This document shows, piece by piece, positions 1 to 64,000 of a stretch of 64,000 bases of DNA. The stretch is from Haloprofundus halobius (lineage in GTDB: Archaea > Halobacteriota > Halobacteria > Halobacteriales > Haloferacaceae): assembly GCF_020097835.1 (NCBI RefSeq), contig NZ_CP083666.1, forward strand, positions 2,480,001 to 2,544,000. Reading direction: 5' to 3'. The notes under the pieces were generated by a model. That model searched no databases, was not told the DNA's origin, and saw nothing but the letters and a program-made list of their open reading frames with translations. Every line of letters starts with the position of its first letter. Positions within the stretch are counted from its first letter, which is position 1. The position numbers and the translations under genes were made by a program.

Positions 1-104
1 GCGCACGCGGGCGGATAGTTCCGGTATCACAGTTCAACCTGCGCAGCGACGGGGCTGAGGTTCCCGTCCGGCCGCGGCGGGAATCGTGCGGGAATCGTGG
101 AGTG

Positions 105-734
105 TCAGTCGTCGTTCGACCGCTTGATGTCGTCGACCGACACCTCGTCGATGACGTCGATGTCGATGCCGGGTTCGGACTCCTCGCCGAATCCGGCGCT
201 GAGGATGCGCGTCAGCGCCTCCTCGACGCGTTCGTCGGTCTCTTCGATGTCCTCTTCGTCGACTTCGATGACGAACCCGGAGGTGATGTTCGGAGCGGTC
301 GGGAGAAAGAGGACGACGCGGCCGTCGTCGGTTCGTTTGCCGGTTTTGAACGCAGTCATCCGCAAGCCGTTCCACGTCTCGATTCTCACCGGCTTCTGCA
401 GTTCTTCGGTCCCGGTGAGCGCCGTCTCGACGGCGAGTTTGGAGGCGTTATAGAGGACGCGAATCAGCGGGACCTGGTTCATCGTCGCGTCGATTCCGTC
501 CTCGATGAGACGGCCGAACGTCGTGCGCATGAGATAGCCGACCGAGAAGACGAGCATCAGGAAGATGACGATTATCGTCAGCACGGCCAGCGCCTCGGGC
601 ATCTGGTCGATGAGAAACGCGATGACGGGGAGTTCGGCGATCTGCTGGTAGAGCCAGTTCAGGACGAGCAGGATGACCAAAAGCGGAGTGAGGACCACGA
701 GACCGCTCGCGAAATCGCGTTTCCACGTAGACAT
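105..734 (-). CDS. DUF502 family membrane protein
   Basis: 209-residue protein with two hydrophobic segments near the N-terminus (about residues 8-30 and 45-70). A conserved soluble part follows that contains the DUF502-like stretch NQVPLIRVLYNASK and a later LFLPTAPNITSGFVIEV. DUF502 proteins are found in bacteria, plants and haloarchaea; their biochemical role is not established, although plant members (COV1) are membrane proteins. The C-terminus is very acidic, as expected for a haloarchaeal cytosolic tail. It is a monocistronic gene. The 104 bases to its right-hand boundary in the window (1-104) contain no gene I can support. Confidence 0.88.
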   Translation of the reverse strand: MSTWKRDFASGLVVLTPLLVILLVLNWLYQQIAELPVIAFLIDQMPEALAVLTIIVIFLMLVFSVGYLMRTTFGRLIEDGIDATMNQVPLIRVLYNASKLAVETALTGTEELQKPVRIETWNGLRMTAFKTGKRTDDGRVVLFLPTAPNITSGFVIEVDEEDIEETDERVEEALTRILSAGFGEESEPGIDIDVIDEVSVDDIKRSNDD

Positions 735-831
735 TCTCGGTCGATACTCCGACCGGCGGGGTTAAGAGGTCTTCTACCGAGTTGCCACGTTGCGCGAGAC
801 GGGGTGTCACGCACTCGTCCGTCGACCGCGG

Positions 832-1671
832 TCAGACGCCGGTGACGGCGCGGAGCGCGAACAGCGCGTTCTCCTTGCGCTCGCGGATCCGGCGGTAGAA
901 GTAGGAGAACCACTTGTCGCCGTAGGGTGCGTACTGCCACACCTCGTAGCCCTCGGCGGCGAGTTCCCGCTGGGCGTCCTCGCGGACGCCCATCAGCATC
1001 TGAATCTCGAAGTCGGTGCCGTACTCGTCATGGAGGTCGGTCGCGTACTGGATCATCGCCGGGTCGTGGCTGCCGACGGCGATGCCGCCGTCGAACTCCT
1101 GGAACATGAACTCCAGATTCTCGCGGTACGACTCGTTGACGTCGACTTTGTCCGTGTAGGCTATCTCCTCGGGTTCGTCGTACGCGCCCTTGACGAGGCG
1201 GACCTTGCCCGGGACGTCGACGAGGCGTTCGAGGTCGGTCCGCGTCCGGCGGAGGTTCGCCTGCACGCAGACGCCGACGTTGCCGCGGGTCGCCTCGGCG
1301 AACGTCTCGTACGCCGACAGCGTCGCGTCGGTGGTGTCGTGGTCCTCCATGTCGACCCAGACGAACTCGTCGTGGTCGGCGGCCGCATCGGTGATGCGTT
1401 CGAGGTTCTCGCGGAACACGTCCTCGCCGACGTCGAGGCCGATCTGGGAGGGTTTGACCGAGACGCAGGCGTCGAGGGTCGTGCGCCCCAGGTCGGCCAA
1501 GAGGTCGACGTACGCGTCGGCGTCGGCGTCGGCGGGGTCGCGGGTGTCGTAGTGTTCGCCTAACAGGTTGAGGATGACCTTCACGCCGTCGGCGTTCGTC
1601 CGGCGGGTGTGTTCGAGCGCCGTCGCTGGCGTCTCGCCCGCGACGAACCGACTGGCGATGGGCGGAATCAT
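832..1671 (-). CDS. proline dehydrogenase
   Basis: 279-residue FAD enzyme oxidising L-proline to pyrroline-5-carboxylate, the first step of proline catabolism. The catalytic barrel signatures are visible: VSVKPSQIGLD near residue 70, RLVKGAYDEPEE in the middle, FEIQMLMGVR near 235, and the C-terminal active-site run YAPYGDKW..YFYRRIRERKEN. The length matches the short monofunctional PutB-type enzyme rather than bifunctional PutA. No P5C dehydrogenase gene lies beside it here. It is transcribed divergently from carS, with about 100 bp between the two starts. Confidence 0.93.
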   Translation of the reverse strand: MIPPIASRFVAGETPATALEHTRRTNADGVKVILNLLGEHYDTRDPADADADAYVDLLADLGRTTLDACVSVKPSQIGLDVGEDVFRENLERITDAAADHDEFVWVDMEDHDTTDATLSAYETFAEATRGNVGVCVQANLRRTRTDLERLVDVPGKVRLVKGAYDEPEEIAYTDKVDVNESYRENLEFMFQEFDGGIAVGSHDPAMIQYATDLHDEYGTDFEIQMLMGVREDAQRELAAEGYEVWQYAPYGDKWFSYFYRRIRERKENALFALRAVTGV

Positions 1672-1742
1672 GCAACTCAGTTGCGACCATCCGGTTATCA
1701 GCGTTGTCCTCTCGAACTCGACAGGCTAACGCGACAGGAGAG

Positions 1743-1751
1743 AGATTAAAT
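1743..1751 (+). promoter_or_regulatory. TATA-like box of carS
   Basis: The run gattaaatg lies about 24-30 nt before the ATG at 1774, the spacing expected for a leaderless haloarchaeal transcript. This favours 1774 as the start over an in-frame ATG at 1750 that overlaps the box itself. Confidence 0.5.
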
Positions 1752-1773
1752 GCCGTCCGTGAGTGGCCGCCGT

Positions 1774-2328
1774 ATGGTCATCTCGCGATTCATCTCGCAA
1801 CTCGTCTCGGCCGCCTGGGCGATGCTGCCCGCCTACGTTCCGAACAACGCTGCGGTTCTCTCCGGCGGCGGCGACCCGATAGACGGCGGACGAATGTGGG
1901 GCGACCGCCGACTGCTCGGCGACGGGAAGACGTGGCGCGGAACGGCCGTCGGGAGCGTCGTCGGCGTCCTCCTCGCCGTCGTTCTCAACCTCGTCCGCGA
2001 CCGCGTCGAGGCGCGTCTCGGCGTCTCGCTCCCCGAGTTCAGCCTCGGCGGGGCCGTCGGCCTCGCGGTCGGCGCGATGCTCGGTGACATCGCGGCGTCG
2101 TTTCTCAAGCGCCGAAGCGGTCGCGAACGCGGTGCGTCCTTCCCGCTCCTCGACCAACTGGACTTCGTCGTCGGCGCGCTCGGTCTGGCGAAACTGCTGT
2201 CGCCGGTGTGGTTCTCGCGGACCTTTACGCCGCTCCGCCTCGTCGTCGTCGTCGTCATCACGCCCGTGCTCCACCTCGTGACGAACGGTATCGCCTATCT
2301 GCTCGGATTGAAAGACGAGCCCTACTGA
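1774..2328 (+). CDS. carS: CDP-archaeol synthase
   Basis: 184-residue integral membrane enzyme that transfers CMP from CTP to unsaturated archaetidic acid (2,3-di-O-geranylgeranylglyceryl phosphate), giving CDP-archaeol for archaeal ether lipid synthesis. The family hallmarks are present: an N-terminal [14 protein letters not shown] segment, then GDGKTWRG (about residues 50-57), then [17 protein letters not shown] (about 105-120), and DQLDFVVGA with the acidic residues expected to bind metal. About five membrane segments are predicted by eye. Start chosen at 1774 from the TATA spacing. The next gene, pyrE, follows after a 170-bp gap containing a hairpin, so the two may be separate transcripts. 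Confidence 0.93.
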
Positions 2329-2333
2329 CGCAC

Positions 2334-2377
2334 CTTTTTGCTGCGGGGGTGCGCAGAGCGCACCCCGCTTGCAAAAA
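2334..2377. terminator. Nested GC hairpin flanked by T and A runs after carS
   Basis: An inner near-perfect stem (2343-2354 with 2358-2368, loop aga) sits inside outer arms ctttttgc and gcaaaaat. It begins 6 nt after the carS stop. It could end carS transcripts or act as a transcribed stem-loop; archaeal terminators usually rely on T runs, and one is present only on the left arm. Confidence 0.45.
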
Positions 2378-2498
2378 TCTGCACCAAAAAGGCCGCTCGC
2401 TCCCTGCGGTCGCGCGCGGTTCAGAAACTGGTTCGTCACCACCTCCTATCGCCCGCCAACCGGCCCGTTTATCACCCTCGCCGAACCCACACCGACCA

Positions 2499-3020
2499 AT
2501 GGCGAACGAGGAACTCATCGCGGCGCTTCGCGACGCAGAGGCCGTCAAATTTGGCGAGTTCGAACTCTCCCACGGCGGAACGAGCGACTACTACGTCGAC
2601 AAGTACCTGTTCGAGACCGACCCGCAGTGTCTCCGACTCATCGCGAAGGCGTTCGCCGAGCGCGTCGACGACGAGAAACTCGCGGGCGTCGCTCTCGGCG
2701 CGGTCCCGCTCGTCGCGGTCACGTCGGTCGAGACCGACCGCCCCTACGTCATCGCGCGCAAGAAGGCCAAGGAGTACGGAACCGCCAAGCGCATCGAGGG
2801 CCGCCTCGAAGAGGGCGAGGCCGTGCTGGTGCTCGAGGACATCGCGACGACCGGCCAGAGCGCCGTCGACGCCGTCGAGGCGCTCCGCGACGCCGGGGCC
2901 GAGGTCGACCGCGTGCTCGTCGTCGTCGACCGCGAGGAAGGGGCCGAGGAACTGCTCGCCGAACACGACGTCGAACTCCAGTCGCTGCTGACCGCGACGG
3001 ATCTTCTCGCCGACCGGTAA
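2499..3020 (+). CDS. pyrE: orotate phosphoribosyltransferase
   Basis: 173-residue PRTase-fold enzyme of UMP synthesis that joins orotate and PRPP to give OMP. Seen: [16 protein letters not shown] near residue 20 (orotate site region), RKKAKEYGT with the conserved lysines (about 88-96), and the PRPP-binding loop [18 protein letters not shown] (about 110-127). The ATG at 2499 is chosen because a longer upstream reading has no family similarity and runs through the hairpin region. It lies just upstream of gfcR, a regulator built on the same PRTase fold. Confidence 0.95.
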
Positions 3021-3082
3021 ACGACGTGTTCGAGTCGCGCGGCGACGACCGCGTGACAACCATACACGTGCGTAAATCTATC

Positions 3083-3094
3083 GCTAAAAATATC
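3083..3094 (+). promoter_or_regulatory. TATA-like box of gfcR
   Basis: The AT run gctaaaaatat is the only one between pyrE and gfcR. It places the transcript start near 3115-3120, slightly upstream of the ATG at 3132. Confidence 0.4.
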
Positions 3095-3102
3095 GAAGTG
3101 TT

Positions 3103-3120
3103 CATAGTTGTGCAAACACG
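3103..3120 (+). promoter_or_regulatory. Candidate GfcR operator, autoregulatory site
   Basis: The 12-mer catagttgtgca at 3103-3114 is repeated exactly, in inverted orientation, at 3887-3898 before the purine permease gene. Here it lies between the TATA-like box and the start codon, a position typical of repression. The right half-site (3113-3120) is degenerate. Confidence 0.45.
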
Positions 3121-3131
3121 AAACGCGGGGT

Positions 3132-3845
3132 ATGAACAGAGCTGAGAAGGCCGCCCTCCAACTGCAGGCGGTCGCCGTCCTCCGGATGCTGAAGGAGACG
3201 CGTACGTACGACGAACTCTCGTCGGTGACGGGGCTTCCGGCCGGTGACCTCAACCGGTACGTCAACGGCCACGTCCTCCCCGGGAGCGAGCGCGCCCGCG
3301 AAGTCGTCGAAGGCGTCGGCCGCGACGCGCTCTCCACCGAACTGGAAGCGCGCGTCCGCTTCGACGACGAGGGGTACGTCGACAACTCCGGCGTCGTCTT
3401 CGACCAGTCGTTTCTCGACCTCGTCGCCCCCGTCGCCGCCAACAGCTTCGGCTTCGAGCGCCCCGACGTCATTCTGACCGCCGCCACCGACGGTATCACC
3501 CTCGGCGCGGCGATGGCGCGCTACTTCGACGCCCGCCTCGCCTACGCCAAGAAGTCCAAGGAGACGGCCGTCGAGGAGTTCATCGAGTCGCGTCAGCGGC
3601 TCGCCTCCGGCATCGAACTCACCTACTACCTCCCCGCGAGCGCGCTCTCGTCGGGCCAGCGTGTCCTCGTCGTCGACGACCTGATCCGCTCCGGCGAGAC
3701 TCAGGAACTGCTGTTGGACATCGCCGAACAGGCCGACACGAGCGTGACGGGCGTGTTTGCGCTCATCGGCGTCAGCGACAAGGGGCTCGGCCGGGCGCGC
3801 GAACTCACCGACGCGCCCGTCGGCGCGCTGACGACGCTGGACTAG
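3132..3845 (+). CDS. gfcR: PRPP-binding transcriptional regulator, GfcR family
   Basis: 237-residue protein: an N-terminal helix-turn-helix (about residues 10-60, with TYDELSSVTGLPAGDLNRYVNG) fused to a phosphoribosyltransferase-like domain ending in the PRPP loop VLVVDDLIRSGETQELLLDIA (about 178-198). This layout resembles bacterial PurR and the haloarchaeal GfcR subfamily of PRTase-like regulators. Haloferax GfcR has been linked to sugar catabolism; here the next gene is a purine permease, so a purine or PRPP signal is also reasonable. A shared 12-bp element before both genes suggests direct control. The start at 3132 is preferred over 3108, which lies inside the presumed operator. Confidence 0.88.
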   Translation: MNRAEKAALQLQAVAVLRMLKETRTYDELSSVTGLPAGDLNRYVNGHVLPGSERAREVVEGVGRDALSTELEARVRFDDEGYVDNSGVVFDQSFLDLVAPVAANSFGFERPDVILTAATDGITLGAAMARYFDARLAYAKKSKETAVEEFIESRQRLASGIELTYYLPASALSSGQRVLVVDDLIRSGETQELLLDIAEQADTSVTGVFALIGVSDKGLGRARELTDAPVGALTTLD

Positions 3846-3880
3846 CGAGTTCCGGCGACGTCTCGGACCGCCGACATCCA

Positions 3881-3898
3881 CATAGATGCACAACTATG
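3881..3898 (+). promoter_or_regulatory. Palindromic candidate operator before the purine permease
   Basis: The 18-bp sequence reads catagatg-ca-caactatg, an inverted repeat with one mismatched pair. Its right part is the exact reverse complement of the element at 3103-3114. It lies upstream of the TATA-like box at 3912-3930, the usual place for an activator. Confidence 0.5.
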
Positions 3899-3911
3899 GA
3901 CGGATAGATGG

Positions 3912-3930
3912 TAATTCTTAAGTTATTAAT
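3912..3930 (+). promoter_or_regulatory. AT-rich core promoter of the purine permease
   Basis: The stretch taattcttaagttattaat lies 16-34 nt before the ATG at 3946, giving a leaderless or nearly leaderless transcript. Confidence 0.5.
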
Positions 3931-3945
3931 GCATCATCGGCCAAC

Positions 3946-5376
3946 ATGGGGTTACTGGATTCGTACTTCGAGTTCGAGGAGCACGGGACGGACTTACGAA
4001 CGGAGGTTCTCGCGGGGATAACGACGTTCCTGACGATGAGTTACATCGTCGTGGTCAACCCGCAGATTCTCGGGGCAGCAATCGACGTGGGGAACCGAAC
4101 CGACGCGCAGACGGTGCAGATGCTCGCCGTCGTGACGCTCATCTCGGCGGCGGTGGCGACGTTCATCATGGCGCTGTACGCCAAGCGGCCGTTCGCGCAA
4201 GCGCCCGGACTGGGGCTGAACGCCTTCTTCGCGTTCACCGTCGTCCTCGGACTCGGCATCCCGTGGCAGACGGCGCTGGCGGCCGTCGTCGTCGAAGGCG
4301 TGCTGTTCATCGCGCTCACCGCCGTCGGTGCTCGCGAGTACGTCATCGAACTCGTCCCCGAGCCTGTCAAGTTCGCTGTCGGCGGCGGCATCGGCCTCTT
4401 CTTGGCCGTCATCGGCTTGCAGGCGATGCGCGTCGTCGCCGGTGACTCGGAGACGTTCGTCACGTTCAACCCCGTGTTCGCGCAGGACCCCGTCGCCATC
4501 ATCTCGGTGGTCGGGCTCTTCTTGACGTTCGCGCTCTACGCCCGCGGCGTCAAAGGCTCCATCATTCTCGGTATCGTCGCCACCTCGGTTCTCGGCTACG
4601 CGGCGTCGGCGCTCGGCTACAACGCCTTCCCCGCCGACCAGGCACCCGAGGGGAACACGCTCGGGGCGTCGTCGCTCGTCGGCGATACGACGCTCGCCTA
4701 CGACGCCGCGGGCTACGACATCACCCCGCTCGTCGGCGCGTTCCTCGAGGGGCTGTCGAACGTCGACGCGCTGGCGTTCTCGCTCGTCGTTTTCACGTTC
4801 TTCTTCGTCGACTTCTTCGACACCGCGGGGACGCTCGTCGGCGTCAGTCAGGTCGGCGGCTTCCTCGACGAGGAGGGGAACCTCCCCGACATCGACCGGC
4901 CGCTGATGGCCGACGCCGTCGGCACCACCGTCGGCGGGATACTCGGCACCTCCACGGTGACGACGTACATCGAGTCGTCAACCGGCGTCGAGGAGGGCGG
5001 TCGGACCGGGATGACCGCGCTCGTCGTCGCGCTGCTGTTCGTCGCCTCATTGGCGATCGTCCCGCTGGCCGCGGCGATTCCGATGTACGCCTCCCACATC
5101 GCGCTCGTCGTCGTCGCGGTGCTCATGCTGCGCAACGTCGTCGACATCCAGTGGAACGATATCACCCACGCCGTCCCCGCCGGGATGACCATCCTCGTGA
5201 TGCCGTTTACGTTCTCCATCGCCTACGGTATCGCCGCGGGAATCATCGCTTACCCGCTGGTCAAAATCGCCGCCGGGGAGCGCCGCGACGTGACCGTCGG
5301 GCAGTGGATACTTGCGGGCGCGTTCGTGCTGTACTTCTTCGTCCGCACCAGCGGCCTCCTCACCGGACAACTGTAG
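3946..5376 (+). CDS. NCS2 family purine permease, AzgA type
   Basis: 476-residue membrane carrier with about 12-14 hydrophobic segments. The N-terminus (DSYFEFEEHGTDLRTEVLAGITTFLTMSYI, read in parts) and the motif APGLGLNAFFAFTVV are typical of the adenine/guanine/hypoxanthine (AzgA) branch of NCS2 transporters. DFFDTAGTLVGVSQVGG and ESSTGVEEGGRTGMTAL form the second conserved block that carries the substrate-binding acidic residue. It would import purine bases by proton or ion symport. It follows gfcR with a 100-bp gap holding a palindrome and its own promoter, so it is probably regulated by GfcR. Confidence 0.92.
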   Translation: MGLLDSYFEFEEHGTDLRTEVLAGITTFLTMSYIVVVNPQILGAAIDVGNRTDAQTVQMLAVVTLISAAVATFIMALYAKRPFAQAPGLGLNAFFAFTVVLGLGIPWQTALAAVVVEGVLFIALTAVGAREYVIELVPEPVKFAVGGGIGLFLAVIGLQAMRVVAGDSETFVTFNPVFAQDPVAIISVVGLFLTFALYARGVKGSIILGIVATSVLGYAASALGYNAFPADQAPEGNTLGASSLVGDTTLAYDAAGYDITPLVGAFLEGLSNVDALAFSLVVFTFFFVDFFDTAGTLVGVSQVGGFLDEEGNLPDIDRPLMADAVGTTVGGILGTSTVTTYIESSTGVEEGGRTGMTALVVALLFVASLAIVPLAAAIPMYASHIALVVVAVLMLRNVVDIQWNDITHAVPAGMTILVMPFTFSIAYGIAAGIIAYPLVKIAAGERRDVTVGQWILAGAFVLYFFVRTSGLLTGQL

Positions 5377-5468
5377 CGGCGGACGCGGCTGCCAATCGAC
5401 CGACACGAAGGGCGCTCGCCGCCGACACAAACACCAAGTTTCATAGCGGCAACGACTAATCAGAGGCC

Positions 5469-6863
5469 ATGGATACGCCCTCCAGACGATGGCTACTGCG
5501 AGCGCTGGTCGCGATCGCGGTTGTCGGCCTGTTCGTTCCGGCCGGCATCGCGGCCGTGACGTACGACCCCGAGGACGAGACGACCCTGCAGCGAGGGACC
5601 GTCACCGATCTGGCGAACGGCTCGACCGTCGTCAGCGTCCAAGGCTTTCACTTCCAGGGCGAAGGGAACAAGAAGAAGCCCGCTCGTCTCGTCTCCGTCG
5701 ACGAACGCGGCGAGACCGAGTGGGTGTACGACGGTGAAGAGCAGGGCGCGACGTGGTTCTACGAAGCCGACCCGCTCGACAACGGTAACCTGTTCGTCGT
5801 CTCGACGCGTCCGGGGAAAACGCTCGTCTACGAACTGAACCCCGAGACCGAGGAGCGCGTCTGGCAGGAGGAGTTCGATATCGAGGACACTCACGACGCG
5901 GTGATGCTGAACGACGAGGAGATCGCCGTCGCGAACATGCGCAACTGGAACGACTCCGCCGGTCGCAGCGACGACCGCGTCTTCATCTACAACCGTACGA
6001 CCGAGGAGATAACGTGGGAGTGGTACTTCCACGAGCACTACGACGAGAACACCGACGGGGGGATGAACGACGACTGGTCGCACGTCAACGACATCGAACC
6101 CGTCGGCGACGAGCACCTCCTGCTGTCGCCGCGGAACTTCGACCAGGCCATCCTCGTCAACCGGACCAGCGGCGAGATCGACCTCCGACTCGGCGAGGAC
6201 GACAACTACGAGATACTGAACGAACAGCACAACCCCGACTACTTGGAGAGCGAGGACGGCAACCCCGTCATCCTCGTCGCCGACTCCGAGAACCACCGCG
6301 TCGTCGAGTACGAGCTGATAGACGGCGAGTGGGAGCGGACGTGGGAAGTGGGCGAAGGCCAGTTGACGTGGCCGCGCGACGCCGACCGCCTCCCGAACGG
6401 CAACACGCTCATCACCGACACGATGAACCACCGCGTCGTCGAGGTGACGCCGGAGGGCGAGATCGTCTGGGAGTACTACGCGACGTGGGGACCGTACGAC
6501 GCCGAACGGGTCGCCCACGGCGGCGGGTCGAACGGGCCGACCATCAGCGACATGGACGCCGAGGGGAGCTACGAACTCTCCGGCAGCGCCGGTCTCGAAC
6601 CGGGCGAGGGCGACCGCGTCTCCTTCAGCAACTGGATCGTCGGGCCGTTCCTCGACACGCCGCTCGAAGAACCCGTGAGCGAGTTCGCGACGATGTGGGC
6701 GCAGCTCACCCCGTGGATTCGGCCGGTGTGGCTCTCCAGTTGGGGATTCGTCTCCGCCATCCTGGGCACGCTGCTGTTGCTCGTGTGGGTCGGCACCGAA
6801 CTGGTCGTCAACCGTGGTCGAATCCGGCGACGGGTCTCCGCGGTGGCCCAACAGCGACTGTAG
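5469..6863 (+). CDS. membrane-anchored arylsulfotransferase-like beta-propeller protein
   Basis: 464 residues. Hydrophobic segments at about 9-29 (signal or anchor) and 425-450 (C-terminal anchor, followed by the basic tail NRGRIRRR) would hold an extracytoplasmic beta-propeller of six or so blades. Blade motifs recur: ENHRVVEYELIDGEWERTW, then NGNTLITDTMNHRVVEVTPEGEIVWEY. This pattern matches the ASST (arylsulfotransferase) family, in which a propeller His forms a sulfo-histidine; whether this protein transfers sulfate is not shown, and a sensor or binding role is possible. It is monocistronic and follows the permease after about 90 bp. Confidence 0.78.
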   Translation: MDTPSRRWLLRALVAIAVVGLFVPAGIAAVTYDPEDETTLQRGTVTDLANGSTVVSVQGFHFQGEGNKKKPARLVSVDERGETEWVYDGEEQGATWFYEADPLDNGNLFVVSTRPGKTLVYELNPETEERVWQEEFDIEDTHDAVMLNDEEIAVANMRNWNDSAGRSDDRVFIYNRTTEEITWEWYFHEHYDENTDGGMNDDWSHVNDIEPVGDEHLLLSPRNFDQAILVNRTSGEIDLRLGEDDNYEILNEQHNPDYLESEDGNPVILVADSENHRVVEYELIDGEWERTWEVGEGQLTWPRDADRLPNGNTLITDTMNHRVVEVTPEGEIVWEYYATWGPYDAERVAHGGGSNGPTISDMDAEGSYELSGSAGLEPGEGDRVSFSNWIVGPFLDTPLEEPVSEFATMWAQLTPWIRPVWLSSWGFVSAILGTLLLLVWVGTELVVNRGRIRRRVSAVAQQRL

Positions 6864-6975
6864 TCGACTCGCCCCCGAACCGAGTCGCATCGAGGCGCTC
6901 GAACCGCGTGGCAGGCGTGCGCGCGCCCCGCACGGTCCCGGTGGGCTTTACTTTCTGGCACCCTAACGTTCGGTG

Positions 6976-7230
6976 ATGTCTACCCCCGTACTGTACGAAC
7001 TGGAGGGCTGCCCCTACTGCGCGAAGGTGAGAAACAAGCTGGCCGAACTCGACTTGGAGTACGAGTCGCGGAAAGTACCGCGCTCGCACTCCGAGCGGAC
7101 CGACGTGAAGGAAGTCAGCGGACAGACCGGGGTTCCGGTGCTCGTCGACGAGGAGCACGACGTTCACGGCATGCCCGAGAGCGACGACATCGTCGCGTAT
7201 CTCGAAGAGACGTACGGCTCGGCGAGCTAA
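6976..7230 (+). CDS. glutaredoxin family protein
   Basis: 84-residue thioredoxin-fold protein with the redox motif CPYC at about residues 12-15, the cis-proline motif TGVPVLVD near 50-57 and a C-terminal helix ending EETYGSAS. It would reduce disulfides or carry electrons in the cytosol. Haloarchaea use gamma-glutamylcysteine instead of glutathione, so the physiological reductant is probably not glutathione. The ATG at 6976 is preferred over the adjoining in-frame GTG at 6973. Confidence 0.9.
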   Translation: MSTPVLYELEGCPYCAKVRNKLAELDLEYESRKVPRSHSERTDVKEVSGQTGVPVLVDEEHDVHGMPESDDIVAYLEETYGSAS

Positions 7231-7239
7231 CCTCGTCGG

Positions 7240-7581
7240 CTACCAACTGACTTCCCGCGCCGTCTCGTAACTCCGCCTGACGAACGGCAACAGCGATTCG
7301 AGTTCGTCGGGCGTGATGCAGACCGTCAACCACGTCTCCATGACGCCCGTTTCCGTGCGAAACGGGTCGACGAACCACTCGTTTTCGAGCGCCTCCTGCG
7401 CGTCGCTCGTGAGGTCCGTGAGTACCAAGCGCATCCCGTCGACGACGGCGAACGGCCGGTCGCCGACGCAGTAGGTCGCGTAGCCGCGGCGGTAGTCGAC
7501 GCGGACGTTCGGCCACGAGAGAACGAGATTCTCGAACGCCTCGCTCAGCCGCCCCGACCGCTCCGCACTCGGGTAGACCAT
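7240..7581 (-). CDS. conserved hypothetical protein, possibly YjbR/MmcQ-like
   Basis: 113-residue soluble protein that I do not recognise with confidence. The order SWPNVRVDYRRGYATYCVGDRPFAVVDGMRLVL resembles the small alpha/beta YjbR/MmcQ fold, where a short helix is followed by a two-stranded element around a Gly. The rest is an amphipathic helix and a Trp-containing end. It is convergent with the glutaredoxin gene, only 9 bp apart. No function is inferred. Confidence 0.65.
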   Translation of the reverse strand: MVYPSAERSGRLSEAFENLVLSWPNVRVDYRRGYATYCVGDRPFAVVDGMRLVLTDLTSDAQEALENEWFVDPFRTETGVMETWLTVCITPDELESLLPFVRRSYETAREVSW

Positions 7582-7662
7582 GTGTTGACATACGCCACGC
7601 GTAGAGAAGAACTCGCCGTCGGTCCGCCATCCGGACAGTCCGGTCGGTCGGTGGGTCGGCGC

Positions 7663-8631
7663 TCAGTCCGCGGGTTCGTCGGCGCGCTCGCGGATGAGGT
7701 CACGAACGTCGTCGGGGTCGCGCATCGCTTCGAGTTCGTCGCAGCCGACGAGCGCCGTCCCCTCGACGGAGTCTCGCTTGGCGCGCTTCTCGACGAAGTA
7801 GACCGAGCGCGTTCGCGTAACCGCGCCGAGCGACGACATGATTCGGGCGCGCTTCTCGGCGGATCGGGTGAACGCCGAGTGCCCGGCCAACAGGTTCTCT
7901 TCTCGACTGTCGCTGTCTTCGCCGACGGCTTTGAACGGCGCGCGCGCCGTCGGGTGCATGTCGAAGCCCGCGCGGGTGAGCACGGTGACGACGTGGGCGT
8001 CCTCCGGGTCGGCCTCGGGGTCCTGCGGCGTCGGGTCGGCGTCGCGCACCTCGTCGGCCCCGTCGAGCACCGAGACGGGCGTGCTGAACGGCTGTTCGAA
8101 CAGTTTCTCCAGTTGGATGGCGACGTCGATGCTGGCGTTCATCCCGTCTTCGTACTTCGAGACGGTGCGACGGGAGACGCCGAGTTCGGAGGCGAGTCGC
8201 CCGAGACTCCAGCCGCGGCGCTCTCGCTCGTCGGCGAGCAGGTCGCCGTCGATGTCGACGTACAGTCCGCCGGGAGCCGCGTAGATGAGCGGCGGCACCT
8301 CCTCGATGAACAGGTCGTACGCCGTGTCGGGGTTGAAGACGGGAACGCCGTGGCGGAAGTACACCACGCCCGGCTTGAGATCCTCGTCGCGCGTTCGCAT
8401 CCCGAGCACCATCGGCGTCGCCGACAGGTAGTTGCCGAGACGCCGCATCTCCGCACCCGTGACGGCGTCGAACGCGTCGATATTCCCCAGAATCTTCAGG
8501 AGGAGGAGGTCCTCGCCGCGGCGCGCGGCGAGGTCGAAGCTCTTCGGGCGCACGGCACAGCGCTCGCTGACGACGAAGTCGGCGTCGCGCAGCATCGCGG
8601 TGACGTTACCCACCAGAGCGGAGCGGGACAT
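7663..8631 (-). CDS. archaeal HTH-type transcriptional regulatory protein
   Basis: 322-residue member of a conserved archaeal family of putative regulators. An N-terminal nuclease-like alpha/beta region ([21 protein letters not shown], read in parts, about 25-50) precedes a Cro/C1-type HTH in the middle ([32 protein letters not shown], about 150-185). A variable acidic C-terminal half follows, containing a second alpha/beta region ([21 protein letters not shown]). The start at 8631 is used because the upstream extension is dissimilar to the family. It is divergent from tiaS with a promoter region of about 150 bp between them. Confidence 0.88.
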
Positions 8632-8778
8632 GGGGGGAAATAAGCCCGTCCTCGTACATAGGCGTTTCGCCGACCACCCGCTCGCCGTCGTCCGATTACT
8701 TCCATGCATGGCCGATAGCATTAAGTGAGGGGCGACGACCCGAAAGCGGCATGTGGTCCCCCGAACAACCGCCGAATA

Positions 8779-10050
8779 GTGACGGTCATCGGCCTCGACG
8801 ACACCGACTCCCGCGAGCAGGGGATGTGCACCACGTACGCGGCGACGCTCGTCGCCGACGCGATCCGGAAGGCGGGGTGGCGCGTCGAGCGGCGACTCCT
8901 CGTGCGACTCAATCCGGCCGTGAAGCACAAGACCCGAGGAAACGCCGCGTTAGCGCTTCACACTAATGCCCCACCCGAGGCAGCGATGGACCTCGCCTCG
9001 TCGGTCGTCGACCGCCTCGCCGTCAGCGACGACCCGCGGACGAGTCCGGGCGTCGTCGTCGCCGACGGCGACCCAGCGACAGTGCCCGGGTCGATTCGGC
9101 GATTTGCCCGCGAGGGCGTCCGCGACTTTCACACGACCGACCGCGCCGTCGAACTGGCCGAGTCGGCGGGGTACCGACACCGCGGGTGGTGCGGCGGCCG
9201 CGGCCGCATCGGCGCGCTCGCGGCCGTCGGCGCGTGGGCCGCGTTCGACGAGTGGACGTACGAGCACATTTCGTACCGTGAGTTCGACCGCTGCGGCACC
9301 CCCCGAAACGTCGACGACGACTCGGTGTTCGCGGCCGCGGAAGCCGCCTATCCGGACGCCTGGGACACCGTCGACACCGAGGAGGACCAGGCCGTCTGCG
9401 TGCCGAACGCCCCTGGGCCGATTCTCTACGGTATCCGCGGCGACGACGCCGACGCCGTTCGACGTGTCGCCGAGGGCATCGAGAGCGAATCGACCGAGCG
9501 GACGGCGCTGTTTCTGACGAATCAGGGAACCGACGCCCACCTTCGGACGGGAGCGCTCGACGCCGTCGAAGATGGACGGGCCTACCGCCTCGACGGTCGG
9601 GTGTACGACGCGCCTGAGACGCGTACGGGGGGTCACGTGTTCGTGACGCTCGCCGACGGGCGTGGCGGGACGCTCCCGTGCGTCGCCTTCGAGCCGACGA
9701 AGCGGTTCCGCGACCGGGTGCGAGCGCTCCGGTCGGGTGACCGCCTCACCGTCTGCGGCGAGGTGAGCGGGGGGACGCTGAAGTTGGAGAAGTTCGCCGT
9801 ACGGGAGCTAAACCGGGTCGAGGCGGTCGTTCCCGACTGTCCGGCGTGCGGGAGGCGGATGGAGAGCGCCGGGCGGAACCAGGGATATCGCTGTCGGGAC
9901 TGTCGGACGAGGAAACCCGGGAAAGTCGACCGGCACGTCGAGCGTGACCTCGAAGTAGGCTGGTACGAAGTGCCGCCGTGCGCGCGCCGCCACGTCGCAA
10001 AGCCGCTGGTCAGAGGCGGTTTCGACGGTCCGATTCATCCCGAGCGGTAA
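8779..10050 (+). CDS. tiaS: tRNA(Ile2) 2-agmatinylcytidine synthetase TiaS
   Basis: 423-residue enzyme that attaches agmatine to C34 of tRNA-Ile(CAU), making agmatidine so that AUA is read as isoleucine; essential in archaea. Seen: the N-terminal [19 protein letters not shown], the catalytic region with [20 protein letters not shown] (about 135-155), an OB-fold ([11 protein letters not shown]...) and a C-terminal zinc ribbon with CPACGRRM and [14 protein letters not shown] start at 8779 is chosen because the conserved N-terminus begins there. It is followed by a small DUF7511 gene after 131 bp. Confidence 0.95.
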
Positions 10051-10181
10051 CGCGAGTCGAACCGGGAGGAAACGCCTAACGTCCGTTTCAGCGGATACAT
10101 CCGAGGTTTCGTCGTAGTAAATACAATCGTACAGTCGGTAGCGAGTCGATAGTAAAGACCGATGGTGTAGACGTAGTATCC

Positions 10182-10370
10182 GTGACAAACGAGTGGAAAA
10201 CCCCCTCTGACCTCTCGTGGCTGTTCGAGGTCGACCACGTCATCTCGCCCAGCAGTTTCGGTCCGGACCGGTGCACGCTGTTCCCGGCGGACGCGACGGA
10301 CGACGAACTGCTCACCACGTGGGTGTCCGCGGACGAGGGCGCGTACATCGCTCTCGACGAGATGCTCTGA
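10182..10370 (+). CDS. DUF7511 domain protein
   Basis: 62-residue soluble protein beginning with GTG. Its core (CTLFPADATDDELLTTWVSADEGAYIALDEM) matches a small haloarchaeal domain that I recognise as DUF7511: a PADA-type turn, a TTW pair and a terminal LDEM. The family has no known biochemical role; members occur singly or near signalling genes. An A/T-rich stretch at 10110-10160 could supply the promoter. Directly behind it lies a decayed gene on the opposite strand. Confidence 0.7.
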   Translation: MTNEWKTPSDLSWLFEVDHVISPSSFGPDRCTLFPADATDDELLTTWVSADEGAYIALDEML

Positions 10371-10590
10371 GCGGGTAGTGGGTCCGCACGAAGCGGTCGA
10401 TGCCCTTGAGTAGTTCGGCGTCCGCGCGACGAACAGTCCGGTATCCTTGGTGACTCGAAAGACGCCGTCTTCCAACCGTAACTCGACGAGACGAGCGAGC
10501 GCGTCGGGTCCAGCTCGGCCAGCGCCTCGGGGTCCGTTCAGTCGGGCGTCGACGACTCGTTCTCGATGTGAGAAGTGAATCCCTCGCTCA
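10371..10590 (-). pseudogene. decayed remnant of an unidentified archaeal gene
   Basis: Read on the minus strand, three reading-frame pieces join into one protein-like sequence: TDPEALAELDP (after an in-frame TGA at 10538-10540), then DALARLVELRLEDGVFRVTKDTGLFVARTPE, then LLKGIDRFVRTHYPL. Shifts of one base near 10506 and near 10416 restore continuity. The composition and amphipathic pattern look coding. No start or clean stop survives. I do not recognise the family; it lies downstream of, and in the same direction as, the threonine synthase-like gene. Confidence 0.5.
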
Positions 10591-10606
10591 CTCTCCCCGC
10601 GTGCCT

Positions 10607-11686
10607 CTACTGCTTCAATCCGCTCCCGGTGAGCGGGACGACCACGTCGTCGTCGCCGTCGAGGACGCCGCGTTCGCGGTACGCTCGGAGCGCGGCGGGC
10701 GCGACGGCGCAGGTCGGTTCGGTGTAGAACCCCGCGCGGTGGAGCGCGTCGAGTTCGTCGGCGACGGCCGACTCGCCGAGTGCGATGGCGTCGCCGTCGG
10801 TGTCGTCGATGGCGCGAAGAATCGCCTCGCGCTGTACCGGTTCTCGAATCTGGATACCGTCGGCGACGTCGTTGCTTTCGCCGAGTTCGTCGCCGTGTTG
10901 CTCCGCCGCAATCGGCGCGTACCCCGTCGCTTGCGCGCCGAGTAGCCGCGGCATCCGGTCGGTCCACCCGGCGTCGTAGAGGGCACGGAAACCGTAGTAG
11001 GCACCGAGAAACAGCGTTCCGTGACCGAGCGGCGTCACGACCGCGTCGGGTGCGTTCCAGTCGCGTTGGAGCGCCGTCTCGTAGGCGAACGTCGCCGTCC
11101 CAGCGAAGAACGCGGGGTTCCACGCGTGGCTGGCGTACCAGCCGTCGCCCGATTCGACCGCCGAGAGGCAAGCGTCGGTGACGTCCTGCCGCGACCCCTC
11201 GACGCGGACCGGCGTCGCCCCCGCGCGTTCGATGGCACGAAGCTTCGAGGCTTTCACCGACGCCGGGACGTAGATTTCGGCGTCGATACCCGCGCGGGCG
11301 GCGTAGGTGGCGATCGCCGCGCCCGCGTTGCCCGACGAGTCCTCGACGACGGTGTCGACGCCGAGTTCGGCCGCCCGCGAGAGCGTCGTCGTCGCGCCGC
11401 GGTCCTTGAAACTGCCCGTCGGAAAGACGTACTCTAACTTGAACTGCGCGTTCCATTCTTCTCCTTCGACGAGCGGCGTCATCCCCTCGCCGAGCGAGAC
11501 ACGACGGTCGACGGGCAAGAAGTCGGAGAACGACCAGAGACCGTCACGGGCGTCGAACGACGACGGGTCGGGTGCGGGGCCGTCGGGGAGCGGTCGCTCG
11601 GCGAACTCCAGCGGATGCCCGCACTCGCAGCGCCAGCGATTTTCGTAAGTTCGACCACAGTCAGGGCAGGAGAGGTGGGTCGGCAT
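10607..11686 (-). CDS. threonine synthase-like PLP-dependent enzyme
   Basis: 359-residue fold-type II PLP enzyme. An N-terminal zinc ribbon (CPDCGRTYENRWRCECG, residues 6-22) precedes the catalytic domain. SFKDRGATTTL holds the Schiff-base lysine and SSGNAGAAIA is the phosphate-binding loop. A C-terminal TGSGLKQ ends the protein. This layout is typical of archaeal threonine synthases, converting O-phosphohomoserine to threonine, but haloarchaea have several paralogs and some act on other substrates. No homoserine kinase gene is nearby, so the pathway role is not settled. Confidence 0.85.
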   Translation of the reverse strand: MPTHLSCPDCGRTYENRWRCECGHPLEFAERPLPDGPAPDPSSFDARDGLWSFSDFLPVDRRVSLGEGMTPLVEGEEWNAQFKLEYVFPTGSFKDRGATTTLSRAAELGVDTVVEDSSGNAGAAIATYAARAGIDAEIYVPASVKASKLRAIERAGATPVRVEGSRQDVTDACLSAVESGDGWYASHAWNPAFFAGTATFAYETALQRDWNAPDAVVTPLGHGTLFLGAYYGFRALYDAGWTDRMPRLLGAQATGYAPIAAEQHGDELGESNDVADGIQIREPVQREAILRAIDDTDGDAIALGESAVADELDALHRAGFYTEPTCAVAPAALRAYRERGVLDGDDDVVVPLTGSGLKQ

Positions 11687-12008
11687 ACAGCCGTAACGAA
11701 AGCCTACACACCAGTAACTGACGGTTTGAGCGGCGTAGGTAGGGTGTAGAGTTGAGTCCGAGCGTGAGTTAGACGAGTGGCCTGTAGAGTCGATGTATCA
11801 GGTCGGGTATGTGCAGGTGGCTCTCTCGAAACCGTCACTTAGTGATAGTTAGACAAGGCCGTGCTGAATACAGAGGGTGTATCTTTCACGGAGATTTCAT
11901 TTATCCGTTTCGTCTGCACTAAACTAAAGCTCAGTATCGAGCGCAAATCGATCGGGTTTCCCGTCCATTTCACCACGGGTTTATCCTACTCAAAGCCGAA
12001 TAACCCGC
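11687..12008. other. 322-bp intergenic region, possible insertion-sequence scar
   Basis: There is no gene of credible length. AT content is raised. The segment about 11838-11895, starting at cttagtgatagttagacaag, resembles by memory the flanking sequence of haloarchaeal IS5-type elements; no transposase fragment remains. The right end holds the promoter of the HTH_10 gene at 12009. Confidence 0.3.
11979..11986 (+). promoter_or_regulatory. TATA-like box of the HTH_10 gene
   Basis: gtttatcc lies 23-30 nt before the ATG at 12009, giving a leaderless transcript. Confidence 0.5.
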
Positions 12009-12674
12009 ATGAGTGTTATCGCGGAGTTTACCGTTGACGCGGACGATTTCGCGCTCCATCATGCTCTTACCACCGCGCCGGACATGATAGTCGAGATCGA
12101 GCGTGTGGTCGCCACGATGGAGGACCGGATTATGCCATACTTCTGGGTTAGCGGTGGCGACCAGTCAGTGTTCGAAACCGCATTCAACGAAGACTCGTCC
12201 GTCACGAACGTCCAGAAGGTTGATGAGATCGACGAAGCGGTTCTCTACCGGGCCGAGTGGACGGAAAACATCGAAACTATCGTCTACGCGTACATCAAAA
12301 TCGGCGCGACGATTCTACAGGCGACTGGTCGGGATGAATACTGGGAACTCCAGATGCGCTTCGACAACCGTGAGGAAGTCTCTCAGTTCCAAACGTACTG
12401 TACCGAACACGAGATCTCGTTCGAACTCTCCCAGATTTATCACCAAGAGGAACCGATGGCGAGCGCCCAATACGGATTAACGTCGAAACAGCGTCAGACG
12501 TTGGTAACCGCGCTCGAAGCCGGCTATTACGATATTCCACAAGCGACCACGATGACCGAGTTAGCGAGTAACGTTGGGATCTCTCAGTCAGCATTCTCGA
12601 AGCGGCTTCACCACGGCCACAAGAATCTCATCACGAACGCGCTGACCGTCAGTCATCCGGACGACGAATCGTAG
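12009..12674 (+). CDS. Bat-type HTH_10 transcriptional regulator, copy A
   Basis: 221-residue protein with an N-terminal bacterio-opsin-activator-type sensing region (residues 1-150; opening MSVIAEFTVDADDFALHHAL). A C-terminal HTH_10 domain (about 155-213) follows, with LTSKQRQTLVTALEAGYYDIPQATTMTELASNVGISQSAFSKRLHHG as its core pattern. There is no PAS or GAF domain, so the N-terminal region must sense the signal or mediate dimerisation. Its DNA is less GC-rich than its neighbours. Followed after 78 bp by a DUF7344 gene, an arrangement repeated at 17.8-18.9 kb by a paralogous pair. Confidence 0.88.
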   Translation: MSVIAEFTVDADDFALHHALTTAPDMIVEIERVVATMEDRIMPYFWVSGGDQSVFETAFNEDSSVTNVQKVDEIDEAVLYRAEWTENIETIVYAYIKIGATILQATGRDEYWELQMRFDNREEVSQFQTYCTEHEISFELSQIYHQEEPMASAQYGLTSKQRQTLVTALEAGYYDIPQATTMTELASNVGISQSAFSKRLHHGHKNLITNALTVSHPDDES

Positions 12675-12702
12675 AACCCGTTCTCCCGAGAGGATAAAGG
12701 AG

Positions 12703-12712
12703 TTATATATAT
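12703..12712 (+). promoter_or_regulatory. TATA box of the DUF7344 gene, with a leader hairpin
   Basis: ttatatatat is a strong TATA run 41-50 nt before the ATG at 12753, implying a leader of about 18 nt. A short inverted repeat cgctct-tccgg-agagcg follows at about 12721-12737 around the expected start site, so this gene can be expressed separately from the upstream HTH_10 gene. Confidence 0.5.
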
Positions 12713-12752
12713 CACCCGTCCGCTCTTCCGGAGAGCGAACATCCGTTTTGAT

Positions 12753-13091
12753 ATGAGCTCTCAATTTCAGAATCATTCAAACTGGCCACAAATTCTCTCG
12801 GCGCTTTCGGACCAACAGTGTCGTCGTCTCCTCGGCTATCTCCACGAGAAGGACGGCGACATCGTGTCGCTCGGTGAGCTCACAGAGTATCTCGCCGGCG
12901 GCGAAGCCGACTCGATAGAAGAGTTCGGCACCGACAACGTAGCGATCTCGTTGCATCATATCCATCTCCCGAAACTGGCGAATATCGGCCTCGTCGAGTA
13001 CGACACGCGAAATCGGACGGTTCGGTATCGGGGCCACGAGGAGGTAGAACGTGCATTTGACTGTTTAGCACACGAAGAATGGGTGAGATAG
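12753..13091 (+). CDS. DUF7344 winged-helix-like protein, copy A
   Basis: 112 residues. The order of helices (LSDQQCRRLLGYLHEKDGDIVSLGELTEYL, then ISLHHIHLPKLANIGLVEYDTRNRTVRYRG) is that of a winged helix: two helices, a recognition helix with HHIHLPKL, and a beta hairpin wing. The family is confined to haloarchaea and presumed DNA-binding, with no known targets. It follows the HTH_10 regulator and has a paralog at 18534-18911 in an identical setting. Confidence 0.82.
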   Translation: MSSQFQNHSNWPQILSALSDQQCRRLLGYLHEKDGDIVSLGELTEYLAGGEADSIEEFGTDNVAISLHHIHLPKLANIGLVEYDTRNRTVRYRGHEEVERAFDCLAHEEWVR

Positions 13092-13456
13092 TCAAAGGGG
13101 CGCTCGGACGACGTTTGAACTGGGGTGTCGTCTATCCGGCGAACAGACGCTCTATACTTGAAAATTTGGCTCGTTCGATCCAAGTGCCAAGCCAATGACC
13201 GATCTGCGCGATCTATTCAGCACGTGGTTTCTGTCACGATTTGATGGTTTAATAGAGCCAAGCAGGTCGACCGCGAGCGACCGGAGGGAGCGAACGGGCC
13301 GAGGAACCCTCGAAGGCGCGTCAGCGCCTGAGGGGGTGACGCTGTGCTTTTGGTCCGAGAGCAGACGCTTCGCGTCTGCTAAGCCTTCGCGGTGAAACCG
13401 CGAAGACAGCTTTTGCCGAGGGCCGCTGAAGGCGGCCCGCAGCGCAAAAGGTGCAG
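13092..13456. repeat. gene-free stretch with four perfect stem-loops
   Basis: No credible gene. The right half contains four stem-loops: 13307-13334 (ccctc...gaggg), 13360-13380 (agcagacgc-ttc-gcgtctgct), 13385-13405 (cttcgcggt-gaa-accgcgaag with one base offset) and 13420-13438 (gggccgc...gcggccc). Outer gcttttgc and gcgcaaaag arms enclose the last. They sit at the convergent end of the desuccinylase-like gene and may terminate transcripts from both sides. Confidence 0.65.
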
Positions 13457-14413
13457 CTAGACCGAGTCGATATCCACACCGACAGAACAGACGTACTCGC
13501 CGGTCGCGACCTGCGGCAGCCGCCGGGACCGCCAGAAGATGCCCGCGTTGTCGGCGGTAACTCGGCCCTTCAGCTGGCCGAACACGTCCGTCACCTCGAA
13601 CAGCGTCTCCCCGGCCGAGACGCGGTCGCCGAGGTCACACTGGAAGTCGACGAGGCCGCCGGCGGGCGACCCGTACTGGTCGAAGCCGCTGGCGCGGGTC
13701 TGCGGTTCGCGGTTCACATTTCCGTCGAGGAAGCCGTAGTCGTGGAGGACGTTGAACACGCCGCGAACGCCGAGGCGGATGCTCTCGTCGTCCCAGCCGA
13801 CGCAGCCGCCCAGTTCGGGGTCGATAGTGGGGATACCCTCGTCGGGACCCGCGCGGGCGAGTTGGCCGTCCGGCCCTTTCTGGTCGAGAATGTAGCCGCA
13901 GCCGAACGTCTTTGCCAGTTCGAGACACTCGCGGTGGAGGCGATGGCGTGGGCCGCAGCGGACGCGGACCTCGTTTATCATCCGACTGGTCGATCCCTGG
14001 TGGAGGTCGAGGATGAGGTCCGCACGCGTCGCCGCCTCGAACGTCGTCGCCGCGATGCGCTCCGAAGCGGTGCCGTTCTCGTCGCCGGGGTACGTCCGGT
14101 TCATCTTCGTGTCGTCGATGGGGTTGCGGTGTTTGGCGACCTGGAAGGCGTAGTAGTTGACGATGCCGACGACGAGGACCGTCCCCGAGAGGTTCGTCGG
14201 ATCGATTTGGGGAATCGCTCGCTGGACGACACCGACACCGTTGAGTTCGTCGCCGTCGCTCGCTGCCTGGATATAGAGCGTCTTGCCGTCGCGAGCGCCG
14301 TTTATCACCGCCACCGGTAGTCCCACCGAACTCCCGTCGCGAGATTCGCCGACTTCGAGTCGACCCGTGGCGAACTCACCGGGGGCCGCGCTCGCAGTTC
14401 CGAGCGTCGTCAT
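13457..14413 (-). CDS. succinylglutamate desuccinylase/aspartoacylase family protein
   Basis: 318-residue M14-like metallo-hydrolase fold. Expected features: NRTYPGDENGT for carboxylate binding, LDLHQGS with a zinc-ligand His, and a C-terminal beta-rich lid. The first zinc motif, usually HGdE, here reads SDGDELNG near residue 52, so the usual His ligand is replaced by Asp. The protein may bind metal differently or act on another amide. Haloarchaea carry several such paralogs; the substrate is unknown. The gene is divergent from the DUF7504 gene, with 136 bp between starts. Confidence 0.82.
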   Translation of the reverse strand: MTTLGTASAAPGEFATGRLEVGESRDGSSVGLPVAVINGARDGKTLYIQAASDGDELNGVGVVQRAIPQIDPTNLSGTVLVVGIVNYYAFQVAKHRNPIDDTKMNRTYPGDENGTASERIAATTFEAATRADLILDLHQGSTSRMINEVRVRCGPRHRLHRECLELAKTFGCGYILDQKGPDGQLARAGPDEGIPTIDPELGGCVGWDDESIRLGVRGVFNVLHDYGFLDGNVNREPQTRASGFDQYGSPAGGLVDFQCDLGDRVSAGETLFEVTDVFGQLKGRVTADNAGIFWRSRRLPQVATGEYVCSVGVDIDSV

Positions 14414-14516
14414 TGGTCGATTGACGGACGCACCTCTCTTTAGGGGTTCGGTCCCCGCAGGCGAAACGACGCTCTCGGGGCGACTGCGGCGAACAGCGCA
14501 CCCATTGATTCCAAAA

Positions 14517-14526
14517 CTTTATCATA
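14517..14526 (+). promoter_or_regulatory. TATA-like box of the DUF7504-CHAT operon
   Basis: ctttatcata lies 24-33 nt before the ATG at 14550. It is the only AT-rich run in the divergent region and fits a leaderless transcript for the two-gene operon. Confidence 0.55.
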
Positions 14527-14549
14527 TACGTTATCCAACAGAACGGAAA

Positions 14550-15224
14550 ATGCGTGTCGAGGGTCGAAGTCGTGGGGAGGAGCCGGTAGACCCCCTTCGC
14601 GGGGAGTTGATGCGCTTGAAAGAGCGAGGCTGCAACCTGCTCGTCACCGGTGCGGTGTCCGAACCGGTGACGGCGCGAGCGACCCAACGGCTGCTCGGCT
14701 CACCGGTCGAAGAGCGAAAACGACTGGTCACGCTCACCGACACGCCGACGAGAGATGTCGACTCCCGACTTCCGATCGGCGTCTCCGCCGACGACACGGG
14801 CGTCAGAGTCGTCGAGCGACGACGCATCGAGCGGTCTGCCGCCGAGGCCGCCGGCCGAGAGAGCGCCTCCGACACCGGACTCAGGTGTCTCGAAGGCGAG
14901 ATTTCGCGCGCTGTCGCCTCGCTCGACGGCGGTCACGGGTTCAGTCCGGGCGAGCTCCGTCTCTCACTCGATTCCATCGGTCCCCTGGTGGAGGTGTACA
15001 CCGTGTCTCGGGTCCGCGAGTTCCTCAGACGCGTCTGCGACACCGTCGAAGATAGCAACGGGATGGGCCACTATCACCTGCCGCTCTCGGACGATAGCCG
15101 ACGGGTTCGCGAGTTCGAGGGCGTGTTCGACGCCCGCATCGAGCTTCGACAGCGCGAGCCGTTCGGGCCGGAACAGCGGTGGCACGTGCCGGGCTACGGC
15201 ACCACGGGGTGGATACAGATATGA
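14550..15224 (+). CDS. DUF7504 family protein, KaiC-like without P-loop
   Basis: 224-residue soluble protein. After an acidic start comes GCNLLVTGAVSEPVTARATQRLLGS (about 23-47), where a KaiC/RecA-like domain would have its Walker A loop, but no GxxxxGKS/T is present. Then come a VTLTD strand and a second sheet-forming half ending GFDARIELRQREP-like strands (here VFDARIELRQ). I recognise the haloarchaeal DUF7504 family, which looks like a degenerate KaiC relative with no known biochemistry. It starts the operon; the CHAT protease GTG lies 10 bp after its stop, so the two are almost certainly co-transcribed. Confidence 0.8.
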   Translation: MRVEGRSRGEEPVDPLRGELMRLKERGCNLLVTGAVSEPVTARATQRLLGSPVEERKRLVTLTDTPTRDVDSRLPIGVSADDTGVRVVERRRIERSAAEAAGRESASDTGLRCLEGEISRAVASLDGGHGFSPGELRLSLDSIGPLVEVYTVSRVREFLRRVCDTVEDSNGMGHYHLPLSDDSRRVREFEGVFDARIELRQREPFGPEQRWHVPGYGTTGWIQI

Positions 15225-15234
15225 GGGGGTTCGC

Positions 15235-17355
15235 GTGACCACGCTGTACCACGAGGAGTTGGCGAACCGCGAGGGCATCCGTCTCGTCGACAGCATCGAG
15301 AACGCACAGTTCGAGTTGTACACCCCCGAACCGGTCACGGCCACGGAGGCGAGTTCGTCGGCGTTCTACTTTCCGGTCGATTTCGCGGTCGAACTGCGCA
15401 CGTCGTCGCTGAAACTGCCGAAACTGACCGGCGCTATCGTCCGGACGCAGGACGGCCGAACGGTCACGCAGTCGATGAACCGCCAAGGCGTCTCCCTCGA
15501 CGACGACGCGTACGACATCGAGGTGACGACGGCACCGATGAAACTGTTCGTCGTCGTCGACGCCGCCGCCTCGATACGCTACGGCGAGCGGAGCACGACG
15601 TTCGAGTTCGACGGGCCGACGCGCGTCCACGTCGGCGCGCGGTCGTTCCACGAGCAACCCGCGGGAACCGTCGTGACCCCCGACGACCCGGAGGCGGCGA
15701 TGCGCGCCGTCTCGCTTCTCGGCTCGGCGCTGAAGACGACGACGCCCGAGCGGTCGTTCCCGACGCTCCGCGGGCACCCGCCGCTCGTCGAACGCGGCGA
15801 GACGTTCGACGCGCCCGACCACTTGCAACCGCCGGAGACGGGCGTGACGCTCGTGCTCCCGCCCGAACGCTCGGCGGTGTACGCCAGCGCGCCGCTGGCG
15901 TACTACCTCGGTGCGACGGTCGTTCCGGGCGCGGAGGCGCGCCTCGAACTCGCCGGACGGACGTTCCCGTTCGCCGACGGCGGCGACGTAGAGCGGGGGT
16001 TGGGCCGAACGCTTCGACAGGTGTTCTTCCTCGACTGCCTCACGCGCACCGAGGGGTACTATCCGGTCGACCTCCACGAGCGACACGCCGTCGAAGCGGC
16101 GTTCGACGCGGAGTTCGCGGCGCTGTACGACCTGCCGCTCGACGAGCAACTCGCCGAGTATCTCGCGATCCCGTACGGCGACATCGAACCGCACCTGCCG
16201 GCGTGGAACCTCACGACCGACGTTCGGCCGACCGCCGAGAACGTCGAGATGCTCCCGTTCGTCGCCAACGATCTCTCGCTGGTCCGCTGTCCGGACCGAC
16301 TGTCGCTCACGCCGCCGGACCCCGAACCGAAGGCGGTGACGGATTTCTTCCGGCGAACCGCCCCGGCGTCCGCGACAGCCGAGACGTTCGTCCGCGGTGC
16401 GTCCGACACCGGAGAGACCGCGGAGACCGAGGAGATCGTTCACCCGCGACCCGCCGAGACCGTCGAACACGCGTGGGTCGGCGAGGGGTTCCCGCTGGGC
16501 GCGAGCAAGGCGACGGCGGCGTCGTATCGCCGCCGCCTCGAACGCGACGTCGCCGACCGGACGAGCATCGACATCACGGTCGTCTGCAACGACGAACAGA
16601 TGCGCGAGGAGGGTGTCGTCGCCGAACTGTACGGACTCCGTGACCTGCTGCAGTTCGAGATAGACATCCGATACGACCTGGCCTGCGAGGAACTGGCCGA
16701 CCTGTTCTCGCGGCCGACGAACTTCCTGCACTACGTCGGTCACGTCGACCACCGCGGCATGCAGTGTACCCACGGCTTCCTCGACGCGACGGAACTCGAC
16801 GACGTGGCCGTCGAGTCGTTCCTGCTCAACGCCTGTAGTTCGTACAAGCAGGGCGAGGCGCTCGTCGAACGGGGAAGCTACGGCGGCGTCGTGACGCTTG
16901 CGGACGTGGCGAACACGACGGCGACGAAACTGGGGCGGACGCTCGCACGGCTGCTGAACTGCGGCTTTACGCTCCGGTCGGCGTTGACCATCGCACAGCG
17001 CGAAGTGTTTACCGGGAATCGGTACATCGTCCTCGGCGACGGCGGGTTGTCGCTGTGTCAGAACGAAAGCGGAGTTCCGGGTGTTTTAGAAATCGAGCCT
17101 AGGGAAGAGGGCATCTTCGAGATCGAACTGGAATACTATCCAGTAAAATCCTACGACCTCGGGAGCCTGGTCAAACCGCTCTTAGATGTTGTAGACAGAC
17201 ACCACCTGGCGACGGGAACGGTCGGGAAATTCGAGATAGGTGCGAAAGAACTGAAGGAGTTCCTCGAATTAGAAAGGGCACCTGTGAAAATGGACGGTTC
17301 GCTCCATTGGAGCGATGAGCTTAGCGCTGAGTTTTCGAGTCGTCCCGGTCTGTGA
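15235..17355 (+). CDS. CHAT-domain caspase-like protease
   Basis: 706 residues, GTG start 10 bp after the DUF7504 stop. Residues about 1-350 are beta-rich with no recognised domain. A CHAT (caspase-like, clan CD) peptidase domain covers about 455-600. The His motif FLHYVGHVDHRG contains His503. The Cys motif LLNACSSYKQG contains Cys534. They are followed by GSYGGVVTLADVANTTATKLG and CGFTLRSALTIAQREVF, the usual CHAT helices. The catalytic dyad is intact. From about residue 617 (base 17085) codon use changes sharply (TTA, AGG, AGA, GTA, CCA appear), indicating a C-terminal tail of different origin. CHAT proteases elsewhere act in programmed death, gasdermin cleavage or signalling; the substrate here is unknown. 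Confidence 0.85.
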   Translation: MTTLYHEELANREGIRLVDSIENAQFELYTPEPVTATEASSSAFYFPVDFAVELRTSSLKLPKLTGAIVRTQDGRTVTQSMNRQGVSLDDDAYDIEVTTAPMKLFVVVDAAASIRYGERSTTFEFDGPTRVHVGARSFHEQPAGTVVTPDDPEAAMRAVSLLGSALKTTTPERSFPTLRGHPPLVERGETFDAPDHLQPPETGVTLVLPPERSAVYASAPLAYYLGATVVPGAEARLELAGRTFPFADGGDVERGLGRTLRQVFFLDCLTRTEGYYPVDLHERHAVEAAFDAEFAALYDLPLDEQLAEYLAIPYGDIEPHLPAWNLTTDVRPTAENVEMLPFVANDLSLVRCPDRLSLTPPDPEPKAVTDFFRRTAPASATAETFVRGASDTGETAETEEIVHPRPAETVEHAWVGEGFPLGASKATAASYRRRLERDVADRTSIDITVVCNDEQMREEGVVAELYGLRDLLQFEIDIRYDLACEELADLFSRPTNFLHYVGHVDHRGMQCTHGFLDATELDDVAVESFLLNACSSYKQGEALVERGSYGGVVTLADVANTTATKLGRTLARLLNCGFTLRSALTIAQREVFTGNRYIVLGDGGLSLCQNESGVPGVLEIEPREEGIFEIELEYYPVKSYDLGSLVKPLLDVVDRHHLATGTVGKFEIGAKELKEFLELERAPVKMDGSLHWSDELSAEFSSRPGL

Positions 17356-17490
17356 TTACGGTCCGTTGGTGCAGAACGCGTTGTTCGCCGCCACGGCCCC
17401 CGCCTGCGAGAGCAGGAGCGTCATCGTGAACAGGACGCCGATCATTCGTGGGTGGTCGCGCAGGTAACTTGCGATTGGGTGTTCGCTCAT
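17356..17490 (-). CDS. DUF7503 membrane microprotein
   Basis: 44-residue product: MSEHPIASYLRDHPRMIGV, then a hydrophobic segment LFTMTLLLSQAGAVAA (about 20-36) and the tail NNAFCTNGP. It matches the haloarchaeal DUF7503 pattern (charged start with HPRMIGVLF, one membrane helix, QAG, short polar end). Its stop codon directly abuts the TGA of the CHAT gene, so the two genes are convergent with no spacer. A TATA-like run at 17515-17524 gives a leaderless transcript. Too short for automatic ORF calling at 60 residues. Function unknown. Confidence 0.82.
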   Translation of the reverse strand: MSEHPIASYLRDHPRMIGVLFTMTLLLSQAGAVAANNAFCTNGP

Positions 17491-17514
17491 GTACATCAAC
17501 CACGAGACGCGCTG

Positions 17515-17524
17515 CTATAATTTA
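17515..17524 (-). promoter_or_regulatory. TATA-like box of DUF7503
   Basis: On the minus strand taaattatag lies 25-34 nt before the ATG at 17490. It is part of a very AT-rich block (17510-17570) unlike the rest of the window, which may also promote rightward transcription of the HTH_10 gene at 17772. Confidence 0.55.
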
Positions 17525-17771
17525 ATTAACTAAATTTATCTTATAAATTTATAGTGCTAAAAAAGATAACACTTTGGGAGCGAGTGTAACGGCTCGAACG
17601 AGGAAAAGATATCCCTTGAGTGGGCGCCTCCAGTACTGGTCCCCGTCGGGTGACAAACTGCGACTACGGCGTACACCGACGCGAAGGGATGGGTCGTCCA
17701 GTCGCCGCGGTGAGAACGAGAGCCAAACACCTCGGCTCTTCACTTTTCCCGCTCGGTCCGGTACCCTTCCT

Positions 17772-18434
17772 ATGGGAATCGTCGCCGAGTTCTCGATACC
17801 GGCCGAGTCGTTCGCGTTCTCCCGGGCATTCGACCGCCTCCCCGACCTCGTCGTCGAGGTCGACCGCCTCGCGACACACAGCCGCGAGTGGGTGCTCCCG
17901 TTTCTCTGGATGTCCACCGAGAACGGGTCGGCGGAGACGGTCCGAGAGGCGGTCGACGACGACCCGACGGTGGAGGAACTCACCGTCGTCGACGAGTGGG
18001 AGTCGGTCGCGCTCTACAACGTCCACTGGAGCGAGGCGGTCCAACAGTTGATCGACGAGATTATCGACCAACACGGCATCGTCCTCTCGGCGACCGCGCA
18101 CGACCGCCGGTGGTCGCTCACGCTGCGGTTCGTCAACCGGTCGATGCTCGACGACTTCCAGACGTACTTCGACGAACACGGCCAGGGGTTCGAGCTGGAA
18201 CGCATCCACGAGATGCGAGGACCCAAACAGCGCGAGTTCGGCCTGACGCCGCCGCAGCGAGAGACGCTCGTCGCCGCCTTCGAGATGGGTTACTTCACCG
18301 TTCCGCGGGAGACGAACATCACCGAACTGGCCGACGAACTCGGCGTCTCGCCGAACGCCGTCTCCCAGCGGTTGCGACGCGCGACCGCGAGCCTCGTGGA
18401 GAACGCGCTCCTGGTCGATCGCAGGATACGGTGA
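17772..18434 (+). CDS. Bat-type HTH_10 transcriptional regulator, copy B
   Basis: 220-residue paralog of the protein encoded at 12009-12674: it opens MGIVAEFSIPAESFAFSRAFDRLPDLVVEVDRL against MSVIAEFTVDADDFALHHAL in copy A. It ends in the same HTH_10 (LTPPQRETLVAAFEMGYFTVPRETNITELADELGVSPNAVSQRLRR, about 160-205). The start at 17772 is used because homology begins there; about 200 nt of leader separate it from the AT-rich block. A DUF7344 gene follows 99 bp later. It lies just beyond the CHAT/DUF7503 genes and is a candidate regulator of them. Confidence 0.9.
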   Translation: MGIVAEFSIPAESFAFSRAFDRLPDLVVEVDRLATHSREWVLPFLWMSTENGSAETVREAVDDDPTVEELTVVDEWESVALYNVHWSEAVQQLIDEIIDQHGIVLSATAHDRRWSLTLRFVNRSMLDDFQTYFDEHGQGFELERIHEMRGPKQREFGLTPPQRETLVAAFEMGYFTVPRETNITELADELGVSPNAVSQRLRRATASLVENALLVDRRIR

Positions 18435-18533
18435 GGGTGACGGCACTACTGACGATGCGCGTAACCGAATCCGTCGGCGACCTTCAGAGTTGAGGGTGTG
18501 TCCTCATGGGAGTTGAACACTTGAGTGACCTGT

Positions 18534-18911
18534 ATGAACGAATCGACGGTGGCGGATCACTCCGAGAAGACCGGACTCGACGCGGACGGTTGGAACGAAC
18601 TGTTCGACGTGCTCGTCGCCGACTGTCGCCGGAAGGCGTTCCTCGAACTCGCCGACTTCGGAGCGCCGTTGTCGGTCGACGAACTGGCACAGAGGGTCTT
18701 CGAGCGGCGTGACTGGGACGCCAACGGGGGCCAGACGCAGGGCGACGAGTCGCCGACCGAGCGCATCCAGCGGCTCCGAATCGAACTCTACCACGTTCAC
18801 CTGCCGAAGTTGGCAGCCGCGAATCTCGTCACGTTCGACCACGAGACGGGACGAGTCTCGCCGGGCGAGCGAACGGACATCGGCGTCGACTTCCTCGACG
18901 AACTCCTGTAG
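18534..18911 (+). CDS. DUF7344 winged-helix-like protein, copy B
   Basis: 125-residue paralog of the product of 12753-13091. Helical half: LFDVLVADCRRKAFLELADFGAPLSVDELAQRVF; recognition half: RIELYHVHLPKLAAANLVTFDHETGRVSPGE. The conserved HVHLPKL block aligns with HIHLPKL of copy A. The ATG at 18534 is preferred over an upstream GTG at 18525. It carries an acidic insertion (NGGQTQGDESPTE) before the recognition helix. Presumed DNA-binding partner of the upstream HTH_10 regulator; targets unknown. Confidence 0.85.
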   Translation: MNESTVADHSEKTGLDADGWNELFDVLVADCRRKAFLELADFGAPLSVDELAQRVFERRDWDANGGQTQGDESPTERIQRLRIELYHVHLPKLAAANLVTFDHETGRVSPGERTDIGVDFLDELL

Positions 18912-18972
18912 TCGCGGAGCGCCGTCGCTGCGGAGCGACGAGATTTTGAGCGGCTGCGACCACGCTCTATGC

Positions 18973-19260
18973 GTGAGCGACGTTCCAGAACGACCGGAGT
19001 CGGGCGGCCTCGTGGAGGCGCTATCGGTCCCGCAGCACGCGAAAGTCGGCGTCGCGTCGGGCCTGCTCTTGGCGCTCTGCGCGTATCTCTTTCGGGTACT
19101 CGAACTGTTCGGTCCCTTCGGAGGGACCCAGCAGTTCCCGGTCGTCGGTCCCGAGGGATGGTTTCTGCTGCTGGCGTTCGTGCTCGCGACGACGACGGCG
19201 ATGCTCGTCACGGCCGCGTTGACCGTCGTCTCGGCGTATCGGCTCGCGCGCGAACTCTGA
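18973..19260 (+). CDS. small haloarchaeal membrane protein, DUF7536-like
   Basis: 95 residues from a GTG start. A short polar N-terminus (SDVPERPESGGLVEALSVPQHAKVG) is followed by two or three membrane segments: ASGLLLALCAYLFRVLELF, and PEGWFLLLAFVLATTTAMLVTAALTVVSAYRLA. The pattern resembles a haloarchaeal family I associate with DUF7536, but that name is not certain. No function is known. It is convergent with the PhoU-domain gene, 28 bp apart. Confidence 0.7.
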   Translation: MSDVPERPESGGLVEALSVPQHAKVGVASGLLLALCAYLFRVLELFGPFGGTQQFPVVGPEGWFLLLAFVLATTTAMLVTAALTVVSAYRLAREL

Positions 19261-19288
19261 CCGGAAGTCGCGCGTACTCGCTCCGGTT

Positions 19289-20527
19289 CTACTCGAACTC
19301 CCGTGGGTCCCCCGCGAGTTCGCTCAGACGCTCTGCGCCCGCGCGGGTCCCTTTCGCGATGATGACGTCTCCGGCGTGGATTTCGGTCGTCGGCCCCGGC
19401 GAGACGACCCACTCGCCGCCGTCTCGCTCCTCGTCGGTCTGAGGGCGGCGGACGGCGATGACGCGCATCCCCGTCTCCGTCTTCACCATCCGCTCGGCGA
19501 GCGTCGCGTCCGCGAGCGTGCTCCCCTCGCCGACGGCGAGGCGGACGAGTATCTCGTCGGACTCCTCGACGGCGGCGGCGACGACGGGGTGGGTGTCCAG
19601 TCCTCGAAGAACGCCCTCGCTGATTTCGAGGGCGGCGTCGCTTATCTCCTCGGTGGCGGTGGCCAGATGCACGAGGCCGCGAAGCGAGATGGGGTCTTCG
19701 ACCCGGGCGGCGGCGCGGAGCACCCACGCCTCGAAGCGCGACTGGAGCGCGTCGACTTCGGCCTCCAGTTCGTGGACCTCCTCGGCGACGCCCTCGCTGT
19801 CGAACAGCACCGCGCCGTAGGCGAGGTCGACGGCGAGTTCGCTCATGTTCTTCATCAGCACGATGGAGTCGACGGCCCGCCCCAGGTCGTCGATCGTCGG
19901 GTCCGGCGCGTCCGGCGCTTCGTACGGGTCGCCCGTCACCGTCTCGTAGACGGTGTCGAGTCCCTCCGAGCGGCCTCTAAGGATGACGACGTCGCCCGCC
20001 TGTAGCGTCGCCTCCGGACCGGGGTTCGTCAACCATCCCGTCTTCCCGGTCGGTTGGGCCTGTCGGATGGCGATGACGCGCACGCCGGTTTCGGTCTCCA
20101 TGTTTATCTCTTCGAGCGTCCGCCCGTCGTAGGGCGTCCCCTCGGCGAGTTCGGCGCGAACGACCACTTCGACGGCCTCCGGAAGCGCCGCGCGCATCGC
20201 CTCGGGGAGACCGATATCTTCGAGAACGATTTTGGCGATGTCGCCGGCGGCGTCGGCGATTTTCTCCGCCGCGCCGACGACGCCGAGGACGGGCGCGAGC
20301 GCCTCCGCGTCCTCGGGATTTCGCGCCGACATCAGGAGGCTCATGCGCGCTTTGAGTTGCAGGATATCCATCTGCTCTTCGAGCACCAACACCTCGGCGG
20401 CGAGCGGGTCGCTGCCGTGCAGCACGGCGGAGTACGAGAGGTCGATGAGCAGTTCCGCGGTGTCTTTCATCTCCGAGAGCACCGCTTTCACGCTCACGGG
20501 TTCGTAGTTGACCTCTCGGGGGTCCAT
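19289..20527 (-). CDS. PhoU and RCK_C (TrkA-C) domain protein, internally duplicated
   Basis: 412 residues built from two copies of the same module: a helical PhoU-like bundle (about 10-110 and 205-310), each followed by an RCK_C/TrkA-C beta-rich domain (about 115-195 and 315-400). The RCK_C copies align visibly: NMETETGVRVIAIRQAQ and MVKTETGMRVIAVRRPQ, then LQAGDVVILRG and IHAGDVIIAKG. RCK_C domains bind ligands such as nucleotides or ions and gate potassium or anion transporters; PhoU domains regulate phosphate uptake. A regulator of ion or phosphate transport is likely, but no transporter gene is adjacent. Confidence 0.88.
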   Translation of the reverse strand: MDPREVNYEPVSVKAVLSEMKDTAELLIDLSYSAVLHGSDPLAAEVLVLEEQMDILQLKARMSLLMSARNPEDAEALAPVLGVVGAAEKIADAAGDIAKIVLEDIGLPEAMRAALPEAVEVVVRAELAEGTPYDGRTLEEINMETETGVRVIAIRQAQPTGKTGWLTNPGPEATLQAGDVVILRGRSEGLDTVYETVTGDPYEAPDAPDPTIDDLGRAVDSIVLMKNMSELAVDLAYGAVLFDSEGVAEEVHELEAEVDALQSRFEAWVLRAAARVEDPISLRGLVHLATATEEISDAALEISEGVLRGLDTHPVVAAAVEESDEILVRLAVGEGSTLADATLAERMVKTETGMRVIAVRRPQTDEERDGGEWVVSPGPTTEIHAGDVIIAKGTRAGAERLSELAGDPREFE

Positions 20528-20650
20528 ACGCTCGGTTTCTCGGCGCGGGGGCAAAAGGGTTGTCGGGCCGTCGTGTCGACCCCCCGAAATTCCGGCAGGA
20601 GGGGCGAGAAACGGCAACGCTTTTTTGAAAGCGTCATGAACCTTCGTGAC

Positions 20651-21790
20651 ATGGCAGACGAGCTAAAGCGGGGGCTTGAAGGCGTCCTAGTCGCCGAATC
20701 CGAACTCAGTCATATCGACGGCGACGAGGGCCGTCTCATCTATCGCGGCTACACCATCGAGGACCTCGCGCGAGAGGCGAGCTACGAGGAAGTGCTCTAT
20801 CTGCTGTGGCACGGGGAACTTCCGACGCGCGGGGAACTCGACTCGTTCGCCGAATCGATGGCCGAGGAGCGACACCTCGCGGACGGCGTCTACGACGAAA
20901 TACGCGAACTCGCCGACGCCGACGAGGAACCGATGGCGGCGCTGCGCACCATCGTCTCGTCCTTTTCGGCGTACGACCCCGACGCCGACGTCGATGACGT
21001 CACCGACGAGGCGGTCAACGCCCGCAAGGGACGGCGCATTACGGCGAAAGTCCCGACGGCGCTGGCGGCGTTCAATCGCCTCCGAAACGGCGAGGAACCC
21101 GTCGAACCGCGCGAGGACCTCGGCCACGCGGCGAACTTCCTCTACATGCTCAACGACGAGGAACCCGACGAGGTGCTCGCGGAGACGTTCGACATGGCGC
21201 TCGTCCTCCACGCCGACCACGGCCTGAACGCCTCGACGTTCTCGGCGATGGTCACCGCCTCCACGCTCTCGGAACTGCACAGCGCCATCACGAGCGCTGT
21301 CGGCACGCTCTCGGGGAGCCTCCACGGCGGCGCGAACGCCAACGTGATGAAGATGTTGAAGGAGGTCGACGAGAGCGACCGCGACCCGACCGAGTGGGTG
21401 AAAAAGGCCCTCGACGAGGGTCGTCGCGTCCCCGGTTTCGGCCACCGCGTCTACAACGTGAAGGACCCGCGTGCGAAGATTCTCGGCGAGAAATCCGAGG
21501 AACTCGGCGAGGCCGCGGGCGACACGAAGTGGTACGAGATGAGCGCCGCCGTCGAGGAGTACATCTCCGAGGAGAAGGGTCTCGCGCCGAACGTCGACTT
21601 CTACTCGGCGTCGACGTACTACCAGATGGGAATCCCCATCGACATCTACACGCCCATCTTCGCGCTCTCGCGCGTCGGCGGCTGGATAGCGCACGTCCTC
21701 GAACAGTACGACGACAACCGTCTCATCCGGCCTCGCGCCCGCTACGTCGGCGACGAAGACAACGAGTGGGTCGGCATCGACGAGCGGTAG
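20651..21790 (+). CDS. citrate synthase
   Basis: 379-residue enzyme condensing oxaloacetate and acetyl-CoA to citrate at the entry of the TCA cycle. The catalytic triad can be placed: His225 in GSLHGGANANVM, His265 in PGFGHRVYNVKDPRA and Asp316 in NVDFYSASTYYQMG. The length fits the archaeal/type II-short citrate synthase rather than 2-methylcitrate synthase, although the two cannot be wholly separated by eye. The start at 20651 is chosen because a TATA-like run (20621-20630) lies 21-30 nt upstream; an ATG at 20636 would be too close to it. Confidence 0.94.
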   Translation: MADELKRGLEGVLVAESELSHIDGDEGRLIYRGYTIEDLAREASYEEVLYLLWHGELPTRGELDSFAESMAEERHLADGVYDEIRELADADEEPMAALRTIVSSFSAYDPDADVDDVTDEAVNARKGRRITAKVPTALAAFNRLRNGEEPVEPREDLGHAANFLYMLNDEEPDEVLAETFDMALVLHADHGLNASTFSAMVTASTLSELHSAITSAVGTLSGSLHGGANANVMKMLKEVDESDRDPTEWVKKALDEGRRVPGFGHRVYNVKDPRAKILGEKSEELGEAAGDTKWYEMSAAVEEYISEEKGLAPNVDFYSASTYYQMGIPIDIYTPIFALSRVGGWIAHVLEQYDDNRLIRPRARYVGDEDNEWVGIDER

Positions 21791-22014
21791 TCCTCACGGC
21801 CCACTCTCCGAGAGCGAACGCAGTAAGCGACCGGCCGCGGCACGGACCGAAGGGAGTACCGCGGTTTTGTTCGAGCTTTTACCGAGCGTTTTTGCTTCAG
21901 CGTTTGTCGACGCCTCTCACGCTCGCGGTCGTCGAGGCGGTGGAATCACACGTTGTTTCGCGATAACCGCCGACTGACAGTTCAACGGCCGCGAATTCCA
22001 TCGAGCCACAAGGG

Positions 22015-22028
22015 TTTTAAATATAAAC
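22015..22028 (+). promoter_or_regulatory. TATA box of the 80-residue protein gene
   Basis: tttaaatataaacg lies 18-31 nt before the ATG at 22046, a strong leaderless promoter. Confidence 0.55.
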
Positions 22029-22045
22029 GGCTTATCCGCCGGTGC

Positions 22046-22288
22046 ATGGCACAACGACGCGTCGACACCGACGAGATGAAGCAGCGAGCGAAAGTTCGAG
22101 CCAAGGCAGAGGCCGACAAACAAGCGGAGGTGCTCCGCTCGCGATTCGGCGAGCTCGCCGTCGAGGCCGCCGAGGAGTACTTCCCCGAACAGTACCAGCG
22201 TCGCCGTCGTGGGGACATGGCGAAGGCGTTCACCGCGGGTGTCGCAGTAGGCGTGCTGTCGCGGTGGGCGTTCAAACGACAGCGGTAA
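22046..22288 (+). CDS. conserved small basic/amphipathic protein
   Basis: 80 residues. A long charged helix (DTDEMKQRAKVRAKAEADKQAEVLRSRFGELAVEAAEEYF, about 7-47) is followed by an arginine-rich patch (QRRRRGD) and a short hydrophobic stretch AFTAGVAVGVLSRWAF near the C-terminus. The helix could be a coiled coil, and the end could touch the membrane. I do not recognise the family. Its strong promoter argues that it is expressed. It lies alone between citrate synthase and the multi-PAS regulator. Confidence 0.6.
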   Translation: MAQRRVDTDEMKQRAKVRAKAEADKQAEVLRSRFGELAVEAAEEYFPEQYQRRRRGDMAKAFTAGVAVGVLSRWAFKRQR

Positions 22289-22467
22289 CGTCGACCACCC
22301 GTTCTCGTTTCTTTCGCTCCCCGACTCAGCGATGACGTCGGGAGAGTGTCCGTCGTTCACGCGCCGTGATCATCCAGTCCGGCCGCTTCCGATAACTGAC
22401 CAATCACCGAGAGTGTAATATCGCGCACACACAGCGTTTTTGTCCACGGCGCGAGGACAGATAGTCG

Positions 22468-25400
22468 ATGAACGACAGGGCCACTGTGGCGACGGAGCTA
22501 CAGTTTCAGACGTTGCTCGAACACGCCGAAGGGGTCGCGGTGTTCGTTCTGGATGTCGACGGGCGGGTCGTGTCGTGGAACGCCGGGGCAGAACGAATGA
22601 CGGGTCGAAAGGCGGACGACGTCGTCGGGCAGTCGTTGTCGGGCGTCTACCGGCCGCGAACGGAGACCGAGACGCCGGCGGCGCTCTGCGACGCCGCGAA
22701 ACGAGACGGACGGGCCGATTCCGTGGGGTGGTGCCGTCGAAAAGGCGGAGAGCGATACGGCGTCGAGTTGGAGCTTCGTCCGATCGAAATCGAGACGGGA
22801 GACCGGGTCGTCGCCGTACTGCGCGGCGCGCAGGTCGGAGACATCGACGAGAGCGATATCGACGAAACCGATATCAGCGAGACTGACGGCGCCGCGAGCG
22901 ACACCGACTGGAGCGACGACGCGAACGACGACAAGACGTACGTGCCGACGGACACCGACATCTCGAACGGGCTGTTCGAGGTGGCCGAGGAAGCGCTCTA
23001 CCGACTCGACACCGACGGGCAGTTCGTCACGGTTTCGGAGGGCGTCGCCTCGATAACGGGGTACAGTCAAGAGGAACTGCTCGGCGAACACGTTTCGCGG
23101 CTGTTCGACGCCGAGACCGCCGACCGACTGCACCCGCTCGACGGGTCCGCGGCCGCCCCCGGCGACGCCGGGGCGCAGACGACGGCGGCGACGCTGGAGA
23201 CGGTGGACGGCTCCCTCGTCCGCTGCGAGATTCGGAGTCGAGTGATCGGCTCGGACCGCCGAGTCCGAGGGAGCGTCGGCGTCATCGAGAGCGTCTCCGA
23301 GCGCGTCGGCGACATCTCGACACCGGAACACCGGCGCGAGGTGGTTCAGCGACTGCTCGACACCGCACCGGTCGCACTCGCGGTCAGGGAGAGTCGGACG
23401 GGCGTCACGCTCGGCAACGCGAGGGGTCGGGAGCTGTTCGGTCTCGCGGCCGAAGACGACTCGCAGGCGGCGGAACCGTCGGTTCGCTTCTTCGACGCCG
23501 AGGGAGAGCCGATGGCCGTCGACGACCGGCCGATACGTCGCGCCGAGCGAACGCTCGAACCCGTGTACGGCGAGGAACTCTCGGTCGAACGGGCGGGAGG
23601 CAGTCGCCGGTCGTTCCGCGTCGACGCCGTTCCCGTGACCGACGAGGCGGGCGAACTCAGACACGTCGTCGCCGCCGCTGAAGACATCACAGAGCGGAGG
23701 CGGCAGACGGAGACGCTTCGGCGACAGCGACGACAGCTCCGAGCGGAACTGAGCGAAGTGTTCGGTCGGATGACCGACGCGGTGTTCGCACTCGACACGG
23801 AGTGGCGCTTCACGTACGTCAACGAGACGGGCGAGAAACTGCTCCGCCACACGGAGGAGGAACTGCTCGGCGAGTCCGTCTGGGAGGCGTTTCCGGACGC
23901 GCTCGGTACGACGTTCGAGACGGAGTATCGGGAGGTGATGCGTCGACAGGAGTCGACGACGTTCGTCGAGTACTTCCCGCCGCTTTCGACGTGGTTCGAG
24001 GTTCGGGCGTACCCCTCGGAGACCGGCGTCTCCGTCTACTTCCGGGACGTCACCGACGAGCGTCAGCGCGAACAGAAACTCGAACAGTACGAAGCCATCG
24101 TCGAGACGGTGGACGACGCGGTGTACGTCGTCGACGAAGAGTCGCGGTTCACCGCCGTGAACGACGAGTTCGTCTCGTTAGTGGGGTACTCGCGTTCGGA
24201 ACTGCTCGGGTCGAAGAGCGAACTGCTCTGCGACGACGACATCGGAGAGACTATCGAGCAGTCGACTCGCGAACAGTTCGACGGCGACCGACCGAGAGCC
24301 GTCGTCGAGAGTCTCATCCGGCGGCGCGACGGCAGCGTCTTCCCGGCCGCGACGACAGTTACCCCGTTCCCCGGCGACGACGGCGGGTTTGGGCGCATCG
24401 GCGTCGTCCGCGACATCAGCGAGCACAGAGAGCGCGAACGGCAACTCGAATCGCTCTCGAAAGCCGCCGAGCGGCTGCTCGACGCGGACTCCCAGCGGGA
24501 GATAGCGACCATCGCCGTCGACACCGCGGAGGTGGTCCTCGACGGCCCGTTCGTCTCTGTCGCGCTGTACGACGAGGACAGCGGCGCGCTTCGCCCGCAG
24601 ATCGAATCGATGGGCGACGAACGGCTCGCCGACATCGAACGGCTGCTCGACCCGGAGACGGAGCTCGCCTGGCGAGCGTACGCCGACGGCGAGCGGTACG
24701 TCTTCGAGGACGTCGAGCCCGTCGACGACGGTGCCGCCTACTTCGACGTCGTCGCCCACCCGCTCGGTGGTCACGGCGTCTTCCTCCTCGGAGGGAGTCC
24801 GACCCCGGAGGCGACGAGTTTCGTCCGCATCCTCGCGGCGAACACCGAGTCGGCACTCGACCGGGGCGACCGGGAGTCGCGCCTCGTCGAACAGCAGGCG
24901 CAACTCCGCGAGCAGAGCCAGACGCTCGGTCGTCTCAACCGCGTCAACGGGGTCACGCGACAGATCCTCCGGACGCTCGTCGACGCCACCTCCCGCCCGG
25001 AGATAGAGCAATCGGTCTGCGAGCAGTTGACGACCACGGGGCCGTACCGGTTCGCGTGGATCGGCGACCACGACATCGTCGACGACACCGTCACGCCCCG
25101 GACGTCCGCCGGGTTCGAGAACGGTTACCTCTCGGAACTGCGAGCGCTCACAGACCGGGCGCACCCGTCAGTTCGGGCGGTCGAGGCTGCGGACCCCGTC
25201 GTCGTCGACAACCTCCACCACGACCCGCCGTTCGACCCGTGGCGCAGCGAGGCGCTGAAGCGCGGTTACCAGTCGCTCATCTGTCTCCCCTTACGCTACC
25301 ACGGTACGTCGTACGGCGTGCTCTGCGTGTACGCCGACCGGCCGGGCGTGTTCGACGAGATGGAGCGGTCGGTGCTGCGCGAACTGGGCAACACGACGGC

Positions 25401-26106
25401 GTACGCCATCAACGCCGCCGAGAGCAAACGAAGCCTCGTCGGCGACTCCGACGTCGAACTCGAACTCACGGTCGAAGACGACTCCATCTCGTATCTCCGC
25501 GCGAGCGAGGAACTGGGCTGTTCGCTCGAACTCGACGACCTGGTCACGCTGGAGGAAGGCGGCCTCCGAGCCGTCTTCACCGCTCACGGGGTGGACTCGG
25601 AATCGGTCGTCGCGTACACGAAGCAGACGCTGGACGTCCGCGACCTCCGTCTCGTCGACGAGGGTGGCGCGGACACCGTCTTCGAGTGCACCGTCGGCGT
25701 CGAGCACATCTTCCAGACGTTCGTCGACCACGGCGTCGTCCCGCGACGGTTCGACGCCGCCGACGGCGTCGGACGCGTCACGGTCATCGTCTCCGACCAG
25801 TTCGACGTCAGGTCGTTCGTCGAGACGCTGCGGGCGCGGTACGACCGCGTCGAACTGACCGCCCGCCGGGAACGAGAGCGGGAGTCGCCGACGCTCGGCG
25901 AGGTGCGCACGAAGTTGAAAGCGCAACTCACCGACCGGCAGCAGGAGGCGCTGGAGACGGCGTTTTCGAACGGGTTCTTCGAGTCGCCGCGGACGAGCAC
26001 CGAGCGCGAAATCGCCGACCGCCTCAACATCGCTCAGTCCACGCTCAACGGCCATCTCCGGGCCGCACAGCGGAAAGTGCTCGAATACCTCTACGAGTCC
26101 GACTGA
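22468..26106 (+). CDS. multi-PAS/GAF bacterio-opsin activator-like regulator
   Basis: 1212 residues. PAS domains begin near residues 12, 170, 295, 430 and 540 (for example FQTLLEHAEGVAVFVLDVDGRVVSWN and YEAIVETVDDAVYVVDEESRFTAVND). GAF domains lie near 660-800 and 815-970 (LICLPLRYHGTSYGVLCVYADRPGVFDE). A Bat-specific region (about 985-1140) and a C-terminal HTH_10 (LTDRQQEALETAFSNGFFESPRTSTEREIADRLNIAQSTLNGHL) close the protein. There is no histidine kinase or receiver. An acidic linker with repeating SDIDETDI units (about 130-165) separates PAS1 and PAS2. A one-component sensor for light, redox or a small ligand that binds DNA directly; no target is evident. A HalOD1 gene follows. Confidence 0.9.
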   Translation: MNDRATVATELQFQTLLEHAEGVAVFVLDVDGRVVSWNAGAERMTGRKADDVVGQSLSGVYRPRTETETPAALCDAAKRDGRADSVGWCRRKGGERYGVELELRPIEIETGDRVVAVLRGAQVGDIDESDIDETDISETDGAASDTDWSDDANDDKTYVPTDTDISNGLFEVAEEALYRLDTDGQFVTVSEGVASITGYSQEELLGEHVSRLFDAETADRLHPLDGSAAAPGDAGAQTTAATLETVDGSLVRCEIRSRVIGSDRRVRGSVGVIESVSERVGDISTPEHRREVVQRLLDTAPVALAVRESRTGVTLGNARGRELFGLAAEDDSQAAEPSVRFFDAEGEPMAVDDRPIRRAERTLEPVYGEELSVERAGGSRRSFRVDAVPVTDEAGELRHVVAAAEDITERRRQTETLRRQRRQLRAELSEVFGRMTDAVFALDTEWRFTYVNETGEKLLRHTEEELLGESVWEAFPDALGTTFETEYREVMRRQESTTFVEYFPPLSTWFEVRAYPSETGVSVYFRDVTDERQREQKLEQYEAIVETVDDAVYVVDEESRFTAVNDEFVSLVGYSRSELLGSKSELLCDDDIGETIEQSTREQFDGDRPRAVVESLIRRRDGSVFPAATTVTPFPGDDGGFGRIGVVRDISEHRERERQLESLSKAAERLLDADSQREIATIAVDTAEVVLDGPFVSVALYDEDSGALRPQIESMGDERLADIERLLDPETELAWRAYADGERYVFEDVEPVDDGAAYFDVVAHPLGGHGVFLLGGSPTPEATSFVRILAANTESALDRGDRESRLVEQQAQLREQSQTLGRLNRVNGVTRQILRTLVDATSRPEIEQSVCEQLTTTGPYRFAWIGDHDIVDDTVTPRTSAGFENGYLSELRALTDRAHPSVRAVEAADPVVVDNLHHDPPFDPWRSEALKRGYQSLICLPLRYHGTSYGVLCVYADRPGVFDEMERSVLRELGNTTAYAINAAESKRSLVGDSDVELELTVEDDSISYLRASEELGCSLELDDLVTLEEGGLRAVFTAHGVDSESVVAYTKQTLDVRDLRLVDEGGADTVFECTVGVEHIFQTFVDHGVVPRRFDAADGVGRVTVIVSDQFDVRSFVETLRARYDRVELTARRERERESPTLGEVRTKLKAQLTDRQQEALETAFSNGFFESPRTSTEREIADRLNIAQSTLNGHLRAAQRKVLEYLYESD

Positions 26107-26198
26107 GCGCTCCCCTATCAGTATCGCCCCCGAGCGGCCGAACGCCGATGTGGATAGTGGAATATCACATGGGGCTGGATAGCGTATAAAAAACAGGA

Positions 26199-26519
26199 AT
26201 GTCTGACACAGTTATTAAACGGGTAACCGCGACTCGGCCCGTCTCTATCACGGCCGTCGAGGCCGTCGCCGAGTGTCGGGGAATCAGTCCGCTGGAACTC
26301 GAGACGCCACTCGTCGACGTTCTCGACGCGGACGCCCTCGACGACCTGTACGACGGGTCCCACCGCAGGGCCGGTGACGACGGCCTGTTCGTCACTATCT
26401 TCGCGTTCTGCGGCTGTGAGGTCTGCGTCTACGACGACGGGACGGTCGTCGCGACACAGATCCGGCACGACGCCGATATCAGGTCGAGCAGGGAGTCGAA
26501 AGCGGCCCTCCGACGCTGA
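26199..26519 (+). CDS. HalOD1 output domain protein
   Basis: 106-residue stand-alone HalOD1 domain: paired helices with SITAVEAVAECRGISPLELETPLVDVLDADALDDLY (about 16-50) and a strand block FVTIFAFCGCEVCVYDDGTVVAT (about 64-86). HalOD1 is a haloarchaea-specific putative output module of two-component signalling. It follows the multi-PAS regulator by 92 bp in the same direction, has its own AT-rich run (gtataaaaaa at 26177-26186) and may be a signalling partner of it. Confidence 0.85.
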   Translation: MSDTVIKRVTATRPVSITAVEAVAECRGISPLELETPLVDVLDADALDDLYDGSHRRAGDDGLFVTIFAFCGCEVCVYDDGTVVATQIRHDADIRSSRESKAALRR

Positions 26520-26574
26520 TATCTCACACGCACACCGCCACCATCTCGTCCCCGCCAACGGTCGACAGGGGCCG

Positions 26575-27948
26575 TCAGCCCTCGGCCGCGCTCCCGCGTT
26601 CGGCCATCATCCGGGCCGCTCGACTCGCCCAGTCGCTCCGGCGGAAGCTCCAGGCGACCACGAGCGCCATCCACAGGTAGCTCAGCCCGATGCCCAGATA
26701 CGCACCGACCGGGCCGTAGCCGAGCACGTCGCCGACGACCCACGAGAACCCGAGGAAGAACCCGAGCATCCCGCTCGCGCGGGCGAGAAACGGCGTCCGC
26801 GTCTCGCTGGCACCCTGTAACGCCCCCGAGAGCGCGACGAACACGACGAGGACGCATCCCGAGAGTCCGTACACCCGAGCGAAGTTCGTCGCGTACCGGA
26901 CCGTCTCGGGATCCTCGGAGAACAGGCGGACGAACCACCCCGCACCGAAGAGTAACAGCACGCCGACAACGCCGACGGTGGCGACGCCGAGCGCCGCGAC
27001 GGCCCACCCCTCGAATCTGGCTCGGTCGGGGTCGCCGTCGCCGAGCGCCTGCCCGACGACGACGCTCGCAGCGACGCTGTAACCGCGCGAGAGCGGGCCG
27101 GTCACCTGCTGGTACATCCGGCGACCGATCTGGAAACCCGCGTTGACGGCGGTGCCGAAGCCCAACAGCAGCGAGTTGAACGGAAACTCCGCGAGCGTAG
27201 CGACGAACCCCTCGGCGATGCGCGGGACGCTCACCTCGACGAGTTGTCGGGCGATGACCGGGTCCCGGGGCCTCGCGAACGACGCCTCGCTCCACGAGCT
27301 CCACATGGCGAGGAGGAGCAGAACCGCCGTGACGACGTTGGCGGCAGCCGTCGCGATACCGACGCCGAAGACGCGCAGTTCCGGAAAGCCGAACAGACCG
27401 AGACCGAGCACGGCGGTGCCGGAGATGTTGAGCGCGTTCGCGAACACGTTGATGTACATCGGCGTTCTCGTATCGCCGGTGCCCTGTAACGACCGCGCGC
27501 CGATGAGCGCCACGTGGCGCGCCGGCGCGGTGGCGAAGACGAGCGCGAGATACTCCCCGCCGAGTTCGGCGACCCGCTCGGAGGCACCGAGTATCGAAAT
27601 CGCCCACTCACCGAAGAGGAGGCCGAACACGGCGAACGGAATTCCGGTGAGCGCACCCATCAACAGCGCCTGCGTGATGGCTTCGTCACGGCTCGCCGTC
27701 GCGCCGCTGCCGGTGTCCTGACTCGACAGCGCGATGGCCCCGCCGCCGAGACCGAGTCCGATTCGGAGGGGAAACCGAGCGTAGAGATCCGCGAGACCGA
27801 TGGCGACGACGGCCGCCGGCGAGAACAGCGCCGTCACGATGACGTCCGTCGTCCGCATCAGCGTCCGGAACGTCTGCTCGGCCATCACCGGCCACGCCAA
27901 GGAGAGCACTCGCCGCCAGACCGGTCGGAGTCGCCGCCACAGACTCAC
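26575..27948 (-). CDS. MATE family efflux transporter
   Basis: 457-residue membrane protein with about 12 hydrophobic segments in two similar halves. MATE features: the N-terminal LAWPVMAEQTFRTLMRTTDVIVT, the interior SLQGTGDTRTPMYINVFANALNISG and, in the second half, GALQGASETRTPFLARA at the matching position. Family members export cationic drugs or metabolites using sodium or proton gradients; in a haloarchaeon sodium is the likelier coupling ion. The substrate cannot be read from sequence. It is convergent with the HalOD1 gene. Confidence 0.93.
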   Translation of the reverse strand: MSLWRRLRPVWRRVLSLAWPVMAEQTFRTLMRTTDVIVTALFSPAAVVAIGLADLYARFPLRIGLGLGGGAIALSSQDTGSGATASRDEAITQALLMGALTGIPFAVFGLLFGEWAISILGASERVAELGGEYLALVFATAPARHVALIGARSLQGTGDTRTPMYINVFANALNISGTAVLGLGLFGFPELRVFGVGIATAAANVVTAVLLLLAMWSSWSEASFARPRDPVIARQLVEVSVPRIAEGFVATLAEFPFNSLLLGFGTAVNAGFQIGRRMYQQVTGPLSRGYSVAASVVVGQALGDGDPDRARFEGWAVAALGVATVGVVGVLLLFGAGWFVRLFSEDPETVRYATNFARVYGLSGCVLVVFVALSGALQGASETRTPFLARASGMLGFFLGFSWVVGDVLGYGPVGAYLGIGLSYLWMALVVAWSFRRSDWASRAARMMAERGSAAEG

Positions 27949-28043
27949 GGCCGTCCCTCGTCGTCTCCGCGCATACGGAGACGAGGACGCAACCGGTGTT
28001 ACGCTCCCCGAAGGGGGAAGTGGCTGCCGGTACTCCTCCCCGC

Positions 28044-28490
28044 ATGGATGTCTTCGTCTACGGGACGCTCACCGACCCCGAACGCGTCGCCCAAGTCGTC
28101 GATTCGTACGTCTTCGTCGGTCCCGCCCGACTCTCGGGACTACACCCCGTCTCCGGACGCTACCCGACGCTCGCTCCTGGCGGCGAAGTGGCGGGGCGAC
28201 TGCTCCGCACCGACGACGTAGCGGCGCTCGACCGCTACGAGGGCGTCGACGCCGGACTGTACGTCCGCGTCGCGGTGCCGCGGGTTGCGCAGGTTTCCGC
28301 GAGCGAGACAGACGCTGTCGAAGGCGACGACGGAAACGGGGAACGCCCCGACGACGTGGCCGTGTACGTCGGCGACCCGGAGCGCCTCGACGCCGAGGAG
28401 TCCGTCTCGTGGCCGGGCGACGGTCCCCTCGAAGCGCGCGTCCGTCGATACGTCGTCGACCACGACGTGCGGATACACGAACTCGAATGA
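28044..28490 (+). CDS. gamma-glutamylcyclotransferase-like (AIG2/GGCT fold) protein
   Basis: 148 residues. The N-terminus MDVFVYGTLTDPERVAQVV carries the diagnostic YGTL motif of the GGCT/AIG2 fold, and RYEGVDAGLYVRVAVPV-like strands (here YEGVDAGLYVRVAVP) contain the conserved Glu position. Known members cyclise gamma-glutamyl peptides or amines; haloarchaea make gamma-glutamylcysteine, which gives a plausible but unproved substrate. An acidic insertion (about 92-110) is typical of haloarchaeal adaptation. The ATG at 28044 is chosen because the family motif begins there. Confidence 0.85.
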   Translation: MDVFVYGTLTDPERVAQVVDSYVFVGPARLSGLHPVSGRYPTLAPGGEVAGRLLRTDDVAALDRYEGVDAGLYVRVAVPRVAQVSASETDAVEGDDGNGERPDDVAVYVGDPERLDAEESVSWPGDGPLEARVRRYVVDHDVRIHELE

Positions 28491-28631
28491 GGGTTCCGGA
28501 TGGTTCCACGAGCGTCAAAAGTTGATATTTGTTCAACATGTGCTCGTGACAGACGAGCGGCCGACGAGCGTCTGACGGGCGCTCGAAGTCGACGCAGTCT
28601 TGCACTTTCACTTTCACCGCGCGTGCCTGAC

Positions 28632-28678
28632 GTTTATATACACCCACCGCATAACCGAAGTTGCACGTCACGCGTGCA
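28632..28678 (+). promoter_or_regulatory. Promoter and leader hairpin of threonine deaminase
   Basis: gtttatata at 28632-28640 places the transcript start near 28665, leaving a leader of about 70 nt before the ATG at 28733. The leader begins with an inverted repeat, tgcacg-tcacg-cgtgca (28662-28678). The hairpin overlaps the expected start site and could be an operator or an RNA structure. The remaining gap from 28491 shows only gttga...tcaac (28521-28537). Confidence 0.45.
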
Positions 28679-28732
28679 TTCCCCTTTCCCCTAAGGATAA
28701 ACGATTAACAACCACCGACAGGTATCTCGGGT

Positions 28733-29944
28733 ATGCTCTCTCTGTCGGACGTTCTGGCGGCCCGCGAGCGGGTGAACGAAGTCGCCCGTCACACGCCGCT
28801 GGAGTACTCGCACACGTTCTCGGATATGACCGGGGCGGACGTGCATCTGAAACTGGAGAACTTCCAGCGTACGGGGTCGTTCAAGATTCGCGGCGCGACG
28901 AACCGCATCGTGACGCTCTCGGACGAGGAAAAGGAGGCCGGTGTCGTCACCGCCAGCGCCGGTAATCACGCGCAGGGCGTCGCGCTCGCGGCCACTCGTG
29001 CGGGCGTCGAATCCACCATCGTGATGCCGCAGTACGCGCCCATCTCGAAGGTGAAAGCCACCGAACGCTACGGCGGCGACGTCGTGCTCTCGGGCGTCGA
29101 CTACAACGACGCGCAGGCGAAGGCCAACGAGATAGAGGCGGCCGAGGACCGGACGTACGTCCACGCCTTCGACGACGAGTACGTGATGGCCGGGCAGGGC
29201 ACCATCGGCCTCGAAATCGTCGAAGACTGCCCGAACCTCGACACCGTCGTCGTCCCCATCGGTGGCGGCGGCCTCATCTCCGGCATCGCCACGGCGATAA
29301 AAGCGAAGAAGCCCGACGCGCGCGTCGTCGGCGTTCAGGCCGAAGGTGCGTCGAGCGTCGCCGACTCCTTGCAGAAAGGCGAGATTCACGAGCTAGAGAG
29401 CGTCGACACCATCGCCGACGGTATCGCGACGCGAAACGTGGGCACGGCCCCGTTCGAGGTCATCCGCGAGCGCGTCGACGAGGTGGTCACCGTCTCCGAC
29501 GAGGAGATCGCGGTCGCGCTGATGTATCTGCTCGAACGGAGCAAGACGCTCGTCGAGGGGGCGGGAGCCGTTGCGCTCGCGGCGCTGCTCTCGGACACGT
29601 TCGACTACGAGGCGGGCGAGACCATCGTTCCGGCGCTCTGCGGCGGCAACATCGACCTCAACACTCTCACGACGGTTATCCTCCGCGGACTGGTCGAAAC
29701 CGGTCGCTACCTCAAGATTCGAACCGTGCTCAAGGACCGCCCGGGCGCGCTGGAGGATCTCATCCATATCGTCGCCGAGCAGCAGGCGAACATCTACGCC
29801 ATCCGCCACGACCGGACCTCGCGCGACATCGGGATGAGTGACACCGAGGTGGAGTTGGATCTGGAGATGCGCGGCCCGGACCACGTCGAGGAACTGCTCG
29901 CCGGGATTCGCGAGCGGGGGTACGAAGTGGAAGTACTCGTCTGA
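28733..29944 (+). CDS. ilvA: threonine ammonia-lyase with ACT domain
   Basis: 403-residue PLP enzyme that deaminates threonine to 2-oxobutanoate, the first step toward isoleucine. KLENFQRTGSFKIRGATNR holds the PLP lysine, SAGNHAQGVALAA the phosphate loop, and PIGGGGLISGIATAIK the glycine loop. A C-terminal ACT domain (about 325-403; LKIRTVLKDRPGALEDLIHIVAEQQANIY) is the usual site for feedback control by branched-chain amino acids. Its reactive enamine by-product is the substrate of the RidA protein encoded 230 bp downstream. Confidence 0.95.
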   Translation: MLSLSDVLAARERVNEVARHTPLEYSHTFSDMTGADVHLKLENFQRTGSFKIRGATNRIVTLSDEEKEAGVVTASAGNHAQGVALAATRAGVESTIVMPQYAPISKVKATERYGGDVVLSGVDYNDAQAKANEIEAAEDRTYVHAFDDEYVMAGQGTIGLEIVEDCPNLDTVVVPIGGGGLISGIATAIKAKKPDARVVGVQAEGASSVADSLQKGEIHELESVDTIADGIATRNVGTAPFEVIRERVDEVVTVSDEEIAVALMYLLERSKTLVEGAGAVALAALLSDTFDYEAGETIVPALCGGNIDLNTLTTVILRGLVETGRYLKIRTVLKDRPGALEDLIHIVAEQQANIYAIRHDRTSRDIGMSDTEVELDLEMRGPDHVEELLAGIRERGYEVEVLV

Positions 29945-29970
29945 AGGAGCGAACGCGCCGTGGTCCGTCC

Positions 29971-30081
29971 CTATCGCGACGACCCGAGGAGCGGATGCGC
30001 GCTGAGAGCGACTGAGACGGGGACGACGACCGCGAGCACGACGCCAACAGCGACGACGAGCGCGTAGCGAGAGGCATTCAC
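29971..30081 (-). CDS. single-helix membrane microprotein
   Basis: 36 residues from a GTG at 30081: NASRYALVVAVGVVLAVVVPVSVALSAHPLLGSSR, one hydrophobic helix with short polar ends. A longer reading from 30159 would include the ridA promoter and a Pro-rich region, so the short form is preferred. Convergent with ilvA and divergent from ridA. Similar tiny membrane proteins occur at this place in haloarchaea as far as I recall, but I cannot name a family. Confidence 0.45.
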   Translation of the reverse strand: MNASRYALVVAVGVVLAVVVPVSVALSAHPLLGSSR

Positions 30082-30171
30082 GACGGGGCGTATCGTCGTC
30101 TGAGACGGAGACCCTGCGTCCCGGTCGCCGGGTCCCGGCGTATTAAGTCGTCGGCCCACGACGCCCCGAAC

Positions 30172-30552
30172 ATGAAGCGCATCATCAGCACGGACGACGC
30201 GCCCGCCGCCGTCGGCGCGTACAGTCAGGCGACGACCAACGGTTCTCTCCTCTTCACCGCGGGGCAGATTCCGCTGACCCCCGACGGCGAACTACTCGAC
30301 GACGCCGACATCGCGGCGCAGACCGAGCAGTCGCTCGACAACGTCATGGCGATTCTCGCCGCCGAAGACGCTGATGCCGGAGACGTACTGAAGATGACGG
30401 TGTTCCTCGGCGACATCGACGACTTCGACGAGATGAACGAGACGTACGCCACGTACTTCGACGAGGAGCCGCCCGCGCGAAGCGCCGTCGAGGTCGCGAA
30501 CCTCCCGAAGGGCGTCGGTGTCGAGATCGAGGCCATCGCGTCGGTGGAGTGA
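30172..30552 (+). CDS. ridA: RidA family reactive enamine/imine deaminase
   Basis: 126 residues. Family features: DDAPAAVGAYSQATTNGSLLFTAGQIPL at the start, QTEQSLDNVMAILAAEDAD in the middle and PARSAVEVANLPKGVGVEIEAIA with the substrate-binding Arg near residue 105. RidA hydrolyses 2-aminoacrylate and 2-aminocrotonate formed by PLP dehydratases such as IlvA, protecting other PLP enzymes. The adjacent ilvA supports this role. A TATA-like tattaag (30141-30147) lies 25-31 nt before the ATG. Confidence 0.93.
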   Translation: MKRIISTDDAPAAVGAYSQATTNGSLLFTAGQIPLTPDGELLDDADIAAQTEQSLDNVMAILAAEDADAGDVLKMTVFLGDIDDFDEMNETYATYFDEEPPARSAVEVANLPKGVGVEIEAIASVE

Positions 30553-30749
30553 ACCGACGCGTCAAGTCGAGTCTCCTCTGGGGACTGGTCGGGTTCTTCG
30601 CGTTCCTCGTACTCGTGCAGGGGTACGACCTCGTGGTCGGGCGACTGCCGCTCGGCGTTCTCGCGCGCGTCGGCGTTGCGGTCGTCGTCGGTGCGGTCGC
30701 CGCGGGCGTCTCCTACGTCACGGAACGGCGGTTGCTCGCGAGGCGGTAA
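30549..30749 (+). CDS. small two-helix membrane protein
   Basis: 66 residues from a GTG that overlaps the ridA stop codon (GTGA arrangement), so translation is probably coupled. Two hydrophobic segments: LLWGLVGFFAFLVLVQGYDLV (about 9-29) and LGVLARVGVAVVVGAVAAGVSYV (about 35-57), with basic ends (NRRVK at the start, ERRLLARR at the end) that would face the cytoplasm. I do not recognise a function. The tight link with ridA is the main clue. Confidence 0.7.
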   Translation: MNRRVKSSLLWGLVGFFAFLVLVQGYDLVVGRLPLGVLARVGVAVVVGAVAAGVSYVTERRLLARR

Positions 30750-30761
30750 CCGCGAACCGGT

Positions 30762-31001
30762 TCAGACGTTCTCTCGGAGGCGGATTTCGCCTTCGCTCAC
30801 CGTCTCGATGTACTCTCCCTCGACGGCCAAGTCGTCGGTGTCGGCGTCTTCGCGGCCGAAGACTGCCATAATCGCGTCGGTGATACCTGGGTCGGGGTCG
30901 ACGTAGGCGACGTTTTGCTCGACGGATTTCACGAGACCGAGTTTCTCGCCTGCGGCGTCGACCAGCACTTTTCCCTCGTCTTCGGAAGTGAGCGTTGACA
31001 T
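30762..31001 (-). CDS. PRC-barrel-like small protein
   Basis: 79 residues with a beta-rich layout: EGKVLVDAAGEKLGLVKSVEQNVAYVDPDPGITDAIMAVFG. The opening GKxLVDxxGxKxGxV is typical of PRC-barrel domains found in photosynthetic reaction centre H subunits and RimM. In haloarchaea such stand-alone proteins are common and their roles unknown, with RNA or ribosome association one possibility. It is transcribed away from the tRNA-Ser gene. Confidence 0.82.
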   Translation of the reverse strand: MSTLTSEDEGKVLVDAAGEKLGLVKSVEQNVAYVDPDPGITDAIMAVFGREDADTDDLAVEGEYIETVSEGEIRLRENV

Positions 31002-31057
31002 CGTCTGACGTTCGTACTGTGATACCGTAGTCCTGTCGGGCAGTACGAAAGGAAGGG

Positions 31058-31064
31058 TTTAAAC
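31058..31064 (+). promoter_or_regulatory. TATA-like box of tRNA-Ser
   Basis: gtttaaa lies 27-33 nt before the first tRNA base, the usual distance for archaeal tRNA promoters. Confidence 0.55.
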
Positions 31065-31090
31065 GAGACACCGGCCAAAATCCGATGCGA

Positions 31091-31171
31091 GCCAGGATGG
31101 CCGAGTGGTAAGGCGCACGCCTGGAAAGCGTGTTCCCTCTGGGATCCAGGGTTCAAATCCCTGTCCTGGCG
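31091..31171 (+). tRNA. tRNA-Ser (anticodon GGA)
   Basis: The acceptor stem gccagga pairs with tcctggc (31164-31170), with discriminator G at 31171. The anticodon arm cacgc-ctGGAaa-gcgtg reads anticodon GGA, decoding UCC and UCU. A long variable arm, as expected of class II tRNA-Ser, and the T arm (ggttcaaatcc) follow. No intron and no encoded CCA. The last 21 bases are part of a 24-bp duplication 152 bp downstream. Confidence 0.95.
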
Positions 31172-31326
31172 TTTCTACCGATTCGACCACATAGCGCGGT
31201 GTTTATCGCCGCGCAACAGACGGTTGAATCGTGAACGACGACTGTAGGGATTTGAGCTAGCGAGCCGCAGCGCCGAGTGAAACGAGGCGATCGTCTCGCG
31301 TCGTTCAAATCCCTGTCCTGGCGTTT
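31151..31326 (+). repeat. Duplicated 3' end of tRNA-Ser, att-like direct repeat
   Basis: A 24-base sequence beginning gttcaaatccctgtcctggc occurs at 31151-31174 (the T arm, acceptor and following gttt of tRNA-Ser) and again at 31303-31326. The second copy is not a tRNA. Duplication of a tRNA 3' end is the mark left by tyrosine-integrase elements. Only 128 bp lie between the copies and they contain no gene. Partial inverted copies of the same motif (gggatttga) appear near 31246 and 31397. Confidence 0.7.
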
Positions 31327-31401
31327 TACGACGAACAACGCCGCGAGCAACGCGTAGCGGTGTGAGCGAATCCGTGAGTCGGAAACGACTGCCGCGGGGA
31401 T

Positions 31402-31625
31402 TTGATACTGTACGTCGCTGGGGATACGATTTGGTACGACCCCGTAGAACAGACGCTCGACCGATTCGAACCCGACGTGGTCGTGCTCAACGGTGGTGAA
31501 GCGCAGTTCGCGCAGGGCGAATCAATATGGAGGCGATCAACCACTACTTGCTCTCACGCGACGAACTGCAGTCGAAGACGGAGAACATCTCCGTCCCCGA
31601 AGACGGGAAACGAGTTACGCTGTAA
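31402..31625 (+). pseudogene. MBL-fold (UlaG-like) hydrolase remnant
   Basis: Two fragments of one gene. From 31402 the frame reads LILYVAGDTIWYDPVEQTLDRFEPDVVVLNGGEAQFAQGESI, the GDT/DVVVxNxG region of a metallo-beta-lactamase-fold hydrolase. After a frameshift, 31527-31625 reads MEAINHYLLSRDELQSKTENISVPEDGKRVTL and stops, which is a normal C-terminus for such enzymes. The N-terminal metal-binding HxHxDH half and a middle segment with a zinc-ligand His are missing. It lies directly after the duplicated tRNA end, which suggests arrival or truncation by recombination at that site. Confidence 0.72.
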
Positions 31626-31821
31626 ACGGGGGTACCGTCTCTCACTTCGTCGCAAGCGGGACGGCGAGCAATCGGTTCGCTCCTCGGCTGACGAACAGTA
31701 TACTACCGGCCAGAAGTAGATTACCGGCCAGATAGCCGCGCCTCCACACCAGTTATCGAACGGATACGACAACTGTCGTAGGGAAAGGTTGATACGGGTG
31801 GCAGACAATCACAAACACGAA

Positions 31822-32007
31822 ATGCCTGACACGAAAAGCGGCCGCGAGAGGAAGGGCAGAAACAAGCGTTCACAGTTGGAGCACCACCTCGCTCGGCGGG
31901 AAGTACGGACGCTTGACGTGGACGACGAACCGGAACTTTACGACGACGTGGAGGAACTCGACGAAGACGTTCTCAACCTCTACGCGTTGAACGGCCGAGA
32001 GCAGTAG
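31822..32007 (+). CDS. small charged haloarchaeal protein
   Basis: 61 residues: a basic N-terminal half PDTKSGRERKGRNKRSQLEHHLARREVRTL followed by an acidic half DVDDEPELYDDVEELDEDVLNLYALNGREQ. Short proteins with this K/R-rich then D/E-rich plan recur in haloarchaea, but I know no function. A TATA-like ttgatacg lies at about 31789-31796. The ATG at 31822 is preferred to an earlier in-frame start that would precede the promoter spacing. Confidence 0.6.
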   Translation: MPDTKSGRERKGRNKRSQLEHHLARREVRTLDVDDEPELYDDVEELDEDVLNLYALNGREQ

Positions 32008-32104
32008 ACGGAGCCCGATTGCGGCACGCATTTCTTTGCAGTTCGACGGCCGAGCCGTGCGTCCGTCGGACGGGCGGGACGGCGACGCTCCACGAGTTAC
32101 AGTT

Positions 32105-32115
32105 CATATATAAAT
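32105..32115 (+). promoter_or_regulatory. Strong TATA box without an adjacent gene
   Basis: catatataaat lies 177 nt before the thermosome ATG. The next possible reading frame (ATG at 32114) has only 14 codons. It may drive a small RNA, a long-leader thermosome transcript, or a minus-strand transcript, as the core is palindromic. Confidence 0.35.
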
Positions 32116-32257
32116 GCCGGATATTACGTCCCACGTGTCGATTCGAGTTTTGTGCTAACATGGTACAGTAGTCACCGGCGAGGAGTCTCTGTCCGTGTGT
32201 TTTCGATAGATGGGTGTTGGCGGTTCTCGTGGTGTGTGGTAGCTCTCGTACGCAACC

Positions 32258-32266
32258 TTTTTATAG
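32258..32266 (+). promoter_or_regulatory. Thermosome core promoter
   Basis: tttttatag with a preceding cgcaac (possible BRE) lies 26-34 nt before the ATG at 32292; leaderless, and likely heat-responsive as in other haloarchaeal cct genes. Confidence 0.6.
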
Positions 32267-32291
32267 AATCACAAACAATCACCGGTCGACT

Positions 32292-33959
32292 ATGAGCCAG
32301 CGAATGCAACAGGGTCAGCCGATGATCATTCTCGGAGAGGATTCCCAGCGCGTCAAGGACCGCGACGCGCAGGCGTACAACATTCGCGCCGCCCGCGCGG
32401 TAGCGGAGGCCGTCCGCTCCACACTCGGCCCGAAGGGGATGGACAAGATGCTCGTCGACTCGATGGGCGACGTCACCGTCACGAACGACGGCGTCACCAT
32501 CCTCAAAGAGATGGACATCGACAATCCGACGGCCGAGATGATTATCGAAGTCGCCGAGACCCAGGAGGACGAGGCCGGCGACGGAACGACGACGGCCGTC
32601 GCCATCGCGGGCGAACTCCTGAAGAACGCCGAGGACCTCCTCGAACAGGATATCCACCCGACGGCGGTCATCAAAGGCTACAACCTCGCCAGCGAGAAGG
32701 CGCGTGAGGAAGTCGACAACATCGCGACGCGAGTCGATCCCGACGACGAAGAACTGCTGAAGAAGGTCGCCGAGACCTCGATGACGGGCAAGGGCGCGGA
32801 ACTCAACAAGGAGGTGCTCGCGAACCTCGTCGTCGGCGCGGTCCAGCAGGTCACCGTCGAGGCCAACGACGGTTCGCACGTCGTCGACATGGAGAACGTC
32901 AAGATCGAGACGCAGACCGGTCGCTCCGCCGGCGACTCCGAACTGCTCCGCGGCGCGGTCATCAACAAAGACCCCGTCCACGACGACATGCCCGTCGACT
33001 TCGACGAGGCGGACATCCTGCTGCTCAACGAGGCTATCGAGGTCGAGGAGGCCGGCGTCGACACGAACGTCAGCATCGACAGCCCCGACCAGCTCCAGCA
33101 GTTCCTCGACCAGGAGGAGGAACAGCTGAAGAAGAAGGTCGACCAGATCGTCGACTCCGGCGCTGACGTCGTCTTCTGTCAGAAGGGTATCGACGACCTC
33201 GCCCAGCACTACCTCGCCAAACAGGGCGTGCTGGCGATTCGCCGGACGAAGAAGTCCGACATCGAGTTCCTCAAGAACGTCGTCGGCGGCAGCGTCGTCA
33301 CCGATCTCGACGACATCGGCGACGCCGACCTCGGCTTCGGCTCGGTCCGCCGCGACGAGGAGGACGAACTGTTCTACGTCGAGGGTGAGGACGCCCACGG
33401 CGTGACGCTGCTGCTCCGCGGTTCCACCGACCACGTCGTCGACGAACTGGAGCGCGGCATCAAGGACGCGCTCGACGTCGTCGCCACCACCGTCTCCGAC
33501 GGCCGCGTGCTCGCCGGCGGCGGCGCTATCGAAGTCGAACTCGCCTCCCGACTCCGCGACTACGCCGACTCGGTCTCCGGCCGCGAGCAGCTCGCGGTCG
33601 AGGCGTTTGCCGACGCGCTCGAACTCGTCCCGCGCGTCCTCGCCGAGAACGCCGGTCTCGACGCCATCGACACGCTCGTCGACCTCCGCGCGGCCCACGA
33701 GGACGGCGACGTGCGCGCCGGTCTGAACGCCTTCACGGGCGACGTCGAGGACACCTTCGAGGCGGGCATCGTCGAACCCGCCCACGCGAAGGAGCAGGCG
33801 CTCTCGTCTGCCACCGAGGCCGCGAACCTCGTGCTGAAGATCGACGACATCATCGCCGCGGGCGACCTCTCGACCGGCGGCAACGACGACGAGGAAGGCG
33901 GCGCACCCGGCGGCATGGGTGGCATGGGCGGTATGGGCGGCATGGGCGGTGCAATGTAA
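32292..33959 (+). CDS. thermosome subunit (group II chaperonin)
   Basis: 555-residue ATP-driven protein-folding chaperonin subunit forming the double-ring thermosome. Equatorial ATP-binding signatures: [12 protein letters not shown] (about 40-51), [36 protein letters not shown] and near the end [10 protein letters not shown]. The apical domain and built-in lid follow the usual order. The C-terminus is a run of GGM repeats (positions 33913-33954), as in other haloarchaeal Cct/Ths proteins; in the ring these tails fill the cavity floor. Other subunit genes are not in this window. Confidence 0.96.
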
Positions 33960-34305
33960 GACGACCTTTTACGCTGCACTCGGGCGGCTTCGCCGCCCTC
34001 GCTCGGTAAAAGCTCGACCAAAAGCACTCGTCGCTCACTTCAGTCGCTCCGCGACTTCCGTTCGCGACTCGGCCCGCTCGGGCCTGACGGCCCTCACGGT
34101 GAGTGAACTGGACGACTTCCGCCCGTGGTACCGCCGTTCAATCGACTCCAAATTCTTCGGACAGTAGACATATTCCGGATTTCCGAGTAGTGGCGGCTAT
34201 GCCTTCCAGACGTGCGGTCGTCGCCGAGGCCTCGGAGTCGTAAGTCCCACCGACCCCGTCGAAGCTTAGCAGTAACTAAATAGGCGCTCCGCAAAATTTG
34301 CGCGC
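33960..34305. other. 346-bp intergenic region after the thermosome gene
   Basis: No gene seen. It holds one perfect stem-loop, gggcggc-ttc-gccgccc (33982-33998), flanked by ccttttac and gtaaaag arms that extend it: a likely transcription end for the thermosome. The right end has a TATA-like taactaaata (34273-34282) 24-33 nt before the ATG at 34306. Confidence 0.55.
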
Positions 34306-35298
34306 ATGAAGACGCTGCTCCTCAACAGCGAGGACGTACACCACAACGCCCGGATGCCGGAACTCATCCGGGCAATCGAGGACGCCTTCGCCGCCTACGA
34401 GCGCGGCGACGCGCAGATGCCCCCCAAGTCCTACATCGACCTGCCGCAGTACAACGGCGACTTCCGGTCGATGCCCGCGTACTTGGAGGCGAAAGAGTGG
34501 GACGCCGCGGGCATCAAGTGGGTGAACGTCCACACCGACAACCCCGGCGACCACGACCTTCCCACCGTCATGGGGACGATGATCTACTCGGACCCCGAGA
34601 CGGCGTTCCCGCTCGCCATCATGGACGGCACCGAGTTGACGATGCAGCGCACCGGCGCGGCCGCCGCCGTCGCCACCGATCACCTCGCCGTCGAGGACGC
34701 CACGTCGATGGGAATCGTCGGCGCGGGCGTCCAGTCGTACACGCAACTGCGGGCGATTTCCGAAGTTCGACCCATCGAGGAAGTCGTCGTCTCCGACCTC
34801 GACGAGGAGCGCGTCGCGCGCTTCCTCGACACCTTCGAGGAGGAGTTCGACATCCGCGCGGGTAGCATCGAGGAGACCGCGTCCTGTGACGTGCTCTCGA
34901 CGGTGACGCCCGTCGAGTCGCCCATCGTCCCTCGCGAGGCCGTCGGCGACCACACCCACATCAACGCGATGGGTGCCGACGCCGAAGGCAAACACGAACT
35001 CGCCGACGAGGTGCTCCTCGACGCGAAACTCGTCATCGACGACTACGAGCAGACGACCCACTCCGGCGAGATCAACGTCCCGTACAACGCGGGCGTCCTC
35101 GACGACGACGACATCTACGGCCAGATAGGTGAGATCGTCGTCGGCAAGAAGGACGGTCGCACCGCCGACGACGGCATCACCGTCTTCGACTCGACGGGTC
35201 TGGCGATTCAGGACGTCGCCGCCGCGCACGTCGTCTACGAGCACGCCGACGAGAACGACAACGGCTACCCGTTCGACCTGTTGGGTCTGGGCAAGTAA
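34306..35298 (+). CDS. ornithine cyclodeaminase / alanine dehydrogenase family protein
   Basis: 330-residue mu-crystallin-family NAD(P) enzyme. The N-terminal half carries substrate residues (QMPPKSYIDLP and the GIKWVNVHTDNPG lysine region). The Rossmann domain begins TSMGIVGAGVQSYTQLRAI (about 134-152) and includes SDLDEERVARFLD with the cofactor Asp. A haloarchaeal or archaeal alanine dehydrogenase is the best guess (reversible pyruvate amination), with ornithine cyclodeaminase as the alternative; the sequence does not settle which. Monocistronic with its own promoter. Confidence 0.88.
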   Translation: MKTLLLNSEDVHHNARMPELIRAIEDAFAAYERGDAQMPPKSYIDLPQYNGDFRSMPAYLEAKEWDAAGIKWVNVHTDNPGDHDLPTVMGTMIYSDPETAFPLAIMDGTELTMQRTGAAAAVATDHLAVEDATSMGIVGAGVQSYTQLRAISEVRPIEEVVVSDLDEERVARFLDTFEEEFDIRAGSIEETASCDVLSTVTPVESPIVPREAVGDHTHINAMGADAEGKHELADEVLLDAKLVIDDYEQTTHSGEINVPYNAGVLDDDDIYGQIGEIVVGKKDGRTADDGITVFDSTGLAIQDVAAAHVVYEHADENDNGYPFDLLGLGK

Positions 35299-35325
35299 GC
35301 GTCGTCGGAGTCGGTCGCCGCGCTA

Positions 35326-35562
35326 CTACACGTCCGTCTCCGTCTCGTCACTCCCCCGGCGTCGCTCGATTCGATCGAACACGCGCGTGAGAAGCCAGAC
35401 GATCACCATGAACGGCAGGAGCGGGACGATGAGAATCACCAAAAGCAGCGCGTACGTCAGACCGATAACGTTCATCTCGGTGTCGGGGTGACTCTTGTAT
35501 CCCGGCGTCACTGTCCGATAGGCTTTCGTCATCAGCCCTGGCGTCTCGTCGTCGGAACTCAT
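35326..35562 (-). CDS. small single-helix membrane protein, DUF7535-like
   Basis: 78 residues. A conserved-looking RTVTPGYKSHPDTEMNVIG block precedes one long hydrophobic segment LTYALLLVILIVPLLPFMVIVWLL (about 35-58) and a charged tail. The HPDTEMNV pattern followed by a PLLPF helix is one I associate with the haloarchaeal DUF7535 family. The role is unknown. It is convergent with the alanine dehydrogenase-family gene. Confidence 0.72.
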   Translation of the reverse strand: MSSDDETPGLMTKAYRTVTPGYKSHPDTEMNVIGLTYALLLVILIVPLLPFMVIVWLLTRVFDRIERRRGSDETETDV

Positions 35563-35687
35563 GGCAGAGCGTACGTCGTCCGGGAGATTAAGCGTTAGTC
35601 GCCCGACGGGTCGCCGACCCGATTCCGGGCGACACCTCTCGACGGACGGGAGTCAAAAACGAAGACGAAAACGCGTCGGTTCGACGA

Positions 35688-37139
35688 CTACGCGCCGATA
35701 CCCATGCCGAGGAACAGCGTCATCGTGATGGCCATGATGATGAACCCGGCGACCATCGCGACGGTGGTGTAGCCGAGGATGTCGCGGGCGCGCAGTTTCG
35801 CCAGCGCAAGCGCCGGCACCGCCCAGAACGGCTGGATCATGTTCGTCAGCTGGTCGCCCATCATCTCGATGACGACGGCGGTGTACAGCGGCATACCCAG
35901 TTCCCGAGTCGTCTCAAGGAGAATCGGTCCCTGTGCGACCCACTGACCCCCGCCGGAGGGGACGAACACGTTGACGATACCCGCGCTGATGAGCCCGAGC
36001 ACCGGCCACGTCAGCGGGGTCGAGATGTCCGCGAAGAAGCCCGAGATGACGGCGGCGAGCGCCGTCCCGGTGAGCAGTCCGGCGATACCCGCGTAGAAGG
36101 GGAACTGGAAGAGAATCCCGGCGACGTTCTTGACGCTGTCGTCCATCTGGTTGACGATGCGCTTCGGGGTCACCCAGAGCACGATGGCGCAGAAGATGAA
36201 GAACGCGTTGATGGTGTCGAGGTTTATCGCACCGAGTCCACTCTGGAGAACGTCGGAGAGAAAGTAGTACGCCGGGAACAGCGCGATAATCAACCCGAGT
36301 ATCCGCGAGTGGTTGAGTCGGTCCGCCACCGTCGTCCGTGTCTGCGGTTGTGGCTGTGCCTGCGCAGCGACGCCGCCGTCGGTGGCGACGCCGGGGTCGG
36401 GGGTGTCGTCTGTCGTCTGGAGTCCGTTCGAGATCTCGTCGTAAACGTCGTCGGGCAGTTCGGTTATCTTCTCGGTTCCCTCCGGGTGGAGACTCCCCAT
36501 GACCAGCGGGATGACCGCGAGCATCAACACGACGGTGACGATGTTGACGAGACTCCCGATGGTCTCACTCAGCGGAATACCCTCCTGAGCGTACTCGGGG
36601 AACGTCGACGGGATGGCGGCGGGGTCCGCCATGATGAGTCCGCTCGACGTGGTGATGCCGGAGTGCCAGATCATGAGTGCGGTGTAGCCCGCAGCGATGA
36701 GAAGCGGATAGTGGAGTTTGAGCCCCTTCTCCTTGCCCCTAAAGGCGACTTGGCGGGCGATGACCGCACCGACGATGAGACCGATGGCCCACGAGATGAG
36801 GCCGGCGAGCATCGCGACGAAGGACGTGAGCGCGACGGCCGAGAACTGCGAGTTCGGCAGTCCGGCGATTCGCTGCAACAGCCTCGACACCGCCGGCGAT
36901 TTCGCGATGGCGTCACCGACCATCAGCGTCAGCGAGAACTGCGCCATGAACACCAGAAGCGTCCAGACGCCGCCGAACCACGCGTCCATCACACCCGTCG
37001 GCGACGTGCCGACCAGGAGCGCGCCCACCGCCGCGATGAACGTGAGTACGATGACGAGAACGTACGGATCCGGAACGTACTCCATCGCGATATCCGCAAA
37101 CCATTCGCCTAATCGTTTAATCGGGTCAGTAAGTGCCAT
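35688..37139 (-). CDS. short-chain fatty acid transporter, AtoE family
   Basis: 483-residue carrier with about 12-13 hydrophobic segments. AtoE-type blocks: YVPDPYVLVIVLTFIAAVGALL at the start, WHSGITTSSGLIMADP in the middle and FVPSGGGQWVAQGPILLETT in the second half. Family members take up acetoacetate, butyrate and similar acids. A cytoplasmic acidic loop (about 215-265) is longer than in bacterial members. It lies immediately before the acyl-CoA catabolic island and may feed it. Confidence 0.9.
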   Translation of the reverse strand: MALTDPIKRLGEWFADIAMEYVPDPYVLVIVLTFIAAVGALLVGTSPTGVMDAWFGGVWTLLVFMAQFSLTLMVGDAIAKSPAVSRLLQRIAGLPNSQFSAVALTSFVAMLAGLISWAIGLIVGAVIARQVAFRGKEKGLKLHYPLLIAAGYTALMIWHSGITTSSGLIMADPAAIPSTFPEYAQEGIPLSETIGSLVNIVTVVLMLAVIPLVMGSLHPEGTEKITELPDDVYDEISNGLQTTDDTPDPGVATDGGVAAQAQPQPQTRTTVADRLNHSRILGLIIALFPAYYFLSDVLQSGLGAINLDTINAFFIFCAIVLWVTPKRIVNQMDDSVKNVAGILFQFPFYAGIAGLLTGTALAAVISGFFADISTPLTWPVLGLISAGIVNVFVPSGGGQWVAQGPILLETTRELGMPLYTAVVIEMMGDQLTNMIQPFWAVPALALAKLRARDILGYTTVAMVAGFIIMAITMTLFLGMGIGA

Positions 37140-37164
37140 ACGCTACAGTCCCGAATGAATAATT

Positions 37165-37174
37165 GGTATATAAT
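37165..37174 (-). promoter_or_regulatory. TATA box of the AtoE-type transporter gene
   Basis: On the minus strand attatatacc lies 26-35 nt before the ATG at 37139, a strong leaderless promoter. Confidence 0.6.
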
Positions 37175-37351
37175 GGTTTGGCATGGTATCTCACCACAGA
37201 GGACAGAAAATTGAGACGTGTGTTCGAATTTTGATATGCTCTGCTGTCGTCCCGGGCTTTCCCGCGAGAGTCGTCAGTTCAGAACCACTAAACGGGACTC
37301 GGATGACCGGCGACGTGACGCTTAAGAACCGAGCCCACGGACACACCGACA

Positions 37352-38515
37352 ATGAATGACGTGTGTGTCGTTGGCATGGGCTCGACCGAGTTCGGCGTCC
37401 GCGACGAACGCATCAAAGAACTCGGAATCACGGCGGTCGCGCGGGCGCTACGCTCCTGTGACATCGACAGAGAGGACGTCGACGCGCTGTACCTCGGTAA
37501 CTTCGTCGCTGGGATGCTGGAGGGACAGGAGACGCTCGCACCGCTCGTCGCCGACAGCGTCGGCCTCTCGGGGATTCCGACGATGAAAACCGAAGGCGCG
37601 TGCGCGAGTTCGGGCATCGCGTTCAGACAGGCGTATCAGGCGATTCGGACCGGCGTCCACGACATCGTCGTCGTCGCGGGCGTCGAACGGATGACGAACG
37701 CCGAGACGCCGGAGTTCACCCGCGCGCTCGGCAGCGCCGCCGACCACGGCACCGACGGGGCGACCGGGCTGACGTTTCCGGGCTTCTACGGCCTCGTGCT
37801 CGACCGCTACATGTACGAGTACGGTGCGACTCGCGAACAGGTCGCCGCCGTCTCGGTGAAAAATCGGAGAAACGGCGCGTCGAACCCGCGTGCGCGGTTC
37901 CGGTCGCCGGTGACCGTCGAGGACGTCGTCGAATCGCGACTCGTCGCGGACCCACTTCGCCTCTACGACTGCTGTCCCGCCGCCGACGGCGGCGCGGCGG
38001 TCGTTCTCGCGTCCGCGGAGGTCGCCGAGTCGTTCACGAGCGCGCCGATACCCGTACTCGGCAGCGGTCACGCGACGGGCCGAAGCGCCGCCTACCGCTA
38101 CGACGACCTGACGACGCTCGAAGCCACGACGCTCGCCGCCGAGGAGGCGTACGACGCGGCCGGTCTCTCCCCGTCGGACGTCGACGTCGTCGAGCTTCAC
38201 GACTGCTTCTCGGCCGCCGAAATCGGCGACTCCGAGGACCTCGGTTTCTTCGAGAAGGGCGAGGGCGCGGCCGCCGTCGCGGAGGGTCGAACCGCCGTCG
38301 ACGGCGAACTCCCAATCAACCCGAGCGGCGGATTACTTGCGAAGGGTCACCCGGTCGGTGCGACAGGTATCGGCCAAGTTTACGAGGTGTGTCTGCAGTT
38401 GCTTGGCGAACACGAGAATCAGGTCGACGGGGCCGAGGTCGGACTGGCACACAACCTCGGCGGCAGCGGTGCGGTGAGCACCGTTACGGTGCTCGGAGGG
38501 CCGTCGCATGTCTGA
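37352..38515 (+). CDS. thiolase family protein, SCP-x type
   Basis: 387 residues. Active-site pieces: TEGACASSGIAFRQA (nucleophile Cys near 87), DVVELHDCFSAAE (His region) and GGLLAKGHPVGATG near the C-terminus. The usual second Cys motif is absent; the end reads NLGGSGAVSTV, as in SCP-x/lipid-transfer-type thiolases that cleave or condense acyl-CoAs without being acetyl-CoA acetyltransferases. A DUF35 gene overlaps its 3' end by 8 bp. In such pairs the DUF35 protein is a required scaffold. A TATA-like run near 37319-37326 lies 26-33 nt before the ATG. Confidence 0.9.
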   Translation: MNDVCVVGMGSTEFGVRDERIKELGITAVARALRSCDIDREDVDALYLGNFVAGMLEGQETLAPLVADSVGLSGIPTMKTEGACASSGIAFRQAYQAIRTGVHDIVVVAGVERMTNAETPEFTRALGSAADHGTDGATGLTFPGFYGLVLDRYMYEYGATREQVAAVSVKNRRNGASNPRARFRSPVTVEDVVESRLVADPLRLYDCCPAADGGAAVVLASAEVAESFTSAPIPVLGSGHATGRSAAYRYDDLTTLEATTLAAEEAYDAAGLSPSDVDVVELHDCFSAAEIGDSEDLGFFEKGEGAAAVAEGRTAVDGELPINPSGGLLAKGHPVGATGIGQVYEVCLQLLGEHENQVDGAEVGLAHNLGGSGAVSTVTVLGGPSHV

Positions 38516-38849
38516 GTCGCCGTCGCCTCCGCGATTTCCGGCGACACGATGTCCCGACTGCAGTCTGCTCTACGGCCACGAAGCGTACGTCTGCCGCGAG
38601 TGCGGGTCCGAGACGTTCGAGGAGGCGCCACTCGACGGGAACGGGACGGTGTACGCGCGGACGACGATTCGGGTCCCGGGGTCCGGCCAGCAGGGCAAGG
38701 AACCGTTCGAGGTGGCCGTCGTCGACGTCGGCGGCGCGGAGTCCGTGCGGGTGACTGCCCGAATCGAAGACAACCCCGGAGTCGGCCCCGACGACCCCGT
38801 CGAGTTCGTCGAACGGCGCGAGGGCGTCTTCTACTTCCGAGCGGCATAG
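38508..38849 (+). CDS. DUF35 zinc-ribbon/OB-fold acyl-CoA associated protein
   Basis: 113 residues. An N-terminal rubredoxin-like zinc ribbon with two CxxC-type pairs (CPDCSLLYGHEAYVCRECGS) is followed by an OB-fold (GTVYARTTIRV ... FEVAVVDVGGAESVRVTARI). DUF35 proteins bridge thiolases to partner enzymes, as in archaeal acetyl-CoA thiolase/HMG-CoA synthase complexes and ChsH2-Ltp2 retro-aldolases. It overlaps the upstream thiolase gene by 8 bp, so the two surely form one operon and probably one complex. Confidence 0.9.
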   Translation: MSESPSPPRFPATRCPDCSLLYGHEAYVCRECGSETFEEAPLDGNGTVYARTTIRVPGSGQQGKEPFEVAVVDVGGAESVRVTARIEDNPGVGPDDPVEFVERREGVFYFRAA

Positions 38850-38870
38850 CGTCTCCGAAGCGACGACTGT

Positions 38871-38914
38871 GACGACTGCGACGGAACGAAGAGACGACTG
38901 CGACGGAACGAAGA
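38871..38914. repeat. Exact 22-bp tandem duplication
   Basis: gacgactgcgacggaacgaaga occurs twice in a row (38871-38892 and 38893-38914) between the DUF35 gene and the quinone reductase-like gene. It is too short and too isolated for a functional array and looks like slippage. Confidence 0.85.
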
Positions 38915-38958
38915 GAATCGAGGGACTCACTTTTCACCTCCGGAGCCAATAGCCGCTC

Positions 38959-39921
38959 ATGCGTGCGATACGGTACCACGAACACGGCGGCCCGGGCGTG
39001 CTCCGCGTCGACGAGGTGGAGAAGCCGATTCCGGGCGAGGGCGAGATTCGAGTCGAACTGAAGGCCGCGGGCGTCAATCCCGTCGACACGTACCTCCGAG
39101 ACGGGTCGTACCAACCGTTCACGCTCCCGATGGTCCCCGGCGTCGACTTCGCGGGCGTCGTCGACGAGGTGAGCGCAGGAGTCGACGGCTTCGACGTCGG
39201 CGACCGGGTGTTCGGCACCGGCCTCGGAAACGACCGCTACGGTAGCACAGCGGAGTACGTCACCGCGCCCACGGACAGAGTTGCACACCTCTCGGACGGC
39301 GTGTCGTTCGTGGAGGCGGGCGCGGCGGGCGTCGCCGCCGTCACCGCGTGGCGCGCCGTCGTCGACCACGCGGCGCTCGAACCGGCCGAGTACTGCCTCA
39401 TCCACGGCGGCAGCGGCGGCGTCGGCCACGCCGCGGTGCAGATCGCCGCCGCGTCGGGTTCGCGGGTCGTCACGACGGCGAGCGAGCGGTACCACGACAA
39501 CCTTCTGAACCTGGGCGCGCGGACGGTACTCGACTACCGGCGCGACGACCTCCAGTCGGCGGTCGTCGAAGCGACGGAGGGCGGCCCGAGCGTCGTCGTC
39601 GACCACATGCTCGAACGCTACCTCCAGTTCGACTGTGACGTCGCCGCGCCGTACGCCCGCATCGTCCTCTTCCGCAACCGGCATCTGGAAGCCGGGTTCA
39701 CGAACGTCCCCGCCGCTGGGGGAAAGGAACTGCAGTTCCACCTGATGAGCATGTACAACGCGCCGCGACTCGCCGACCCGCTGGAACGGGTCGACCGCCT
39801 GCTCGCGGACGGCCTCCTGCGCGTCGAAGTCGCTGGCGAGTACGGCTTCGACGAGGTAGCGGAGGCGCATCGGCGGGTCCGTGAAGAGAGCTTCCTCGGG
39901 AAACTCGTCGTGGTTCCCTGA
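38959..39921 (+). CDS. zinc-independent MDR dehydrogenase, NADPH:quinone reductase-like
   Basis: 320-residue medium-chain dehydrogenase/reductase. The N-terminal GroES-like part (GGPGVLRVDEVEKPIPGEGEIRVELKAAGVNPVDTYLRDG) lacks the catalytic Cys/His/Asp zinc set, as in quinone reductases. The Rossmann half has IHGGSGGVGHAAVQIAA (about 143-159), an NADPH-type loop. It would reduce a quinone, enone or enoyl thioester with NAD(P)H. It follows the thiolase-DUF35 pair in the same direction and is convergent with the first acyl-CoA ligase gene. Confidence 0.88.
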   Translation: MRAIRYHEHGGPGVLRVDEVEKPIPGEGEIRVELKAAGVNPVDTYLRDGSYQPFTLPMVPGVDFAGVVDEVSAGVDGFDVGDRVFGTGLGNDRYGSTAEYVTAPTDRVAHLSDGVSFVEAGAAGVAAVTAWRAVVDHAALEPAEYCLIHGGSGGVGHAAVQIAAASGSRVVTTASERYHDNLLNLGARTVLDYRRDDLQSAVVEATEGGPSVVVDHMLERYLQFDCDVAAPYARIVLFRNRHLEAGFTNVPAAGGKELQFHLMSMYNAPRLADPLERVDRLLADGLLRVEVAGEYGFDEVAEAHRRVREESFLGKLVVVP

Positions 39922-39949
39922 CGGTCCACGAGCCGACTCCGGTCGGGTG

Positions 39950-41641
39950 CTACGCTTCGTCTTCGCGGAGTTCGACGCGGCGAATCTTCCCACTCGACGT
40001 CTTGGGGAGTTCGTCGAGGAACTCGATCTCTCTGGGGTAGGCGTGTTTGGCGAGTCGCTCGCGGACGAACTCCCGAATCGAAGCGGCCAACTCGTCGTCG
40101 TGAGCGGTTCCCTCAGTAGTGACGACGTACGCCTTCACGAGTTCGCCGCGTTTCTCGTCGGGGACGCCGACGACGGCCGCCTCGGCGACGGCCTCGTGTT
40201 CGAGCAGCGTACTCTCGACCTCGAAGGGGCCGATGCGGTAACCCGACGAGAGGATAACGTCGTCGGCGCGGCCGACGAACCAGAGGTAGTCGTCGCCGTC
40301 GCGTTCGGCGGCGTCGCCGGTCAGAAACAGCTCCCGGCCCTCGCGTTCGACCCACGCCGCGGCGGTCTTCTGCGGTTCGTTCCAGTAGCCGCGGAAGTAG
40401 GTCGACTCGCCGCGAGCGACGGCGAGTTCGCCGACCTCGTCGGCGTCGGTTTCGGTACCCGTCTCCGGGTCGACGACGCGAACGTCGAAGCCGGGGAGCG
40501 GTCGGCCCATACTCCCCGGTTTGACGTCCATCTCGCAGGCGTGGTGGTTGCCCGCGACCATCCCGCACTCGGTGACGCCGTAGTGGTCGTAGACGGTGAC
40601 GCCGAGCTCCTCGTCGAACCACCGCATCACCTCCGGATTCAGCGGCTCGCCCGCGCTGTTCCCCTTCCGCAGCGAGAGGTCGTACGACTCGTGGGCGTCG
40701 CCGGCGGCCAGCAGCCCGCGATAGGCGGTCGGGCTCGTCGCGAGGCTCGTCACGCCGTAGCGCTCCATCACCCCGTACCACGCCTCGGGGTCGAACTCGC
40801 CCTCGTAGAGGACATTCGGGACCCCCGCGCTCACGGGGGCGATGCCCGCCGTCAACAGCCCGTACATCCAGCCGGGGTCGGCCGCGCCCCACACCGTCTC
40901 GTCGTCGCCGAGGTCCATCGAGCACTGCAGGTAGGGGTAGAGCGCCGCCAGTACTCGATGAGTGAGTTCACAGCCCTTCGGCGGCCCGGTCGTCCCGCTC
41001 GTGTACTCCAGCGTGCAGAGGTCGTCCGCGGCGGTCTCGGCGGTCTCGTACGTCGTGAACTGGTCACCGACGAGCGTCTCGTAGTCGAGGTCGTCGCCGC
41101 CGATGCCGTTGCCGATGTCGTCGCCGTCGCCGTCGTCGCTGGCGTCGGCTCCATCGCCCTCGCAATCGATGACGACGACGTTCTCAATTCCCACCGTGTC
41201 CTCGACAGCAGCGATCTTCTCGCGATAGTCGGTCGTGGTAAACACCGTCTTCACGCCCGCATCGGCCGCGCGGACCTCGATGGCGTTCGGCCCGAACGCG
41301 GTGAACAGCGGCACGTATACTGCGCCGCGCCGCCAGATGCCCAGAAACGTCGGGTAGAGTTCGGGGAGTCGGGGCACGAGCGTCGCCACCGGCTCGCCGC
41401 GGTCGACGCCCAGCGATTCGAGGGCGTTGGCGACCTGTGCGCTCCGCTCGTCGAGGTCGGCGTAGGTCAGCGTCTCGCGCTCGCCCTCCGCAGCGCCCTC
41501 CCAGTAGACGGCCGGTCCGGAGCCGACGTGCCGACAGACCGTCTCGTGGGCGACGTTGAACCGCTCGGGGCCGTCCCAGTCGAAGCCGTCCCAGACATCG
41601 TCCCACGAGAAGGAATCGCGGAGTCGTTCGTACGTCGTCAT
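39950..41641 (-). CDS. AMP-forming acyl-CoA ligase 1, acetyl/medium-chain type
   Basis: 563-residue ANL-superfamily enzyme that activates a carboxylic acid with ATP and CoA. Motifs: A3 loop YTSGTTGPPKGCELTH, A5 YDHYGVTECGMVAGN, A8 GRADDVILSSGYRIGPFEVES and the C-terminal lysine in PKTSSGKIRRVELRE. The GYRIGPFEVES hinge and overall order resemble acetyl-CoA and medium-chain synthetases. The start at 41641 follows homology (MTTYERLRDSFSW). An acidic insert GDGADASDDGDGDD (read within residues 178-195) is a haloarchaeal elaboration. It is followed upstream by the enoyl-CoA hydratase gene in the same direction. Confidence 0.9.
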   Translation of the reverse strand: MTTYERLRDSFSWDDVWDGFDWDGPERFNVAHETVCRHVGSGPAVYWEGAAEGERETLTYADLDERSAQVANALESLGVDRGEPVATLVPRLPELYPTFLGIWRRGAVYVPLFTAFGPNAIEVRAADAGVKTVFTTTDYREKIAAVEDTVGIENVVVIDCEGDGADASDDGDGDDIGNGIGGDDLDYETLVGDQFTTYETAETAADDLCTLEYTSGTTGPPKGCELTHRVLAALYPYLQCSMDLGDDETVWGAADPGWMYGLLTAGIAPVSAGVPNVLYEGEFDPEAWYGVMERYGVTSLATSPTAYRGLLAAGDAHESYDLSLRKGNSAGEPLNPEVMRWFDEELGVTVYDHYGVTECGMVAGNHHACEMDVKPGSMGRPLPGFDVRVVDPETGTETDADEVGELAVARGESTYFRGYWNEPQKTAAAWVEREGRELFLTGDAAERDGDDYLWFVGRADDVILSSGYRIGPFEVESTLLEHEAVAEAAVVGVPDEKRGELVKAYVVTTEGTAHDDELAASIREFVRERLAKHAYPREIEFLDELPKTSSGKIRRVELREDEA

Positions 41642-41771
41642 CGGCCTCTCCTCCGTTCGGTCGGGGCGATCGAGTCGGGTCGGGTCGGTCGGCGTGCCGT
41701 GGGTTGAGTGCTCATACCATGCCGATTCGAACAGGGGAGCATAAACCTCGGTGTCGAGGCGGACTCCGGAC

Positions 41772-42536
41772 TCATGCGACGAAATCGGGGTCTCGGTTTT
41801 CGAGGAACGAGCGCGCCCCCTCGCGGGCGTCGGGTCCCGAGAAGAGGTAGCCGAGACCGTTTCGCATCGCCTCGTCCTCGCCCGCAAAGCGCAGCGACGC
41901 GTTGAGCCACGTCTTCGTCGTCTCCAGCGACGCGGGCGAGGAGCGCTTGAGCGCCGCGACGACGTCCGAAACGGCGTCGTCGAGGTCGCTCTCGTCGACG
42001 GCTCTGGCGAACAGGCCCCACTCGACGGCCTCCCCGGCACCGAGTTCTCGACCCGTCAGCGCGAGGTCGGCCGCGCGCTGGCGACCGACGAGGCGGGCAA
42101 GCCGCTTCGCGCCGTAGAAGGGATACGCGCCGATGCGCGTCTCGGGGAGCGCGAAGACGGCGTCGTTCGGGACGACCGTGAGATCCGCCGAGATGAGTAA
42201 CTCGAAGCCGCCGCCGTATGCCGACCCGTTCGCCTTCGCGATGACCGGGACCGGCGAGCGCTCGATAGCGCCGAAGCAGCCGAGTACCGTATCCGCGAGT
42301 TTGCGGGCGTCTCGCGGGTTCTCGATGTCGGCGAGCGACTCGATGTCGTCGCCAGCGCAGAACGTGCGGCCGTTGCCGGTGAGGACGATCGTGCGGGCGC
42401 CGTCGTCGTCGGCACGCCGCACTCCGTCGGCGACGGCGTCCCACATATCCAACGTCATCGCGTTCAGTTTCTCGGGTCGGTCGAGTCGAATCGTGCTCAG
42501 GCCGTCGGCGAACTCGTAACTGACGTGTTCAGTCAT
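41772..42536 (-). CDS. enoyl-CoA hydratase/isomerase family protein
   Basis: 254-residue crotonase-fold enzyme. Oxyanion-hole motifs: TGNGRTFCAGDDIESLAD (about 53-70) and ANGSAYGGGFELLISADL (about 104-121). One catalytic acid position is seen in LPETRIGAYPFYGA. Crotonases hydrate, isomerise or hydrolyse acyl-CoAs; the sequence alone does not give which. It shares the minus-strand cluster with ligase 1, the LLM oxidoreductase and the acyl-CoA dehydrogenase, which fits a beta-oxidation-type role. Confidence 0.9.
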   Translation of the reverse strand: MTEHVSYEFADGLSTIRLDRPEKLNAMTLDMWDAVADGVRRADDDGARTIVLTGNGRTFCAGDDIESLADIENPRDARKLADTVLGCFGAIERSPVPVIAKANGSAYGGGFELLISADLTVVPNDAVFALPETRIGAYPFYGAKRLARLVGRQRAADLALTGRELGAGEAVEWGLFARAVDESDLDDAVSDVVAALKRSSPASLETTKTWLNASLRFAGEDEAMRNGLGYLFSGPDAREGARSFLENRDPDFVA

Positions 42537-42617
42537 GTGGTGACAGCCTGCACGGAGGCCGATAGCTGGTCGGGTTCCGGAAACGGTCGTCAGGAGGTGA
42601 AACTGACCGCCGCGCAG

Positions 42618-43604
42618 TTACCGGTTCGCGGGAGCCAGCGCTTCTATCGTGCGCAACGTCAGGTCGTCGTCGGCCTGTCTCGGCACGGTCAGCATCGGCC
42701 GGTCGAGCACGTCGAGGTCGAGGATCGTCTCCAATCGCTTTCGGGCCGCGTCGGGGGTTCCGGCGACGCCGAGCGCATCGACCATCTCGTCGGTGACGGC
42801 GTCGCTGGCGGCCGCGCGGTCGCCGCTGCGCCACGCTTTCGCCACCTGGTCGGCCTCGTCGGGGAATTCGGTGGCGACCGCTCGCCGATAGCCCTCGCCG
42901 CTGCCGACGTAGTAGGCGAGGTGGCCGCGGACGGCGTCGTACGCTTCCGTCTCGTCGGCCGCGACCGCCGCTGGGACGTACGGGGCGACGGCGATGTTTT
43001 CGGGGTCTCTCCCGATCTCCCGGGCCGCGTCGGCGACGACCTCGAACGCCTCCGAGAGCCCCTCGAAGGGGATGTTGTGCGGAATCCAGCCGTCGCAGAC
43101 GCGGCCGGTCGCGCGCCTGTTGGCGGGGCCGAGCGCCGCGTTGTACACCGGCACGTCGGCGTCGAGGCCGGGGAAGTCCGCCACCTCGAAGATGTCTCCG
43201 TCGTAGTCGACGGTGTCGGCGTCGCTCAGATACGCCTTCACGAGTTCGACCGTCTCGTGGACGCGGCGGACCGGTCGGTCGTACTCGATGCCGTGGAGGT
43301 CTTCGATCGCTTTCGGCGTGCTCGCACCGACGCCGAGCGTCACTCTCCCCGGCGCGAGGCGGTCGACCGACGCCGCGGCCATGGCGACGACGGCGGGCGA
43401 GCGCGAGAACACGTTGACGATGGCGGTGCCGAGGTCGACCGTCTCGGTCCGCATCGCGAGTTCGCCGAGTTGGACGAACGCGTCAGTACCCCAGAGTTCG
43501 CTCACCCAGACGGCGTCGTAGCCGAGCTCCTCCGCACGCTCGGCGACCGACGCCGGCGACTCCGCGGAGACGTCCGGGAGCAAGAGGCCGAGAGAAGTCG
43601 TCAC
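42618..43604 (-). CDS. LLM-class flavin/F420-dependent oxidoreductase
   Basis: 328-residue TIM-barrel protein of the luciferase-like superfamily. DAVWVSELWGTDAFVQLGELAMRTETVDLGTAIVNVFSRSPAVVAMAAASVDRLAPGR (read in parts, about 29-85) is the typical cofactor-binding region of coenzyme F420 or FMN enzymes, close to methylene-tetrahydromethanopterin reductase-like proteins. Haloarchaea make F420, so a role in reducing or oxidising an intermediate of this pathway is plausible. The gap to the acyl-CoA dehydrogenase gene is only 5 bp, indicating co-transcription. Confidence 0.88.
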   Translation of the reverse strand: MTTSLGLLLPDVSAESPASVAERAEELGYDAVWVSELWGTDAFVQLGELAMRTETVDLGTAIVNVFSRSPAVVAMAAASVDRLAPGRVTLGVGASTPKAIEDLHGIEYDRPVRRVHETVELVKAYLSDADTVDYDGDIFEVADFPGLDADVPVYNAALGPANRRATGRVCDGWIPHNIPFEGLSEAFEVVADAAREIGRDPENIAVAPYVPAAVAADETEAYDAVRGHLAYYVGSGEGYRRAVATEFPDEADQVAKAWRSGDRAAASDAVTDEMVDALGVAGTPDAARKRLETILDLDVLDRPMLTVPRQADDDLTLRTIEALAPANR

Positions 43605-43609
43605 GGCCG

Positions 43610-44824
43610 TTACTCCCCGTACCTCGTGACGTTCGCCAGTTCGGAGTCGTCGACGTCGGAGAAGGCGTCGCGGGCGATGACGCGTTTGTGGACCTCGTCC
43701 GCGCCGTCGACGAAGCGGAACTGCCGGACGTTCTGGTAGAAGTCAGCGAGCGGGAGGTCCTCGCCCACCGCGTTCGCGCCGCACAGTTGCATCGCCGTGT
43801 CGATGGCCTCCTGGACGACGTTCGAGGTGTAGAGCTTGCTCATCGACACTTCGATTCTGGCCTCGTCACCTGCGGTGATGCGGTCGGCGGCGTGTCGGAC
43901 CATGCAGCGCGCCGCGTGGAGTTCGGTCTCGGCCTCCGCGACGGCGAAACGGATACCTTGTTTCTCGGCGACCGGCGACCCGAACGCCTCGCGCTCACTC
44001 GTGTAGGCTTTCGCCACGTCGAGTGCCCGCTGGGCCATCCCCGAGTAGCGCATACAGTGGGTCAGACGCGCGGGGCCGAGACGTTGCTGGGCGATGGAGA
44101 AGCCCTCGTTCTCCTCGCCCATCAGGTTCTCGACGGGCACGCGGACATCTTCGAACTTGATCTCGGCGTGGCTCGTCCCGAGCAGGCCGTCGGCCATGTG
44201 TGGAATCCCGCGCTCGATCTCGACGCCGGGCGTGTCCGCCGGGACGAGGATGATGGAACAGCCGCTGTAGGGGTGGGCGTCGAAATCCGTCCGAGCCATC
44301 ACGAGGAAGATATCCGCTTCCAACCCGTTGGTCGTCCACCACTTGTGGCCGTCGATGACCCACTCGTCGCCCTCCTGTCTCGCCTCGGTCTTGAGCATCT
44401 TCGGGTCGGAGCCGCCGCCCTGCATCGGTTCGGTCATGCAGAAACCCGAGCGAATATCGCCGTCGACGAGCGGCCGGAGCCACTCGTCTTTCTGCGCTTC
44501 GGTGGCGACGAGTTCGAAGGTGTGCATGTTGCCCTCGTCGGGCGCGTCGACGCGGATGGCGGGCGCGGCAAGCAGGCTCCGCCCAGCCTCCTCGAACGCC
44601 GGGAGCACGTCGCGGAACTGCATCCCCATCCCGCCGTACTCGGTCGAAATCTGCGGCGCGTAGATGTCGCGTTCGCGGGCTTCCTCTCGCAGGACGGCCA
44701 GTTGATCGTCGCCTATCGGTCCATCGCCGAGCAGGTCGCGTTCGACGGGAATCACCGTCTCGTCTACGAACTCGCGGACGCGGGCCGCCACCGCCTCCGC
44801 GCGCTCGGAATCGTCGTACTCCAT
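43610..44824 (-). CDS. acyl-CoA dehydrogenase family protein
   Basis: 404-residue FAD flavoprotein that introduces an alpha-beta double bond into acyl-CoA. The FAD/substrate block GFCMTEPMQGGGSDPKMLKTEA (about 131-152), WWTTNGLEADIFLVMART and the C-terminal QLCGANAVGEDLPLADFYQNVRQFRFVDGADEVHKRVIARDAF are characteristic. The last part places this protein near ACAD10/11-like and long-chain forms that often work with the phosphotransferase found at 53.2 kb. Electrons would go to an ETF not encoded here. It heads the LLM-ACAD operon (minus strand). Confidence 0.92.
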   Translation of the reverse strand: MEYDDSERAEAVAARVREFVDETVIPVERDLLGDGPIGDDQLAVLREEARERDIYAPQISTEYGGMGMQFRDVLPAFEEAGRSLLAAPAIRVDAPDEGNMHTFELVATEAQKDEWLRPLVDGDIRSGFCMTEPMQGGGSDPKMLKTEARQEGDEWVIDGHKWWTTNGLEADIFLVMARTDFDAHPYSGCSIILVPADTPGVEIERGIPHMADGLLGTSHAEIKFEDVRVPVENLMGEENEGFSIAQQRLGPARLTHCMRYSGMAQRALDVAKAYTSEREAFGSPVAEKQGIRFAVAEAETELHAARCMVRHAADRITAGDEARIEVSMSKLYTSNVVQEAIDTAMQLCGANAVGEDLPLADFYQNVRQFRFVDGADEVHKRVIARDAFSDVDDSELANVTRYGE

Positions 44825-44910
44825 AATCGTTCATGCGCGTTCTGTGCTAAAAGCTCTCCCACCGCCGCATTCGTCCCCCCTCGACTCGTTTCGCCGCGTT
44901 TCGCCGCGCC

Positions 44911-45615
44911 TCAGGCCCCCAGCGCGTCCGCGAGCTCGGTGAACGTCGTCACCGTCAGGTCGGGAGCGCCCGCGAGTCCGCCCCACTGCAGCGACTTTCG
45001 GTCGGCCCAGACACCCTGCATCCCCGCGTGCTGTGCGCCCTCGACGTCGAACCACGCGGCGGTGGTGTGGGCGACGTTCTCGACGGGGGTATCCGCTCTG
45101 TCGGCGGCCAACTCGTAGAGTTCGGCGGCCGGTTTGTACCGCTCGATCTCGTCGGCGCTCACCGTCTCGGTGAGTAAATCGCCGATATCTGCGTGCTCGA
45201 CCATCGAGTCGAGCATCTCGGGATTGCCGTTCGAGAGGACGTAGCAGTCGTACCCGGCGTCGGTGAGTCGTTCGAGTCCCTCCCGTACGTCGTCGAATAC
45301 GTCGAGCTCGTGGTAGACCGACAGGATCTCGTCGCGCCGGTCGGCCGACACGTCGTAGCCGTGCGCCTCCAGCGCGTAGGTGAGCGCCCGGCGGTTCAGT
45401 TCGTAGAACGGCTCGTAGGCGTCGATCTCGTTTGCGACCATCGTGTACGTGAGCGACTGATTCCGCCAGAGTCGGGCGACCGCGGTGGTGTCGTCGCTCT
45501 CCTCGCTCTCTCCGCCGGTGACGGCCGCGAGTGCCCGTTCGGTCGCCTCCACGTCGACGACGGTGCTGTACGAGTCGAACGTGAGCGTCTCCACCCGGTC
45601 GGCGTCGAATGCCAT
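44911..45615 (-). CDS. HAD hydrolase, haloacid dehalogenase type II-like
   Basis: 234 residues. The nucleophile motif reads LTFDSYSTVVDVEATERAL (Asp near residue 13, with Ser replacing the usual Gly of the DxYGT motif). Motif II LSNGNPEML (about 110-118) and the lysine in RYKPAAELYELAADR follow, then a Trp/Asp element AAWFDVEGAQHAGMQGVW. Fits type II 2-haloacid dehalogenases, though many such proteins are general phosphatases or of unknown substrate. The start at 45615 is preferred over 45663. Lies between the acyl-CoA dehydrogenase and SDR genes in the same direction. Confidence 0.82.
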   Translation of the reverse strand: MAFDADRVETLTFDSYSTVVDVEATERALAAVTGGESEESDDTTAVARLWRNQSLTYTMVANEIDAYEPFYELNRRALTYALEAHGYDVSADRRDEILSVYHELDVFDDVREGLERLTDAGYDCYVLSNGNPEMLDSMVEHADIGDLLTETVSADEIERYKPAAELYELAADRADTPVENVAHTTAAWFDVEGAQHAGMQGVWADRKSLQWGGLAGAPDLTVTTFTELADALGA

Positions 45616-45676
45616 GCGCTTCCACACGTGCGCGAGAGCATAAAGTTCGGAGTCGGAGCCCACTCGGTTTCAGGGA

Positions 45677-46450
45677 TTAGCGCGCGGTCCATCCGCCGTC
45701 GACGGCGAGGCACGCGCCGGTCACGTAACTCGCGGCGTCGCTGGCGAGGAAGACGACCGGACCGGCCAGTTCCTCGGGGTCGGCGAAGCGGTCCAACGGC
45801 GTCCGGTCGAGTATCGAGTCTCTGAGCGTGTCGTTCTCGCGCACCTCTTCGGTGAGGTCGGTCGCGACGTAGCCCGGCGCGACGACGTTCGCGCGCACGT
45901 CGGGTGCCCAGTCGAGCGCGATGCTCTTCGTGACGCCGACGAGGCCGTGTTTCGACGCGACGTAGGGGTGTTGGCGCGGCAGGCCGACGACGCCGCCGAC
46001 GCTCGCGACGTTGACGAGCGCCCCGCCGTCGCTCTCGCCGAGATACTCGGCCGCCTCCTGCGCGCAGCGGAACGCGCCGCGGAGGTTTACGTCGAGCACG
46101 AACTCGTACCCCTCGGGGTCGACATCCTCGGGGCGACCGAGCGCCGCGGCCGGGTTGACGCCCGCGTTGTTGACGACGACGTCGACGCCGCCGAAGGCGT
46201 CGGCCGTCTGCTCGAACAGCGTTCTGATATCTTCGTCGTCGGTCACGTCGGTCGGGACGACGAGGCTCTCGACGCCGTAGGACTCGATTCGCTCGGCCGC
46301 CGCCTCCACGTCCGACTCGGTTCGGGAGGTCGGGACCACCGTCGCTCCCGCGGAGGCGAGTCCCTCGGCGATAGCGAGGCCGATACCGCGCGTGCCGCCG
46401 GTGACGACGGCGACACGGCCCGTGAGGTCGAACTCGTCGAGCGCGTTCAT
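45677..46450 (-). CDS. SDR family oxidoreductase
   Basis: 257-residue short-chain dehydrogenase, 3-oxoacyl-[ACP/CoA] reductase type. Cofactor loop VTGGTRGIGLAIAEGL (about 16-31), NNAGVNPAA, catalytic Ser in ASVGGVVG and Tyr/Lys in HPYVASKHGLVG, and a C-terminal CLAVDGGWTAR. It probably oxidises a 3-hydroxyacyl-CoA in the breakdown pathway. Its start codon overlaps the stop of ligase 2 (ATGA), so both are read from one mRNA. Confidence 0.92.
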   Translation of the reverse strand: MNALDEFDLTGRVAVVTGGTRGIGLAIAEGLASAGATVVPTSRTESDVEAAAERIESYGVESLVVPTDVTDDEDIRTLFEQTADAFGGVDVVVNNAGVNPAAALGRPEDVDPEGYEFVLDVNLRGAFRCAQEAAEYLGESDGGALVNVASVGGVVGLPRQHPYVASKHGLVGVTKSIALDWAPDVRANVVAPGYVATDLTEEVRENDTLRDSILDRTPLDRFADPEELAGPVVFLASDAASYVTGACLAVDGGWTAR

Positions 46451-48024
46451 CGGCTCACCTCCTCGGAATCAGTCTCGTCGGACGCCGCGGGCTCCCCGCC
46501 CTCGCGGTCCCAGTGGTTCGGCTCCTCCTCGCGCTCGCGCGTCCGGAGTTTCTGTTTCTGAATCTTCCCGGTCGGCGTGTAGGGGAACTCCTCGACGAAC
46601 TCGACGTAGCGGGGGATTTTGAACGACGCGAGTTCGGCGCGACACGTCTCGACGACCTCCTCCTCGGTCAACTGGTGACCTTCCTTGACGCGGACGAGCG
46701 CCTTGACGACCTCCGTGTAGAACTCGTCGGGACTGGGGATGACCGCGACCTCGTCGACGGCGTCGAGCGCCTTGATGACGCCTTCGACCTCGTAGGAGGA
46801 GATGTTCTCGCCGGCTCGTCGGACGATGTCCTTCTTCCGGTCGAGGAAGTAGACGAAGCCGTCCTCGTCGAGTTTCCCGTAGTCGCCGGTGTGGAACCAG
46901 CCGTCGACGACCGCTTCGGCCGTCTTGTCGGGCTGGCGGTGGTAGCCTGCCATCAGCGCCGGGCAGTTCTGGATTATCTCGCCCTTCTCACCCGTAGGGA
47001 CGGGGTCACCGTCGTCGTCGACGACTCTGATTCGTTTTTCGGCTGGCGGGAGGCCGATGCTCCCGAGACGGCGCTTCTCGGGATCGGTCGGGTTGAGCAT
47101 CAACAGCGGGTCCTCGGTGAGCGAGTAGCCCTCGACGACGCGCAGGCCGAAGCGCTCCTCGAACGGCTCGATGAGTTCCGGCGGCGTCCCCGCCGAGAAG
47201 ACGAGTTCGACCGGGTTCTCCGTGTCAGTTGGCGACTCGTCGACGTTATCGAGCATCTTCAGCATGCTCCCCATGGCGTTGAACTCGGTGACGCCGTGTT
47301 CGCGGCACCAGTCCCACCACCGGGAGGAGGAGAAGCGTTCGTAGACGACGGCCTCCGCACCCGCCGCCGCCGCGCCGAGCGTCGAGTAAATCTGGGCGTT
47401 CGCGTGAAACAGCGGCAACGCAGTAAAGAGGGTGTCCTCGTGGGTGAAACCCATCCGCTTCTGGAAGTCGATTGCGCTCAGCGTCCAGTTCTCGTGCCGG
47501 CACTCGACGGCCTTCGGCGGCCCCGTCGTCCCTGAGGTGTACATGTGCAGGCCGACCGAGGTTTCGTCGCCCTCGTGGGGGGTGACGTCCCTCGATTGGT
47601 CGGCTGCGAGCGCCGGCAGCGACTCGTACTCGTCGACGCCCTCAGTCGTCAGAATCCGCTCGACCGCCGTCCCCTCGGCGGCTTCCTCGGCGACTTCGAG
47701 GAGGTCGGGCGTCGTGACGAGCAGTTCCGGCCGCGAGAGTTCCAGCGAGTGGCGCAGTTCGTCGGGTTTGTACTCGGGGTTCGACGGCGCGGTGACGCTG
47801 TCGACGTACGCGTTCGCGAACATGAGAAAGAGGAACTCCGGACAGTTCGGCAGGAACAGGCCGACGGCGTCGCCCGCGTCGACGTCGAGCGACGACAGCG
47901 CGTTCGCGTACCGCTTCGACTCGTTGGCCACCTCCCGGTAGCTGTATCGAGCGTCCGGGAACGTCAGAAACGGCTTCTCCGGTGTTTTCTCGACTCGCGT
48001 TTCGAGCAGTGCTTCGATGCGCAT
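46447..48024 (-). CDS. AMP-forming acyl-CoA ligase 2
   Basis: 525-residue ANL enzyme. A3 loop MYTSGTTGPPKAVECRHENW (the usual Gly after Lys is Ala), A5 region VVEGYSLTEDPLLMLNP with the unusual SLTED for G-x-TE, A8 KKDIVRRAGENISSYEVEGV and the C-terminal PYTPTGKIQKQKLR. The GENISSYEVE hinge suggests a 4-coumarate/crotonobetaine-type ligase. It is the first gene of a minus-strand operon with the SDR and faces the divergent Fe-ADH gene across a palindrome. Confidence 0.9.
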   Translation of the reverse strand: MRIEALLETRVEKTPEKPFLTFPDARYSYREVANESKRYANALSSLDVDAGDAVGLFLPNCPEFLFLMFANAYVDSVTAPSNPEYKPDELRHSLELSRPELLVTTPDLLEVAEEAAEGTAVERILTTEGVDEYESLPALAADQSRDVTPHEGDETSVGLHMYTSGTTGPPKAVECRHENWTLSAIDFQKRMGFTHEDTLFTALPLFHANAQIYSTLGAAAAGAEAVVYERFSSSRWWDWCREHGVTEFNAMGSMLKMLDNVDESPTDTENPVELVFSAGTPPELIEPFEERFGLRVVEGYSLTEDPLLMLNPTDPEKRRLGSIGLPPAEKRIRVVDDDGDPVPTGEKGEIIQNCPALMAGYHRQPDKTAEAVVDGWFHTGDYGKLDEDGFVYFLDRKKDIVRRAGENISSYEVEGVIKALDAVDEVAVIPSPDEFYTEVVKALVRVKEGHQLTEEEVVETCRAELASFKIPRYVEFVEEFPYTPTGKIQKQKLRTREREEEPNHWDREGGEPAASDETDSEEVSR

Positions 48025-48063
48025 TCTCGGACGAGGGTACGGACATCCACCACATGTAGATTG

Positions 48064-48077
48064 TTGTTCGTGAACAA
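48064..48077. promoter_or_regulatory. Perfect 14-bp palindrome in the divergent promoter
   Basis: ttgttc-gt-gaacaa is a perfect inverted repeat, extended weakly on the left by a further att. It lies 40-53 nt before ligase 2 (minus) and 64-77 nt before the Fe-ADH gene (plus). Its place suits a regulator controlling both transcripts. Confidence 0.5.
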
Positions 48078-48110
48078 TTGACTCAGTTCGGGAGTACGCC
48101 CTTCGTCAAC

Positions 48111-48118
48111 ATTTATCA
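48111..48118 (+). promoter_or_regulatory. TATA-like box of the Fe-alcohol dehydrogenase gene
   Basis: atttatca lies 23-30 nt before the ATG at 48141 and supports that start over an in-frame codon at 48078. Confidence 0.55.
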
Positions 48119-48140
48119 CTATTCGGCGTCCGGGAGGCGT

Positions 48141-49322
48141 ATGGTGCGCGAACACCGGTACGAGGCCGCCCGATTCGTCTGGGGTGAGGGTGCTATCGGG
48201 CGATTGGAGGGCTTGCTGTCGGAGGCGAGCGTCGAGCGGGCGATGGTGGTCTGCGGCGAGCACGTCGGCGCGAACGAGGTGTTGATGGACGCGGTCGGCG
48301 ACGCCCTCGGCGAGCGGCGCGTCCACGCCTACACCGGGGCGCGCGGCGACACGCCGCTCCGGACGGTCGAGGCGGGCGTCGAGGCGTTCGAAGAACACGA
48401 CGTCGACGGACTCGTGAGCGTCGGCGGCGGCAGCGCCAGCGACACCGCAAAGGCCATCTCGGTGTTCGCGGCCGAAAATGGACGAAATCTCCACGGGATG
48501 AAGACACGGACGACCGAGGATGGAGAGTCACACATTCCGGACCTCCCCGCGCCGAAGACGCCGGTGTTCGCGGTATCGACGACGCTATCGGCTGCTGAGG
48601 TCTCGAACATCTTCGGCGTCACCGACGAGGAGGCGGGCGACAAGGCGGTGGTTCTCGACGAGAAGATTCGCCCGCAGGCGTGTATCTACGACTCGGCGGC
48701 GACGGCGACAACGCCGCCCGCGACGATAGCCAGCACGGGCATGAACGCGCTCGACCACGCGGTGGAGATTCTCTACTCCGACGGCCACGCCGAGAACCCG
48801 TTCTACCAGGCGACCGCCGAGAAAGCCATCGATCTGCTCGTCTCGAACCTCCCGGCGGCCGTCAACGACGGCAACCCCGACGCGCTCGCGGCCGCCCAAC
48901 TCGGCGCGGGTCTCAGCGGCCTCGGCATCGTCGGCGGCATCAGCATCAACCACGGTATCAACCACCCGCTCTGCGCGCGCCACCCCGTCTCCCACGGCGA
49001 CGGCAACAGCATCCTCCTGCCGCACGGCATCCGCTTCACCTACGACGCGGTTCCCGAGCGGATGGCCCGTCTCGCCACCGCGTTAGGCGTCGAGGTGAAG
49101 GGTGACGAAGCGGCGGACGAAGCGACGCTGGAGGCGATGTGCGAGGTGATTCGGGAGCTACAGGAGGAGATAGGCGTTCCGCACCGCCTGCGCGACGTGG
49201 GGGTCGACCGCGACGATTTCGAGGCGATGGCGAAGATCGCGGCGCACGACTCGGCGATGGCGAACAACCCGAAACGGGTCACCGAGTCGGACATCGTTTC
49301 TATCCTCGAAGCGGCGTGGTGA
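48141..49322 (+). CDS. iron-containing alcohol dehydrogenase
   Basis: 393-residue group III dehydrogenase. The dinucleotide site GLVSVGGGSASDTAKAISV (about 92-110) and the STTLSAAEVSNIFGVTDEE motif are present. Metal ligands appear in MNALDHAVEIL, then INHGINHPLCARHPVSHGDGNSILLPHGI (two His). It would interconvert an alcohol and an aldehyde with NAD(H), possibly a hydroxy-acid side product. Its 3' end is continued by a tandem repeat derived from its last codons. Confidence 0.92.
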   Translation: MVREHRYEAARFVWGEGAIGRLEGLLSEASVERAMVVCGEHVGANEVLMDAVGDALGERRVHAYTGARGDTPLRTVEAGVEAFEEHDVDGLVSVGGGSASDTAKAISVFAAENGRNLHGMKTRTTEDGESHIPDLPAPKTPVFAVSTTLSAAEVSNIFGVTDEEAGDKAVVLDEKIRPQACIYDSAATATTPPATIASTGMNALDHAVEILYSDGHAENPFYQATAEKAIDLLVSNLPAAVNDGNPDALAAAQLGAGLSGLGIVGGISINHGINHPLCARHPVSHGDGNSILLPHGIRFTYDAVPERMARLATALGVEVKGDEAADEATLEAMCEVIRELQEEIGVPHRLRDVGVDRDDFEAMAKIAAHDSAMANNPKRVTESDIVSILEAAW

Positions 49323-49450
49323 GGCGGAGACGGCGTAGTGAGGCGGAGTCGGCATAGCGAGGCGGAGACGGCGTGGTAAGGCGGAGTCGGCATAGCGAGG
49401 CGGAGACGGCGTGGTAAGGCGGAGTCGGCATAGCGAGGCGGAGACGGCGA
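49322..49450. repeat. 19-bp tandem repeat in a 38-bp alternating array
   Basis: Seven units (the last partial) of aggcggaga/tcggc...: type A aggcggagacggcgtagtg or -tggta, type B aggcggagtcggcatagcg, alternating A-B-A-B-A-B-A. The array starts at the stop codon of the Fe-ADH gene, and the gene's last codons (gcggcgtggtgaggcgg) match the A unit. It looks like expansion of the gene's 3' end. Between two convergent genes. Confidence 0.9.
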
Positions 49451-49463
49451 CGGTCGAAAGCCG

Positions 49464-51071
49464 TCAGATGCGGCGCTCCTCGCCCTCCCAGTACTGCTCG
49501 CGCAGGTCCGTCTTGAGCACCTTCCCGTACGAACTCCGCGGCAGTTCGTCGACGACTTCGATCGTCTTCGGTTTTTTGTACGCCGCTAGTGACTCGGCGC
49601 AGCGCGCTTCGACCTCCGCGACGAGCGCGTCGGCATCGATATCAGAATGTGGCCGCGGTTCGACGACCGCAGTCACCTTCTCGCCCCAGTAGTCGTCGGG
49701 GACACCGATGACCGCGGCGTTCGAGACGCTCTCGTGGCCGATGACGACCTCCTCGATTTCTCGGGGATAGACGTTCATCCCGCCGGTGATTATCATGTCC
49801 TTCTTGCGATCCATGACGTAGAGGTAGCCCTCGTCGTCGACGCGGCCGATGTCGCCGGTGTGGAGCCAGTTGCCCGAGAACGCCGCCCCCGTTTTCTCGG
49901 GGAGATTCAGATAGCCCGGCGTGACGTGTGGCCCCGTCACGACTACCTCACCGGGGTCGCCCGGCGGGACGTCTTCGCCTTCGTCGTCGACGATGCGGAC
50001 CTGTGCGATTTCGACCTCGCGTCCGGCCGACGCGAGGCGTTCCTCGTGTTCGTCGAGCGCACGTCGGTGGTCTTCGTGGTCGAGCAGCGTGACCAGCATC
50101 GGACACTCCATCTGTGCGTACGACTGGACGAACACGTCGCCGAGGCGGTCCATCCCCTCGGCGAGGCGCGCGGCGCTCATCGGTGACCCGGCGTAGTAGA
50201 CGTTCTTCAGCGAGTTCGTGTCGCGGCCGCCGTCGTAGTTGTCGAGGAGTTTGTACACCATCGTCGGCGCGAGAAAGACGGTGTTGACGCCGCGCGACTC
50301 GACGGCGTCGAGGAATCGGTCGGGCGCGAACCCGTCTTCGAGGTGGTTCTCGCCGGCCGCCAGGACCGTCGATTCGACCAGAAATCCGGACCCGTGAGTC
50401 AACGGCGCGGCGTGCAGCGTCACCTCTCGCTCCGTCTGGTCGAGCGCGTCTTTCAGCCCGAGTGCCGTCGAGAGCCACGTCCCGTGGGTGTGCAGGACGC
50501 CTTTCGGCCGTCCCGTCGTCCCCGAGGTGTACATCACCGCGCACGGGTCGTCGAGCGAGACATCGGCGGGGCGGTCGGTCGGGTCGGCGTCCAGAAGCGA
50601 GTCGTAGCCGTGTGCGTTCTCGCTCCACGTTTCGGGACGTGTTTCGTCCTCCCCTTCGCCGACGACCACCATCGCCCGCGGCGACGACTCCATCTTCTCG
50701 TAGTGGTCGGCGAACGACGCCTCCGTCACCAACACCGCCGCGCCCGCGTCGTCGACGAGCATGTCGTGCTCGCGGGGCGTGAGCATCGAGTTCAAGGGAA
50801 CTTTGCTCGCGCCGAGCCGATAGAGCGCGAACGACGTCTCGACGAACGCGGCGTGGTTGCGCGTGAGGATAGCGACGCGGTCACCGCGTTCGACGCCCAG
50901 TTCGGCGAGGCCGCCGGCAAGTCGCCGAACCCGGTCGGCGAGTTCGCGGTACGTTCGCTCGCCGTCTGCTCGTTGCGTCGAAGACGAAGCGGTGTCGACG
51001 CCCCGTCCCGACAGCGCGACGGCGTCGGGATGATGTCGCGCCGTCCGCTCCAGCGCGTGTTCGAGATTCAT
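49464..51071 (-). CDS. AMP-forming acyl-CoA ligase 3
   Basis: 535-residue ANL enzyme. A3 loop MYTSGTTGRPKGVLHTHGTW, A5 FVQSYAQMECPMLVTLLD (degenerate TE position: ME), A8 RKKDMIITGGMNVYPREIEEV and C-terminal PRSSYGKVLKTDLREQYW. The GMNVYPREIEE hinge is typical of long-chain fatty-acid and cinnamate-type ligases (FadD/4CL-like). The start at 51071 fits a TATA-like run 21-30 nt upstream; the in-frame ATG at 51086 lies too close to it. Confidence 0.9.
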   Translation of the reverse strand: MNLEHALERTARHHPDAVALSGRGVDTASSSTQRADGERTYRELADRVRRLAGGLAELGVERGDRVAILTRNHAAFVETSFALYRLGASKVPLNSMLTPREHDMLVDDAGAAVLVTEASFADHYEKMESSPRAMVVVGEGEDETRPETWSENAHGYDSLLDADPTDRPADVSLDDPCAVMYTSGTTGRPKGVLHTHGTWLSTALGLKDALDQTEREVTLHAAPLTHGSGFLVESTVLAAGENHLEDGFAPDRFLDAVESRGVNTVFLAPTMVYKLLDNYDGGRDTNSLKNVYYAGSPMSAARLAEGMDRLGDVFVQSYAQMECPMLVTLLDHEDHRRALDEHEERLASAGREVEIAQVRIVDDEGEDVPPGDPGEVVVTGPHVTPGYLNLPEKTGAAFSGNWLHTGDIGRVDDEGYLYVMDRKKDMIITGGMNVYPREIEEVVIGHESVSNAAVIGVPDDYWGEKVTAVVEPRPHSDIDADALVAEVEARCAESLAAYKKPKTIEVVDELPRSSYGKVLKTDLREQYWEGEERRI

Positions 51072-51091
51072 GCTATCTGCTAGCATAAATC

Positions 51092-51101
51092 GAGTATAAA
51101 G
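51092..51101. promoter_or_regulatory. Shared TATA-like box between ligase 3 and MaoC 1
   Basis: gagtataaag can serve the minus-strand ligase (21-30 nt to 51071). It also lies 28-37 nt before an in-frame GTG at 51129 and about 50 nt before the ATG at 51150 of the MaoC gene. Confidence 0.45.
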
Positions 51102-51149
51102 CTTCCTGCGGGCGAGCAGTTATGTGACGTGTTCCCGTACCACAGACAG

Positions 51150-51605
51150 ATGTCAGGGCCAGTTCGGTACTACGACGACCTCTCCGTCGGCGACACGTTC
51201 GAGACCCGCGGGCGCACCATCACCGAGACGCACCTCGTCACCCACGCCGGCAACACCGGCGACATGAACGAGTTACAGATGAACGCCGCCTACGCCGCCG
51301 ACACCGAGTTCGGCGAGCGACCGGTCCACGCGCCGCTGACGTACTCGGTGATGGAGGGCCTCGTTACGAGCGACTTCCGTAACGAGGCGTCGAACGTCTG
51401 TTACTACGGACTGGACTCGATGCGGATTCCGGCGGCGACGTTCGTCGGCGACACCATCTCCGTGAACCGGGAAATCGTCGACAAGCGCGACAAGTCGCCG
51501 GGCGGTATCGTGACGTTCCGCGACGCGGTGACGACCGCCGACGGGCGAACGGTGTTGGTCTGCGAGACGCTGGAGTACATTCGGAACCGGCCGGAGGAGG
51601 AGTGA
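51150..51605 (+). CDS. MaoC-like (R)-hydratase 1
   Basis: 151-residue hot-dog-fold protein. RYYDDLSVGDTFETRGRTITETHLVTHAGNTGDMNELQMNAAYA contains the D..H hydratase motif region (about residues 28-47: HAGNTGDMNELQMN in place of AxxTxDxNPIH) and ERPVHAPLTYSVMEG. MaoC hydratases add water to enoyl-CoA. The catalytic His of the usual NPxH motif is not clear here, so binding or a modified activity is possible. A GTG at 51129 is an alternative start. Confidence 0.82.
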   Translation: MSGPVRYYDDLSVGDTFETRGRTITETHLVTHAGNTGDMNELQMNAAYAADTEFGERPVHAPLTYSVMEGLVTSDFRNEASNVCYYGLDSMRIPAATFVGDTISVNREIVDKRDKSPGGIVTFRDAVTTADGRTVLVCETLEYIRNRPEEE

Positions 51606-51770
51606 ACGACTTCGTTGGCGTCCCGGGTCGTGACAGAAATCGCGTGCTGAACGGAGAGCACACGTCCTTCAGGGAAACTGGTCGACGTCCGTGCCACGCG
51701 TCTTGCATCGATATTCACGTTATAAAATCGAATATAGTCGTCGACTAGACGGTCCTCGTTCTACGGAATC

Positions 51771-52502
51771 ATGATTATGAATCCGGTCCAAGTCAGCATA
51801 CGTATGGCCAGTTCGTTTCCCGCCGACGAGACCGTCGCCCAGTATACCCACAAGGTCCAGAACGGGTTCTTTTCGCACGAAGCGGAGGCGGTTTCGTCCT
51901 TCGGGGACCCTCCTGGTCGAATCCTCGACCTCGGCTGTGGTGCCGGGCGTACGACCAAACAACTCCTCGACCGCGGTTTCGACGTAGTAGGGCTCGACAT
52001 CAGTTCGCAGATGATTACCGCCGCGACAGAGCTACTGCCTGACTCGTGTATGGTCGTCGGCTCTGCGACCGACTTACCCTTTAGCGACTGCTCGTTTGAT
52101 CACGCGTTGTTCTCGTTCAACGGATTAGATTATATTACTGATGAAGACAACCGACTCGCCGCACTCGCCGAAATTCACCGAGTCCTCAAACCGGACGGTC
52201 GGTTCGTATTTAGCAGCCACAACTCCCGGTACATCGTCGGGTCGAATCCGCTCAACCCGCTCGAATACGCGCGGGTGCTGCTCTTCTGGATAGTCAACAT
52301 CTGCGGCAACCGAGGTCGGTCTCGGTACAAGCTCGACATTATGCCGGAAGGGCTGATAGAAACGTACTTCATCACGCCCGAAGAGCAGTCGCGCCAGCTC
52401 AACGTAGCAGGGTTCGACCATCTTGCCACGCTGACGCAGTTCGATCTGGAATGCGCCCTTCCAGTTGACCCCTGGCCGTACTACGTTGCGGAAAAACGGT
52501 GA
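51771..52502 (+). CDS. class I SAM-dependent methyltransferase
   Basis: 243 residues. SAM motif I ILDLGCGAGRTTKQLLDRG (about 50-68), post-I GLDISSQMITAA, motif II DLPFSDCSFDHALFSFNGLDYI and motif III VLKPDGRFVFSSHNS. The substrate is not readable. Codon use and base composition are less GC-biased than in neighbouring genes (TTA, ATA, AGA-type choices), which suggests later arrival. It interrupts the beta-oxidation gene set, between the two MaoC genes. A TATA-like gttataaaat at about 51719-51728 precedes it. Confidence 0.85.
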   Translation: MIMNPVQVSIRMASSFPADETVAQYTHKVQNGFFSHEAEAVSSFGDPPGRILDLGCGAGRTTKQLLDRGFDVVGLDISSQMITAATELLPDSCMVVGSATDLPFSDCSFDHALFSFNGLDYITDEDNRLAALAEIHRVLKPDGRFVFSSHNSRYIVGSNPLNPLEYARVLLFWIVNICGNRGRSRYKLDIMPEGLIETYFITPEEQSRQLNVAGFDHLATLTQFDLECALPVDPWPYYVAEKR

Positions 52503-52681
52503 AGTGTCGAATAACATTCAAGAAGCGAACGCTGTGGAGCTCTTTCGCCCCGAGGGGAGCACGAAACGGCGAGGATTCAGTCTCTCTATTCAGTATCGTC
52601 TCGTCGAACGATCGCTGATCGAGGACTGCAACGAACGAGGATTTCGACAGGGCCGAGTCGACTAACCGCCACCACCGACTA

Positions 52682-53167
52682 TCAGTTCGGCCCGCCGAGT
52701 CGGCCCTCGTTCGCCGACCGCCGCCGGAAGAAGCTCGTGATCCGCAGCGTCAACACGGTTTCGTCCGCTTGATTCGAGACGGCCTGTTCGACGGTGACGA
52801 GGCCGCGGTCGGGTTTCGACGCCGACGCCCGTTTCCCGACGATTTCGACGCGGACCGAGAGCGTGTCGCCGGCGCGGACCGGCGCGAGGAAGTTCGCCTC
52901 CTCGATGCCCGTCCCGCCCATCACCGAGGTACGTGCGTAGAAGTCGTCGGTGACGAGGCGGTTGGCGAGCGCCATCGTGTGGAGGCCGCTGGCGACGAGT
53001 TCGTCGAACACCGACTCCTCGACGGCCTCGGCGTCGACGTGGAACGGTTGGGGGTCGTAGCGGTCGGCGAAGTCGATTATCTCCGCGCGGGTCACGGTTC
53101 GGCCGCCCGTCTCGAACGCGTCGCCGACGGCCAATTCCTCGAAGTACAGCGTCTCAGTCGGTTTCAT
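52682..53167 (-). CDS. MaoC family (R)-hydratase 2
   Basis: 161 residues, hot-dog fold. YFEELAVGDAFETGGRTVTRAEIIDFADRYDPQPFHVDAEAVEESVF contains the classical hydratase motif (D-x-x-P-x-H: YDPQPFHVD near 34-42), so this copy has the full catalytic Asp/His set, unlike MaoC 1. It would hydrate a trans-enoyl-CoA. The phosphotransferase gene ends 4 bp upstream, so the two form an operon. Confidence 0.9.
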   Translation of the reverse strand: MKPTETLYFEELAVGDAFETGGRTVTRAEIIDFADRYDPQPFHVDAEAVEESVFDELVASGLHTMALANRLVTDDFYARTSVMGGTGIEEANFLAPVRAGDTLSVRVEIVGKRASASKPDRGLVTVEQAVSNQADETVLTLRITSFFRRRSANEGRLGGPN

Positions 53168-53171
53168 CGGT

Positions 53172-54239
53172 TTACCATCCCTGCGTCCCGTCGATTACGT
53201 CCTCTGCATACGCGACGAGTTTCGGCGTCCCCTCGTCCATAGCGGCATACAGCGAGTCGTCGCTGTCGCCCGCGAGGTGCCGCGCGTAGAACATCTCACA
53301 GACCGCCGCCAGTTTGTACGTCGCCAACGTCAGATAGAACGTCGAGTGCTCGACGGCGACACCCGACCGCTCCTCGTAGCGCGCGGCGAGTTCGCGGCGG
53401 GTCGGATACCCCTCCCGCGCCGTGAACGACGGCATCAGTTCGGGAATCGGCGGTTCCTCGTCGGCGTCGTCGTGCCAGAACAGCAGCATCCACCCCAGAT
53501 CGGCGAGCGGCGCGCCGAGGGTGCTGAGCTCCCAGTCGACGACGGCCCCGATTTCGGGCGGCGTCCCCGGCGCGAGGATGACGTTGTCGAGTTTGTAGTC
53601 GCCGTGGACGAGCGTGTGCCGGGGAGCGTCGGGCACGTTCTCGCCGAGCCACGACTCCACCGCGTCACGGCCCGGTAACCCCTCCGGACGCTCGGTCCGC
53701 CCCGCGGCCCACGCCATCTGCTTCTCCCAGCGGTCGACCTGTCGTTCGAGGTAGCCCTCCGGGCGGCCGAACTCGCCGAGGCCGACGGACTCGACGTCGA
53801 GGGCGTGAATCGCCGCCAGCGAGTCGACGAGTTCGCAACCCAGTTCCGCCCGTCGCTCAGGGGTCGCAAAGCGCTCGGGTTCGTCGAGTCGGACTACGTC
53901 GCCGTCGACACGCTCCATCAGGTAGAACTCGCTGCCGATGACCGAGTCGTCTTCGCAGTACAGCACCGTCGGCGGGACCGGAACGGCGGTTCCCTGCAAG
54001 GCGTCCATCACCCGATACTCCCGGCCCACGTCGTGAGCCGTATCGGCCGTCTCGCCCGGCGGCGGCCGTCGCAACACGAGTTCGCAGTCGTCCCACGTGA
54101 CGAACAGCGTCTCGTTGGAGTGGCCCTCCCGGTGCCACTCGACGGCGAACGTCTCCGTCTCGCCGAGTTCGGACGCGAGATACGTCCGGAGTCGGCGCTC
54201 GTCGACGAGTCTGTCCTCGTAGCCCCGCTCGTTGGTCAT
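53172..54239 (-). CDS. phosphotransferase family protein (APH/ACAD10-like)
   Basis: 355-residue aminoglycoside-phosphotransferase-fold kinase. The N-lobe has TLFVTWDDCELVLRRPPPG with the ATP-contact lysine replaced by Arg. The catalytic loop TLVHGDYKLDNVILAP (His-Gly-Asp, about 200-215) and AVVDWELSTLGAPLADLGWML (metal Asp, about 223-243) are intact. This subgroup is linked to acyl-CoA dehydrogenases (ACAD10/11), phosphorylating 4-hydroxyacyl-CoAs before dephosphorylation and isomerisation. The ACAD at 43.6 kb could be the partner. The start at 54239 is preferred over 54260. Confidence 0.88.
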   Translation of the reverse strand: MTNERGYEDRLVDERRLRTYLASELGETETFAVEWHREGHSNETLFVTWDDCELVLRRPPPGETADTAHDVGREYRVMDALQGTAVPVPPTVLYCEDDSVIGSEFYLMERVDGDVVRLDEPERFATPERRAELGCELVDSLAAIHALDVESVGLGEFGRPEGYLERQVDRWEKQMAWAAGRTERPEGLPGRDAVESWLGENVPDAPRHTLVHGDYKLDNVILAPGTPPEIGAVVDWELSTLGAPLADLGWMLLFWHDDADEEPPIPELMPSFTAREGYPTRRELAARYEERSGVAVEHSTFYLTLATYKLAAVCEMFYARHLAGDSDDSLYAAMDEGTPKLVAYAEDVIDGTQGW

Positions 54240-54305
54240 CGGTAGCAGTTGACGAACCATCGTCTAAAACGCTCCGCCGGGTCGACCAGCACACGGACGC
54301 TCGTC

Positions 54306-55019
54306 CTACGACTCGACGCCGACGATGTCGAGAATCGCCCGCAAGTCGTCGACGCGGTAGTCGACTGCTGGACCGTCGTCGGCCCCGTACGCGACGGTGT
54401 GGAGTCCGGCGTCCGCCGCACCCGCCATGTCGTGGTCGTAGCGGTCACCGACCATCAGAGCGGTCTCAGGCGACACCTCGGCGGCGGCCAACGCCGCCTC
54501 GAACATCGCCGGATCGGGTTTCGTCCGGCCGACCGACTCGGAGGTCGTCACCGAGTCGAAGGCGTCCGCGAGGCCGAAGATATCGAAGATGAGCCGCGCC
54601 TCGGCAGTGTCGATGTCGCTGACGACGCCGACGTGGTAGTCGGTCTCGGCGAGTCGTTCGACGGTTTCGACGGCGCCCGGGTTCGGCCGCAACGTCTCGC
54701 GCTGGACGCGCTCGAACGCGGGAAACCACTCGTCGGACGGGACCGAGTCGCCGACGACGGCGTCGACGGCGCGGCCGTAGGCCGCGCGCGAGGACCGAAA
54801 CTCGGTTCCGTCGCGTTCGTGGAAGTGGCGACCGACTTCTGTCCGCCACAGCTCCAGCGCGACGTCGACGGGCGTCGAGAGGTCGTAGCTGCCGTCGAGC
54901 GCCTCGACGAACCGTCGGTGGGATTCACGGGCTGAGTCGACGTCGAGGAGGACGCCGCCGATATCCCAGAACACGGCCCGCCAGTCGTTCGCCTCCTCCT
55001 CGTCGGCGTCGTCGTTCAC
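54306..55019 (-). CDS. HAD family hydrolase
   Basis: 237 residues. Motif I reads VFWDIGGVLLDVDSARES (Asp near residue 19, with Gly at +2, where a second Asp is more usual). Motif II VVSDIDTAEARL, Lys in GRTKPDPAMFEAAL and motif IV VGDRYDHDMAGAADAG are in order. A phosphatase or dehalogenase-like activity is likely; next to a phosphotransferase that phosphorylates hydroxyacyl-CoAs it could serve the dephosphorylation step, but that is inference. Transcribed in the same direction as the phosphotransferase gene, 66 bp apart. Confidence 0.85.
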   Translation of the reverse strand: MNDDADEEEANDWRAVFWDIGGVLLDVDSARESHRRFVEALDGSYDLSTPVDVALELWRTEVGRHFHERDGTEFRSSRAAYGRAVDAVVGDSVPSDEWFPAFERVQRETLRPNPGAVETVERLAETDYHVGVVSDIDTAEARLIFDIFGLADAFDSVTTSESVGRTKPDPAMFEAALAAAEVSPETALMVGDRYDHDMAGAADAGLHTVAYGADDGPAVDYRVDDLRAILDIVGVES

Positions 55020-55148
55020 GCTCCGCCGGTTGGCGGGCCACCGCGATGAACCCTCCGGCGGGTGAGTCGACTCCGACGAGGAAGTCGACGCCGAGCGAAC
55101 GGGGTCGCCGACGAACGCTTCCGCGGTCGGCAGAACTAATGGGGGTGA

Positions 55149-55167
55149 CTACCGTCTGTCACGGTAG
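55149..55167 (+). promoter_or_regulatory. Perfect inverted repeat just before ligase 4
   Basis: ctaccgt-ctgtc-acggtag is a perfect 7-bp inverted repeat with a 5-bp centre, ending 4 nt before the ATG at 55171. A TATA-like aactaat lies about 14 bp before it. The site overlaps the expected transcript start, where a repressor would block initiation or an RNA hairpin would hide the start. Confidence 0.55.
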
Positions 55168-55170
55168 ATT

Positions 55171-56838
55171 ATGTCATCCACGGAGCTGACCCTTCGACCG
55201 TTCTTCTGGCGCGCGACGAGGCTCTTTCCCGAGACGGAAGTCGTCTCGCGCGGCCCGGACGGGATGACCCACTACACCTACCGCGAGTTCGGCGAGCGAG
55301 CGCGGAGACTCGCTGGCGCGCTGTCGTCGCTCGGCGTCGAATCGGGCGACCGCGTCGGGACGGTCGGGTGGAACACCCATCGCCACTACGAGGCGTACTT
55401 CGCTATTCCGCTGATGGGTGCACAGTTGCATACCATCAACGCCGTCCTCCCCGACGACCACGTCGAGTACATCGTCGAGGACGCCGGCGACGAGGTGTTA
55501 CTCGTCGACCCCGGTGAGCCGTTCGAGACGATAGAGCGTCTCTGGGACCGCTTCGACGACGTCCGCGAGGTAATCGTTCTGGACGACCACGTCCCCGAAA
55601 CCGACCTCGACTGTGTCACCGCCTACGAGGAACTCGTCGCCGACGCCGACCCGATAGCGTGGCCCGACCTCTCGGAGGACCAGCCCGCCGGGATGTGCTA
55701 CACGTCGGGGACGACCGGCAAGCCGAAAGGTGTCGAGTACACCCAGAAGATGATGTACAGCCACTCGATGATGGTCGCGACGCCGTCGGCCATCGGCGTC
55801 GACGAGAGCGACGTGGTGATGCACGTCGTCCCGATGTACCACGTCAACTCGTGGGAACTCCCCTTCTCGGCGGCGATGGCCGGGGCCGAGCAGGTGTACC
55901 CGGGTCCGTCGCCGGACGCCGAGACGCTCGCGCGCCTCATCGAGGAGGAGGACGTCACGCTCACCGCGGGGGTGCCGACGGTCTGGATAAATTTGCTCGA
56001 CTACCTCGACGACCACGAGGCCGATATCAGCAGCCTCGAACGCATCGTCGTCGGCGGCAGCGCGGCACCGAGCGCCGTCATGCGCCGCTTCGAGGACGAA
56101 CACGGCGTCACGATCGAGCACGCGTGGGGGATGACCGAGACGATGAGCATCGGCAGCGTCTCGCGGCCGAAGAGCCACATGGGCGACTGGGATCGAGAGG
56201 CGCGCTTCGAGAAGCGAGCCAAACAGGGGCTGCTCTCGCCGGGCATGGAGATGAAAGTCGTCGACGACGGCGGCGAGGAGGTGCCGTGGGACGGCGAGGC
56301 CGCCGGGGAGCTGTACGTCCGCGGGCCGACCGTCGTTTCCGAGTACTACAACTGCCCGGAAGCCAACCGCGGGAGCTTCGAAGACGGCTGGCTGAAGACG
56401 GGAGACATCGCCGTCGTCGACGAGGACGGCTACCTCGAACTCGTCGACCGGGCGAAGGACGTCATCAAGAGCGGCGGCGAGTGGATTTCGAGCATCGAAC
56501 TGGAGAACGCGTTGATGGAACACGACGACGTGCTCGAAGCCGCCGTCATCGGCGTGCCGCACGAGCGCTGGCACGAGCGGCCGGTCGCCTGCGTCCAGCG
56601 GAAGCCGGGGGCGTCGCTCACCGGCGAGGGGGTACTCGCGTTCCTCGGAGAGCGCTACCCGCGGTGGTGGCTCCCCGACAGCGTCGTGTTCGTCGAGGAG
56701 GTTCCCAAGACCGCGACGGGGAAGTTCGACAAGAAGCAGTTGCGCGACGAGTACGGCGACGCCGAACTCACACACACGCCGGGCGAGGGCGAGAAGCGGG
56801 ACAGCGACGCGAGTGCGACCGGCAACGCCGACCAGTAA
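55171..56838 (+). CDS. AMP-forming fatty-acyl-CoA ligase 4
   Basis: 555 residues, of the medium/long-chain AlkK-like group. It opens TLRPFFWRATRLFPETEVVSR, then A3 loop CYTSGTTGKPKGVEYTQKMMYSHSM, A5 IEHAWGMTETMSIG, A8 AKDVIKSGGEWISSIELENALMEHDDVLEAAVIGVPHERWHERPVAC and C-terminal PKTATGKFDKKQLRDEYGD. The KSGGEWISSIELEN hinge is diagnostic of this group. It begins a rightward unit with the MFS carrier and has a palindrome at its start, so it is probably a regulated entry enzyme. Confidence 0.93.
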   Translation: MSSTELTLRPFFWRATRLFPETEVVSRGPDGMTHYTYREFGERARRLAGALSSLGVESGDRVGTVGWNTHRHYEAYFAIPLMGAQLHTINAVLPDDHVEYIVEDAGDEVLLVDPGEPFETIERLWDRFDDVREVIVLDDHVPETDLDCVTAYEELVADADPIAWPDLSEDQPAGMCYTSGTTGKPKGVEYTQKMMYSHSMMVATPSAIGVDESDVVMHVVPMYHVNSWELPFSAAMAGAEQVYPGPSPDAETLARLIEEEDVTLTAGVPTVWINLLDYLDDHEADISSLERIVVGGSAAPSAVMRRFEDEHGVTIEHAWGMTETMSIGSVSRPKSHMGDWDREARFEKRAKQGLLSPGMEMKVVDDGGEEVPWDGEAAGELYVRGPTVVSEYYNCPEANRGSFEDGWLKTGDIAVVDEDGYLELVDRAKDVIKSGGEWISSIELENALMEHDDVLEAAVIGVPHERWHERPVACVQRKPGASLTGEGVLAFLGERYPRWWLPDSVVFVEEVPKTATGKFDKKQLRDEYGDAELTHTPGEGEKRDSDASATGNADQ

Positions 56839-56907
56839 CGATGGCGGGGAGGACGAACGCTCGGTCACCACGAGACGAGGACGCTGCTCGCCGGGAGGTG
56901 TGACCCC

Positions 56908-58152
56908 GTGTACTCGTGGGCGAAGCGCTCGAACGTCTACTACGGCTGGTTCGTCGCCTTCGCGTGCTTCCTCGGCGCGACGGTCGTCTTCGGCGTCTCC
57001 TACTCGTTCGGCGTGTTCTTCGACCGGATGCTCGTCGAGTTCGGACGCTCGCGCGGCGAAACCTCGCTCATCTTCGGCGTCCAGACGTTCGTGATGTACG
57101 TCGGGGCGGCCGTCGTCGGCGGGTTCGTCGACCGGTACGGAACACGCCCGCTGCTTCTGGCCGCGATGGGCTTTCTGACCGTCGGACTCGGCGGCCTCGC
57201 GCTGAGCACGTCGTTTCTGCAGGTGCTCCTGTTCTACGGCGTCGTCACGTCGCTCGGCCTCAGCGTCGTCTACGTCGTCGCGTTCGCGACGGTGCCGCGG
57301 TGGTTCGAGCGACGACGCGGGTTCGCCGGTGGTCTCGCCAGTTCGGGCACGGGCGTCGGCATGCTGGTCGCCACGCCCGCGGCCTCCGCGCTCATCGTCG
57401 CCGTCGGGTGGCGCTGGACGTACGGCGTGTTCCTCCTCGCCGCGCTGGCGATGTTGGCCCTCGCCGCCGCGCTCGTCGCCGACAGTCCGCGCCGCCTCGA
57501 CGTCGATGCGAAGGTGGAGTTCGACGGCGGCGCGCCCGTCGACCGCGAGGCGATGCCGTGGCGGGCCCAGTTCCGCGAGACGGTGGCTGTCGCACGGACG
57601 CCCGCGTTCCTGCTCGTCCTCTTCGGATGGGTGTTCATCTACGCGTCGCTGTACGTCGTCTTCGCGCACCTCGTCGTTTACACGGCCGACGCGGGACTCG
57701 GCCGCGGCGTCGGCGTCTTGGGACTCACCCTCGTCGGCGCGGCGACCAGCGTCGCCCGTCTCGGAATCGGCGGTGTCGCCGACAGACTCGGCCGGACGCG
57801 GGTGTTCGTCGCCTGCTCGGCGACGATGGGCCTGTCGACTATCGTGCTCGCGGCGACGGAGTCCGCGGCGGCGGTGTACGTCTTCGCACTCGTCTACGGC
57901 GCGGCCTACGGCGGCAACGGCGCGCTGCTCTCGCCGCTCACGGCGGATCTGTTCGGTGCCGACAACATCAACGTCGTCTTCGGCCTCGTCTCCGTCTCCT
58001 TTGCGATTTCGGGGCTTCTGGCCCCGCCATCTGCGGGTCTCGTCTACGACGCATTCGCGAGTTACGCGCCCGCCTTCGCCGCCTCGGGGGTTCTCGGCGT
58101 CGTCGGCGCGGGGATGGTCGGCGTCGCCGACCGGCTGACGGCGACTGGGTGA
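56908..58152 (+). CDS. MFS transporter, monocarboxylate/oxalate-type
   Basis: 414 residues from a GTG, with about 12 membrane segments. YYGWFVAFACFLGATVVFGVSYSFGVFFDRMLVEFGRSRGETSLIFGVQTF (read in parts) at the N-terminus and VDRYGTRPLL, then GIGGVADRLGRTRVF in the second half, are MFS loop motifs. The opening and the SYSFGVFF pattern match the OFA/monocarboxylate branch. It follows ligase 4 by 69 bp and could import the acid that the ligase activates. Confidence 0.9.
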   Translation: MYSWAKRSNVYYGWFVAFACFLGATVVFGVSYSFGVFFDRMLVEFGRSRGETSLIFGVQTFVMYVGAAVVGGFVDRYGTRPLLLAAMGFLTVGLGGLALSTSFLQVLLFYGVVTSLGLSVVYVVAFATVPRWFERRRGFAGGLASSGTGVGMLVATPAASALIVAVGWRWTYGVFLLAALAMLALAAALVADSPRRLDVDAKVEFDGGAPVDREAMPWRAQFRETVAVARTPAFLLVLFGWVFIYASLYVVFAHLVVYTADAGLGRGVGVLGLTLVGAATSVARLGIGGVADRLGRTRVFVACSATMGLSTIVLAATESAAAVYVFALVYGAAYGGNGALLSPLTADLFGADNINVVFGLVSVSFAISGLLAPPSAGLVYDAFASYAPAFAASGVLGVVGAGMVGVADRLTATG

Positions 58153-58285
58153 CGAGGGCCGCGTGAAACGCCCGCGGTTCGAGCCGACTGGGCAGTCTCA
58201 GTAGTGCGAGCGCAGACCGTTCGCTGTCAGATAGCAACCTATAGAAGTTCGACGGCACAACTGTTTCAGCAACGCGGGATTTTCG

Positions 58286-60931
58286 ATGCAAACACGAGAC
58301 TACTACGACCACGCGGAGATAGAGAAACGCTGGCAGGATGCGTGGGCGGAGGCCGACGTGTTCCACACCTCCGACGAAGCCGAGGACCCGACGTACGTCC
58401 TGGGAATGTACCCGTACCCGTCGGGGAAACTCCACATGGGCCACGTCCGAAACTACACCATCACCGACGCCTACGCCCGGTACCGACGGATGCGCGGCGA
58501 CAGCGTGCTCCACCCGATGGGGTGGGACGCGTTCGGCCTCCCCGCCGAGAACGCCGCCAAAGAGCGGGACACGAACCCTCGCGACTGGACGCTCGACTGC
58601 ATCGCGACGATGCGCGAGCAGATGGAGTCAATGGGGTTCGGCTACGACTGGCAGCGCGAGGTCACCACCTGCGAACCCGAGTACTACCGGTGGAACCAGT
58701 GGCTGTTCCGCCGGTTTCACGAGGAAGGACTCGTCGAGCGGCGCGACGCCGAGGTGAACTGGTGTCCCTCCTGCGAGACGGTGCTGGCCGACGAGCAGGT
58801 CGAGGGCGAGGCCGAACTCTGCTGGCGCTGCGGCACCCCCGTCGAGCAGCGCGAACTCGCCCAGTGGTTCCTGAAGATCACCGAGTACGCCGACGAACTG
58901 CTCGACGACATCGACGAACTCGACGGGTGGCCCGCCTCCGTCCGCCAGATGCAGCGCAACTGGATCGGCCGCCAGCGCGGCACCCGGCTGACGTTCGAGG
59001 TGGAGGACCACGGCCCCGTCGAGGCGTTCACCACCCGCGCGGACACCGTCTTCGGCGCGACGTTCTTCGCGCTCGCCCCGGACCACCCCATCTCGCAGGA
59101 ACTGGTCGTCGAGGACGACGCCGTCCGCCGGTTCCTCGAGGAGGAGGCCGACCCCGAGGGCGACGAACCGAACGGCGTCGAGACCGGCCTGACCGCGACG
59201 AACCCCGTGACGGGCGAGGAGCTGCCCGTCTTCGTCGCCGACTTCGTCCTGTCGGACGTCGGCACCGGCGCGCTGATGGGTGTCCCCGGCCACGACGACC
59301 GCGACCACGCCTTCGCCGAGAAGATGGGCGTCGAGATCCGCCCCGTAGTCGCCCCCGAACCCGAGGACGGCGAGCCGACCCCGCCGGACGTGAGCGAGGC
59401 GGCGTACACCGAGGACGGCGTGCTCGTCGACTCCGGCGAGTACAGCGGCCTCGACAGCGAGACCGCACGCGAGCGAATTACTGAGGACACCGAGCGCGCC
59501 GAGTTCGCCACACAGTACCGCCTGCGCGACTGGGGTATCTCCCGGCAGCGTTACTGGGGGACGCCGATTCCGGTCGTCCACTGCGACGACTGCGGACCGG
59601 TTCTGGTCCCCGAGGAAGAACTCCCCGTCGAACTACCCGAGTTCGTCAACACCACCGGTAACCCGCTGGACGCCGCCGAGGAGTGGAAGCAGACGACCTG
59701 TCCGGACTGCGGCGGCGACGCCGTCCGCGAGACGGACACGATGGACACGTTCGTCGACTCATCGTGGTACTTCCTGCGGTACGTCTCACCGGATCTCGAC
59801 GACGCCCCGTTCGACATCGACCGAGCCAACGACTGGATGCCGGTCGACCAGTACGTCGGCGGCATCGAGCACGCCGTGATGCACCTGCTGTACAGCCGGT
59901 TCGTCACGAAGGTGCTCGCCGACACGGAGGGACTCGCGCACCGCGAACCGTTCTCGAACCTGCTAGCGCAGGGGATGGTCCAGCTGGAGGGAGAGAAGAT
60001 GTCGAAGTCGAAGGGCAACGTCGTCTCGCCGCAGCGCATCGTCGAGGAGTACGGCGCGGACACGGCGCGGCTGTTCATGATGCAGGCCGCTCAGCCCGAA
60101 CGCGACTTCGACTGGAGCGAGGAGGGCGTCGAGTCGAGTTACCGCTACCTGCAGCGACTCACGCAGGCGGTCCGGACGTTCGTCGAGACCGAGTACGACG
60201 GCGCGGCGGACGAGACGGCCGCCTACGTCGAGCGGGAGATAGACGCCACCGTCGCGACGGCCCGCGAGGAGTTCGAGACGCTGACGTTCAATACGGCGCT
60301 GCGCGAGGCGCGCGAACTGACGTCGTTGCTCGCGCAGTACCGCGAGACGGACGCACCGCACGGCCCGACCGTCGAACGCGGCCTCCGGACGGTCGTCAAA
60401 CTGCTCACTCCCGTCGCACCCCACGTCTGCGAGGAGCTGTGGGATTCGCTCGGCGGCGAGGGCTTCGTCGTCGAGGCCGACTGGCCGGCGTTCGACGGCG
60501 ACACCGAGGAGTTGGCGCTGGCGCGTCAACTGGTCGAGAACACACGGGCGGACGTCCGCCACATCGTCGACGTCGCCGGCATCGAAAACCCCGAGCGCGT
60601 CGACGTCGTCGTCGCAGCGCCGTGGAAGTTCCGCGCGCAGCAACTCGCCCGCGAGTCCGACGCCCCCAACGTGATCAGCGAGATCATGCAGGTCGACGAG
60701 ATCCGTTCGCAGGGCGACGCCGCGGCGTCGTTCGGGCAGAGCCTCCAAGAGGAGCGCCAGTCGCTCTCGGAGACGCTCTCCGCGGAGCGGGAACGAGTAG
60801 AGTTGGAGCGCGCCACGTGGCTCATCGAACGAGAGTTCGACGCCGAGGTGCGCATTCTCGGCGCGGACGAGGCCGACGACGACCTCGCGCGCAAAGCCAA
60901 TCCCGGTCGGCCCGCTATCCACATCGACTGA
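58286..60931 (+). CDS. leuS: leucyl-tRNA synthetase, bacterial-type
   Basis: 881-residue class I synthetase. HIGH motif as HMGH at residues 50-53 in YPYPSGKLHMGHVRNYT; KMSKS at 571-575. The CP1 editing domain (TRADTVFGATFFALAPDH) and zinc knuckle (NWCPSCETVLAD ... CWRCGTPVE) are intact. The layout, with WNQWLFRRFHEEGLVER and MDTFVDSSWYFLRYVSP, matches bacterial LeuRS rather than the archaeal/eukaryotic form. Haloarchaea are known to carry a bacterial-type LeuRS. The ATG follows an upstream gap with no clear TATA. Confidence 0.96.
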   Translation: MQTRDYYDHAEIEKRWQDAWAEADVFHTSDEAEDPTYVLGMYPYPSGKLHMGHVRNYTITDAYARYRRMRGDSVLHPMGWDAFGLPAENAAKERDTNPRDWTLDCIATMREQMESMGFGYDWQREVTTCEPEYYRWNQWLFRRFHEEGLVERRDAEVNWCPSCETVLADEQVEGEAELCWRCGTPVEQRELAQWFLKITEYADELLDDIDELDGWPASVRQMQRNWIGRQRGTRLTFEVEDHGPVEAFTTRADTVFGATFFALAPDHPISQELVVEDDAVRRFLEEEADPEGDEPNGVETGLTATNPVTGEELPVFVADFVLSDVGTGALMGVPGHDDRDHAFAEKMGVEIRPVVAPEPEDGEPTPPDVSEAAYTEDGVLVDSGEYSGLDSETARERITEDTERAEFATQYRLRDWGISRQRYWGTPIPVVHCDDCGPVLVPEEELPVELPEFVNTTGNPLDAAEEWKQTTCPDCGGDAVRETDTMDTFVDSSWYFLRYVSPDLDDAPFDIDRANDWMPVDQYVGGIEHAVMHLLYSRFVTKVLADTEGLAHREPFSNLLAQGMVQLEGEKMSKSKGNVVSPQRIVEEYGADTARLFMMQAAQPERDFDWSEEGVESSYRYLQRLTQAVRTFVETEYDGAADETAAYVEREIDATVATAREEFETLTFNTALREARELTSLLAQYRETDAPHGPTVERGLRTVVKLLTPVAPHVCEELWDSLGGEGFVVEADWPAFDGDTEELALARQLVENTRADVRHIVDVAGIENPERVDVVVAAPWKFRAQQLARESDAPNVISEIMQVDEIRSQGDAAASFGQSLQEERQSLSETLSAERERVELERATWLIEREFDAEVRILGADEADDDLARKANPGRPAIHID

Positions 60932-61016
60932 GCCGCGGTCGATGACCAACCGGTGTTAGCTCGAGGAGCGAACGGCGTCAGCCGTGAGCGAGTAAAGTAG
61001 AGTAGGGAAAGGTAGC

Positions 61017-61487
61017 TCACGGCGTCTCGGCGTCGAACACGCCGTCGACCGCAGACGGGTGGACGTCGAGGGCGTACGGAATGGCGTACGCGGTTACGAC
61101 CGCGAGGACGTTCGCGAGGATGGGAACGAAGGTGGTCGCCGAAGCCGTCGCCCCGACGGCCGTGTTCGAGACGAGGCCGACCGCGACGACCTGATAGCCG
61201 AATCCGCAGCCGACGAGCAGGACGAGCGACTCGACGCGGCGTGCGTGGGCCCGCCGACCGTGGGCCGCCGAGGGAGTCCGCCGGCGAACCCACGCGACAC
61301 CGCCGACGAACGCCACCGCGGCGCCGACTGCGAAGGAGACGTATGGGTCGGGTTGGACGGCGACGCCCAGGGTTTCGAGTCCCGTGGAGAGGCCGACGAA
61401 CAGGAGCGTGAACAGGAATGTGGTCGTCGTCGCCCACTGGACACCCCCGACGAGAGCGGTTCGCAACGACGGACGGTGCGAGGTCAC
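61017..61487 (-). CDS. four-helix membrane protein of unknown function
   Basis: 156 residues with about four hydrophobic segments: WATTTTFLFTLLFVGLSTGL, YVSFAVGAAVAFVGGVAWV, LVLLVGCGFGYQVVAVGLV and TFVPILANVLAVVTAYAIPYAL. A basic loop (RRRTPSAAHGRRAHARRVE) separates the second and third, so the two halves would sit with the loop in the cytoplasm. I do not recognise the family. Encoded opposite leuS, 85 bp from its end. Confidence 0.72.
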   Translation of the reverse strand: MTSHRPSLRTALVGGVQWATTTTFLFTLLFVGLSTGLETLGVAVQPDPYVSFAVGAAVAFVGGVAWVRRRTPSAAHGRRAHARRVESLVLLVGCGFGYQVVAVGLVSNTAVGATASATTFVPILANVLAVVTAYAIPYALDVHPSAVDGVFDAETP

Positions 61488-61601
61488 GAAGACTCGTATG
61501 TGAAGCGTTCACTTATACCTCACGGATCGGGAACGTCTCGAAGATGGACGTCTCATGAGGACGGAGGGAAAAATCGAGTGGAGAGCCGATCCGCTGTCGA
61601 C

Positions 61602-62045
61602 TCAATCGATGTCGATGCGGTGGCTGTCCTCGTCGTTGGAGTGGTGTTCCTTCGGGAGGTGGACGGTGAGGACACCGTTGGTGTAGGTGGCCTTCGCGTC
61701 CTCTTCCACCACGGTCTCGGGCAGGCGAACCGACCGGCTGACGGACTCGCTGCGGCGCTCGCGGCGGATGTACTCGCCGGAGTCGTCGTCGCGGGCCATC
61801 TCGCGGGTGCCGCCGATCGTGAGCGTTCGGTCGGTCACCGAGAGTTCGATCTGGTCCCTCTCGAAACCGGGCATATCCGCGGTGACGACGAACTCGTCGT
61901 CTGTGTCGGCGACGTCGACGAAGATACCCGAGGTGTGCCACATCGGGCGGTTCTCCTCGAACTGTCGGTTCATCCCCTCGAACTGCTTGCTCATGCGCTC
62001 GAACAGGGCCTCGAAGTCGTCGAACGGGTTGGAACGTCGCATCAT
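61602..62045 (-). CDS. Hsp20/alpha-crystallin small heat shock protein 1
   Basis: 147-residue ATP-independent chaperone that holds unfolding proteins. The N-terminal helical arm RRSNPFDDFEALFERMSKQFEGMNRQFEENRP is followed by the alpha-crystallin domain (about 48-140: DEFVVTADMPGFERDQIELSVTDRTLTIGGTRE, then VRLPETVVEEDAKATYTNGVLTVHLPK). The C-terminus HRIDID ends in the I-x-I-type anchor. A TATA-like run (62080-62089) lies 35-44 nt upstream. It is the second of two tandem paralogs; the other lies 136 bp upstream at 62182-62601. Confidence 0.93.
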   Translation of the reverse strand: MMRRSNPFDDFEALFERMSKQFEGMNRQFEENRPMWHTSGIFVDVADTDDEFVVTADMPGFERDQIELSVTDRTLTIGGTREMARDDDSGEYIRRERRSESVSRSVRLPETVVEEDAKATYTNGVLTVHLPKEHHSNDEDSHRIDID

Positions 62046-62079
62046 CTCAAATTCACCGAGACGCTGTAAGGCGTCGTTC

Positions 62080-62089
62080 GAATATAAAG
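62080..62089 (-). promoter_or_regulatory. TATA-like box of Hsp20 gene 1
   Basis: On the minus strand ctttatattc lies 35-44 nt before the ATG at 62045, giving a short leader. Confidence 0.5.
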
Positions 62090-62181
62090 ATTACTGGAAC
62101 GGAGATAGCAGTTCACACGGTAGAGATCTCTCAAACCCTCATTTCTGCTTTTTCCGAGAAATAACGTTCGAACGAATGGCG

Positions 62182-62601
62182 TCACTCGATGTCGATACGG
62201 TGGCCTTCCTCGTCGTCGCGGCGGTCCCGCTTCGGCAGCCGAACCGTGAGGACGCCGTGTCTGTACGCGGCGTCGGAGGCCTCCTCCTCGACCGGTTCGG
62301 GGAGGTGGACGGTCCGAGAGACGCTCCGGTGGCTCCGCTCGCGACGGAGATACGCATCGTCGCGTTCCTCGGCGGTGTCGCTGTGTTCGGCGCGAATCGT
62401 CAGTTGGCGGTCCCGCACCGCGAGGTCGATATCCTCGGTCTCGTACCCCGGTAGATCGGCGGTGACGACGAACTCGTCGTCGCGCTCTTCGAGGTCGACG
62501 GAGATGTCTCTGAGCTTCGACATCCCCGACGACTCGAAGTTCCGACTGAGTTGGTCGAACAGGCGCTCGATCTCGTTGAACGGGTTGTTGCGGTCCGGCA
62601 T
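62182..62601 (-). CDS. Hsp20/alpha-crystallin small heat shock protein 2
   Basis: 139 residues, paralog of the previous protein: PDRNNPFNEIERLFDQLSRNFESSG arm, then DEFVVTADLPGYETEDIDLAVRDRQLTIRAEH and VHLPEPVEEEASDAAYRHGVLTVRLPKRD, ending HRIDIE. The two are about half identical by eye and have the same C-terminal motif, so they could form mixed oligomers. The ATG at 62601 is where homology begins; the longer reading to 62970 overlaps pheA and is dismissed. Confidence 0.92.
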   Translation of the reverse strand: MPDRNNPFNEIERLFDQLSRNFESSGMSKLRDISVDLEERDDEFVVTADLPGYETEDIDLAVRDRQLTIRAEHSDTAEERDDAYLRRERSHRSVSRTVHLPEPVEEEASDAAYRHGVLTVRLPKRDRRDDEEGHRIDIE

Positions 62602-62695
62602 GACACGAGAGAGTGCGACCGCCGACAGTAAGAATATTGTCCGCGCGACGGAGCGCAGGCCATCGCTGCGAGGGGTCAGTATCGGACGTGGTGCG

Positions 62696-63502
62696 TCAGT
62701 ACAGGACGTGGCGCGTGTCGTACGACCCGAGACGACGGACCCACCCCTTCTTCGCAATCTCCTCGACGTCGGCGACCGCTTCCTTCGCGCGCTCCTCGTA
62801 CAGTCCGGCCTCGAAGTCGATGTGGAACAGGTAGTCGCCCAAGCGATTGCCGCTCGGCCGCGACTCGATGCGCGAGAGGTTGATGTCTCGCTCGGCGAAC
62901 GCTTCGAGCAGTTCGAGCAGCAGTCCGGGGTAGTTGGCGTTCGGATAGACGACGAGCGACGTCTTGCCACCGGCCTCCGAGCGCTCCTCGGCGGGCGCGA
63001 CGACCAGAAAGCGCGTCGCGTTCGAGGAACGGTCCTGAATGTCCTCGGCGAGCACGCGGAGGTCCGCCCCGGCCGTCTCGGGGTGGGCGATACCGGCGAC
63101 GCGGGGGTCCTCGCGGGCGCGCTCGACGCCGCGGGCGGTGCTCGCGACCGCCTCCAGCGACACGTCCGGATAGTTCGCTTCGAGGTAGCCGCGGCACTGC
63201 GCGAGCGCCTGCGAGTGGCTGGCGACCACGTCGAAGGAATCGCCCTGCGCGACGAGCGCGTGACGGATCGGCGTGATGAGTTCGCCGACGACGCTCACCT
63301 CGCGCTCGGCGAGCGCGTCGAGGCTCTCGGTGACGCTACCTTCGATGCTGTTCTCGATGGGGACGACGCCGCGGCGGAACTCGCCGTCGGCGACGGCGTC
63401 GACGATGCTCGCGACCGACTCGCGGAACTCCACGTCGTCGGCGACGGCGCTGGCGGCGCGGTGCGAGTACGTCCCCGCGGGTCCGAGGGTGACTGCCTGC
63501 AT
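62696..63502 (-). CDS. pheA: prephenate dehydratase
   Basis: 268-residue enzyme converting prephenate to phenylpyruvate in phenylalanine synthesis. VTLGPAGTYSHRAASAV starts the catalytic part; GVVPIENSIEGSVTESLD (about 45-62) and SNATRFLVVAP (about 162-172) carry the catalytic Thr. A C-terminal ACT domain (about 183-262; KTSLVVYPNANYPGLLLELLEAFAERDINLSRIESRPS) is the site of phenylalanine control. It has no fused chorismate mutase. The ATG at 63502 is chosen by homology. It is followed by the two hsp20 genes on the same strand but with separate promoters. Confidence 0.94.
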   Translation of the reverse strand: MQAVTLGPAGTYSHRAASAVADDVEFRESVASIVDAVADGEFRRGVVPIENSIEGSVTESLDALAEREVSVVGELITPIRHALVAQGDSFDVVASHSQALAQCRGYLEANYPDVSLEAVASTARGVERAREDPRVAGIAHPETAGADLRVLAEDIQDRSSNATRFLVVAPAEERSEAGGKTSLVVYPNANYPGLLLELLEAFAERDINLSRIESRPSGNRLGDYLFHIDFEAGLYEERAKEAVADVEEIAKKGWVRRLGSYDTRHVLY

Positions 63503-63939
63503 TGCCGCGTTGTTGTCGGGAACGGGGGAAAAACGCGTCGGGTGTGACAGATGTGGCGACGAGACCAATCGATACTCGCCTCGACGCCGGGTAAACTACC
63601 GGCGTGGGTGGGATTGAAAGGGGCCGTGCGCTCGACGAACCCCAACGAAGTAAGACCGCAGGACGGAGTTCCCGGGAGCGCAGCGAACGGGAGCACGGAA
63701 GAGCTTCGCTCTTCCGGAGCCCGAGGACCGTGGTTCGAGAGAGCTTCGCTCTCTCGTTACTGAGCGAATCGGAGATTCGCGAGGTCTGCGAACGCTCCGG
63801 GTTCGCCCGATCACGAAAGAGCGCGAAGCGCTCTTTCGAACGACAGCGAGTCGCGGGAGTCGAGCGTGCGAAGGTTTTCGAGGCGTTCGCGACTGGTTCG
63901 CTAGAAGTAGAGCCGCTGGCTAGGTAACCTGGAGAAAAA
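63503..63939. repeat. gene-free region with three perfect stem-loops
   Basis: No credible gene. Three perfect hairpins: 63696-63716 (cggaagagc-ttc-gctcttccg), 63736-63756 (cgagagagc-ttc-gctctctcg) and 63814-63838 (cgaaagagcgc-gaa-gcgctctttcg). All share the gc-ttc-gc type loop seen at 13360-13380 and 33982-33998. Confidence 0.7.
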
Positions 63940-64000
63940 TCACCGACTAGCGCAGAACTCGACGAAATTACGAAGAATCCGCAGCCCCGTCTCGCCGCTC
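63940..64000 (-). CDS. possible C-terminal end of a gene entering from the right
   Basis: On the minus strand an open frame runs from the window edge to a TGA at 63940-63942 and reads GETGLRILRNFVEFCASR (about 19 codons). The composition is protein-like but too short to identify; it may equally be chance. Confidence 0.25.
   Translation of the reverse strand, partial: SGETGLRILRNFVEFCASR

Follow-up and report, generated by a model that had tools for sequence, protein, structure and literature searches.

A CHAT-type protease and a convergently encoded Gly-Pro-ended peptide form a conserved unit in Halobacteria that may serve in signalling

The Rgg-SHP and RRNPP systems of Gram-positive bacteria place a large cytosolic receptor beside a very small hydrophobic precursor whose C-terminal peptide varies, and the precursors of yeast alpha-factor and of neuropeptides carry tandem identical short units split by a processing-like motif. 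Among proteases, the SAVED-CHAT, Craspase TPR-CHAT and gasdermin-linked CHAT proteins share a caspase-hemoglobinase fold and a His/Cys dyad with the haloarchaeal protein modelled here. Haloferax volcanii has a strong, Asp-specific caspase-4-like activity to which no gene is assigned; its extracts cleave LEVD and VEID substrates (PMC3615174). Quorum sensing is also reported for this species, with a disk-forming signal that is a proteinase K-resistant small molecule (PMC12240190). Our literature searches found no paper on the cassette considered below, nothing on DUF7503, DUF7504, DUF7344 or a CHAT domain in haloarchaea or Haloferax, and turned up no peptide-based communication in Archaea.

The cassette lies in a stretch of 64,000 nucleotides from Haloprofundus halobius, called the window, and comprises the following features:

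14550 to 15224, plus strand: DUF7504 gene, 224 aa (PF24336, E 1.5e-48, 166 bits), an accessory member
15235 to 17355, plus strand: gene for a predicted CHAT-type (clan CD) cysteine protease, GTG start, 706 aa
16741 to 16743, plus strand: codon of catalytic His503 (HYVGH), assigned from sequence, invariant in 150/150
16834 to 16836, plus strand: codon of catalytic Cys534 (LLNACSS), assigned from sequence, invariant in 150/150
17356 to 17490, minus strand: DUF7503 gene, 44 aa (PF24335, E 2.4e-22)
17359 to 17385, minus strand: C-terminal 9-residue tail NNAFCTNGP with a Gly-Pro end, the proposed mature peptide
17491 to 17560, minus strand: AT-rich region upstream of DUF7503 with a TATA-like motif, likely its own promoter

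An earlier note on this DNA had described DUF7504 and CHAT genes 10 bp apart, with DUF7503 tail to tail at zero gap; the coordinates and the Pfam matches (78.7 bits for DUF7503, against a gathering cut-off of 27) confirm this, the CHAT stop codon directly abutting that of DUF7503. A TATA-like motif precedes 61 of 116 DUF7503 genes, compared with 63 of 795 other genes, and from its upstream sequence DUF7503 likely has a promoter of its own. Two apparently paralogous pairs of BAT/HTH_10 and DUF7344 genes flank the cassette on both sides (window 12009-13091 and 17754-18911); we rejected these families as cassette members, since only 4 and 6 of 80 loci have them nearby.

The window protease itself has no significant sequence match in Pfam, NCBIfam, PADLOC or the PDB. 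We assign it to CHAT because 17 of 64 relatives match PF12770, the Pfam CHAT family, at E<0.1 (best 4e-5; the window protein gives no such match), because the RefSeq names of two relatives point to CHAT, and because of what its AlphaFold model (mean pLDDT 88) resembles: separase, gingipain R, SAVED-CHAT, Craspase and caspases, caspase-3 included, with separase 5fby/5fc3 the best match. By predicted fold and dyad, then, it is a clan CD cysteine protease of the caspase-hemoglobinase fold. A conserved N-terminal module of about 420 residues, of unknown fold, precedes the CHAT domain (about residues 430 to 605) and a C-terminal beta part. The earlier note placed the catalytic pair correctly; His503 and Cys534, in HxxGH and xxxAC motifs, were invariant in 110 homologs and subsequently in 150 of 150. 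The protease domain is of an already known kind, and the novelty lies in the unit of protease plus GP peptide.

This pairing is evident in our main locus set (L002 to L092 plus the window), which was chosen almost entirely by CHAT similarity alone and holds 94 CHAT genes, with gene calls made in this analysis. A small convergent peptide gene abuts 91 of the 94. The partner is DUF7503 in 85 cases, a repeat precursor in 2 and another GP-ended peptide in 4; in two of the three remaining loci (L058 and L077), DUF7503 lies about 1 to 1.4 kb away. The gap between protease and peptide genes has a median of 0 bp and spans -23 to more than 200 bp, with a 4-base overlap in 26 pairs. Convergence within 30 bp is seen for 74 of the 91 pairs, compared with 58 of 679 other adjacent gene pairs, an excess far above what chance would give. 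Of the loci selected through DUF7503, all 17 have CHAT next to it. Frequencies were taken from the first locus set only, since loci L111 to L180 were chosen partly because the genome lacked DUF7503 or carried a divergent homolog.

The same association is seen genome by genome. In a class sample of 194 genomes, one per species (our phylum sample was built likewise), 179 carry CHAT homologs, all 194 carry DUF7504 and 164 carry DUF7503; 164 genomes have both CHAT and DUF7503, 15 have CHAT alone, none has DUF7503 alone and 15 have neither (Fisher p 1.7e-14). DUF7503 is thus never found without CHAT, as all 15 genomes lacking CHAT also lack DUF7503. In Haloprofundus halobius there are four CHAT paralogs; a separate convergent peptide accompanies each of them, and the four tails differ. 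The unit is present in five named Haloferax species, and the H. volcanii control genome has a DUF7503 match. CHAT plus a convergent small peptide is the invariant unit across Halobacteria. Outside the class, CHAT homologs were found in one family of the phylum (L161 to L164), where no conserved convergent GP peptide accompanies them, and the GP peptide is also missing beside some sister-clade CHAT genes. Four loci of genus g42 (L112 to L115) have an intact CHAT dyad and no recognisable peptide partner, and L169 and L170 hold tandem arrays of two or three CHAT genes on one strand, where no GP peptide turned up. In the genome to which the window belongs, a TbsP-like transcription regulator (L036:3732-4550) adjoins a CHAT gene of the sister clade; genes resembling it stand near CHAT in L054 and L140.

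The earlier note had proposed to check whether the three families co-occur and stay adjacent. This held for CHAT and its peptide; DUF7504 is beside them in only about half of the loci. Of 65 loci with complete flanks, 35 have it within 1.5 kb of CHAT, a count that is likely a lower bound because the DUF7504 profile built in this analysis is probably less sensitive than that of Pfam. We therefore rejected the three-gene cassette as the conserved unit. Where present, DUF7504 is mostly upstream on the same strand, at times beyond the peptide gene, and several loci have HalOD1-DUF7504 fusions beside CHAT. The description of DUF7504 as KaiC-like without a P-loop proved sound: KaiC 7s65 is the best Foldseek match of its model (pLDDT 92; E 6.5e-9), and no Walker A P-loop (GK[ST]) is found in the alignment consensus. 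DUF7504 is best read as an accessory regulator; it may act as an adaptor linking the unit to haloarchaeal signalling.

The peptide itself combines a nearly fixed leader with a tail that differs strongly between close species. DUF7503 begins with a short N-terminal segment followed by a hydrophobic one (conserved leader YLxxHPRMIGVLFTxLLLLSQAGxVAA), after which comes the variable tail. Gly-Pro is exactly C-terminal in 107 of 117 DUF7503 loci, as compared with only 4 of 880 background proteins. In 91 of these, the tenth residue from the end is Ala, and the positions between this Ala and the GP have entropies of 2.4 to 3.3 bits. We found no positive selection on the tail, with dN/dS at about 0.2 to 0.7. 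Convergent peptides of the sister clade of CHAT share little beyond a hydrophobic stretch, often after HPR, and, in most, GP at or near the end. At the DNA level, codons -34 to -23 (HPRMIGVLFT) show low synonymous divergence, and divergence is raised at the junction of the two convergent genes, at their 3′ ends (for example, window 17300-17490).

A second form of the peptide gene indicates which part of it matters. In all six genomes of one genus, the gene in this position has no hydrophobic segment and instead carries 4 to 13 tandem units with the consensus [M/Y/F][T/N]ADGN[GS][GS]GISGP, such as MTADGNGSGISGP and YTADGNSGGISGP. CHAT proteins of three of these genomes nest within a clade (support 1.0) whose other members have single-copy peptides with the tails GNHVGISGP, GNNVGISGP or GNHTGIYGP, which makes the repeat units look like tail copies. 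In a string, the stretch that follows Asp is 9 residues long, just like the DUF7503 tail that follows Ala -10; Asp takes the place of this Ala, and Y, F, M, L or V occupies P4 in nearly every case. When the 12-residue unit was compared pairwise within three precursors, leaving out the first copy, there were 0 non-synonymous differences and 49, 379 and 122 synonymous ones, and the copies are therefore held by selection on the peptide. Since the hydrophobic part was lost while the tail was multiplied under purifying selection, it is the tail that is the functional unit, and not a pore. A type I toxin-antitoxin system was rejected on related grounds: the hydrophobic part is not conserved, being absent from the six genomes where the tail has multiplied.

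The best reading of these observations is that the dedicated peptide is a ligand and/or a substrate of the neighbouring protease; the earlier note's suggestion that DUF7503 might be a substrate holds up to this extent, such a small protein being a plausible substrate or ligand. Our preferred version, favoured with somewhat less than even confidence, is that the tail is a ligand of the adjacent CHAT and switches its protease activity. The core would be a CHAT protease in the cytosol together with its peptide, the two genes meeting tail to tail. In most genomes the precursor is single-copy and carries a hydrophobic leader, and in one genus it is a soluble string of many copies. The product that functions would be the short tail of about 9 residues with its Gly-Pro end, probably freed by proteolysis, which in the leader form would cut at the Ala -10 junction and in the string form at Asp-Gly. 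We infer that the released tail binds and activates the adjoining CHAT specifically, much as a pheromone acts on its receptor, with each paralogous protease having a tail of its own. We favour a ligand partly because the N-terminal module is large and conserved and because Y276, S174, F175 and T145, which lie beside invariant motifs of that module, show the strongest covariation with tail position -4. This covariation counts as suggestive only, as the null was inflated (leader columns also reached z 6.8) and the motifs were selected once the hits were known. As for topology, the AxA pattern at the junction of leader and tail suggests a signal peptidase cut; against this stand the slightly acidic N-flank of DUF7503 (mean charge -0.53), different from a typical signal peptide n-region, and the string form. 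Nor does ordinary secretion seem general, as the locus shows neither export nor import machinery and the strings lack a hydrophobic leader.

The strongest rival to the ligand reading makes CHAT a maturation protease, which would cut the precursor and free a GP peptide that acts elsewhere, as a cell-cell signal, an antimicrobial or a modified peptide. We consider this rather unlikely. The invariant dyad and the adjacency of protease and precursor genes argue for it, and so does the string form, in which a cut after Asp (TAD/GN) would fall at a site of caspase type whose P4 is mostly hydrophobic; H. volcanii extracts cleave LEVD and VEID substrates (PMC3615174). However, the likely cut in the common form (AxA) is a site of the signal peptidase type, a tail outside the cell would be out of reach for a cytosolic CHAT, and the large conserved N-terminal module is left unexplained. 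With regard to a RiPP pathway, the surveyed upstream neighbours include no widely shared gene except DUF7504, and CHAT itself could be the processing enzyme. The peptide might instead stay inside the cell as an inhibitor or pseudosubstrate that keeps the protease off, like securin on separase, the multi-copy form supplying more inhibitor and the leader form tethering the complex to the membrane. Separases are indeed the closest folds, there is one peptide per protease, and an intracellular tail would fit both forms, given the charge data. We nevertheless think it unlikely: the peptide gene is not cotranscribed with CHAT, because it is convergent and likely has its own promoter, and the tail varies strongly among close species, next to a leader that hardly changes.

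The remaining alternatives fit less well. The earlier note had considered a pore-former, and in most genomes the product is about 44 aa long and has a single hydrophobic segment, as would suit a small membrane toxin under protease control. Yet one genus dispenses with that segment while keeping 4 to 13 tail copies under purifying selection, and the GP end is common to several clades, so that we dropped the pore-former and regard a toxin of this kind as improbable. Least probable of all, and very much so, is that antisense effects or transcription termination account for the retention of the convergent overlap, with the peptide of little weight as a protein. The 4-base overlap of stop codons in 26 loci and the low synonymous change in part of the leader are consistent with this, but the wide spread of gaps between the two genes and the strong protein-level constraint on GP and repeat units are not.

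A defence role, also raised by the earlier note, is not supported, and we rejected both defence and a mobile element. The cassette had no match in phage sequences or IMG/VR, PADLOC found no family in it, and no gasdermin or other PADLOC component was found at the locus. Only 1 of 48 upstream neighbours matched a PADLOC model; the genes upstream are mostly housekeeping or regulatory ones, and the distribution is near-universal. CHAT homologs do occur on 25 haloarchaeal plasmid records.

How, then, does the unit compare with what has been described? Set against SAVED-CHAT, Craspase and gasdermin-linked CHAT, the haloarchaeal protease has a different N-terminal module, and its partner is a short GP-ended peptide: we found no SAVED or gasdermin partner, and neither the protein nor the most frequent upstream families contain a TPR domain or CRISPR effector. 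Separase and securin offer a dedicated small partner and the fold match to 5fby/5fc3, although the partner here has 44 aa, is of membrane or repeat type and is no securin. The H. volcanii caspase-like activity (PMC3615174) is an Asp-specific activity in another haloarchaeon, a species with a DUF7503 match; an Asp specificity of CHAT is putative. Because the unit is found in most haloarchaeal genomes sampled, Haloferax included, both this activity and archaeal peptide signalling can be tested in a laboratory model. The portions available to us of two Haloferax reports (PMC12240190 and PMC10869688) yielded no link between the CHAT/DUF7503 system and either the quorum signal or DdfA/RdfA, and we rejected both as candidates; since that signal is a proteinase K-resistant small molecule, we claim no identity with it (PMC12240190). 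HalOD1 is found not only in the DUF7504 fusions seen here but also in DdfA, which belongs to the Haloferax shape pathway (PMC10869688).

The likeness to Rgg-SHP and RRNPP is one of working principle, with a large cytosolic protein beside a tiny hydrophobic precursor of a variable C-terminal peptide. Here, the putative receptor is a protease rather than a TPR transcription regulator (Pfam and fold matches revealed neither the TPR repeats nor the DNA-binding domain of RRNPP receptors in the CHAT protein), the system is archaeal, and no importer is known. A tentative and rather doubtful proposition is that this is the first gene-encoded peptide signalling system of Archaea, in which short GP-ended pheromones, made by haloarchaea from single- or multi-copy precursors, are sensed by a caspase-like protease or control it. 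The strings match alpha-factor and neuropeptide precursors in their tandem-unit layout, albeit with no visible secretion signal, and it is because these strings of tail copies resemble the precursors of hormone-like peptides that the pair may be an undescribed protease-and-peptide signalling unit.
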